Shown here: positions 1-37,506 of the stretch, piece after piece | Position numbering within the stretch: position 1 is the first letter of the stretch | Layout: every line of letters begins with the position of its first letter | Assembly: GCA_017517145.1 (NCBI GenBank) | Contig: JAFXAJ010000116.1 | Location: 1-37,506, forward strand | Origin: Ruminococcus sp. | Lineage (GTDB): Bacteria > Bacillota > Clostridia > Oscillospirales > Ruminococcaceae | Length of the DNA: 37,506 nt | Reading direction: 5' to 3' | The notes under the pieces: model-generated | Told to the model about the DNA's origin: nothing | Seen by the model: the letters and a program-made list of their open reading frames with translations, nothing else | Database searches by the model: none | Position numbers and translations under genes: made by a program

Positions 1-97
1 GTATCAGCAAAAGCTGCATCCCGTAATAGCCATCTTTTCTTTCAACGCAAAAATCAGAGTCATGCTTCCAGTGATAACCTGCTAATGAAATATACAT
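1..97 (-). CDS. N-terminus of a probable AraC-family regulator (partial)
   Basis: Only the first 32 codons are in the window; the gene runs off the left edge. The start ATG is at 97-95 on the minus strand, seven or so bases after an AGGAGG ribosome site. The peptide begins MYISLAGYHWKHDSDF and continues with a Tyr/Gly-rich stretch, which resembles the start of the cupin-like sensing domain of AraC-type regulators. That assignment is a guess from a short segment with no DNA-binding domain visible. It is divergent from the dockerin-bearing lyase, so it could regulate it, and it has its own consensus promoter. Confidence 0.5.
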   Translation of the reverse strand, partial: MYISLAGYHWKHDSDFCVERKDGYYGMQLLLI

Positions 98-167
98 AAT
101 TGCCTCCTTTTAATGAATATGTTATTTAAACGAGCTCCGAATCCCCTTTTTTCTCTGTGTTACTTTA

Positions 168-196
168 ATTATAACTTAATTTCCTGTGTTTGTCAA
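168..196 (-). promoter_or_regulatory. Sigma-A-type promoter of the left-edge gene
   Basis: On the minus strand TTGACA (196-191) is followed by 17 bases and TATAAT (173-168). It drives the partial gene starting at 97. The -35 and -10 both match the consensus exactly. Confidence 0.75.
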
Positions 197-240
197 CAAA
201 AAAATGATAAAATATATCATAAAAAAGTACAAAAACATCA

Positions 241-269
241 TTGCAATTTATGAACAAAAAATGTATAAT
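241..269 (+). promoter_or_regulatory. Sigma-A-type promoter of the rhamnogalacturonan lyase
   Basis: TTGCAA (241-246), 17 bases, TATAAT (264-269). It lies about 65 bases before the chosen start codon at 336 and is divergent from the promoter at 168-196, so the two genes share a short control region. Confidence 0.7.
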
Positions 270-335
270 ATATACAGAAAACATGAACGAAACGCTAAGG
301 AATTATATCAATTTTTATTTTGGGAGGTTTTTAAA

Positions 336-3068
336 ATGAAAAACAAATTTAAGCGCACAGCCGCTGCAGCTATGTCTGTTCTGACAGCTGCAACAAGCCT
401 GGTAATCCCTGCTGCTTCACAGTCTCTGACTGCTTCTGCTAAGTACGGTACAGGCAAGAACATCATGGAAAACCTTAACAGAGGTATTTCCGCTATCAAC
501 ACAGGAAACGGTATGCTCGTAAGCTGGAGATTCCTTGCTAACGATGCTGACGATGCTGAGTACAAGCTCTATCGCGGCAACGAGCTTATCTACACAAGTA
601 AATCCGGTCAGGCTACCTGCTACCTCGATAAGGGCGGCAGCAGCAGTGCAAAGTACAGAGTTGACTATCTTTCAGGCGGAAAGGTTGTAACATCTGAAAA
701 CTGCAGCCTCACTTCAAACAAGGATTACTTCGATATCCCCCTCAACATCCCTAAGGGTTCAGGATGCACATACAGTGCTAACGACTGTTCTGTTGGTGAC
801 GTTGACGGCGACGGTACATACGAAATCTTCGTTAAGTGGGATCCTTCAAACCAGAAGGATAACTCACAGGACGGTGATACAGGAAATGTTTACATCGACT
901 GCTATACACTTTCCGGAAAACAGCTCTGGAGAGTTGACCTTGGAAGAAACATCCGTGCAGGTGCTCACTACACTCAGTTCCTCGTTGCTGACTTTGACTG
1001 CGACGGTAAGGCTGAAATGACTTGTAAGACAGCTGACGGCACAAAGGACGGTACCGGCAAGGTTATCGGTGACGGTTCCAAGAATTACCGCAACAACAAG
1101 GGTTACGTCCTCAGCGGTCCTGAGTATTACACACTCTTTGAGGGTGCTACAGGTAAGGCACTTGATACTGTTGAATATGCTTTCCCCAGAGGCAAGGTAA
1201 GCGATTGGGGCGATAACTATGGTAACCGTGTTGACCGTTTCAATGGTGCTGTTGTATACCTTGACGGTCAGAAACCTTCCGCTGTTTCAAACAGAGGTTA
1301 CTACACAAGAATGACAGTTGTTGCTTATGATGTTGTTAACAAGAAGCTCGTTGAGCGTTGGAAGTACGACTCAGGCAATGACGCTAAGAAGGGCTACCAC
1401 AACGGTAACCACAACTGTATGCCTGCCGATGTTGACGGTGACGGCAAGCAGGAACTTTGCTTAGGTTCAACTTGTATTGACGACAACGGAAAGCTTCTCT
1501 GGTGTAACGGACAGGGACACGGTGACGCTATGCATCTCGGTGATTTCCTCCCCAACAGAAATGGTCTTGAACTTTGGATGTGCCACGAAGAAAAGCCTTG
1601 GGGCGTATCTCTTATAGACGCTAAAACAGGTAAGAATATCTTCCACAAGAACCACACAAAGGATACAGGCCGTGCTTGCTGCGGTAATATCTATTCCAAG
1701 AATCCCGGTGCTGAATTCTGGGGCGCTACAGGTAATGATATTTTCGACGGCACAGGTAAGACAATTTCCACAACTAAGCCTGCTCAGAACTTCATGATTT
1801 ACTGGGACGGCGACCTCGAGCGTGAAATTCTCGATGGTACAAAGATTGACGACTTTACAGATGGTGGCAAGCTTAACAGACTTCTGACAGCTGACGGATG
1901 TTCTGCTAACAACGGTTCAAAGAATAACCCCGGTCTTGCTGCTGATATTATGGGTGACTGGCGTGAAGAACTTGTTGTAAGAACAACAGACAGCAAATAC
2001 CTCAGAATTTATAACACAAAGCATACTACAAACGCTCGTATTACAACTCTTATGCACGATCCTCAGTATCGTGGTCAGGTAGCCGGCGAGCAGAACTGCT
2101 ACAACCAGCCTGCACACCCCAGCTTCTATCTCGGTTCTGATGAGAAGCTTCCTGAGAGACCTGCTGTAACAATCAAGGGTTCTTCAACAGCTCCTTCTCA
2201 GCCTTCTACAAATCCACCCGTTGAGCAGCCTACTGAGGCGCCCACACAGGCACCTACACAGGCTCCAACACAGGCACCCACAAATCCTCCTGTTCAGCAG
2301 GGTAAATACATCACTAATATAAGCGTTAAGGATGCTGATAATGCTGCTGATTGGAAGCTTACAACAGCTTCACAGGGCGGACTCGTATTTGGCGACAGAG
2401 ACTATACATATACTAAGTTCCCCGCACAGCTCAACGGTGCTGAGTCACTCCTCACAGCTTGCGATTCCAAGAATGCTAAGGGTGACCTTGCTGAATTCAC
2501 TGCAGGTGAAAAGACAGACGTTTATATCTTCCTCGATACAAGAGTTGAAGATGAAAACAATGTTCCTTCATGGATGGGCAGCTGGAAGAAGACTGACATG
2601 ACTGCTGAAACAAGCAATGAAGTTAAGTTCTCCGTATATGTAAGAACAGTTAATAAGGGCGATAAGATTACTCTTGGTAACAACAATATGACAGGCAACG
2701 TTGTAAACTACACTGTATTTGCAGCTGCTGCATCTGAACAGCCCACAACACAGCCACCAACTGAGGCACCTACACAGGCACCTACACAGGCTCCTACACA
2801 GGCTCCTACACAGGCTCCTACACAGGCTCCTCAGGGACAGGTTACTCTTTACGGCGACGCTAACTGTGACGGTATTGTAACAATCGCTGATGCTACTGCA
2901 ATTCTCCAGTTCCTCGGCAAGGCTGATACATTCCCCCTCACTGCACAGGGTCTGCTCAATGCTGACGTTTGCAACAACGGTGACGGTGTTCTTGCTTCTG
3001 ATGCTCTCGTAATTCAGAAGGTTGACGCTAAGATCTACAGTGCATCTCAGCTTCCCGTAAGAGAATAA
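336..3068 (+). CDS. Secreted rhamnogalacturonan lyase (PL11) with dockerin
   Basis: A 910-residue secreted enzyme expected to cleave rhamnogalacturonan I of pectin by beta-elimination. The start at 336 is chosen because GGGAGG lies 11 bases upstream and the protein then opens with a typical signal peptide (Lys/Arg start, hydrophobic 11-28, Ala-rich cleavage region near 35). An upstream in-frame ATG at 186 precedes the promoter and is rejected. Residues about 36-615 are the PL11 catalytic region, with repeated acidic DxDxDG-type loops (e.g. DVDGDG) typical of its beta-propeller. Residues 616-655 are a Pro/Thr/Gln linker, 656-798 a beta-rich module of unknown class, 802-832 a second APTQ linker, and 834-910 a type-I dockerin with two Ca-binding loops (DANCDG and DVCNNGDG). 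The dockerin implies attachment to a cohesin scaffold. Codon use is strongly biased, as in highly expressed genes. Confidence 0.93.
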   Translation: MKNKFKRTAAAAMSVLTAATSLVIPAASQSLTASAKYGTGKNIMENLNRGISAINTGNGMLVSWRFLANDADDAEYKLYRGNELIYTSKSGQATCYLDKGGSSSAKYRVDYLSGGKVVTSENCSLTSNKDYFDIPLNIPKGSGCTYSANDCSVGDVDGDGTYEIFVKWDPSNQKDNSQDGDTGNVYIDCYTLSGKQLWRVDLGRNIRAGAHYTQFLVADFDCDGKAEMTCKTADGTKDGTGKVIGDGSKNYRNNKGYVLSGPEYYTLFEGATGKALDTVEYAFPRGKVSDWGDNYGNRVDRFNGAVVYLDGQKPSAVSNRGYYTRMTVVAYDVVNKKLVERWKYDSGNDAKKGYHNGNHNCMPADVDGDGKQELCLGSTCIDDNGKLLWCNGQGHGDAMHLGDFLPNRNGLELWMCHEEKPWGVSLIDAKTGKNIFHKNHTKDTGRACCGNIYSKNPGAEFWGATGNDIFDGTGKTISTTKPAQNFMIYWDGDLEREILDGTKIDDFTDGGKLNRLLTADGCSANNGSKNNPGLAADIMGDWREELVVRTTDSKYLRIYNTKHTTNARITTLMHDPQYRGQVAGEQNCYNQPAHPSFYLGSDEKLPERPAVTIKGSSTAPSQPSTNPPVEQPTEAPTQAPTQAPTQAPTNPPVQQGKYITNISVKDADNAADWKLTTASQGGLVFGDRDYTYTKFPAQLNGAESLLTACDSKNAKGDLAEFTAGEKTDVYIFLDTRVEDENNVPSWMGSWKKTDMTAETSNEVKFSVYVRTVNKGDKITLGNNNMTGNVVNYTVFAAAASEQPTTQPPTEAPTQAPTQAPTQAPTQAPTQAPQGQVTLYGDANCDGIVTIADATAILQFLGKADTFPLTAQGLLNADVCNNGDGVLASDALVIQKVDAKIYSASQLPVRE
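2221..2285 (+). repeat. APTQ-coding tandem repeat, linker 1
   Basis: Imperfect 12-base repeats of the form CCTACACAGGCT encode Ala-Pro-Thr-Gln units between the catalytic domain and the following module. Confidence 0.85.
2759..2832 (+). repeat. APTQ-coding tandem repeat, linker 2
   Basis: About five to six 12-base units of CCTACACAGGCT encode APTQ before the dockerin. The units are nearly identical to those of linker 1, giving direct repeats about 500 bases apart in the same reading frame. Confidence 0.88.
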
Positions 3069-3100
3069 TTAAGCTGTTAATTTTCTCCCCATAAAATAGC

Positions 3101-3133
3101 AAACCGGCTTCGAGATTCGCTCGAAGCCGGTTT
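3101..3133. terminator. Bidirectional terminator between lyase and cyclase
   Basis: A perfect 14-base stem (3101-3114 with 3120-3133, core CCGGCTTCGAG) and a 5-base loop, followed by GTTTTATTT on the plus strand. It lies between two convergent genes and probably ends both. Confidence 0.88.
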
Positions 3134-3153
3134 GTTTTATTTGATAATTCAGA

Positions 3154-4800
3154 TTATATGAAATCCACTTCCTTTTTTATTATAACTTTATGCTCATACA
3201 TCGCCTTATCACTGCGGGCAACCAAGGCTTTTATGTCAGCTCCGCCAAGGTCAATCTTCGGGTCATAATGTGCTGTACCAACTGCCGCAGAAAAGGGGTA
3301 ACCTTTATAATCGAGAGCTTCTCTTGCGAATTCCACAGTCATTGCATCTGTAAAATCATTATCAGTTATGCACATAAATTCATCTCCGCCCACACGATAT
3401 ACTCTGCCTTTTTTTCCTACCACTCTGCGAAGAACAAACGCACAGCGTATAATTGCTTTGTCGCCGCTGTCATGACCATAATTGTCATTGATATACTTTA
3501 GGAAGTTAACATCACAAGCTGTGAGATAAATCTTCTTGCAGCGTTCAATATTTTTTTCAAGTTCAGCTATATCTTCTTCATAAGTATTGCGATTATATGC
3601 ACCTGTCATCGAGTCAATACAAGCGGTCATAAGAGCTTTTTTTGTTTCTCTGTTCTTTTTGATAATATATTTTATAAGAAAAGCTAAACTTACTAAAATC
3701 GCTGCAGCTGCAATACTCATTATTATCAGCCTTCGATTTTTTTGGGCTATTTCAGCAGTACTGTCAACAATTGATACATTATCTACACAATACGGAACAA
3801 AATCCATACTATCCTCATTTTCATCTGAACGAACATAGAAATAAACATCAGTAGCACTTTCAGGAAGAATATAATTCCCGGATATTTTAGACCATGTACC
3901 GTTCTGAATTTCTTTTGTTTTCAGCGGAGCATATATTTCTTCACCATCAAGGTTATACTGCAGCATAATCGAAAACAAGCGATTGGATTCCTTATTTTTA
4001 TCCATAAACATTACATAGGCTGAATACGTATAATTTGTATATGGTTCTACATTTCCTATTCTTACCATAGGAGCATTCCAGTTCTCCGTCTTGCCTGATA
4101 CATAAAGAGAATGGTCGCCGGAATAACTGAAATCGTCTGTAACACTCATTTCAACTACACCACGGGGAATCCAGCCTTCAAAGCCATCTTCAAAATCAAA
4201 GTCAAGTCTTGACTCATTTTCCTCATAGACAACTTCTATTTTTTCACCATAACCATAAACTGCCACATTATCAATACAAAAATCCTCAAGACCACTGACC
4301 GTCTCAAAATAAAAGCTGACATCTTCTGCATTTTCAGGTATCTGTGCAGTGCTTTCAAAAAGCATCCATTTATCATTGCCAACTGTCAGCGAAACCATAT
4401 TTACATAGGATTCATTCCCTGCTTCGTCAACAGTTTTAAGGGTCATCATAACATCTATAGCCTTTGCACTTTTACTTATGACATAAGCTCTGAAAAGGTA
4501 TTCTTCCCCCGGAAATACTGTATCCGTAATATTAAGTGCAGGACCGCTCCATGTTTCCTGACGATTCAGGGTACAAACGGAAGAAAATCCACTGTATGAT
4601 TTTTCACTTGTAATTGCTATTTCTGACCTATTGCCAAAGGAAGTCCATCCCTCAAATTCTCCGGATTCAAAGCCGTTATCAATAAGCGCTTTATATTCCT
4701 TAACTGCTTTTCCGCTGAAAGTGTAAAAGGACGCAGTAATCAAAGGAAATACCAACAACAAAATAATTGTTCTCTGAAGATAATACTTTAAATTTTTCAT
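3154..4800 (-). CDS. Membrane diguanylate cyclase with two CBM4/9/22-like sensor modules
   Basis: A 548-residue protein predicted to make c-di-GMP in response to an extracellular ligand. A hydrophobic signal or anchor (11-27) is followed by two similar beta-sandwich modules at about 39-183 and 198-346. Both have the layout of pfam CBM_4_9: an early FE-G-EGW, a central SG-SL strand, a basic residue followed by W-x-x-P (RQETWSGP at 80-87, KTENWNAP at 237-244), and a closing cIDNV strand. A transmembrane helix (357-381) leads to a GGDEF domain (about 394-545) with an intact GGDEF at 471-475 and the DVNFLKYINDNYGH substrate region. Start ATG 4800 has AAGGAGGGG just upstream. A paralogue with the same design lies at 20695-22368. 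That the modules bind carbohydrate is inference from fold-level similarity. Confidence 0.88.
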   Translation of the reverse strand: MKNLKYYLQRTIILLLVFPLITASFYTFSGKAVKEYKALIDNGFESGEFEGWTSFGNRSEIAITSEKSYSGFSSVCTLNRQETWSGPALNITDTVFPGEEYLFRAYVISKSAKAIDVMMTLKTVDEAGNESYVNMVSLTVGNDKWMLFESTAQIPENAEDVSFYFETVSGLEDFCIDNVAVYGYGEKIEVVYEENESRLDFDFEDGFEGWIPRGVVEMSVTDDFSYSGDHSLYVSGKTENWNAPMVRIGNVEPYTNYTYSAYVMFMDKNKESNRLFSIMLQYNLDGEEIYAPLKTKEIQNGTWSKISGNYILPESATDVYFYVRSDENEDSMDFVPYCVDNVSIVDSTAEIAQKNRRLIIMSIAAAAILVSLAFLIKYIIKKNRETKKALMTACIDSMTGAYNRNTYEEDIAELEKNIERCKKIYLTACDVNFLKYINDNYGHDSGDKAIIRCAFVLRRVVGKKGRVYRVGGDEFMCITDNDFTDAMTVEFAREALDYKGYPFSAAVGTAHYDPKIDLGGADIKALVARSDKAMYEHKVIIKKEVDFI

Positions 4801-4846
4801 AACGCCCCTCCTTAATAAATCATAGACATAATTTAATTATATATAT

Positions 4847-4852
4847 ATTATA
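4847..4852 (-). promoter_or_regulatory. Probable -10 box of the cyclase gene
   Basis: TATAAT on the minus strand (4852-4847) preceded by TGG, about 47 bases before the start codon. The -35 region 17 bases away (TAGAAA) is poor, so the promoter is weak or needs an activator. Confidence 0.45.
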
Positions 4853-4875
4853 CCATTTTTTTATAGTTTTTTCTA

Positions 4876-4995
4876 TTCATATATTACTTAAATATGCAAT
4901 CTTTCTTTTGTGCATTTTATACATATTATCGAGGAGTTTTTGATAAAAATTGAAGTATTAGTAGACGTTTGCAAATAATATACACTGCGTAATAC
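4876..4995. other. AT-rich intergenic stretch, nothing recognised
   Basis: Between the cyclase promoter and the ABC-F promoter. No open frame with a ribosome site, no strong hairpin and no repeat was seen in this part of the gap. Confidence 0.5.
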
Positions 4996-5024
4996 TTGCT
5001 TTTTTTCCAATTACATGATATAAT
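4996..5024 (+). promoter_or_regulatory. Sigma-A-type promoter of the ABC-F gene
   Basis: TTGCTT (4996-5001), 17 bases, TATAAT (5019-5024). Transcription should start near 5031, at the left edge of the inverted-repeat leader element. Confidence 0.75.
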
Positions 5025-5031
5025 ATATCTG

Positions 5032-5194
5032 ATATTGCTCCACCAACTAACTCTTGAAGAATTATATGAAGCTTGGGGAGCAAAAGTCAAGGAAGAAAGC
5101 CGAAAGAATACTGCCGTATTGTGAGGCTTTCTGACACAGAATTTTGCTCTCCATGCAAAATAGAAAATTCAAGAGTTAATTGAGGGAGCAATAT
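5032..5194 (+). repeat. Nested inverted-repeat leader element, copy 1
   Basis: A 163-base element matching 12966-13126 at about 94%. Its ends are inverted repeats of about 27 bases (5032-5058 and 5168-5194; core AACTCTTGAA / TTCAAGAGTT). Inside are further nested stems: GGGGAGCAAAA (5075-5085) with TTTTGCTCTCC (5142-5152), AGAAAGCC (5094-5101) with GGCTTTCT (5125-5132), and AATAC (5107-5111) with GTATT (5116-5120). The transcript would fold into one long interrupted hairpin. It fills the space between promoter and ribosome site of the ABC-F gene. It could be a regulatory leader or a MITE-like palindrome; no clear target duplication was seen. Confidence 0.85.
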
Positions 5195-5213
5195 ATTTTT
5201 AGGAGCAGATAAA

Positions 5214-6767
5214 ATGAGTATTCTTAATGTTGAACACGTAACCCACGGCTTTGGTGCACGCCAGATTCTGAACGACGCTTCATTCCGCCTCCTCAAAGGC
5301 GAACACGTTGGTCTTGTCGGTGCAAACGGTGAGGGAAAATCCACCTTCCTCAATATCATTATGGGTAAACTTATGCCTGATGAAGGAAAAATCGAATGGT
5401 GCAGACATATAACCACAGGTTATCTCGACCAGTACAGCACCCTTGAAAAAGGCAAGACCATACGTGACGTTCTCCGTGAAGCATTTAATCATCTTTCAGA
5501 ACTTGAAGCCGAAATGATGTCCATGTATGACAAAATGGCTGACTGTTCAGAGGACGAAATGAATGAGCTTATGGAGGAAGTCGGTGAAATACAGAGCATC
5601 CTCGACTACAGCGGTTACTATATCATTGACGCAAAAATTTCTGAATATGCCAACGGTCTCGGTCTTAACGAAATCGGTCTTGACAGGGATGTTTCAGAAC
5701 TTTCAGGCGGTCAGAGAGCGAAAGTGCTTCTCGCTAAGGTACTTCTTGAAAATCCCATGATTCTCATTCTCGATGAACCGACAAATTTCCTTGATGAAAA
5801 CCACATCGCATGGCTGACAAATTTCCTCCAGAATTATGAAAATGCCTTTATTCTTGTTTCCCATGACGTTCCTTTTATGAACAGCGTTATAAATGTAGTA
5901 TATCATGTGGAAAATGCCGTTATGACACGCTATACAGGTGATTATGATAACTTTGTACGTATGTATGAGCTTAAAAAACGACAGATTGAGCAGGCTTATG
6001 AAAAACAGCAGAAGGAAATCGCTGACCTCGAGGACTTTATCGCCAGAAACAAAGCAAGGGTTGCTACTACAAATATGGCGAAATCCAGACAGAAAAAGCT
6101 TGATAAAATGGATAAGATAACTCTTATGCGTGAAAAGCCAAAGCCTGTTTTTTCATTTAAAAAAGCACGTACCCCCGGTCGTGTGGTTATTGACTGCAAG
6201 GATATTGTTCTCGGATATGATGAGCCGCTCACAAAGCCTATTTCAATTCAGGTTGAAAATGGACAGAAAATCGCTATCCGTGGCGTTAACGGAATCGGTA
6301 AATCAACTCTGCTGAAATCTCTCCTCAAACTTATTCCCACACTCTCAGGTACTGTTGAGCATGACCAGTTTGTGGAATACGGATACTTTGAACAGGAGGA
6401 GGAAAGCACAGATAAAACATCCCTTGAAGTAATATGGAACGAATACCCCTCTATGACTAATGCGGAAGTCCGTGCAGCTCTCGCTCAGTGCGGTCTTACT
6501 ACGGAGCATATTACTTCTCAGATGCGTGTACTCTCAGGCGGAGAAAATGCCAAAGTAAGACTTTGCAGAATAATGCTCAGGGAAGTAAATCTTCTCGTCC
6601 TCGACGAGCCTACAAATCACCTCGATGTTGACGCTAAGGAATCCCTGAAAAAAGCTATAAATGACTACAAAGGAACTGTGCTTATTGTAAGCCATGAACC
6701 GGATTTCTATATGGATATTGTTGATACAGTATGGAATATTGAAGAATGGTCTACTAAAATTATATAA
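5214..6767 (+). CDS. ABC-F family ATPase (YkpA/YbiT-like)
   Basis: A 517-residue soluble protein with two ABC ATPase domains and no membrane segments. ABC-F proteins bind the ribosome and act in translation or antibiotic protection. Domain 1 has Walker A GANGEGKST (36-44), signature LSGGQ (163-167) and Walker B ILILDEPT (about 184-191). A charged helical linker follows (about 240-310; many Lys, Glu, Gln). Domain 2 has Walker A GVNGIGKST (about 357-365), signature LSGGE (about 440-444) and LLVLDEPTNHLD. Length and the LSGGQ/LSGGE pair fit the YbiT/YkpA group rather than a known resistance subgroup, but this was not tested. The start ATG 5214 follows AGGAGC. The leader element upstream suggests control after transcription start. 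Confidence 0.92.
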   Translation: MSILNVEHVTHGFGARQILNDASFRLLKGEHVGLVGANGEGKSTFLNIIMGKLMPDEGKIEWCRHITTGYLDQYSTLEKGKTIRDVLREAFNHLSELEAEMMSMYDKMADCSEDEMNELMEEVGEIQSILDYSGYYIIDAKISEYANGLGLNEIGLDRDVSELSGGQRAKVLLAKVLLENPMILILDEPTNFLDENHIAWLTNFLQNYENAFILVSHDVPFMNSVINVVYHVENAVMTRYTGDYDNFVRMYELKKRQIEQAYEKQQKEIADLEDFIARNKARVATTNMAKSRQKKLDKMDKITLMREKPKPVFSFKKARTPGRVVIDCKDIVLGYDEPLTKPISIQVENGQKIAIRGVNGIGKSTLLKSLLKLIPTLSGTVEHDQFVEYGYFEQEEESTDKTSLEVIWNEYPSMTNAEVRAALAQCGLTTEHITSQMRVLSGGENAKVRLCRIMLREVNLLVLDEPTNHLDVDAKESLKKAINDYKGTVLIVSHEPDFYMDIVDTVWNIEEWSTKII

Positions 6768-6784
6768 GAAAACTTCATAAGAAA

Positions 6785-6827
6785 TAAATCGGGATTCCAA
6801 GACAGCACCTTATGGAATCTCGATTTA
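6785..6827 (+). terminator. Long hairpin after the ABC-F gene, possible terminator
   Basis: A 15-base stem (6785-6799 with 6813-6827, core GGGATTCCA / TGGAATCTC, one G-U pair) with a 13-base loop, 18 bases after the stop codon. It has no proper T-run, so it may terminate weakly or protect the mRNA end. Confidence 0.5.
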
Positions 6828-6938
6828 CCGTATGGCAGATTTTGTAAACTTCACGATAAACAATATAATCAATTTGTAACTATCTTTCCCATCAAATTAC
6901 AATATATTTACATTTTCATCACTATCTCACATTTTATA

Positions 6939-6967
6939 TTGACTTTCAATATCATTTATGTTAATAT
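6939..6967 (+). promoter_or_regulatory. Promoter of the DUF4349 lipoprotein gene
   Basis: TTGACT (6939-6944), 17 bases, TAATAT (6962-6967), 38 bases before the start codon. Confidence 0.6.
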
Positions 6968-7004
6968 ATACTCAAAGAAAACCACCCCAGAAGGAGGAAT
7001 ATTC

Positions 7005-8027
7005 ATGTTAAACAAAAGAAAATTATTTATACCAATTATTCTCAGCTCGATGCTTCTCACAGCCTGCGGTTCGGGAACAACCAAAAACGAAGCAGCGGTT
7101 TCTGACCGTTCATCCTATGATACCAATTACGAATATGCCGAAGATATGCCGTCAGAGGAAATTGATCCCGAAAACATCAATTCTCCAGCCGATTCAGAAA
7201 AGGAAGTCAACACTTCAGACGAGATTATCCGCAAGGAAATGCTCGTTTACTCCTGCAATCTCATCGTTGACGTGCTTGATTTCGATACCGCCATAGATAA
7301 TTTCAGAAACAGCCTTGACACCTACGGCGCTTTCGTTGAAAACGAAAACTACAACGACGGTGGCTCTGCCAGCCGCTGGCTCTACGAGAATGAAGAAAGT
7401 TGGAAAACCTATAACGCTACCATCCGTGTTCCCAGCGAGGATTATGATGAATTCTGTGACTACGCTTCAAATCTCGGCGACCTCAGAAAAAAAGAAGCTT
7501 CTGTAGATAATCTCAGCACTGAATACTATGACCTTTCCACTACTCTTGAAATATACAAAGCAAAAGAAGCACGATATATTGAAATGCTTGCAACTCTTGA
7601 TGATTCAACTGCTATCGCCATTGAAAAGGAACTGACAGATATTCAGATTGAAATTTCCAGAATCATGACCCGCATGAATAAAATTCAGACCGATGTTGCT
7701 TATTCCTATGTTCACATTACAATAAACGAGGTAAAAGAATATGTCGAAGAACCCGAAATTGTAAAAACTGATACATTCGGTCAGCGCTTCAAAAAAACCG
7801 TCAAGGAATCAGTTTCCGGATTCCTCTCTGTAATGGAAACGCTCCTTTTCATTTTCATTTATCTGTTCCCTCATCTCCTTGTTATCGGACTGTTCACAGG
7901 AATTATTGTTGCTATCGTAAAAGCTGCAAATAAACGCAGAAAAGTAAAAATGCCTGCCGTTCCGATTCAGCCTCCTGTTGAAGATAATTCTGAAAATGAA
8001 GCCATAACAGAAAACACCGAAGAATAA
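7005..8027 (+). CDS. DUF4349 domain lipoprotein
   Basis: A 340-residue surface lipoprotein of unknown function. The start at 7005 follows AAGGAGGAA; the longer frame opening at 6939 begins inside the promoter and is rejected. A type-II signal peptide ends in a lipobox LTAC with Cys21. Residues about 80-255 match the DUF4349 layout: two mixed alpha/beta halves (YSCNLIVDVLD and YNATIRVPSEDYDEFCDY) around a long helical hairpin rich in Glu, Lys and Ile. A transmembrane helix follows near 280-305, then a basic stretch and an acidic tail. The protein is thus held by both lipid and helix. It is a single-gene unit with its own promoter and terminator. Confidence 0.85.
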   Translation: MLNKRKLFIPIILSSMLLTACGSGTTKNEAAVSDRSSYDTNYEYAEDMPSEEIDPENINSPADSEKEVNTSDEIIRKEMLVYSCNLIVDVLDFDTAIDNFRNSLDTYGAFVENENYNDGGSASRWLYENEESWKTYNATIRVPSEDYDEFCDYASNLGDLRKKEASVDNLSTEYYDLSTTLEIYKAKEARYIEMLATLDDSTAIAIEKELTDIQIEISRIMTRMNKIQTDVAYSYVHITINEVKEYVEEPEIVKTDTFGQRFKKTVKESVSGFLSVMETLLFIFIYLFPHLLVIGLFTGIIVAIVKAANKRRKVKMPAVPIQPPVEDNSENEAITENTEE

Positions 8028-8064
8028 CAAAAAGCTGTGCGGAATTAATCCGTACAGCTTTTTG
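8028..8064 (+). terminator. Terminator after the DUF4349 gene
   Basis: A 16-base stem (8028-8043 with 8049-8064, core AAAGCTGTGCGGA, one G-U pair) with a 5-base loop, overlapping the stop codon at the left and ending in a T-run. Confidence 0.88.
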
Positions 8065-8177
8065 TTTATATTGCTAAGCATATATTTACACTTTCATTCT
8101 TATTGTTAATATTATACTAAAACAAATCATTTGATTCAGCTTTTTTAACAAAATTATTCTTATTCATAAAGATATAC

Positions 8178-8206
8178 TTGTATTTTTATGCATAAAATGT
8201 TATAAT
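8178..8206 (+). promoter_or_regulatory. Promoter of the frameshifted small gene
   Basis: TTGTAT (8178-8183), 17 bases, TATAAT (8201-8206). It may also serve the membrane protein gene at 8515, as no terminator is seen between. Confidence 0.6.
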
Positions 8207-8264
8207 GATTATAGAATAGTTATTCTTTATAAAGATTTTTTTATTTTAAGAAAGGAATTGTAGT

Positions 8265-8455
8265 ATGGGATTATTTAATTTATTTATAGTGGTTCGGAAT
8301 TTTTGCAAACTCCTGGAGACAAGGTCGAAGCAAGAGTTACTGACACAAATCGTAAAGTATTAAAAGCAAGTAAAGATAATGGTAAAAGCAAGTACTCCGT
8401 AACACAATATCCGAATGGAACACTTGTTGAAACAAAAACGACTAAGAAAAAATAA
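8265..8455 (+). pseudogene. Small gene broken by a frameshift near its start
   Basis: AAAGGA followed after eight bases by ATG at 8265 gives MGLFNLF, but this frame drifts into a stop near 8361. In another frame, from about 8285 to the TAA at 8453-8455, runs a coherent Lys-rich peptide with no start codon: it opens SGSEFLQTPGDKVEARV and ends LVETKTTKKK. Joining MGLFNLF to that frame needs a single-base shift in the AT-rich run at 8270-8287. The intact product would be about 63 residues, soluble and basic. It has a good promoter and ribosome site, so it was a real gene recently or the shift is a sequencing error. No function is recognised. Confidence 0.55.
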
Positions 8456-8514
8456 AAAACCTTCAGCATCTATAATCAGTTATTTTTACATTCAAACAAG
8501 GGCGAGGTATACTT

Positions 8515-8883
8515 ATGTCATTTGTAGGAAAGCTTCATGAAATATCACTTTACACACTTATCACCACAATAATATTATTTGTATTAAAAAAAGGTAACAT
8601 ATTATATATATTCTGTGCATTTATTTTGTTTATTGCTATCGCATTGATAGGAGCAATTCTAACAAAAAAATATGATAACGGTGAAGGTCTAACCTTTAAC
8701 TCCGATAAGTTGCTTGTAATTATATTTGCACATATTGCAGAAGAAATTCTTGGATTAGTACTTACACCAATCTGGTTTATTAAAGATCTAATTACAAAAA
8801 AATGGAACGCTTGGAAAGTGTTCGATTACATCACATATTTCATAGAAGTAATTGTAGCAATTATAATAATATTATCACTATAA
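8515..8883 (+). CDS. Small membrane protein, unknown function
   Basis: A 122-residue protein with about four hydrophobic helices (roughly 13-25, 29-49, 67-87 and 103-121) and a short polar loop KKYDNGEGLTFNSDK. The start ATG 8515 is preceded by AGGGCGAGG. No family is recognised. It lies 59 bases after the frameshifted small gene and may share its promoter. A strong terminator follows. Confidence 0.7.
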   Translation: MSFVGKLHEISLYTLITTIILFVLKKGNILYIFCAFILFIAIALIGAILTKKYDNGEGLTFNSDKLLVIIFAHIAEEILGLVLTPIWFIKDLITKKWNAWKVFDYITYFIEVIVAIIIILSL

Positions 8884-8909
8884 TTTTTATACTTAATTGT
8901 TCCAAATTC

Positions 8910-8939
8910 AAAAGGCGCTCCGTGAATGGAGCGCCTTTT
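8910..8939. terminator. Bidirectional terminator before pyk
   Basis: A 12-base stem (AAAAGGCGCTCC at 8910-8921 with 8928-8939) and a 6-base loop, with T-runs on both strands. It ends the membrane protein gene on the plus strand and pyk on the minus strand. Confidence 0.9.
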
Positions 8940-8942
8940 TTA

Positions 8943-10373
8943 TTATCTGTTATTTCCTATTCTTTCAACCTTCATAAGATTTGTAGTTCCTGATACGCCA
9001 AGAGGTACACCGGCAGTAATTGCCACAAGATCGCCGTCCTCTACCAGACGATGCTCCTCCGCAGCTTCCACTGCTGCTGCAAATAATTCATCGGTACTGT
9101 TCTTTTCATCTATAATATAAGGTATAACGCCCCAGCTCATGTTCATCTGTCTGCATACAACTTCACTCATTGTACAGCTGATAATCGGACAGCATGGACG
9201 ATATTTTGAAATAAGTCTTGCTGTCTGTCCCCCAAGAGATACTGTTATTATTGCTCTTGCGTCAAGGTCATGGGCTGTAGTTACTGTAGCGTGAGCAATT
9301 GCTTCCGCAATGTTTCCTTCAGGATTTGAACGACGTTCTGCAAAACGTCCTTTATAATCTATGTGATTTTCAGTATTTTCTGCAATAAGAGCCATTGTCT
9401 TTACGGCTTCAACAGGATATGCTCCTGCTGCTGTTTCGCCAGAAAGCATTATTGCACTTGTTCCGTCATAAATAGCATTTGCTACGTCTGTTATTTCCGC
9501 ACGTGTGGGACGGGGATTTGTTATCATCGACTCAAGCATCTGTGTCGCTGTAACAACCTGCTTACCTGCATGATAGCCCTTCTTGATAAGTGTTTTTTGA
9601 ATTGCAGGAATCTGCTCAAAGGGAATTTCTACACCCATATCACCTCTTGCAACCATGATTCCGTCTGCTGCTTCGAGAATTTCATCTATATTCTCAACAC
9701 CGTCGCTGTTCTCAATTTTAGCTATAATACGCACATCAAACCAGCCAAGACTCTGTGTGAATTTTCTGAGATAATTTATATCCGCCGCTGTACGTACAAA
9801 GCTTGCAGCTATGAAATCAAATCCCATTTTTGAGCCGAATTCCAGATCATCCATATCACGCTCGTTGAGATAAGGCATTGAAAGCTTAACCCCGGGAACG
9901 TTGATTCCCTTGTTATTTGAAAGAATTCCGCCATGAACTACACGACAGATTATATCAGTTTTTGTAACCTTTTCTGCTACAAGCTCAATTACGCCGTCAT
10001 TTATGAGGATTTTTGTTCCGATACTTACATCTCTCGGCAGTTTTTTAAAGCTTACACTGCCGATTTCAGCTGTACAGGGAACATCCTCTGTTGTGAGTGT
10101 ATATACATCACCGTCAAATATTTCAACCGGCTTGTCATCAACAAATTTTCCCAGTCGAACCTCAGGGCCTTTTGTATCAAGAAGTGTTGCTACGGGAAGG
10201 TCAAGTTCCTTTCTGAGACGCTCTATCTGACGAAAACGCTTTTCATGAGTTTCATAATCGCCGTGTGAAAAATTGAATCGTGCGACATTCATACCTGCGA
10301 GCATAAGCTCACGCATGATATTCTCATCATCTGTTGCCGGTCCGATAGTACATACAATCTTTGTTTTTCTCAT
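8943..10373 (-). CDS. pyk: Pyruvate kinase
   Basis: A 476-residue cytoplasmic enzyme transferring phosphate from phosphoenolpyruvate to ADP, the last step of glycolysis. The N-terminus RKTKIVCTIGPAT and the active-site segment NVARFNFSHG (Arg32, Asn34) are classic. The catalytic Lys219 sits in AKIENSDG, followed by the metal-binding GIMVARGDMGVEI. The C-terminal domain ends normally at VERIGN; the extra PEP-utilizer domain found in some Bacillus enzymes is absent. The start ATG 10373 follows AGGAGGAAATT. The gene lies 12 bases after pcrA, so the two are probably cotranscribed. Confidence 0.97.
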   Translation of the reverse strand: MRKTKIVCTIGPATDDENIMRELMLAGMNVARFNFSHGDYETHEKRFRQIERLRKELDLPVATLLDTKGPEVRLGKFVDDKPVEIFDGDVYTLTTEDVPCTAEIGSVSFKKLPRDVSIGTKILINDGVIELVAEKVTKTDIICRVVHGGILSNNKGINVPGVKLSMPYLNERDMDDLEFGSKMGFDFIAASFVRTAADINYLRKFTQSLGWFDVRIIAKIENSDGVENIDEILEAADGIMVARGDMGVEIPFEQIPAIQKTLIKKGYHAGKQVVTATQMLESMITNPRPTRAEITDVANAIYDGTSAIMLSGETAAGAYPVEAVKTMALIAENTENHIDYKGRFAERRSNPEGNIAEAIAHATVTTAHDLDARAIITVSLGGQTARLISKYRPCCPIISCTMSEVVCRQMNMSWGVIPYIIDEKNSTDELFAAAVEAAEEHRLVEDGDLVAITAGVPLGVSGTTNLMKVERIGNNR

Positions 10374-10385
10374 AATTTCCTCCTG

Positions 10386-12737
10386 TTAGCTGAGCTTGGT
10401 TATCTTTGCAAAATTCGCCATAATCTTCTTTGTTCCAACTTTATCAAAGGCAATTTCAAGCATATAGTCGTTTGAAACAGGTGTTGCGGTTATTACTGTA
10501 CCCTCACCGAAAAGCTTATGGGATACTCTCTCCCCTGCTTCATACGTTGCAGTTGAAGTCTTTACTGCTGACTGTCTCTTGTCACGTGCAATCTGCTGCT
10601 GGAGACTGAGTGACTGGACTTCCGTAACGCCGCTGTCATGATCATCCTTGTTTTTTGTGTAATTGTCCTTTTTGACAATATGCTCCATGCCCATTTCACG
10701 GACAAATCTTGATGTTACATTTCGCTGCGTCTGTCCGAATATCATTCGTCTGCCTGCACTTGTTATATAAAGCTGTTTCTTTGCACGAGTTATCGCCACA
10801 TAAGCAAGACGGCGCTCCTCCTCCATTTCTTCTTCGCTGTCAAGAGAACGTGAACCGGGGAAGATTCCATCCTCCATACCTATCAGGAATACATTGTCAA
10901 ATTCAAGTCCCTTTGCAGAGTGAATCGTCATAAGTGCGACTCTGTCGTTTCCGCCGTCATCTTCATCTGCATCTGTAAACAATGCCGTTTCTTCAAGGAA
11001 TCCACTGAGGGTAGGTTCATCCGACTGCTCCATATAGCGTATAATTGATGTGCGAAGCTCCTCAACATTTTCAATTTTGCTTTCGCCGTTTTCCTGATTT
11101 CTAAGATAATTGAGATAACCTGTCTTTGTAAGAACTGCGTCAAGAAGCTCATCCAGCGGAATTTCATCAACCATATCTATAAGCTCACCGAACATAGCTG
11201 CTGCGGTTTTCAGTGCTGTTATCTTTTTGGAAAGAGGTGCATACTGCTCGCAGTCACGCATTACCTCATAAGGAGATATTTTCAGGTCACGGCTTATTTC
11301 ATCAATAAGATTAACTGTAGATTCACCTATATTACGCTTTGGCTCACCTATGATACGTCTGAAACGCAGCATATCATTGGGATTATTTATAAATGCAAGG
11401 TATGATGTAACATCCTTGATTTCCTTGCGGTCATAGAAACGCATTCCGCCGTATACTCTGTATGGAATATCCGCCCTTACAAGAGCACGCTCAACAATAT
11501 TTGACTGGGCATTCATACGGTAAAGGACAGCGTTTCTGCTGTATTTCCCATTCTTTTCATAATCTGCTTTTATGGTTCTTACAATAAAGTCTGCTTCATC
11601 GTTTTCATCAGCAGCCTTGTACCACATAATCTTGTCGCCCTTGTCGCCCTTTGTCCAGAGTGCCTTTTCTTTTCTGCCGAAATTGTTTGATATTACAGAA
11701 TTTGCTGCGTCAAGGACAGTCTGGGTTGAACGATAATTCTGTTCAAGACGGATTACTGCCGCACCTTCAAACTGCTCCTCAAAGCCGAGAATGTTCTCAA
11801 TATTGGCACCCCTGAAACGGTAGATACTCTGGTCGTCATCACCTACAACACAGAGATTTTTGTGGCCTGCTGAAAGCTGTGATACAAGGCGGAACTGAAC
11901 ATGGTTTGTATCCTGATATTCGTCTACCATTATGTATTTATAACGATTGCGGTATTTTTCAAGTATATCCGGAAAACTGTCAAAAAGCTCTACGGTCTTG
12001 CAGAGAATATCATCAAAATCAAGGGCATTTGCTGTTCTGAGACGCTCCATATATACCTTGTAAATACGTGCTATTACCTTTTTGCGGTAATCCATTCCTG
12101 CCTCAGCAAGAAGCTCATCAGGCGAAATCATTTTATCCTTTGCAAAGCTTATTTCACCGAGAACGGCTTTCGGAACAAACTGCTTTTCGCTCACATCAAG
12201 TTCAGCTATAACATTTTTTATAAGGCGCTGACTGTCCGATGAATCATATATTGTGAAATCTCTGCCAAAGCCTATATTTTCAATCTCGCTTCTGAGAATC
12301 CTCATACAAGCAGAATGGAAAGTTGATGCGTGTATTGCTGCGCCTTCCTCTCCAAGCATGGACTGGAGTCTTTCTTTCAGTTCCCCTGCTGCCTTGTTGG
12401 TAAAGGTAATAGCAAGGATATTCCATGGTTTCACGGGATTTACTGCTGTAATGTCACGAAGCGTATCGAAATCATCATTTTTTCCCTCGGCATAATCTAT
12501 CAGAAACTGTATATCCTCCGCAGAACCTGTTCTTGTTTCGTCAAAATATGCATTTCCGAAATTTATCAGATTTGCTATACGATTTACGATAACCGTCGTT
12601 TTTCCGCTGCCTGCACCTGCAAGAACAAGCACCGGTCCGTTCACTGTAAATACGGCCTGCTGCTGCATTTCATTCATGCGGCTGAAATAATGCTTCAATG
12701 CCGCTTTTTTAGCGTCAATAAAAGAAATGTTCGCCAT
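10386..12737 (-). CDS. pcrA: ATP-dependent DNA helicase PcrA/UvrD
   Basis: A 783-residue superfamily-1A 3'-5' helicase for repair and replication restart. Visible motifs: Q-motif region NEMQQQAV, Walker A GAGSGKTT (41-48), motif Ia AITFTNKAA, motif II DEYQDT (272-277), motif III GDDDQSIYRFRGA, motif IV QNYRST, motif V TIHSAKGLEFDNVF and motif VI RLAYVAITRAKK. The C-terminus has the usual PcrA barrel (VSHKLFGEGTV). Odd feature: between RIANLI and PWNILAI there are about 45 residues (59-103) where typical PcrA has about six, an acidic insert in domain 1A. The start ATG 12737 has only a moderate GGAG site. It heads a two-gene unit with pyk. Confidence 0.95.
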   Translation of the reverse strand: MANISFIDAKKAALKHYFSRMNEMQQQAVFTVNGPVLVLAGAGSGKTTVIVNRIANLINFGNAYFDETRTGSAEDIQFLIDYAEGKNDDFDTLRDITAVNPVKPWNILAITFTNKAAGELKERLQSMLGEEGAAIHASTFHSACMRILRSEIENIGFGRDFTIYDSSDSQRLIKNVIAELDVSEKQFVPKAVLGEISFAKDKMISPDELLAEAGMDYRKKVIARIYKVYMERLRTANALDFDDILCKTVELFDSFPDILEKYRNRYKYIMVDEYQDTNHVQFRLVSQLSAGHKNLCVVGDDDQSIYRFRGANIENILGFEEQFEGAAVIRLEQNYRSTQTVLDAANSVISNNFGRKEKALWTKGDKGDKIMWYKAADENDEADFIVRTIKADYEKNGKYSRNAVLYRMNAQSNIVERALVRADIPYRVYGGMRFYDRKEIKDVTSYLAFINNPNDMLRFRRIIGEPKRNIGESTVNLIDEISRDLKISPYEVMRDCEQYAPLSKKITALKTAAAMFGELIDMVDEIPLDELLDAVLTKTGYLNYLRNQENGESKIENVEELRTSIIRYMEQSDEPTLSGFLEETALFTDADEDDGGNDRVALMTIHSAKGLEFDNVFLIGMEDGIFPGSRSLDSEEEMEEERRLAYVAITRAKKQLYITSAGRRMIFGQTQRNVTSRFVREMGMEHIVKKDNYTKNKDDHDSGVTEVQSLSLQQQIARDKRQSAVKTSTATYEAGERVSHKLFGEGTVITATPVSNDYMLEIAFDKVGTKKIMANFAKITKLS

Positions 12738-12837
12738 AAATTATCTACTCCGTTTTTTATCACTCATTCATACTGCAAAAGTGATATTTTTTCTGATTAA
12801 TATTCCATCTAAGGAACCATAATAAAACTATACCTAT

Positions 12838-12866
12838 ATTATACCATACTTTTTTATTTTTGAAAA
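12838..12866 (-). promoter_or_regulatory. Promoter of the pcrA-pyk unit
   Basis: On the minus strand TTTTCA (12866-12861), 17 bases, TATAAT (12843-12838), with TGG before the -10. It gives a leader of about 95 bases. Confidence 0.55.
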
Positions 12867-12914
12867 GTCCTAAATCAATAAAAGAAAAGTTTGTGTAAAT
12901 TTAATATTTTTCTA

Positions 12915-12943
12915 TTGACTAATCAGTTGTTTTGGTGTATAAT
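12915..12943 (+). promoter_or_regulatory. Sigma-A-type promoter of glgA
   Basis: TTGACT (12915-12920), 17 bases, TATAAT (12938-12943). Transcription should start near 12950, shortly before leader element copy 2. Confidence 0.78.
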
Positions 12944-12965
12944 AATAACATAACTTATTGATTCC

Positions 12966-13126
12966 ATTACTCCACCAACTAACTCTTGAAGAATTATATG
13001 AAGCTTGGGGAGCAAAAGACAAGGAAGAAAGCCGAAATAATACTGCCGTATTGTGAGGTTTTCTGACGCTGAATTTTGCTCTCCAAGCAAAACAGAAAAT
13101 TCAAGAGTTAATTTTGGGAGCAATAT
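12966..13126 (+). repeat. Nested inverted-repeat leader element, copy 2
   Basis: About 161 bases, differing from the copy at 5032-5194 at roughly ten positions. The outer AACTCTTGAA / TTCAAGAGTT stem, the GGGGAGCAAAA / TTTTGCTCTCC stem and the AATAC / GTATT hairpin are unchanged. In the middle stem the right arm reads GGTTTTCT instead of GGCTTTCT, turning a G-C pair into G-U and so keeping the fold. It lies between the glgA promoter and its ribosome site, the same position as copy 1 relative to its gene. Confidence 0.85.
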
Positions 13127-13176
13127 TGCAAGAATCATACAACTATCACATCACACTATCCCAAGGAGATGACATT

Positions 13177-14631
13177 ATGAAAAACATTTTATTTGCCGCT
13201 TCAGAATGTGTACCATTTATCAAAACAGGAGGTCTGGCAGATGTCTGCGGAGCTTTACCACGTTATATCAACAAGGATGAATTCGATGTAAGAGTTATTC
13301 TCCCTTACTATACCTGCATCCCCCCGAAATTCAGAGATAATTTCAAATACGTCACTCATTTTTATATGGACTACGGTATGCGCAGTGAAAGCGTTCATGT
13401 CGGCATAATGGAATATGAATACAACGGCATACGCTTTTACTTCGTGGATAATGAATATTACTTCAAATGCGATACACCATATTCCTCAGACCTGAAATGG
13501 GATATTGAACGTTTTACTTTCTTCTGCAAAGCCGCTCTTGCTATCCTGCCCGTTATCGGATTCCGTCCTGATATTATCCACTGTCACGACTGGCAGGCTT
13601 CGCTTATCCCTGTATTTCTCCACTCTACTTTTGCAACAAATCCTTTTTTCAGCGGTACAAAGTCTATCATGACTATTCACAACCTTAAATTTCAGGGTGT
13701 ATGGGATATTGAAACATTCAGATTCAATACAGGTCTGCCCGGCTATATGTTCACACCTGATAAACTTGAATTCAAAAAAGATGCTAATATGCTCAAAGGC
13801 GGTCTGGTTTATGCCGACTATATCACTACCGTTTCTGAAACCTATGCCGAAGAAATAAAATATCCTTTCTACGGCGAACAGCTTGATGGTCTGCTTCGTG
13901 CAAGGTCAGCATCTTTGAGAGGTATAGTCAACGGAATTGACTATGATGTCTATAATCCTGCTGATGACAGCCAGATTTACGCAAAATATACTTCAAAGAA
14001 CTTCAAAAAGCAGAAATCTGTCAATAAAAAGAAATTGCAGGCTGAACTTGGTCTCACCGTAGATGAGAATAAATATATGATTGCTATTATATCACGCCTT
14101 ACTGACCAGAAAGGACTTGATCTGGTTAATTATGCAATTGAACGTATTTGCGATGAAAATACCCAGTTTATTATCATTGGCACAGGCGATCCACGGTATG
14201 AGAATATGTTCAGACATTATCAGTGGAAATATCCTGATAGAGTTTCCGCAAATATTCTTTACTCCGATCAGCTCGCCCATAAACTCTATGCCGCAGCTGA
14301 TGCAATGCTTATGCCTTCTCTCTTTGAGCCATGCGGTCTGACTCAGCTTATTGCACTTCGCTACGGTACAATTCCGATTGTGCGTGAAACAGGCGGTCTT
14401 AAAGATACCGTAACTCCCTATAACGAATTTGACGGCACAGGAACAGGCTTCTCGTTCTCCAACTACAACGGCGATGAAATGCTGGGCGCTATCAACTACT
14501 CAAAGAGCGTTTACTATGACCACCGCAAGGAATGGGATTCCATGGTTAAACGTGGAATGGAAGCCGACTTCTCATGGAACAGCTCTGCCCGTCAGTACGA
14601 AGGTATGTATTCGTGGATGATAAACTGGTAA
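13177..14631 (+). CDS. glgA: Glycogen synthase (ADP-glucose type, GT5)
   Basis: A 484-residue cytoplasmic enzyme that adds glucose from ADP-glucose to the growing end of glycogen. The start ATG 13177 follows AAGGAGATGACATT; the frame opening at 13114 lies inside the leader element and is rejected. The N-terminus carries the ADP-glucose site KTGGLADVCGALP (Lys16-Gly-Gly). The GT-B fold shows the HCHDWQASLIP segment, GIDYDVYNP, the AIISRLTDQKGLDL start of the second domain, and the EPCGLTQ motif (384-390) of the nucleotide-sugar site. Length fits the bacterial family. No other glg gene is in the window; the downstream HAD gene begins five bases after the stop. Confidence 0.96.
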   Translation: MKNILFAASECVPFIKTGGLADVCGALPRYINKDEFDVRVILPYYTCIPPKFRDNFKYVTHFYMDYGMRSESVHVGIMEYEYNGIRFYFVDNEYYFKCDTPYSSDLKWDIERFTFFCKAALAILPVIGFRPDIIHCHDWQASLIPVFLHSTFATNPFFSGTKSIMTIHNLKFQGVWDIETFRFNTGLPGYMFTPDKLEFKKDANMLKGGLVYADYITTVSETYAEEIKYPFYGEQLDGLLRARSASLRGIVNGIDYDVYNPADDSQIYAKYTSKNFKKQKSVNKKKLQAELGLTVDENKYMIAIISRLTDQKGLDLVNYAIERICDENTQFIIIGTGDPRYENMFRHYQWKYPDRVSANILYSDQLAHKLYAAADAMLMPSLFEPCGLTQLIALRYGTIPIVRETGGLKDTVTPYNEFDGTGTGFSFSNYNGDEMLGAINYSKSVYYDHRKEWDSMVKRGMEADFSWNSSARQYEGMYSWMINW

Positions 14632-14636
14632 GCATT

Positions 14637-15311
14637 ATGTCTGATTCTGTTATCAAAGGCGCTGTTTTCGATATGGACGGTCTCATGATAGATACCGAAA
14701 AACTCTATCTCCGCTACTGGAAAGAAGCTGCTGCCGATTTCGGCTATAAAATGGAAGATAAACACGTTTATGCTATCCGCAGTCTTGCACGTAAATTTTC
14801 TATTCCCATGCTCAAAAGCTTTCTCGGTGAGGATTTTCCTACCGAAGATGTGCGGAAAAGACGTACTGAACTTATAAACGCCCATATTGAAGCTAACGGT
14901 ATAGATGTAAAAACAGGGCTTTTCGAGATGTTCGATTTCCTTAAATCCAACGGTGTAAAAATTGCTGTTGCTACTGCAACTCCCCGTGACAGAACATTAA
15001 TGTATCTCGAAAAAATCAATGTTCTCGGCTATATTGACGCTGTTATATGCGGCGATATGGTCACAACCGGTAAACCTGATCCGGAAATATATCTTACTGC
15101 TGCGGAACAGCTTGGTCTTTTACCCTGTGAGTGTGCAGCTTTTGAAGATTCTCCCAATGGAATAAAATCCGCTTATTCTGCTGGATGTCATGCTATAATG
15201 ATACCCGATATGACTCAGCCGGACGAGGAACTGCGTCCCATGCTCAGCGGTGTTTACGACAATCTCAGAAATGCTATTGATTATTTTGAGGGGAGGCTGA
15301 AAAATGACTAA
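14637..15311 (+). CDS. HAD-superfamily phosphatase / beta-phosphoglucomutase-like
   Basis: A 224-residue cytoplasmic protein. The nucleophile motif FDMDG (Asp12, Asp14) is at the N-terminus, the second motif is ATATP, and the C-terminal motifs GKPDPEIY and FEDSPNGIKSA supply the Lys and metal-binding acid residues. A helical cap sits between motifs 1 and 2, as in beta-phosphoglucomutases and sugar-phosphate phosphatases; which of these it is cannot be told. Start ATG 14637 is chosen because MSDSVIKGAVFDMDG is the normal family start, although the ribosome site is weak; coupling to glgA, five bases upstream, probably drives translation. It overlaps the next gene by eight bases. Confidence 0.88.
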   Translation: MSDSVIKGAVFDMDGLMIDTEKLYLRYWKEAAADFGYKMEDKHVYAIRSLARKFSIPMLKSFLGEDFPTEDVRKRRTELINAHIEANGIDVKTGLFEMFDFLKSNGVKIAVATATPRDRTLMYLEKINVLGYIDAVICGDMVTTGKPDPEIYLTAAEQLGLLPCECAAFEDSPNGIKSAYSAGCHAIMIPDMTQPDEELRPMLSGVYDNLRNAIDYFEGRLKND

Positions 15312-15558
15312 CCCTGCAAGCGCTTCAAAAATCCTTGATATACCAAAATATTACTATTTCAGCAGCGGAAACGACTATTCAGGAAGTCACGGAAATTTCA
15401 CTTATAAAATTAAAAACGGCGATACTATGAAAGTCATGACATGGCATGGCAGGCTTTGCTCCGAAAAGGCTTCAATCGAAAACGAAATGGAGTTTGAACG
15501 AAGCGAAGAAGGCTTTAATTCAATGATCAAATGGCTTGAAGAAAAATGCTCTGAATAA
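15304..15558 (+). CDS. Small conserved-looking protein, unknown function
   Basis: An 84-residue soluble protein beginning MTNPASASKILDIPKYYYF, with a beta-rich first half (HGNFTYKI, MKVMTWHGRLC) and a helical end (FNSMIKWLEEKC). The start overlaps the stop of the HAD gene and has a strong GAGGGGAGG site, so it is a real third gene of the glgA unit. No family is recognised and it lacks membrane segments. Confidence 0.75.
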   Translation: MTNPASASKILDIPKYYYFSSGNDYSGSHGNFTYKIKNGDTMKVMTWHGRLCSEKASIENEMEFERSEEGFNSMIKWLEEKCSE

Positions 15559-15564
15559 ATTACT

Positions 15565-15596
15565 GCCTCCGATTTTATCAAAACAGAATCGGAGGC
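15565..15596 (+). terminator. Terminator of the glgA unit
   Basis: A 10-base stem (GCCTCCGATT at 15565-15574 with 15587-15596), a 12-base loop, then TTTCTTTAT. Confidence 0.85.
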
Positions 15597-15655
15597 TTTC
15601 TTTATATAATTAAATTTTTCGGAATAAGAATTCTGCGGATTTTTTGCTTTTACCC

Positions 15656-15684
15656 TTGCATTATATTAAAAATAATGTTATAAT
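15656..15684 (+). promoter_or_regulatory. Sigma-A-type promoter of the moxR operon
   Basis: TTGCAT (15656-15661), 17 bases, TATAAT (15679-15684). The predicted transcript has a leader of about 110 bases before the moxR start. Confidence 0.75.
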
Positions 15685-15708
15685 GATATATGTGCGAACG
15701 CACAGACA

Positions 15709-15783
15709 TTAGAGGTTCTCTAAAAAACGAAACACGAGCGGATTTTCATTAAGCCGTGAGGGAGTTTTTAGAGGTTCCCATTA
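15709..15783 (+). promoter_or_regulatory. Structured leader with block shared with 25746-25770
   Basis: The segment CTCTAAAAAAC (15718-15728) can pair with GTTTTTAGAG (15764-15773) with one bulged A. The right part, 15759-15783, reads AGGGAG, five T, AGAG, G, TTCCC, ATTA and recurs before the GT-C-like gene with three changes. GGGA and TCCC can also pair within the block, so two folds compete. Confidence 0.55.
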
Positions 15784-15800
15784 CATTTAGGAGAATCATT

Positions 15801-16754
15801 ATGAACAATCAGTATTATGCTAAACAAATCAATGATATTGTCACTGAAGTCAAAAAGGCTGTCATCGGCAAAGACGCAATTATTATAAAAACCCTCCTTG
15901 CCATACTTTGCAAAGGTCATATCCTTATAGAAGATATTCCCGGCGTCGGAAAAACTACAATGGCTCTTGCTTTTTCAAAAGCACTGTCTCTCGAACATAA
16001 TCGTATGCAGTTTACGCCCGATGTTCTCCCTTCCGACATTACCGGCTTTTCCGTGTTCAATAAACTGAAAAACTGCTTTGAATTCCGTCCCGGTGTTGCC
16101 TTCTGCAATCTTTTTCTTGCCGATGAAATCAACCGTACTTCAAGTAAAACCCAGTCGGCTCTCCTTGAGCTTATGGAGGAAAAAAGTATTACTGTTGACG
16201 GAAATACATACAAGCTTCCTGAACCCTATACCGTTATTGCTACCCAGAATCCTATAGGCTCTGCCGGTACTCATAATCTGCCGGATTCCCAGCTTGACCG
16301 ATTCATGCTCAAGCTCAGTATGGGCTATCCCGATTTCGATGACGAAGTATCAATCTTAAAAGCAAAATACAACTCTGCACCATTGGAAAATGTCTCCCCT
16401 GTTGCCAATGCAAGCATAATCACCGAGCTTCAGGAGCATATTTCTTCTATCTATGTTGACGACAGAGTTTATGAATATATCGTTCAGCTTTCTGCTGCTA
16501 CACGTAATCATCCCATGATTAAGCTTGGAGTAAGTCCGAGAGGTACTCTTGCTCTTATGCAGATTTCAAAGGGAATTGCTGCTGCTATGGGACGTGATTA
16601 TGTCATCCCTGACGATGTAAGCTATATATGCCGTGACGTTTTTGAGCATCGTATTATCCTCAGCTCAAAGGCGAAGCTTTCAGATGTAAACGAGGGAACT
16701 GTAATTGACGAAATAATCAAGAGCATTCACGTTCCCGGAATATCCGAAAAATAA
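15801..16754 (+). CDS. MoxR-family AAA+ ATPase
   Basis: A 317-residue cytoplasmic ATPase. MoxR proteins act as chaperones that mature or assemble partner proteins, usually next to DUF58 and transglutaminase genes as here. Walker A is EDIPGVGKTT (44-53), Walker B LFLADEIN (104-111), sensor-1 region IATQNP, and the arginine-finger region LDRFMLKLSMGYP. Start ATG 15801 follows AGGAGAATCATT; the frame opening at 15756 lies inside the shared leader block and is rejected. Nine bases separate it from the DUF58 gene. Confidence 0.93.
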   Translation: MNNQYYAKQINDIVTEVKKAVIGKDAIIIKTLLAILCKGHILIEDIPGVGKTTMALAFSKALSLEHNRMQFTPDVLPSDITGFSVFNKLKNCFEFRPGVAFCNLFLADEINRTSSKTQSALLELMEEKSITVDGNTYKLPEPYTVIATQNPIGSAGTHNLPDSQLDRFMLKLSMGYPDFDDEVSILKAKYNSAPLENVSPVANASIITELQEHISSIYVDDRVYEYIVQLSAATRNHPMIKLGVSPRGTLALMQISKGIAAAMGRDYVIPDDVSYICRDVFEHRIILSSKAKLSDVNEGTVIDEIIKSIHVPGISEK

Positions 16755-16763
16755 GGGGATTGT

Positions 16764-17957
16764 ATGCTTCTTATAAGAATATTTTTTGTTATACTCATTA
16801 TCGCTTGTATAATATTCTATATCATGTATCTATGGGATTTTGCACTGATACTGCTTATAACGGTTATTGCGGTACCTGTGATTCTTTTCATAGTCGGGCT
16901 TATAATAAAATGCTCCATAAAGATAGAACTGGGTGTAAAAAATGATACAGTCATGAAAAATGAAAGCTTTCCAGTAATTATGAATATTGCTAACCGCAGT
17001 ATTTTTCCTGTCGGCAAAGCCGAAGCCCACATTGAATATTCCAATGTATTCAATAATCAGAAAAATAATTTTGTTTTGTATATGCCTGTTCAGGCGCATA
17101 ATGAGCAGAATGTGGTATTCCATATAAATTCACGTTTCTGCGGCATACTCAATATCCGCTGCGTAAAAATGTGTATATATGATCCCTTGCGGCTTTTCAG
17201 ATTTACCATTAAAAAAGCAAACAGTATCACTGCGGCTGTTATGCCGGAAGGTCATGAAATTAACGGCAGTGTGGTTTACTCAGACAGGGCAAATGATGAA
17301 AGCTGCGTATTCTCCGAACACAAACCCGGCGATGACCCTTCGGAAGTATTTGACCTCAGAGGCTATAATCCCGGCGATAAACTGAACAGAATACACTGGA
17401 AGCTCAGTTCAAAAAAGGACGAGTTCATCGTAAAGGACTACAGTTTGCCTATAGATATTCCATGTACGCTGTTTATTGACCTGCGCTGTACGGACACTTC
17501 CGCATTTATGCTTCCTGTTTTCGACACAATGGTTGAAGCTCTTGTTTCAGTTTCACAATTCATGCTCGAAAATGAACGGCTTCACACAATAGTCTACTAC
17601 AATTTCAGGACAGGCTCTTTTATCGAAAAACAGGTTACCGACGCTGATTCACTCTCTGCCGCAATCCATGACCTCATACTCTCGTTGGATAAATCTGACC
17701 TTTGCGTTCCTGCTGAGAATTATATCATAGAGCATGATACTTTCTCCCTTTCTTCCTTTGTATTCATAACATCCGACGCTGATAACAAAGCTATCGGATA
17801 TATTGACGAAAATGTTGATGCTGATATAAAAAATGTCATAGTTGTTATGAAATCAGCCGAAGAAGCCTCAGCTGTCAATAACATCTATGCTGACGTTAAC
17901 GTTATACCTGTCATCATGGGTAAAATCACATCATCTATCAAGGACATCGAGGTGTAA
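16764..17957 (+). CDS. DUF58 membrane protein
   Basis: A 397-residue protein. Two hydrophobic helices lie at the N-terminus (about 4-23 and 26-48), then a beta-rich stretch. The DUF58 core DPSEVFDLRGYNPGDKLNRIHWKL-type segment (about 190-220) is complete, followed by a von Willebrand A-like domain (PCTLFIDLR and on to the end). The function of DUF58 is not established; it is a standard partner of MoxR ATPases. Start ATG 16764 has AGGGGATTGT upstream. Four bases separate its stop from the next start. Confidence 0.9.
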   Translation: MLLIRIFFVILIIACIIFYIMYLWDFALILLITVIAVPVILFIVGLIIKCSIKIELGVKNDTVMKNESFPVIMNIANRSIFPVGKAEAHIEYSNVFNNQKNNFVLYMPVQAHNEQNVVFHINSRFCGILNIRCVKMCIYDPLRLFRFTIKKANSITAAVMPEGHEINGSVVYSDRANDESCVFSEHKPGDDPSEVFDLRGYNPGDKLNRIHWKLSSKKDEFIVKDYSLPIDIPCTLFIDLRCTDTSAFMLPVFDTMVEALVSVSQFMLENERLHTIVYYNFRTGSFIEKQVTDADSLSAAIHDLILSLDKSDLCVPAENYIIEHDTFSLSSFVFITSDADNKAIGYIDENVDADIKNVIVVMKSAEEASAVNNIYADVNVIPVIMGKITSSIKDIEV

Positions 17958-17961
17958 CATT

Positions 17962-20658
17962 ATGAAGAAAAACAAAAAACAGAATTACAGCGGAATACGT
18001 ATATGCGACAGCATTGTTATGTCCGTCAAAAAAAAGAATATGAATCTGCGCCGTGCAGAATCAATTTTTATCGCTCTTGTCGGATATATCTCAACAATGA
18101 TGGTTTTCATTACCGCTTTTGATTTTGAGTACAAGCAGAAACCGCTGATAATTTCTTCTGTCATTTTTTCAGTAATATATATACTTCTTTCCAGCTTCGG
18201 AAAATATTCGCTGTGGCTGATTATGACTTCAATTGCCGCTTTCGGTGCGGTTTTCTGGAAGAAACTGAATGCCATTACTCTTGGATATAAATTTGTATAC
18301 AACATTATATATAAAGAAAGTTTTAAAAGCGAAATCAATTACTATAAATTTCTGGATGAAAAGCTTGAAATTGAATCTGTCACTACATTTTTTATCCTGT
18401 GCGCATGGATTCTGGCTGTTGTAACATACGTATTTACTATTTATCATCCTCATCCGCTGCCGCCGCTTATTGCATCATTTTCAATACTTGAGATAGGACT
18501 GTACAATGGAATTGAAGTAAATATCTGGTGGGCTATGCTTGTTGTTGCATTTCTTGTTGCCTCCTTTGCTATGAGCACTATTGACATCGGAGAATATTCC
18601 GGCGGAAACGGCGGATTTGTCCGAAAAGGAAACCTTTTCTTCCCGAAAAGGCAAATGCGGCTGAAAGTTACCGAAAAATGTGGAGTATACCTGATTCTGC
18701 TTATTATGGCGTGTACCGCTGTTTCAGCAGGTATTCTCAAAGCAACCAACTATGAACGCAGCGATGAACTAAAACAGAAACGTGTTGAAATCCGGGACGC
18801 TGTAAATAACTTTTCTACAGAAAATCTTGCGGATAGTATCACCGACTTATCCGCTGCCCTCGGATTTGAAATTAAACTTGATACACATAAGCTGGGAAAT
18901 GTTGCAACAATGAAATACAAGGACAAAACCGACCTAATTCTCAATATTGACCAGCCTGTTTCAGAAGCTATATACATAAAAGAATATACAGGTTCTGTCT
19001 ACAGAGACAATGAATGGGTTTCACTTCCCGATTCAGCCTATAAATCCGAAATTTTCAACGACTTTAAAAATTTCGATATATATCCACAGGATTTCCCATT
19101 CATATTCAGTTCAACAGACGTTATCCCATATTCCTCTTATTATTCGCCTGAGTGCAACATGAAAATCCAGTCTGAAGTCAAAGGAAATAAATCTTTTGCT
19201 CCTTATGGTGTTGATAATGTAGGAGGTCTTTTATACGACAGAGATGCTACGGTTTCTTCCAAAAAGAAAAACAGCAATAAGTACTCGTATAAATTTATAA
19301 ATCCTGTTGCAGAGCATATCTCAACGAATTTTGGAAACAGTAATGTTTCTGCTGTTAATCTCAACAATATCAACAATGAGGAGTGGCGCAATAAGCTTAT
19401 CGACTATTGCAAAAAATATAATAAACTTGAATACGACAGTTTTACATACATCAATTCTGTTCCTTCATCAAATCCCGATATTGTCAGAAACCCTGATTTT
19501 GTGGCTTTTCAGCTTCTTCAGGAAAAATATCGTGATTTCGTCTATGAAAATTATCTCACTCTGCCTGATACAACAGCTATGCAGGAAATTCGTGAAAATT
19601 TCATAGATTCGCTTAATACAGATAATGCCGACTCCGATCCTGCATATAAACTAAGTATTCTTCAGTCTATCCGTGATATGATTGCAGATAATGCGGAATA
19701 TTCCCTTTCACCCGGTAAAACACCGAAAAACAGAGATTTTGTCAATTATTTTCTCCTTGAAAATAATAAGGGATATTGTACTCATTATGCTACATCAGGT
19801 GTTATACTTGCAAGAATGGCAGGTATTCCGGCAAGATATGCTACAGGATATGTTCTCGTCGGCAACGACTTTAACGACAGCAACCTTAACGCTGACGGCA
19901 CATATACTATAAAAGTCAAGGATAACCGCCGCCATGCATGGGCTGAAATTTACATTGACGGCTGCGGATGGGTGCCTTTTGAATTTACCGAGGGGTATAC
20001 CGCATACAGCATAGATACCACACCTACAACGACAACAACAACTTCTACAACTACTACAGCAACCATTTCGACAGAAACAAGCAAAACTGAACAAAGTTCA
20101 GAAACAAGTCAGCAGAATACAAACACAAACAAAATCACAACGACTACTCCTGTTACTACAACAACTGAATCAACAGATTCCAGCGGAAATAAACCGGGAA
20201 ATAATAAAATCAATCCTGTATTACTAAATGTTGTGATAAATCTTTTCTATGCTGTTATAACTGTTATCGCTGTTATACTGATATTTATTATCAGGCAAAA
20301 GGTTGTTGCAACTCTCCGCCGCAGAAAATTCAGCGTAAACAGTCCAACTCAACTGGCTAAGAATATATACAGTTATGGTGAAAAGCTTCTGAAATATAAG
20401 AATATTGAAGTCAAGGGTGTTCCGTATAAAAAACTTGCTGAATTTGTAGAAGCTTCTTACGGCGGTATTTATTTTGAAAGCGGCGAATTCGATAAGTTTA
20501 TGGATATTTCACTTTCCGCTGCTTTTTCAGGTAATCACCCTGAGATAGAAAATGTTAGAAATAACAGAACATTTATTGAAAGTTTTGCCAAAAAAATCTA
20601 TAGCAATTCCGGCAGATTAGAGAAAATTTACTTAAAATACATTATATGCTTGGTTTAA
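17962..20658 (+). CDS. Membrane protein with extracellular transglutaminase-like domain
   Basis: An 898-residue protein of the TgpA-like type. About six transmembrane helices occupy 35-260. An outside region follows with a transglutaminase/protease-like core at about 570-690. Catalytic Cys606 sits in GYCTHYA and His658 in RRHAWAE; the third position, normally Asp, is Glu674 in WVPFEFTEG. A Thr/Ser-rich linker (about 690-745), a last helix (about 755-775) and a C-terminal cytoplasmic region of the DUF4129 kind complete it. Start ATG 17962 has CGAGGTG upstream; the frame from 17887 overlaps DUF58 and is rejected. Together with MoxR and DUF58 it likely forms a membrane protein-processing or cross-linking unit; substrate unknown. 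Confidence 0.9.
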   Translation: MKKNKKQNYSGIRICDSIVMSVKKKNMNLRRAESIFIALVGYISTMMVFITAFDFEYKQKPLIISSVIFSVIYILLSSFGKYSLWLIMTSIAAFGAVFWKKLNAITLGYKFVYNIIYKESFKSEINYYKFLDEKLEIESVTTFFILCAWILAVVTYVFTIYHPHPLPPLIASFSILEIGLYNGIEVNIWWAMLVVAFLVASFAMSTIDIGEYSGGNGGFVRKGNLFFPKRQMRLKVTEKCGVYLILLIMACTAVSAGILKATNYERSDELKQKRVEIRDAVNNFSTENLADSITDLSAALGFEIKLDTHKLGNVATMKYKDKTDLILNIDQPVSEAIYIKEYTGSVYRDNEWVSLPDSAYKSEIFNDFKNFDIYPQDFPFIFSSTDVIPYSSYYSPECNMKIQSEVKGNKSFAPYGVDNVGGLLYDRDATVSSKKKNSNKYSYKFINPVAEHISTNFGNSNVSAVNLNNINNEEWRNKLIDYCKKYNKLEYDSFTYINSVPSSNPDIVRNPDFVAFQLLQEKYRDFVYENYLTLPDTTAMQEIRENFIDSLNTDNADSDPAYKLSILQSIRDMIADNAEYSLSPGKTPKNRDFVNYFLLENNKGYCTHYATSGVILARMAGIPARYATGYVLVGNDFNDSNLNADGTYTIKVKDNRRHAWAEIYIDGCGWVPFEFTEGYTAYSIDTTPTTTTTTSTTTTATISTETSKTEQSSETSQQNTNTNKITTTTPVTTTTESTDSSGNKPGNNKINPVLLNVVINLFYAVITVIAVILIFIIRQKVVATLRRRKFSVNSPTQLAKNIYSYGEKLLKYKNIEVKGVPYKKLAEFVEASYGGIYFESGEFDKFMDISLSAAFSGNHPEIENVRNNRTFIESFAKKIYSNSGRLEKIYLKYIICLV

Positions 20659-20663
20659 TTAAA

Positions 20664-20695
20664 AAAACAAGGCGCTCAAACAAGCGCCTTGTTTT
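20664..20695. terminator. Bidirectional terminator after the transglutaminase gene
   Basis: A 13-base stem (AAAACAAGGCGCT at 20664-20676 with 20683-20695) and a 6-base loop, with T-runs on both sides. Convergent genes use it from both strands; the minus-strand cyclase stop codon touches its edge. Confidence 0.9.
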
Positions 20696-22368
20696 TATTT
20701 ACGTGAAAATTCTTTGTTTCTTGCCTTTATTTCCTGCTTATGCGCATACATTTCCTTATCGCACTGTGTAATTATGTCCCTGAGTGCTGTGTATTTCTCA
20801 CTATCATACTGAGCAAATCCGCAAGCAATCTCAAAAGGATACCCCTTGTCAATCTTTGACTGCTCTTGTGCCGCTTTGAGGATATTCTCCTTTATCGGCT
20901 CTGCAGATATACATACAAATTCATCTCCGCCTATTCTGTAAACATCTCCTGATTCACCAAGAACCTCTGTCAGCATTTCAGCACATCTGATAATTGCTTC
21001 GTCACCTGTTTCATGACCATAATTATCATTTATATACTTCAGGAAATTCACATCGCACAAAGCAAAATATAATGATTTATACTTTTTCTCATCCTTCTCA
21101 TACTTTTCAATAAGCTTTTCGTATGTATTTCTGTTATATACACCTGTCATAGCATCAATAGAAAGGACTCTCATAGCTTCTCTGTTCTTTTTTATTCGTT
21201 TTGAAATCATAGCGACAATCACTCCGAAAAGAATAATTACTGCTATTCCTATGCCTGCAATAATCAGTGCTTTTATCGTTTTCTCTTTATTTATAATCTC
21301 ACTCTTTGCAATCAACACACTGTCAAGGTAATATGACATAGTATCGTTAATCGTAATATCCACATCGTTTTCTACATTTTCAGTTTGTATATAGAGATAT
21401 ACGTTTTCAGCCTCAACAGGAACATTAAAATGCCCTTCAAGTTCTGTCCATTTTCCTTTTTTTACAAGTTTTTCTGATACAAGATTATACTTGGCTACTC
21501 CGTTAAGGGTATATTGTATCTCCATACGGAATTTATGAGAATCACTGTATTCACTTCCGTTATACATTATATAAGAGGAATAATAATAACTTTCACCCTT
21601 TATAATTTTATTGGTAATCTGAACTGTTGCACCGTTCCATGGCTTAGTCCTGTTCGACGCATATAGCGAATAATCTCCGGAATGGCTGTATTCATCGGTA
21701 TGTACCAGTAATATTTCTCCTCTTTCAGACCATTGCTCTGTATCTTGTTCAAAATCCATAAAACTCTTTTCGCTATAATCCGACACAACACTATCATCCA
21801 GATGCGGCGGTGCTCCTGATATTGTTACATCATCAATTGCAAAATCAATAGATGCATTTCAACATTCAAAATATATCATGCACTCCACAGCTTCTTCGGG
21901 AATTTGAACTGAATTCGCCAAATTTGTCCATGTACCCGGTTCAATATCAGCTGAAGCAAGCTGAACAAATGATGATGCTCCGAATTCATCTCTCAGTTTT
22001 GCTGTCCAAGAAATCTTTTCAACATTATCACTTTCATGATACACCCATCCATTGAACATATACGCCTCGCCGGGACTAAGTAAATTATCACAGGACAAAG
22101 ACGGCCCTTCATAAGAGTTGCTGCGGTCTGTTATTTTCAGTGATTGGTCCCCGGAATGACTTACTGTATTATCAAGAAATATTTTTCCGCCTCCGAAAGC
22201 TACCCATTTTCCTACATCGTAATTATCGAAATCTTCATACAGAATGATAGTATCCTCAACAACCAGTTCAGTTTCCTCTTCGGATTCTTCGGCAGAGGAA
22301 TAAATCGCAGGATACAAAGACATCGCAACAATAGTCATTGCTGAAAGTATTAAAGATTTTATTCTCAT
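20695..22368 (-). pseudogene. Diguanylate cyclase with CBM-like modules, interrupted by in-frame TGA
   Basis: Read through, this frame gives 557 residues with the same design as the cyclase at 3154-4800. Codon 170 (21861-21859) is TGA, directly after YFEC. Reading on in the same frame gives NASIDFAIDDVTISG, which aligns with no gap to LEDFCIDNVAVYG of the paralogue, where the TGA position is Val168. Before the stop: signal peptide (5-25) and module 1. After it: module 2 (about 200-355, with NRTKPWNG), a transmembrane helix (366-388) and an intact GGDEF (480-484). A GTG at 21786 could restart translation but has no good ribosome site. The rest of the frame is undamaged, so the change is recent, or a sequencing error, or the stop is read through. 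Start ATG 22368 has AGGTG upstream. Confidence 0.85.
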
Positions 22369-22433
22369 AATTATACACCTGTATTTTTCCTAGAATAATG
22401 AATATAGATAAAATCATTTTTCAGACTCTTAAT

Positions 22434-22450
22434 TCAGGATATTCTCCTGA
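22434..22450 (-). other. Small hairpin in the cyclase leader
   Basis: TCAGGA (22434-22439) and TCCTGA (22445-22450) form a 6-base stem with a 5-base loop, between the promoter and start of the interrupted cyclase gene. It could be an operator or just chance. Confidence 0.3.
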
Positions 22451-22466
22451 TACGTTCTATTTTATA

Positions 22467-22495
22467 ATTATAACATAAATTATTATAAATGTCCA
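22467..22495 (-). promoter_or_regulatory. Promoter of the interrupted cyclase gene
   Basis: On the minus strand TGGACA (22495-22490), 17 bases, TATAAT (22472-22467), about 100 bases before the start codon. Confidence 0.6.
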
Positions 22496-22499
22496 TAGA

Positions 22500-22692
22500 A
22501 AAAACAAAAAAATTCATTATTAACAATAAAAAATAGTGTGAATTACTAAACAAATTTTCGGATTAAGATATTTGTTTTACATTATATAACATTTATTACA
22601 TAATCATTTGGCGTTTTTAATCTAATTTCATTGGGGACATTTGTTTATTTTTCACCAAAATGTAATTATTCCCAAGTAATTTTATGATTTCC
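22500..22692. other. AT-rich divergent control region, nothing else recognised
   Basis: It lies between the two divergent promoters of the c-di-GMP genes. No open frame with a ribosome site and no strong repeat was seen. Confidence 0.5.
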
Positions 22693-22721
22693 TTGAAAAA
22701 AAAAGCAATATATGATATAAT
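22693..22721 (+). promoter_or_regulatory. Promoter of the PocR-phosphodiesterase operon
   Basis: TTGAAA (22693-22698), 17 bases, TATAAT (22716-22721), giving a leader of about 108 bases. Confidence 0.7.
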
Positions 22722-22835
22722 GTATGTGTAATGCGTGATAAGAAAATGATTCTTTTGTGATGTTTCCACTCGCACAAACGCATATTTCATGTGGCACAAT
22801 AACACTTTTATACGCTATTCAAACGAGGTGATAAT

Positions 22836-23906
22836 ATGCCGAAGTATTCCTTGAGCAGACTCTTCGACAAAGGACTATTACAAGATCTTCAGAACGTTTT
22901 TTCAGATTATATGGGGATTTCCGCTGTAATTACCGATTCAGAGGGCAAACAGATTACGCAGTCAAGCAATTTCAGCCGGATATGCCGTAAACTTCTCAGA
23001 AATTCCGCCGACAACGTAGAAAAATGCATGAGCTATTCCATTAAAGGTGCTGTAAAAAGTAATTCGGAAAACAAACCTTGTATATATAAATGTCATGCAG
23101 GATTGTATGAAATTTCTGCACCCATTATGCTGGAGGACCTTCATATCGGCTGTTTTGTATGCGGGCAGATTATCTGCACAGATGAAAACGAATCCGATGT
23201 AATAAACAAAATTATGGATATAGGCCTCAATCAGGAGGACGCTATAAAGGCTGTTTCAGAATTGAAGCGTTTATCCATGGATGAAATTCAGCATACTGCT
23301 CAGTTCGTTTTCAATATCGCAAAACTTCTCTCAACTATGGCTTATAAGAATTACGTTCTCTTTAAAAATAACCGATTACGTTCTGCTGCCGCATTTACCG
23401 GCAATGAACTTTCTTCCATTCCAGATAAAGATGTTATTTATAACTCCCATGAACTTACAAGCAGTATAACTACAAATATCAAATCTTTCTTCTGCAACAT
23501 GAATATCACCCCCGAATTACATTTTCTCAGCGAGATTCCTGATGAACTTCTCGGCAATCCCGGTATTATCAGCTATGTCATAGATGTACTCCTTTCTACC
23601 ATTTCCAAAAACTGTGATTTTGATTCAATTGTAATAAATTTTTCATGCTCTGAAATCTGTTATTCACACACTCTCGCTATGGATATAATAATTGACAATC
23701 CCATATACACAGATAATCTCGTGGGTACTCTCAATAAAATTTTTTATCACATCCCCGATTCAGATGAAGAAGCATCCAACATTAAAAATCTCATATACAA
23801 TAAGCTTAACGGCTCAGTATGCTTCAATATGAGCGAAAACAACAGATTTACCGCCAGACTGGAAATACCTCAGATGGATATAAGGGGAAATAACTATGAA
23901 CAATGA
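22836..23906 (+). CDS. PocR-domain sensor with degenerate kinase-like C-terminus
   Basis: A 356-residue cytoplasmic protein without membrane segments. Residues about 5-170 fit the PocR ligand-binding domain: LQDLQNVFSDYMGISAVITD, a Cys in the middle (ICRKL), and the pattern CIYKCHAGLYEISAPI followed by GCFVCGQI. In known PocR domains such Cys residues and the fold bind small molecules. The C-terminal part, about 195-345, recalls a histidine-kinase ATPase (IPDELLGNPGIISYVIDVLL), but the N-box Asn and glycine boxes are not visible, so it is probably not a working kinase. Start ATG 22836 follows CGAGGTG. The end overlaps the next gene by 11 bases, so sensor and phosphodiesterase are translationally coupled. 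Confidence 0.78.
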   Translation: MPKYSLSRLFDKGLLQDLQNVFSDYMGISAVITDSEGKQITQSSNFSRICRKLLRNSADNVEKCMSYSIKGAVKSNSENKPCIYKCHAGLYEISAPIMLEDLHIGCFVCGQIICTDENESDVINKIMDIGLNQEDAIKAVSELKRLSMDEIQHTAQFVFNIAKLLSTMAYKNYVLFKNNRLRSAAAFTGNELSSIPDKDVIYNSHELTSSITTNIKSFFCNMNITPELHFLSEIPDELLGNPGIISYVIDVLLSTISKNCDFDSIVINFSCSEICYSHTLAMDIIIDNPIYTDNLVGTLNKIFYHIPDSDEEASNIKNLIYNKLNGSVCFNMSENNRFTARLEIPQMDIRGNNYEQ

Positions 23907-25590
23907 CAACGAGAAAAAAATATTTAGTTCACTAAAAAAATTTTTATGCGATATGGAAACTATACCTCCAAGCATAACACATCCGGATATTAAAAATGCT
24001 GTGAAAGATATATGCAATAACCTGAGAATTGCATATCTTGAAACTTCTCTTGTAAGAAATTCCGAAAGTGAAATTAATATCTCCCCCCCTTCTTCAACTA
24101 TATATTTCAGTGAAGGAGAAATTGACAATGATTTGTCAATCATTTTCGAAAAAGATACTCATGTAGGCACAGCTGTCTACACTGTATGCCCATATAAAAA
24201 CGCTGCCCCATGGACAGATTCCGAAAAAGAAAATATCAACGCTTTTATTTCAGCACTTTTCATTAATAACAGCAGAGCAAGAACCATGAATCTGTGCGAA
24301 CATCTCTGTACTCACGACTATGAACTCGGCGTGTACAATATAAAATTTTTTGAGCAAAAATTAACTGATATGCTCACCCATAATGCAATCAAAGGATTCG
24401 TCTGCTGCCGCTTCAATTTAAAGAAATTTTCCCTCATCAATAAACTCATTGGCAGAGAACTTGCTACCGGTGCGATGAGAACGTTTCTCATCGGTCTTGA
24501 AAAAATCTCCGGAGACAACAGCTGTCTTTGCCGTCTTGGCGGCGATAATTTCATTCTTCTTTTCAAAAGCGAAAATATGAATATAGTTATTGAATATCTC
24601 GACGGTACTCAGATTGAAACAAAAAAGCCTGACCGTCCTTTTGTAACTATTTCCGCAAGAGCAGGATTTTATAATATAAATGGAGAATGTCAGAACGCTG
24701 CTGAAATTATTGACAGAGCCTCTACTGCTCTGAATATTATAAAGAAAAACAATCACCAGCTATTTTTGATTTATAATAAAGAAGTAGAAAAACGCATTGA
24801 TAATCAGCGTATGGTTGAAGAAAATTTCTTTGCTGCTCTCGACAATGAGGAGTTTATTGTCTATTATCAGCCTAAAATCGAACTCAGAAAATATTCTCTT
24901 AGCGGTGCTGAAGCACTCTGTCGCTGGAGACATGACGGCAGACTTATTCCGCCCGGAATGTTTATCCCTGTTCTTGAACATAACAGTAATATCTGCACCC
25001 TCGATTTCTATATGCTAGACCATGTGTGCCGTGATATTCGCCGCTGGCTCGACAACGGCATTGAACCTGTCAGAATATCTGTAAACATATCACGTATTCA
25101 TCTCGGAGCAGAAGGACTTTCCCAGAAAATTATGGACATAATTCAAAGTCATAACGTTCCTTTTGAATATATAGAAATTGAACTGACAGAAACCACATCT
25201 GATGTTACATTCGACGATCTGAAAAAAGTTGTAAAAGCCCTGCATAACGTCGGTATAAATACTTCTATTGATGATTTTGGTATAGGATACTCTTCTCTCA
25301 ATCTTATCCGTGACCTGCCGTGGAATACGCTTAAAATTGACAAGAGCTTCCTCCCTGTACGCAACGATTCAACTGTTGATCAGAAAATGATTATGCTCAA
25401 ATACGTTATAGCTATGGCACAGAGTCTTGGTCTTGAATGTCTTGTTGAAGGCGTTGAAACAACTGAGCAGGTTTCTATACTTAAAGAGTATGAATGTTAT
25501 CAGGCTCAGGGATTTTGTTTTGACAAGCCTCTCCCCGTTGAGGAATTTGAGAAAAGACTCAGAACAAAAAAGTTTAATTTCTATAATTGA
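23896..25590 (+). CDS. GGDEF-EAL protein, probable c-di-GMP phosphodiesterase
   Basis: A 564-residue cytoplasmic protein. The first 125 residues are of unclear class, possibly GAF-like. The GGDEF domain (about 140-295) has GGDNF at 215-219, so the catalytic Glu is replaced and it is probably inactive as a cyclase, though it may still bind GTP. The EAL domain (about 310-555) looks complete: EAL at 339-341 within GAEALCRW, NISRIHL, ELTETTSD, DDFG at 459-462, LKIDKSF and VEGVETTEQ. It should therefore hydrolyse c-di-GMP. Start ATG 23896 lies inside the PocR gene and has AAGGGGAAAT upstream. The input signal probably comes from the PocR protein. Confidence 0.92.
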   Translation: MNNDNEKKIFSSLKKFLCDMETIPPSITHPDIKNAVKDICNNLRIAYLETSLVRNSESEINISPPSSTIYFSEGEIDNDLSIIFEKDTHVGTAVYTVCPYKNAAPWTDSEKENINAFISALFINNSRARTMNLCEHLCTHDYELGVYNIKFFEQKLTDMLTHNAIKGFVCCRFNLKKFSLINKLIGRELATGAMRTFLIGLEKISGDNSCLCRLGGDNFILLFKSENMNIVIEYLDGTQIETKKPDRPFVTISARAGFYNINGECQNAAEIIDRASTALNIIKKNNHQLFLIYNKEVEKRIDNQRMVEENFFAALDNEEFIVYYQPKIELRKYSLSGAEALCRWRHDGRLIPPGMFIPVLEHNSNICTLDFYMLDHVCRDIRRWLDNGIEPVRISVNISRIHLGAEGLSQKIMDIIQSHNVPFEYIEIELTETTSDVTFDDLKKVVKALHNVGINTSIDDFGIGYSSLNLIRDLPWNTLKIDKSFLPVRNDSTVDQKMIMLKYVIAMAQSLGLECLVEGVETTEQVSILKEYECYQAQGFCFDKPLPVEEFEKRLRTKKFNFYN

Positions 25591-25596
25591 TTAAAA

Positions 25597-25622
25597 AGGG
25601 TGTCGTCAACTAACGATACCCT
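25597..25622 (+). terminator. Terminator of the PocR-phosphodiesterase operon
   Basis: A 10-base stem (AGGGTGTCGT at 25597-25606 with 25613-25622, one G-U pair), a 6-base loop and then AATTTTTTT. Confidence 0.87.
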
Positions 25623-25660
25623 AATTTTTTTGATAAATTGTAACTTTTTGGATTTTTGTA

Positions 25661-25689
25661 TTGATACCTGCATTTATTTATGGTATAAT
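25661..25689 (+). promoter_or_regulatory. Sigma-A-type promoter of the GT-C-like gene
   Basis: TTGATA (25661-25666), 17 bases, TATAAT (25684-25689). The leader to the start codon is about 105 bases. Confidence 0.72.
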
Positions 25690-25705
25690 ATATTGTACTT
25701 TGATT

Positions 25706-25770
25706 TATGGTTTTTTTGAAAACCGTAACACAAAATTCAGGTGTAAGGGAGTTTTTTAGAGTTTCCCTTA
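25706..25770 (+). promoter_or_regulatory. Structured leader with block shared with 15759-15783
   Basis: A hairpin TATGGTTTT / AAAACCGTA (25706-25714 with 25719-25727) is followed at 25746-25770 by AGGGAG, six T, AGAG, TTTCCC, TTA. This block matches the moxR leader block with one added T and two substitutions, and sits at a similar distance before the start codon. Confidence 0.55.
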
Positions 25771-25800
25771 TAACAAAAAGAAAAGGAACGATTAAAGATT

Positions 25801-27594
25801 ATGACAAATTCAAAAAAAAGCTTGAATAAAATACCTCCAGATACAAAATTCATGTCGCTGGCAAGAATATTTGTAACTGTCATTATGCTGGCTGTTATGG
25901 GAATTCTGACAGCTCAAAGTCTGCTTGGTACAACGGGAATCGAAATTATCAACAAAGATGCAGTTGTTGACAATCTTCTCTTTCGTATCCGTGAAGGCTG
26001 GGAAACAATTGTGTATTACAGTGATGATGTTTTTGCTAATTTGTTCTGGCTTATAGTATGCGTTATTGCTATGTTTGTTCTTCTGCCGCTTATGAAAAAA
26101 ATACCACTTGCCGCTGAAGTTGCAATTGTTATGGCATGGACAATAACTTTTGGCTCTATATGGATTTTCTCGGTTGCTCTATCCCCCACTGAGGATTCTT
26201 TCAGAGTTACAGATGCTGCAATTTGCTTTTCAAACGGTAATTATGGACCTCTCGCTGAGGAAGAACGATATTTCAGAAATTATTCCTATCAATTGGGTTA
26301 TGTCCTGTTCAATGAGATTATAATTAATATTGCTAAGCTTTTCGGTGAAATAAAAAATCTGATTTTTCTCGAAATCATCAACGTTTTTCTCCTTGCATTT
26401 TCTTATGCCGCAATTATTATTATTAACAGCCGAATTTTCAGAGATTCAAGAGTAAGACATATCACTTCTCTGCTTCTTATGTTTGCAGCTCAGCCAATAA
26501 TTTTCTCATCTTTTCTCTATGGAATTATTCCGGGATTTACGTTTGCTGTCTTTGCACTGATGTTCATGATACTTTATCTTCAAAAAAATAAAATCATTTA
26601 CGGCATATTAATGGTCATTTTTTTAGCAATATCCGTAATGATTAAAACTAACAACTATATTATTCTTGCTGCTATCGGCTGTATTGTTTTCGTAATGATG
26701 TTCAAACGCAAAAAGTTCGTAATTGACACTATTTTATTATCTGCCGCTTTTGCCATTTCAGTTTCAGTAAATCCAGCTGTGAAAACATATTATGAACACC
26801 GTGCAAATGTGGACCTTGGTGAATCAGTGCCGTTTACATCATGGTTTGACATGGGTATACACGAAGCCATGAACGCTCCCGGCTGGTATAACCCCACTTT
26901 TACTCTCCGTACTTTCGAAAAAAGTAATTATGACGCTGAAATTGCTACTGAAAAGTCAAAAGAATCCATCAGAAATCAGATTCAATATTTCAAAGATAAT
27001 CCCCAGTACCGCAAGGAATTCTTCTATCAGAAATTCATGTCACAGTGGAACGAAACAACATATCAGAGTATATGGAACAACAAGATCAGACAGCATTACT
27101 ATCCCATGAGCCCTGCAGCTGAATGGGTATGCGGTGCAGGAGAAAAATCTGTAAAACAGTATATGGATTACTACGCACAGCTTATATTTGCCGCCTGTAT
27201 GGCAGGACTTATCGCCTGTCTGAAAAACAGAAATTTTCTTAGCGTTACTTTTCCTGTAGTCATACTCGGCGGAATGCTTTATCATATACTGGCAGAAGCT
27301 AAATCCCAGTACTCACTGCCCTATTTCATCCTTATGATAGGATTTGCAGCTTATGGTATAGTTTCAGCATACGACTATTTCAAAAAAAGAACAGGCAGCA
27401 GCAAATTTGCAAAATTGATTTTCAATAACGATTATCTCAAAAAGCAGCTTGCAGATATTATGACTTCGGAAGAAACGACTCAGATGATGAAAACAGATAC
27501 TGAAACTCCTCAGAATATCACTATAGCAGAACCGGTGATTTTAAATGAAGAAGTCCCTGATGTCATTCCTCCGAAAATTTCAGAAACAGAATAA
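25801..27594 (+). CDS. Polytopic membrane protein, probable GT-C glycosyltransferase
   Basis: A 597-residue protein with about eleven to twelve hydrophobic helices and a C-terminal cytoplasmic tail rich in Thr, Glu and Pro. After helix 3 or so there is an outside loop with acidic residues (SPTEDSFRVTDAA), followed by an aromatic-rich stretch (EERYFRNYSYQLGY). This is the layout of GT-C transferases of the PMT/GT39 kind, which use a lipid-linked sugar outside the membrane. A second large outside loop (about 330-460) contains WYNPTFTLR and many Trp and Tyr. The acceptor is unknown. Start ATG 25801 has AAAAGGAACG upstream at a rather long distance. It is a single-gene unit. Confidence 0.68.
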   Translation: MTNSKKSLNKIPPDTKFMSLARIFVTVIMLAVMGILTAQSLLGTTGIEIINKDAVVDNLLFRIREGWETIVYYSDDVFANLFWLIVCVIAMFVLLPLMKKIPLAAEVAIVMAWTITFGSIWIFSVALSPTEDSFRVTDAAICFSNGNYGPLAEEERYFRNYSYQLGYVLFNEIIINIAKLFGEIKNLIFLEIINVFLLAFSYAAIIIINSRIFRDSRVRHITSLLLMFAAQPIIFSSFLYGIIPGFTFAVFALMFMILYLQKNKIIYGILMVIFLAISVMIKTNNYIILAAIGCIVFVMMFKRKKFVIDTILLSAAFAISVSVNPAVKTYYEHRANVDLGESVPFTSWFDMGIHEAMNAPGWYNPTFTLRTFEKSNYDAEIATEKSKESIRNQIQYFKDNPQYRKEFFYQKFMSQWNETTYQSIWNNKIRQHYYPMSPAAEWVCGAGEKSVKQYMDYYAQLIFAACMAGLIACLKNRNFLSVTFPVVILGGMLYHILAEAKSQYSLPYFILMIGFAAYGIVSAYDYFKKRTGSSKFAKLIFNNDYLKKQLADIMTSEETTQMMKTDTETPQNITIAEPVILNEEVPDVIPPKISETE

Positions 27595-27640
27595 TTTCAA
27601 AGCTCACTCTAAATGTGTAAAACATCTTTTTCTACAGACT

Positions 27641-27671
27641 AAGGGGACGCTCTGCAAGAGAGCGTCCCCTT
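27641..27671. terminator. Hairpin terminator between convergent genes
   Basis: A perfect 13-base stem (AAGGGGACGCTCT at 27641-27653 with 27659-27671) and a 5-base loop. The T-run is short on both strands, but position and stem strength fit termination. Confidence 0.7.
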
Positions 27672-27704
27672 AAAATATCTTATTGAATCTTTTTCGACAG
27701 TCTG

Positions 27705-27730
27705 ACCCGTGAGAATTTAATCTCACGGGT
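27705..27730. terminator. Second hairpin after the symporter gene
   Basis: A 10-base stem (ACCCGTGAGA at 27705-27714 with 27721-27730) and a 6-base loop, seven bases after the symporter stop on the minus strand. It lacks a T-run on that side, so it may assist the hairpin at 27641-27671. Confidence 0.5.
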
Positions 27731-27736
27731 AAAATC

Positions 27737-29323
27737 TTATTCCTTACTGAGGCTGTCAAATGCTTCCTTTACTACATTTTCATCGGGAGCTTTTGTGAAA
27801 CTGCTCACTACAGGTACAACTATAAGTGAAACGATCATTGCAGCTGCTCCTGCATTAATAGGCGAAAGAAGATTAAGCGGACAGTCAAGTTCAATTACTG
27901 CTTTCTTTATTCCATCAAAAGCTGAAATATTCATACTGAATAATATCATGTGTGTTACTGTTATGCCAAGTCCTGTTACAAAGCTTGCACATACAGCCGC
28001 TACAGATGCTTTCTTCATAAATAATCCATAGAGGAACGGGCCAAGGAATGCGCCGGATAATGCTCCCCATGAGTAAGACATAAGTGTGGAAATTGACGCA
28101 TTCTTGTTGCAGGCAATAATTACGGAAATAATAAGGAATACTGCAATAAACACACGTATGCAGAGCATCTGTTTCTTATCATCAAAATCCTTTACTCTCG
28201 GCTTGATAAGGTCATTTGTAAGCGTTGAACTTGATGTAAGCACAAGAGATGAAAGGGTTGAGAGTGATGCTGAAAGTACAAGCACTACTACAAGACCTAT
28301 AAGCATATTCGGAAGAGCCTGCTGTATAAGCGCAGGTACCATTGTATCAAATACAGGCTTGCCGTTTACTACGTCAATTACAGCTTTTCCGCTTTCTGCG
28401 GGATCTGTTGTACAGTAAAGACGTACAAAACCGCCCATGAAATATGAACCGCCTGCAACAACAAATGCAAATAAAGTTGAAATAACAGCCCCCTTCTTTA
28501 TTGCCTCATCATCTTTGATAGCATAGAATTTCTGAACCATCTGAGGAAGTCCCCATGTTCCGAGAGATGTAAGAAGTACAACTCCGAAAAGATTCAAGGG
28601 GTCAGGACCGAAAAGTGAACCAAGTGTATCGGCAGGTGTACTGCTGTCAGAAATGGCATTGAGAGAATCAATAGCAGCTGAAAGTCCGTCCTTTTTCTGA
28701 ACTGTAAGTGCTACAACTGTTGAGATACCCACAAGCATGATAATTCCCTGTACAAAATCGTTGACAGCTGTTGCTTTATAACCGCCAAGAATTACATATA
28801 CTGCTGAAAGTACAGCCATAAGTATAATTATTATTGTACCGCCGTTTTCACCAAGGTCAAATACCATTCCAAAAAGTCTGGACAAACCGTTATATACCGA
28901 CGCTGTATAAGGAATCAAGAACACAAACACAATAAGCGATGTCACTGTTTTCAATGCTGACGAATCAAATCGTTTTTCAAAATATTCGGGCATTGTTGTT
29001 GCACCCAAGTGCTTAGTCATCAGTCGGGTTCGCCTTCCTATGAGGAAAAATGGTATCAGGCTGCCGATTATGGCATTTCCGATTCCTACCCATGTTGCTG
29101 ATACGCCGTAGCTCCAGCCGAACTGACCTGCATATCCGATAAATACAACAGCTGAAAAATAGGTGGTTCCGTAAGAAAATGCCGTCAGCCATGAACCGAC
29201 ATTTCTTCCGCCAAGCATAAAATCACTTGCTGATTTTGTGCGTCTTGAGGTATAAAAACCGATTCCAATCATTGCTGCAACGTAAAGAGCAAGTATTATA
29301 AAGGTTGCGGTTTTTGAACTCAT
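27737..29323 (-). CDS. Sodium:solute symporter family (PutP-like) transporter
   Basis: A 528-residue membrane protein with about 13 helices, typical of the SSF family that moves proline, pantothenate, sugars or similar solutes with sodium. Family features: an N-terminal helix followed by GFYTSRRTKSASDFMLGGRNVGSW, the region FSYGTTYFSAVVFIGYAG, GLPQMVQKFYAIKD in the middle, and SASLSTLSSLVLTSSSTLTND near residue 350. The substrate cannot be told from sequence. ATG 29323 is preferred over GTG 29332, because AAAGGA then stands ten bases from the ATG but only two from the GTG. Confidence 0.9.
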   Translation of the reverse strand: MSSKTATFIILALYVAAMIGIGFYTSRRTKSASDFMLGGRNVGSWLTAFSYGTTYFSAVVFIGYAGQFGWSYGVSATWVGIGNAIIGSLIPFFLIGRRTRLMTKHLGATTMPEYFEKRFDSSALKTVTSLIVFVFLIPYTASVYNGLSRLFGMVFDLGENGGTIIIILMAVLSAVYVILGGYKATAVNDFVQGIIMLVGISTVVALTVQKKDGLSAAIDSLNAISDSSTPADTLGSLFGPDPLNLFGVVLLTSLGTWGLPQMVQKFYAIKDDEAIKKGAVISTLFAFVVAGGSYFMGGFVRLYCTTDPAESGKAVIDVVNGKPVFDTMVPALIQQALPNMLIGLVVVLVLSASLSTLSSLVLTSSSTLTNDLIKPRVKDFDDKKQMLCIRVFIAVFLIISVIIACNKNASISTLMSYSWGALSGAFLGPFLYGLFMKKASVAAVCASFVTGLGITVTHMILFSMNISAFDGIKKAVIELDCPLNLLSPINAGAAAMIVSLIVVPVVSSFTKAPDENVVKEAFDSLSKE

Positions 29324-29388
29324 TAAAATCACGTCCTTTCATACATGTAAAGCTTGAAAGCTTTAAATTAATAAAGTGTTCTTATAAT

Positions 29389-29417
29389 ACTATACCATAT
29401 ATTTACAGAATTGTCAA
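29389..29417 (-). promoter_or_regulatory. Promoter of the symporter gene
   Basis: On the minus strand TTGACA (29417-29412), 17 bases, TATAGT (29394-29389). Confidence 0.75.
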
Positions 29418-29425
29418 GGGTTTTA

Positions 29426-29470
29426 CAAAAAATATCGGTGTACAGCAGAATATCCTGTTGTACACCGATA
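29426..29470 (-). terminator. Terminator of the DUF4178-DUF350-SpeE operon
   Basis: A 16-base stem (29470-29455 with 29448-29433, core CGGTGTACA, one G-U pair) with a short loop, followed on the minus strand by ATTTTTTG (to 29426). It stands just upstream of the symporter promoter. Confidence 0.9.
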
Positions 29471-29474
29471 AAAT

Positions 29475-30974
29475 TTATTCCCAATTTCGTACAGCCTCGT
29501 TATAATACTGAATCAGCACAGGCTTTGTCAGCTGATTGATTGATACCTGCTCGGTTATTTCATCCTTGCCAAACATAAACAGGGACGAAATATTTTCCTG
29601 TGCCAGATAATTTGTATTCTCCGGAAGCTCATGTCTTTGTTCAAGGGGTTCATTTCCAGCCATATTGAATCCCCAGTCTCCAAATGCAGGAACCTGCAGA
29701 TGATAAGGTACAACATCTTTGAACTCACTCTTGATAGTATGATTTATGCACCAGAAAGCATTAACTGCATAATACGGACTTGTTGACTGAACATTGAGCA
29801 CTCCATTTTCTGCAAGACGCTGCTTGCAAAGACGATAGAAAACATTAGTATAAAGTTTGCTCAGCGACTCATTATTCGGATCGGGAAGATCCACAATTAT
29901 CACATCATATTGCTCTGTACAGTTTTCAAGATATTCATAAGCGTCCATATTTACTACTTTTACCCGTTCATTATCCATCGAACCTTCATTCAGTTCTGAT
30001 ATTTGCGGATGTTCACTGCAAAGCTCTGTCATCTGACTGTCAAGGTCAACAAGCGTTATCTTTGTATCGGAATATTTCAGAAGCTCCCTCGCTGCAAGTC
30101 CGTCGCCACCGCCCAGAATAAGTATATTTTCCTGATTTTCTGCATAAGCCATAGGAACATGAACCAGTGCTTCATGATAACGGTATTCATCCATAGATGA
30201 AAACTGGCAGTTTCCGTCAAGATACAGACGCATATCATCCTTGTGACGCGTCATGACTATCTTCTGATATTCTGTCTGTTTACTGAGTATTACAGTATCA
30301 CGATAAAGACCGTTTTCAATCATATTTCCTGTATTTTCAGCAAACAACATTCCGCACATCATACCAAGCAGCAAAAGTACTGAAACAAATCTGTAAAGAC
30401 GTTCATAACGAAGCCTGCTGCGGTAACGGAAAATAATCAGTACAGCTGCAAGAAGATTAAGCGAACCTACAAGAGATGCCGTTGCAAAATAGCCGAGATG
30501 GGGAAGCAGAATCATAGGAAATGCAATTGAACCAATCAATCCGCCGATATAGTCAAAAGAAAATATCGAGGAAATTGTAACTCTCAGGTCTTTTCTGTCC
30601 TCCTCGATAATTCGTGTAAGAAGCGGAATTTCAAGTCCTGCAAGAGTACCAATTATTATTATCTCCAGATACATTACTATCTCATAAGATTCCAGATGCA
30701 GATTGGCAAAGAAAAGCGTCAGGGAACTTAATCCGCCGACGATACCAATACCTATTTCAACATTGGCAAACCAGTTGAATAAATCCTTGCGGATAAATTT
30801 GGAAAGAAATGAACCTATGCCAAGAGCACACATATACAAACCGATAGTAATTGAATACTGCAATGTGGAGTTTCCCACAAGATACGAGCTGACAGCACTG
30901 ATGATAAGCTCGTAGACCATGGAACAGCCTGAAATCATCAGTGTTGTCAGCATTAATAAGCGATAATTCTTCAT
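29475..30974 (-). CDS. Membrane-bound spermidine synthase-like protein
   Basis: A 499-residue protein. The N-terminal half (about 5-215) has six to seven transmembrane helices with a repeated glycine-rich pattern. The C-terminal half (about 225-495) is a spermidine-synthase-type Rossmann domain: GGGDG at 288-292 in ILILGGGDGLAARELL, DLDSQMTEL, and VDLPDPNNESLSKLYT, the site that holds the aminopropyl donor or a similar SAM-derived ligand. Known family members transfer aminopropyl groups, but membrane versions are poorly studied. It is the last gene of an operon with DUF4178 and DUF350, which often accompany it. The start ATG 30974 follows the DUF350 stop by eleven bases; the ribosome site is weak. 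Confidence 0.88.
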   Translation of the reverse strand: MKNYRLLMLTTLMISGCSMVYELIISAVSSYLVGNSTLQYSITIGLYMCALGIGSFLSKFIRKDLFNWFANVEIGIGIVGGLSSLTLFFANLHLESYEIVMYLEIIIIGTLAGLEIPLLTRIIEEDRKDLRVTISSIFSFDYIGGLIGSIAFPMILLPHLGYFATASLVGSLNLLAAVLIIFRYRSRLRYERLYRFVSVLLLLGMMCGMLFAENTGNMIENGLYRDTVILSKQTEYQKIVMTRHKDDMRLYLDGNCQFSSMDEYRYHEALVHVPMAYAENQENILILGGGDGLAARELLKYSDTKITLVDLDSQMTELCSEHPQISELNEGSMDNERVKVVNMDAYEYLENCTEQYDVIIVDLPDPNNESLSKLYTNVFYRLCKQRLAENGVLNVQSTSPYYAVNAFWCINHTIKSEFKDVVPYHLQVPAFGDWGFNMAGNEPLEQRHELPENTNYLAQENISSLFMFGKDEITEQVSINQLTKPVLIQYYNEAVRNWE

Positions 30975-30985
30975 ATAAAATCAAA

Positions 30986-31420
30986 TCATACAATTACGCC
31001 GCTGATTACAATTGCGAGTCCTATAAATATACCTGCAACCATAATACCTGCTGCTGTATTTCCGCAGCCGACTTCTTCGTTGAGATTGTACTTCTTATTG
31101 AATATGCGGATTATAACATAGCCTAACATAAAGAAAAGTATACCCACAATAAAATACAGAATACTTCCTAACAAGCCGCTGAGAAGTGTCTCCTTTGCAG
31201 TTTCAATAGCAGCAGGAGAAGCTATAGCTGCCTTGAGCAGAACACCAACACCGATGTTTGTACCTGCGGAAACAAAACCGACAGCCTTGTTTCCACGCTT
31301 AATCTCCTCAGGGAATGAACAGGGAATGATAAGGTCAATGAGAAAATTACCGAACATCATCAATGCAATGCCCAGACATGAGTAAATTGCTACTTCCATA
31401 ATATCCATTAAAAAATCCAT
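30986..31420 (-). CDS. DUF350 family membrane protein
   Basis: A 144-residue protein with four hydrophobic helices in two similar halves, each containing a small-residue turn (GNKAVGFVSAGTNIGVG and GNTAAGIMVAGIFIGLA). This two-fold repeat is the mark of DUF350. Its function is not established; it is a usual neighbour of DUF4178 and membrane spermidine synthases. The start ATG 31420 follows AGGAGGATTTATTT. It lies 18 bases after the DUF4178 gene. Confidence 0.88.
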   Translation of the reverse strand: MDFLMDIMEVAIYSCLGIALMMFGNFLIDLIIPCSFPEEIKRGNKAVGFVSAGTNIGVGVLLKAAIASPAAIETAKETLLSGLLGSILYFIVGILFFMLGYVIIRIFNKKYNLNEEVGCGNTAAGIMVAGIFIGLAIVISGVIV

Positions 31421-31438
31421 AAATAAATCCTCCTGAAA

Positions 31439-32518
31439 TTACTTTCCGCCGCTCAGACCGCCGCCCGATGATGAACGTGAATCAATACTTGCCTGACGGA
31501 TGCTGTTAGAATAGTTGTTATAAACATCATCGTACGAATACTCAATCGTATCTCCATCATACGTGCTGTAGGGCGAACTGTATTTTCCGCCGTAATCAAC
31601 TGTGTCGTTATAGTAACCCCTTGAATGATAGAATCCTCTGTAATATCTTCTTGAATGTGTTGTACTGTGATAAGGGTCATCATCTGTGGTATAGGCATAT
31701 TTTCTGCTTGATACCTGTACAAGCACTTCATCTTCTGTTGACTTGTATATCAGACAGTATTCCTTTGATGTCAGAATAGCAACGCTTCCATCTTCTTCGG
31801 AATCATCCTGCTGAACATACTCCGTCTTACCGTCTATAGCGTCAATAATATCCCTTGTTGTAAGGTCTATGGTATATCCTGCTCCCGCACGGTAAACATC
31901 TGCCGATTGTTTTTCATTTCCTGTAATGGAGGTCACATAGGTATAATTGTCACTTTTTTTCAGGTATTTTGCTATTGACGGCGTAAATTCTATACTGCCA
32001 ATAATTGTTGAAAGCATCGGTGCTATAAAAAGCATAGCGATAATAACAATTGTCAGTACACTTCCCGATTTTTTTGTATTGACCGCCGCACGGGCTGTCG
32101 GATTACTGCGCACGTGCCAGATTTCAAAGTCATCAAGATAATAACCCTTTGAATGTTCTACACCATCGCTCCAAATTTCAGAAGCTATGATTAATTCCTC
32201 AGTCTCATCCTCATACTCCGTAAATTCAGCACGGTCTCCACGTTCAACGTCTACATTACCCTCACAGGACATAACTATCTGTGTTCCGTGATCGCTCCAG
32301 TGATAGCCGTTGTGATCAAAGACACGTGTCATTTCCCAGATAGAGTACTCCTTGTAAACATCATCCACGGAAAGCCAGCGCTCTGAACGATCTTTTTCTG
32401 CAAACAGACGGTATTCATCCCATTGACATCCGTCATTGATATTTTTGTATGTAATCCTGCCGACTACCTGATAAAGCTCGCCATCTGCAGAAATCGTATC
32501 ACCCAATTGAAATCTCAA
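31439..32518 (-). CDS. DUF4178 domain membrane protein
   Basis: A 359-residue protein. Residues 1-145 form a DUF4178 domain: LGDTISADGELYQVVGRITY, WDEYRLF, RWLSVDD and a mirrored second part ending in the DDFEIWHVR-type strand. A transmembrane helix (about 155-176) follows, then a region with beta segments and a Tyr/Ser/Asp-rich tail (YRGFYHSRGYYNDTVDYGG) ending in SSGGGLSGGK. The low-complexity tail recalls proteins ending in GGxSGG that sit at membrane microdomains. It is the first gene of its operon, with a strong promoter. Molecular role unknown. Confidence 0.85.
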   Translation of the reverse strand: MRFQLGDTISADGELYQVVGRITYKNINDGCQWDEYRLFAEKDRSERWLSVDDVYKEYSIWEMTRVFDHNGYHWSDHGTQIVMSCEGNVDVERGDRAEFTEYEDETEELIIASEIWSDGVEHSKGYYLDDFEIWHVRSNPTARAAVNTKKSGSVLTIVIIAMLFIAPMLSTIIGSIEFTPSIAKYLKKSDNYTYVTSITGNEKQSADVYRAGAGYTIDLTTRDIIDAIDGKTEYVQQDDSEEDGSVAILTSKEYCLIYKSTEDEVLVQVSSRKYAYTTDDDPYHSTTHSRRYYRGFYHSRGYYNDTVDYGGKYSSPYSTYDGDTIEYSYDDVYNNYSNSIRQASIDSRSSSGGGLSGGK

Positions 32519-32629
32519 ATATCATACTCCCCTTTCAGGCTGAACTATACAGCCAGATTATTGTTATGGCAATACCGATAAAGAAATAGCACATAGAAAC
32601 AGCTTATCAGTTTGCACATATACAATAGT

Positions 32630-32658
32630 ATTATAACTCATTCTTGCGGAAAAGTCAA
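32630..32658 (-). promoter_or_regulatory. Sigma-A-type promoter of the DUF4178 operon
   Basis: On the minus strand TTGACT (32658-32653), 17 bases, TATAAT (32635-32630). The leader is about 105 bases. Confidence 0.78.
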
Positions 32659-32704
32659 GAAAAAATTTTTTCATAAAAGTCAAAGTAATTTACATTTCAA
32701 CCTG

Positions 32705-32733
32705 TTGCATTTTCACTTTATTTAATGTATAAT
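32705..32733 (+). promoter_or_regulatory. Promoter of the sigma factor operon
   Basis: TTGCAT (32705-32710), 17 bases, TATAAT (32728-32733), about 100 bases before the start. It looks like a housekeeping promoter; no obvious ECF-type autoregulated promoter (AAC in the -35) was seen. Confidence 0.65.
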
Positions 32734-32831
32734 ATACCATACGATAAAAACTTCTTAATTTCATGTGACTTTTTATGAATTTTATTGTCTGCTATAATGA
32801 AGCACCATGGGCTTTGGAGAGGAGGAACGAT

Positions 32832-33374
32832 ATGACGGATAATGAACTGCGTCTGCTTATGAGCAATGATATGAACAAAGGCTCAGAAGCCTTGTATCAG
32901 CAGTATTCGCAGTATATTTACGCCATTATCTTCCGTATTCTTCGGGATTGCGGCAGCCACGAGGATGTGGAGGACTGCTTTGCAGAGACGTTTGCAGAGA
33001 TTGTCCGCCGATTTGAAAACATTCAGGGCGACGCATTGAAATCATATATAGGAAAGGCGGCACAAAATCGTGCGTTGAATTACAGAACGTCTTTGCGTAA
33101 AAAACTGAAAAATACCGTCCCTCTTGAAATGACAGAAGAACCTTTGACGGAAAATATGCAGGAAATACAGGAAAAAAAGGCTAAGCAACAATATTTGCTG
33201 CAAAAAATCAAAGAACTTGAAGAACCTGACGCAACTATTATTATACAGAAATATTATTTTGACAGAACAATGCGTGAGATAGCGGAAATGACAGGTTTGA
33301 AACCACATACGGCACAAGTAAGATGCGGCAGGGCGCTTAAACGTCTTCGCAAAGAAATGGAGCAGTGGAGGTAA
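32832..33374 (+). CDS. ECF-type RNA polymerase sigma factor
   Basis: A 180-residue sigma-70 family protein with region 2 (about 15-80: EALYQQYSQYIYAIIFRIL and the DVEDCFAETFAEIVRRF helix) and region 4 (about 130-178: IIIQKYYFDRTMREIAEMTGLKPHTAQVRCGRALKRLR, a helix-turn-helix). Regions 1 and 3 are missing, as in ECF factors. Start ATG 32832 follows GGAGGAACGAT; the ATG at 32775 has no ribosome site. The next gene follows at once and looks like its anti-sigma factor. Confidence 0.9.
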   Translation: MTDNELRLLMSNDMNKGSEALYQQYSQYIYAIIFRILRDCGSHEDVEDCFAETFAEIVRRFENIQGDALKSYIGKAAQNRALNYRTSLRKKLKNTVPLEMTEEPLTENMQEIQEKKAKQQYLLQKIKELEEPDATIIIQKYYFDRTMREIAEMTGLKPHTAQVRCGRALKRLRKEMEQWR

Positions 33375-33379
33375 AAATT

Positions 33380-34090
33380 ATGAAAAATAAAGATATTATA
33401 AAGCTGCTGCAAACTTTAGATGAGGAAACTGCTGTGCAGCTATGCGAGGATTATCATGGAATTTCAGAGAATGACCACAGAAGATTACGGAAAAAGGTGC
33501 GTAATATATTATCGGAACAGGATTTAAGCGAATATGAATATTTAGCTGAAAAAGTAACAGTGAAAAATTCCAAATTCGGTTGGATTTCCAAAACTGCTAC
33601 AGCTGCTGCTTATGTTATGTTTTTCGGCGGGTTGTTGGCTGGAGTGTTAAACATGAATGTTATCGAACCCGATGAAACACAGCAAGAATTATCAGATATA
33701 CCGCCGTTGGTAACGGAAACACGATATTCTGCAAACAATATGGTATCATCAGGAAATCTCATAATTGATGTGAAAAAGGCGGAATTTGCCGAAAAGGGCG
33801 AATATCAGGTGACAATTGAGGTAAAAAGTGAAAATGCCGTTTCCCTCAATGGCACACGACTATTTCTTGCGGATAATTTCATGGCGGCGTTCACCTCTGA
33901 AAACGGCATAGAAAGAGTTATTCCTCCCTGTGCCATTTCAGAAGCTGGAGAACATTACAACTATGCTTTTACTCTTGGGGACGGTGAAAGCTGCGAAATT
34001 ATTCTTACTTATCACACAGATGAAACTCCACATGCAATCATAAGCGGATATTCCGAAAAATCATTCTTTATAAAACTGACGGAGGATTAA
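33380..34090 (+). CDS. Putative membrane anti-sigma factor
   Basis: A 236-residue protein with an N-terminal cytoplasmic helical part (1-68), one transmembrane helix (about 70-91) and an outside beta-rich domain (about 115-236) resembling an Ig-like DUF4179-type fold. Topology and position after an ECF sigma gene are those of anti-sigma factors. The zinc-binding HxxxCxxC motif is absent, so it would be of a zinc-free kind. Start ATG 33380 follows GTGGAGG; the GTG at 33365 in the same frame is less likely. Five bases separate it from the sigma stop and three from the next gene. Confidence 0.68.
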   Translation: MKNKDIIKLLQTLDEETAVQLCEDYHGISENDHRRLRKKVRNILSEQDLSEYEYLAEKVTVKNSKFGWISKTATAAAYVMFFGGLLAGVLNMNVIEPDETQQELSDIPPLVTETRYSANNMVSSGNLIIDVKKAEFAEKGEYQVTIEVKSENAVSLNGTRLFLADNFMAAFTSENGIERVIPPCAISEAGEHYNYAFTLGDGESCEIILTYHTDETPHAIISGYSEKSFFIKLTED

Positions 34091-34093
34091 ATT

Positions 34094-36490
34094 ATGCAAT
34101 TCAAGAAAATGTTATTACTTCTTACAGCAGCTTGCTTTACTTTATGCGGCTGCAGTGAAACCAAAAAAGTCGAAAATGTATCTTCTGAAAATGAAGAAAT
34201 ACAAGAACTTCAGCAGGTTGATACAACTCTGCATGTTGGAGAAGACCCCTTGACATCAACTGTACGCATGGAAACAATAGATTTAGGTGTAACCCATGTA
34301 GGCGCATCAGAAATGTTTATAACAAGCGACGGCTATGGAGTATTACTGTTTCCTGAATCGCCTCTTGATATTTCATTTGCGGAATATACAACGGATTTTG
34401 AACTGAAATCAAATAATAAGCTTACACTGCCTGCACCGCAGGACGATTATTACTACACAGACGGACTTTATACATACAATGACGGAGTAATTTACTCCCT
34501 TGCACGAATGGAATGGCACGGCGGAATGGCTCCCTACGCATATAGTGATGATAAAGAAAATTTCGATTGGGATGCATATTATTTAGAGTCAAAAACAAAA
34601 TATATGCTGTGCACATATTCAACAGATGGAACGCTTATAAACGCAGTAAACGTTGAAGAATTAAATGAATACTGTCCTGAAAATAGTTATGTATACGAGC
34701 AGCTTTTCGTCAAAGACGGCGAAGTTTATCTACCACTTAATACCGGATATATTCTCAATATTAATAAAGACAACGGAAGTCTGACAGAATCATTTCACTT
34801 TGAAGATGTACAGCAATACGAAAATATTCCTCTTAAATTAAGCTGTGACCGTGACGGAAAATGCTTAATGTATTATACGAGAGGCATAGACGGAATTACA
34901 AAAACAGCAGTCCTTGAATTCAATCTTGATAACGGCACTTGCGGTACAGAGGTTTATGCGGCTGAAAATAAAAACGGGGAATATGCAGTTATTGCAGACG
35001 GCTATGGCGACTACCGATTTTGCATGCAGACTGCTGATTCTCTGATAGGCTATAAATATGACGGAGAACAAGAAGAACTCATAAACTGGTCGGCATCAGA
35101 TATACAACAGGATATGGTTCAGATGCTTGGAGATAACTTTTTCGTATTACACGGCTGGGAAGAAACGGGAACGTCATTTAAACGCCTTACAAGAAAGCGT
35201 CAGTCTGAAATAAACGAAAAAGTAGTTCTGGAACTTATGAATCTTGGTTGGGACGACTATAATCTTACAAATGCAGTAAACGACTTTAACCGAAATAACG
35301 ATGATTATCGTATTAATGTTTTAAAAAATCCTGCATACAATCTGGACTACGAGGACGAAAACTATGAGGAAGCTTTTGAGGAAGCTAACAAAGAGTTTAC
35401 GATGAAACTGCTTACTGATGATGCTCCTGATATTGTAATTACCCCTGACTACGAATCTATACGCAATTTATGCAATAAAGGAGCTTTTGCCGACTTTTAT
35501 AATCTTATGGAAAATGACAGCGAAATGAACAAGTCTGCATTTTTACCCAATGTCTTTGAAGCTCTTGAATCTGAAAACGGTGCACTTTATTGCCTGCCCT
35601 CATCATTCAGTGTAAGTACCATTGTTGTAAAATCAAAATTCCATAATAAGGAAAACTGGACAATGGATGATATGATTTCTGTATATGACAATGCTGAAAA
35701 GGACGTTTACAAATGGATTGAACGTGACAGAATTATGCATCTTCTTTTGATAGGAACTGATTTTGTAGACGAGAATAACGGCACTTGCAGTTTTAATTCT
35801 CCCGAATTTATTGAGCTTCTTAACTTCTGCAAGAGATTTCCTGTGGAACTGGACCGACCTGCAAAGAATTATGACAGCCCCGAACAATCAGAGGCATATA
35901 ATCAGTTCAATATTGATCAGTTATACAGCCATCAGCGAGATGAAAACCTTATTTATCCGCTGCAATTATCAGGTAGCGGCAGTATAGGCGGCGGATATTC
36001 ATATATCAAGGCAATGTTTAACGAAGATGTTACTCTTGTTGGTTATCCCTCCACAAATGGTCAGGGAAGTAAATTCATGCCCTACAATAATTTTGCTATA
36101 ACCACCAATTGTGAGTATAAAGAAGCTGCATGGGAATTTATAAAGGAATATATAAAGGCAGATTATGCATATATTTCTGTTCTTGAAGAAAACTTTGAAG
36201 CTACACTTGACAGCTGGATGAGATTGCCAGATGTATATGCAATGGGTGCAGAAAATGGCTACTACGAGGACGACGGATTGAAAGTATATCCTCTGACGCA
36301 GGAAGAAAGAGAAAATATTGAGGAATATATCCGCAATACTACAGCACTTCTTCCAAGTGAGCAGACTGCACTTAATGACATAATTTACGAAGAAGCTGAA
36401 GTGTTCTTTGCCGATGCACGTACAGCAGAAGAAGCAGCAGCAATTATACAGAATCGTGCAGAAATACTTGTAAGTGAACAGAGTTGGTAA
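34094..36490 (+). CDS. Solute-binding-type lipoprotein with large N-terminal domain
   Basis: A 798-residue lipoprotein. The signal peptide ends in LCGC with lipid-modified Cys20. Residues about 45-370 form a beta-rich region with repeated Gly/Asp/Tyr turns, possibly a propeller. Residues about 374-798 resemble family-1 extracellular solute-binding proteins: VLELMNLGW, VNDFNRNN, an EFTMKLLTDDAPDIVITP strand, ALYCLPSSFSVSTIVV, FMPYNNFAITTN and EAAWEFIKEYI. No permease gene follows. The start ATG 34094 has GGAGGATTAAATT upstream, in part inside the anti-sigma gene. Its place in a sigma/anti-sigma operon suggests that it senses or captures a ligand for that system rather than feeding a transporter. 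Confidence 0.82.
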   Translation: MQFKKMLLLLTAACFTLCGCSETKKVENVSSENEEIQELQQVDTTLHVGEDPLTSTVRMETIDLGVTHVGASEMFITSDGYGVLLFPESPLDISFAEYTTDFELKSNNKLTLPAPQDDYYYTDGLYTYNDGVIYSLARMEWHGGMAPYAYSDDKENFDWDAYYLESKTKYMLCTYSTDGTLINAVNVEELNEYCPENSYVYEQLFVKDGEVYLPLNTGYILNINKDNGSLTESFHFEDVQQYENIPLKLSCDRDGKCLMYYTRGIDGITKTAVLEFNLDNGTCGTEVYAAENKNGEYAVIADGYGDYRFCMQTADSLIGYKYDGEQEELINWSASDIQQDMVQMLGDNFFVLHGWEETGTSFKRLTRKRQSEINEKVVLELMNLGWDDYNLTNAVNDFNRNNDDYRINVLKNPAYNLDYEDENYEEAFEEANKEFTMKLLTDDAPDIVITPDYESIRNLCNKGAFADFYNLMENDSEMNKSAFLPNVFEALESENGALYCLPSSFSVSTIVVKSKFHNKENWTMDDMISVYDNAEKDVYKWIERDRIMHLLLIGTDFVDENNGTCSFNSPEFIELLNFCKRFPVELDRPAKNYDSPEQSEAYNQFNIDQLYSHQRDENLIYPLQLSGSGSIGGGYSYIKAMFNEDVTLVGYPSTNGQGSKFMPYNNFAITTNCEYKEAAWEFIKEYIKADYAYISVLEENFEATLDSWMRLPDVYAMGAENGYYEDDGLKVYPLTQEERENIEEYIRNTTALLPSEQTALNDIIYEEAEVFFADARTAEEAAAIIQNRAEILVSEQSW

Positions 36491-36496
36491 AACAAA

Positions 36497-36515
36497 AGGG
36501 ACGCATTGCGTCCCT
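36497..36515. terminator. Terminator between lipoprotein and nadE
   Basis: An 8-base stem (AGGGACGC at 36497-36504 with 36508-36515) and a 3-base loop, flanked by GTTATTTTAT on the plus strand and TTTTGTTTT on the minus strand, between convergent genes. Confidence 0.8.
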
Positions 36516-36521
36516 GTTATT

Positions 36522-37268
36522 TTATATTACTTCAAAATGAGGCATTGGCTGTAATTTGTGAAGATTATTTCTGTGCATACGGTCAATCTTCTCTTTCAGC
36601 TCAGGCTTATCACTAAGGTCTGTCAGACCACGAATATATCTGTCAAGCTCTGCATAGGTAAATCCGAGATTTTCCTCGTCTGTCTTGCCGCAAAGTCCGT
36701 CAATAGGTACTTTATGAACCAGACTCTCAGGAAGTCCAAGATAATCGCCTATCTGGAGAATCTCTGTAACTGTGAGCATGGACAAGGGAGAAAAATCTCC
36801 TGCCGCATCTCCGTGCTTAGTGGAATATCCTACCCAATCCTCGGATAAATTGCAGGTGTTCACAACTCTGCCGCCCAGACAGGCTGCCGCTGCATAGAGA
36901 ACGGTCATTCTGATTCTCGGCGGAGTATTTATCACAGCCTGACTATTCATTGTCATGCTATTTTCAAATTCTTTTGTGAAAGCGTCAACTGTACTTCCGA
37001 TATTTATAGTATAATGTTCAATTCCAAGAGTATCAACAAGAAGCTGACTGCAATCTATATCAGCCTGTTCACCTTTCGGCATGAGTATACCAACAACTCT
37101 TTCTTTTCCAAGCGCCTTCACGCATACCGCAGCGGCAACAGAGCTGTCTTTTCCGCCGGATATACCGATTACAGCCTTTGTATCGGGAGATGCTGTTTTT
37201 TCAAAATAATCCTTTACCCACTGTATAAGTTCAGCGGTTGTCTTTTCAACATTAAAATTGTAGCTCAT
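36522..37268 (-). CDS. nadE: NAD synthetase, ammonia-dependent type
   Basis: A 248-residue cytoplasmic enzyme that amidates nicotinate adenine dinucleotide to NAD with ATP. The PP-loop SGGKDS is at 37-42. Other family marks are RIRMTVLYAAAACLGGRVVNTCNLSEDWVGYSTKHGD-type segments (read in parts) and the closing VPIDGLCGKTDEENLGFTYAELD. There is no glutaminase domain, so ammonia is taken from solution or a partner. Start ATG 37268 follows GGAGGATTT. It is preceded by 17 bases after the gene cut by the window end, so both are probably one transcript. Confidence 0.95.
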   Translation of the reverse strand: MSYNFNVEKTTAELIQWVKDYFEKTASPDTKAVIGISGGKDSSVAAAVCVKALGKERVVGILMPKGEQADIDCSQLLVDTLGIEHYTINIGSTVDAFTKEFENSMTMNSQAVINTPPRIRMTVLYAAAACLGGRVVNTCNLSEDWVGYSTKHGDAAGDFSPLSMLTVTEILQIGDYLGLPESLVHKVPIDGLCGKTDEENLGFTYAELDRYIRGLTDLSDKPELKEKIDRMHRNNLHKLQPMPHFEVI

Positions 37269-37285
37269 AAATCCTCCAATGAAGA

Positions 37286-37506
37286 TTATTCAGATAAATC
37301 TTCTACAATAGTTTCAAATACAGGATAATCCTTGTCGTAAAGCTCCTGCATTTTCTTTTGACTTGTATGCATAAGCTGACGGGGAGCACGTATGCCTATA
37401 AACCAATCATCGGTTATATCTTCCTTGTTTAAGCCTATTTTTTCAGCAAAATCGGTATCTTTAAGCATCAGCTTATCCTTTGTGATATGCTTGTTGTCAG
37501 GGAATA
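37286..37506 (-). CDS. C-terminal part of an unrecognised gene (5' end outside window)
   Basis: Reading the minus strand from the right edge gives 72 codons without a stop, opening FPDNKHITKDKLM and ending in ETIVEDLSE before TAA. An ATG at 37468 exists but has no ribosome site, and the frame is open upstream, so the gene most likely continues beyond the window. The segment has the pieces DDWFIGIRAPRQLMHTSQ and is charged and soluble. No family is recognised. It probably sits in one transcript with nadE. Confidence 0.6.
   Translation of the reverse strand, partial: FPDNKHITKDKLMLKDTDFAEKIGLNKEDITDDWFIGIRAPRQLMHTSQKKMQELYDKDYPVFETIVEDLSE

Follow-up and report, generated by a model that had tools for sequence, protein, structure and literature searches.

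The window, the whole 37,506-nt stretch of Ruminococcus sp. DNA analysed, contains two genes preceded by copies of one palindrome, all on the plus strand. The first gene encodes an ABC-F ribosomal-protection-like protein (5214-6767; NF000355, 395.8 bits against a cut-off of 380) and the second is glgA, for glycogen synthase GlgA (13177-14631; NF001898, 617 bits, cut-off 603). The palindrome is a non-coding element of 161 bp with 26-nt inverted repeats at either end, which set its limits: 5033-5193 for copy 1, a palindromic MITE with a TA-flanked body (5035-5191) and a sister copy for which an empty site exists (below), and 12965-13125 for copy 2. The two are 93.8% identical across 161 columns (ten differences), and the first base pair of copy 2 is CA where TA would be expected. 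In copy 1 the left inverted repeat, TATTGCTCC...CTCTTGAA (5033-5058), is partly like the left end of an IS630-type locus (L128), and the right one, TTCAAGAG...GGGAGCAATA (5168-5193), is common to the right end of that locus. Each copy encloses a conserved core hairpin (5086-5140 and 13018-13072) matched by covariance models R1 and R2, with R2 scores of 69.5 and 61.6 bits, respectively.

A probable promoter for the ABC-F gene, TTGCTT-17-TATAAT (4996-5024, plus strand), was read from the sequence; its weak -35 agrees with the consensus at only three of six bases, and the pattern scan therefore missed it. The glgA promoter, TTGACT-17-TATAAT (12915-12943, plus strand), scored 11/12 in the scan, and a similar promoter is present in relatives lacking the element. 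Promoter-like matches as such are near chance level, at two per leader region against shuffled means of 1.4 and 1.2. With the -10 ending at 5024, usual spacing would place the start of ABC-F transcription at about the first base of copy 1, and from the promoter positions both mRNAs should begin with a 160-nt hairpin or bear one near the 5' end. On the minus strand, the left arm of each copy also holds a promoter-like match pointing out of the element and away from the gene (TTGACT-18-TATAAT, 11/12, at 5061-5090; TTGTCT-18-TATAAT, 10/12, at 12993-13022); 1.2-1.4 such matches per region are expected by chance, and by eye the left-arm TATAAT on this strand is absent from a sister subfamily (T) described below.

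Copy 1 is predicted to fold at -74.9 kcal/mol (z -10.5); shuffled versions average -33.2, and none of 200 reached so low a value. Strong folding is also predicted for the antisense strand (z -8.7), as it must be for a palindrome. The original prediction for this DNA is confirmed at this level. The 163-base element that it described, with a second copy at about ten differences, is present with coordinates within 1-2 bases; the nested stems are recovered in the predicted fold of copy 1; placement between promoter and ribosome site holds for both the ABC-F and the glgA copies; and the downstream genes, said to be unrelated, match profiles for such different proteins as a ribosomal-protection-like ABC-F and a glycogen synthase. 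The consensus promoter with a 17-base spacer was right as to the spacer and the exact -10 in both places; the -35 of copy 1 is weak.

The element is widely dispersed. Whole or shortened copies were found in 40 of 125 genomes of the genus (E up to 0.001), and the end pattern TATTGCTCCNCCAAYTAA is present in 17 of the 18 genomes chosen, with as many as 101 matches in a single genome and none for a backwards control. Of 48 full-length copies, 30 have TA at both ends; counted end by end, it is present on the left in 40 and on the right in 36. The other 18 lack it at one or both ends, some of them having ends too changed for the pattern used. Locus L128, which is in another genome of the genus and not in the window's own, encodes a 348-residue IS630-family transposase (NF033545, 244.5 bits, cut-off 100; DDE_3). 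This gene stops just before a right end identical to that of the element, while the left end of the locus, TATTGATATGCCAATTATCTCTTGAA, matches the element's left end only in part. Many window-type sites are minis of 52-56 nt that keep one arm. The element contains a short internal repeat, GGGGAGCAA, which resembles its right end, so the minis are read as probable deletions across the palindrome.

An empty site for one copy (L103) was found in genome G050, where flanks of 643 and 604 bases, 89 and 90% identical to those of the filled site, are joined. At the filled site the element lies between two TA. The end of the element is similar to the target, so that the two flanks share four bases where they join, and a TA duplication would be the simplest, not the sole, reading of this pair, the one empty site mapped at base level. 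In addition, one locus (L406) has a promoter and ribosome site like those of another (L323) but not its shortened copy. At the glgA position itself, the leaders of three relatives (L290, L291, L293) retain TATAATAATAACAT without an insert. The window copy is absent from 35 upstream regions of ABC-F genes of relatives, of 120 bases each, and BLAST matches to it among 80 ABC-F loci lie elsewhere (L022, L084). By covariance model, two of the 80 (L026, L079) have another core-bearing element at most about 130 bases upstream of the ABC-F gene, in both cases with the core reversed. The glgA leader of one relative (L292) appears to hold a small palindrome of another kind (AAGGCAATACCGCAC...), which would mean that this leader has been hit more than once.

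The element has a short non-coding body with terminal inverted repeats, many dispersed copies, ends common to an IS630 transposase locus (the right the same, the left partly alike), and one mapped empty site that fits a TA target duplication, with TA-flanked copies elsewhere. It is an IS630-type MITE, like RUP of the pneumococcus. From the likeness of the ends, an L128-type transposase is a candidate partner for its mobilisation. The two leaders are very probably the work of such a non-autonomous palindromic MITE, inserted at TA just downstream of two promoters. The original prediction had offered two readings, an undescribed cis-acting RNA or a MITE-like palindrome adopted as a leader. The second is favoured by the IS630-type repeats, the empty site, the dispersal, and a leader bias described below; the first is not supported as regards a dedicated regulator and survives as regards a structured core with no match in Rfam.

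That core, the central 55 nt, recurs in repeats with unrelated outer arms, as was found from matches confined to the element's middle. The ends of core-bearing repeats include TATTGCTCC, TATACTCCCCTCTATTGC, GAGCCTGTTTAG, AGAACCTGTCTTCAC, TATACCAATCCC, GGTTCTCTAAAAACC, TATACTAATTTCA, and GGGTGTGTTGACAC. Core copy numbers and carrier counts are lower bounds, since many copies lie at contig ends. Model R1 matched at least 66 of 247 genomes of the family (at least 41 of 126 genera) and at least 44 of 391 genomes of the class (at least 15 families). R2 matched at least 8 of 348 genomes of the phylum, five of them outside the class, and also five of nine genomes of the genus that had shown no copy of the window element (G007, G008, G009, G012, G014). 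One of these, G012, has at least 28 R2 matches, most of them confined to the model's middle part. In the window's own genome the core has at least 19 places at E up to 1. That genome also holds a second palindromic family, with ends like GGTTCTCTAAAAACC...GGTTTTTAGAGGTTCCC, in which the core occurs about a dozen times (L174-L181, L183-L185, L187, L190; L185 is known from its core only). Repeats about 280 bp long, combining one outer repeat or stem with two hairpin arms, are present in several genomes from other families of the class, and a second, oppositely oriented core match was found in 7 of 29 class-wide loci of this length. Loci L249, L253, L258, L263, and L282 are examples of the two-armed form.

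Beyond these genomes, exact core patterns gave no match in viral contigs; the 55-nt consensus core had one weak match among plasmids (E 0.02) and nine among phage records, unannotated and from human faeces. Rfam 15 at gathering score found nothing in the window, and over 40 other loci only tRNA, rRNA, FMN, cobalamin, and group II intron matches, all away from the element. At a relaxed threshold, four microRNA precursor families and one Salmonella sRNA appeared far below cut-off and were set aside as chance matches to long hairpins. Searches by topic and by six core strings found no description of the core in print, within a coverage to which subscription journals largely do not belong.

Two short helices stacked on each other make up the core, and their internal loops recur in the form C-GCA-G/C-AA-G. 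In 35 distinct cores, picked for diversity among those fetched, 97.1% of 559 cells are paired and 13 of 16 pairs have changed on both sides. An earlier set of 33 cores gave 94.4% paired, 8 of 13 pairs, and a covariation score of 0.346 against 0.148. In 23 of the 35 the inner loop is GCAG facing CAAG; in three it is GAAA facing TGAG or TGAA, with the closing pair changing from G-C to A-T jointly with the loop; and nine have other combinations. The GAAA type occurs 11 times in the 33-core set, where one row mixes the two forms. By RNA parameters, the strand that reads CAAGG first is more stable than its complement in 32 of 35 cores (one reverse, two ties), and by DNA parameters it is so in 26 (two reverse, seven ties); a strand test on G-U versus A-C mismatches gave 11 against 4 (p 0.12).

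A covariance model with a covariation test had been put forward with the original prediction. Covariation is strong in the core (0.530 for the 35 cores, against 0.156 shuffled and at most 0.129 slid), with the caution that template switching perfects quasi-palindromes and can yield compensatory changes without any RNA function. Template switching would however erase internal loops, whereas here they persist, and the core is therefore read as being under selection.

Two features speak for a REP/REPIN-like unit that a Y1 (tyrosine) transposase disperses and on which the IS630 ends are only hitch-hikers: the hairpin has conserved internal loops, and the two inverted cores of the 280-bp elements resemble REP doublets. 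This reading is nevertheless very improbable: a Y1_Tnp match is missing in 12 of 33 core carriers and present in 11 of 24 genomes without a core match, and the IS630 transposase and the flanks agree with the element's ends. Of the carriers' Y1 matches, one (G249) is below the family cut-off. A gene can be absent from a draft assembly, but one of the carriers without a match (G240) is a single contig with 11 core matches. The Y1 transposase was accordingly rejected as the core's partner.

The position of copies relative to genes differs between subfamilies. Loci were fetched by likeness to the window copy, not by position, and the 50 sites of the window subfamily are those among them with non-duplicate flanks and the arm signature. 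The scoring rule asked for a start codon, preceded by a ribosome site, no more than 80 nt away. It classed 30 of the 50 as sense-only, two as antisense-only, two as having such a start on both sides, and 16 as having none. Five rows look misassigned by eye (L110, L114, L146, L148, L171; four among those with none and one among those with both), and at least two of the sense-only rows (L336, L383) appear to have a further promoter between element and gene. The genes downstream of window-type copies are varied, including ABC-F, glgA, and a SpoIIID-like regulator (Pfam, 83.4 bits), with four of the proteins profile-checked and the others assigned by eye. Of the 18 sites of subfamily T, two are sense-only, one antisense-only, one both, and 14 neither. 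Subfamily A (25 sites) has one sense-only, eight antisense-only, one both, and 15 neither, so that its orientation near starts is the reverse of that in the window subfamily.

The other core elements show no such preference. A set of 53 was scored, made up of 52 with other ends and one (L192) with the same, excluding contig-end and two-core loci and leaving shared insertions unmerged. Starts within 80 nt are evenly split, 15 sense and 15 antisense, and stops are divided 19 to 18; with no orientation bias, these are scattered intergenic repeats. Listing positions relative to promoters and start codons, as suggested at the outset, gives a divided answer: copies of the window subfamily are mostly sense 5' leaders, and the 53 others are unbiased.

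Several observations bear on whether the leader acts. Predicted ribosome-site access with the element, with it flipped, and without it is 0.56, 0.50, and 0.55 in one leader and 0.44, 0.45, and 0.45 in the other, and a pattern scan found no terminator-like site in either. Shared insertions evolve at differing rates relative to their flanks. One (L138/L107) is 98.8% identical where its flanks are 73-89% identical; it is squeezed between two genes, and the ribosome site there apparently comes from its right end. Three (L105/L132, L135/L136, L135/L106) evolve about like their flanks, one (L114/L159) gave a mixed result, and one (L119/L161) is faster (75.3%, against 79-98% for the flanks).

A cis-acting regulatory RNA, whether riboswitch, attenuator, or protein-binding leader, of a regulon including the ABC-F gene and glgA would fit the strong preference of the window subfamily for sense 5' leaders, the covarying core, the greater stability of its CAAGG strand by RNA parameters, and the high identity of the L138/L107 insertion. 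It is unlikely when these are set against the balance of the 53 other core elements (15/15 for starts, 19/18 for stops), downstream genes that look unrelated and do not form one pathway, relatives whose leaders lack the element, leaders with no terminator-like site in which predicted ribosome-site access is little changed by removing it, and the lack of an Rfam match at gathering score. Insertions of the MITE into leaders were tolerated and some were probably kept; a specific regulatory role is at most a candidate.

The leader bias could also come from the insertion step, by targeting into the melted start site, and not from retention by selection. Copy 1 begins at about the predicted transcription start, and nine of 32 window-type sites (the sense-only 30 together with L121 and L106) have an exact TATAAT no more than 28 bases upstream, against a shuffled mean of 1.5 (max 7) and two backwards. 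The excess rests on the exact match, because at five or more of six bases it is unclear (21, against 14.0 shuffled with max 22, and 20 backwards). Subfamily T, however, has the same ends and many near-identical copies but only two sense-only and one antisense-only site among 18, and subfamily A has the opposite pattern (1 and 8 of 25). Targeting is a possible but rather doubtful source of the bias.

As an account of MITE insertion, the following steps are suggested. The IS630-type palindrome would insert at a TA just downstream of a promoter. Copies in 5' leaders would be retained where the native ribosome site is left free, with mRNA stability or translation at most tuned. The core would persist through its folded single strand (RNA, or DNA at the replication fork), either because a host factor recognises it or because it shields the element. 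Either a host factor binding the fold or a fold that resists RNase III or palindrome-cutting nucleases may lie behind this persistence, which is offered tentatively. That a single folded module persists below differing ends suggests a cause beyond the transposase. A broader and quite speculative extension is a core-MITE superfamily, in which one folded module has long been carried by non-autonomous elements that swap ends to follow different transposases, as a widespread factor of the Clostridia recognises the folded strand, and in which the window subfamily might have been domesticated as the 5' leader of some thirty unrelated genes.

Among known systems the closest are RUP and BOX of Streptococcus pneumoniae, which like the window element are short, palindromic, non-coding, and dispersed (PMC3049150). 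The ends of RUP resemble IS630-Spn1; inverted repeats pair with each other in predicted RNA; BOX is modular, and one BOX copy is within a 5' leader (PMC3049150). In the part of that account drawn on here, both are reported from S. pneumoniae, with S. mitis named less frequently and other streptococci only rarely, whereas the core of the window element was matched in at least 15 families of one class; a core common to repeats with unrelated ends is likewise not described there for RUP or BOX (PMC3049150). Mobilisation in trans by an IS with like ends, as proposed here, is shared with Nezha and other IS-dependent MITEs, compared by description only (PMC3733652, PMC3049150) and assumed to differ in sequence. 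REP/REPIN with RAYT are similarly high-copy hairpins, sometimes in inverted pairs (PMC6006769, PMC3733652), but the window-type ends are like those of an IS630 locus and, as noted, a Y1 transposase was not found in 12 of 33 carriers. Set against the papers searched, the novelty lies in the core common to these repeats and in the subfamily biased towards leaders. The CORE-SINEs of eukaryotes also have one central domain common to mobile elements with different ends; they are retroposons with unrelated machinery, and the likeness is one of analogy only.

Two puzzling leaders thus come down to an ordinary event, the insertion of a MITE, and a structured module uncatalogued in Rfam 15 and spread over the Clostridia is brought to light. 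A shared core under many ends gives a handle on what non-autonomous elements need, besides transposase ends, to persist. The leader-biased subfamily supplies natural pairs with and without the element for the effects of 5' hairpins on mRNA in gut anaerobes.

Some sites have individual features. A test of whether the inverted-repeat end facing the gene sets the orientation gave five against two, from few resolved cases. In one locus (L319) a shortened copy lies between a stretch that by eye is like a cobalamin riboswitch and the gene start, and in L369, L374, L397, and others, copies with these ends appear by eye to directly follow terminator-like stem-loops with a T-run.
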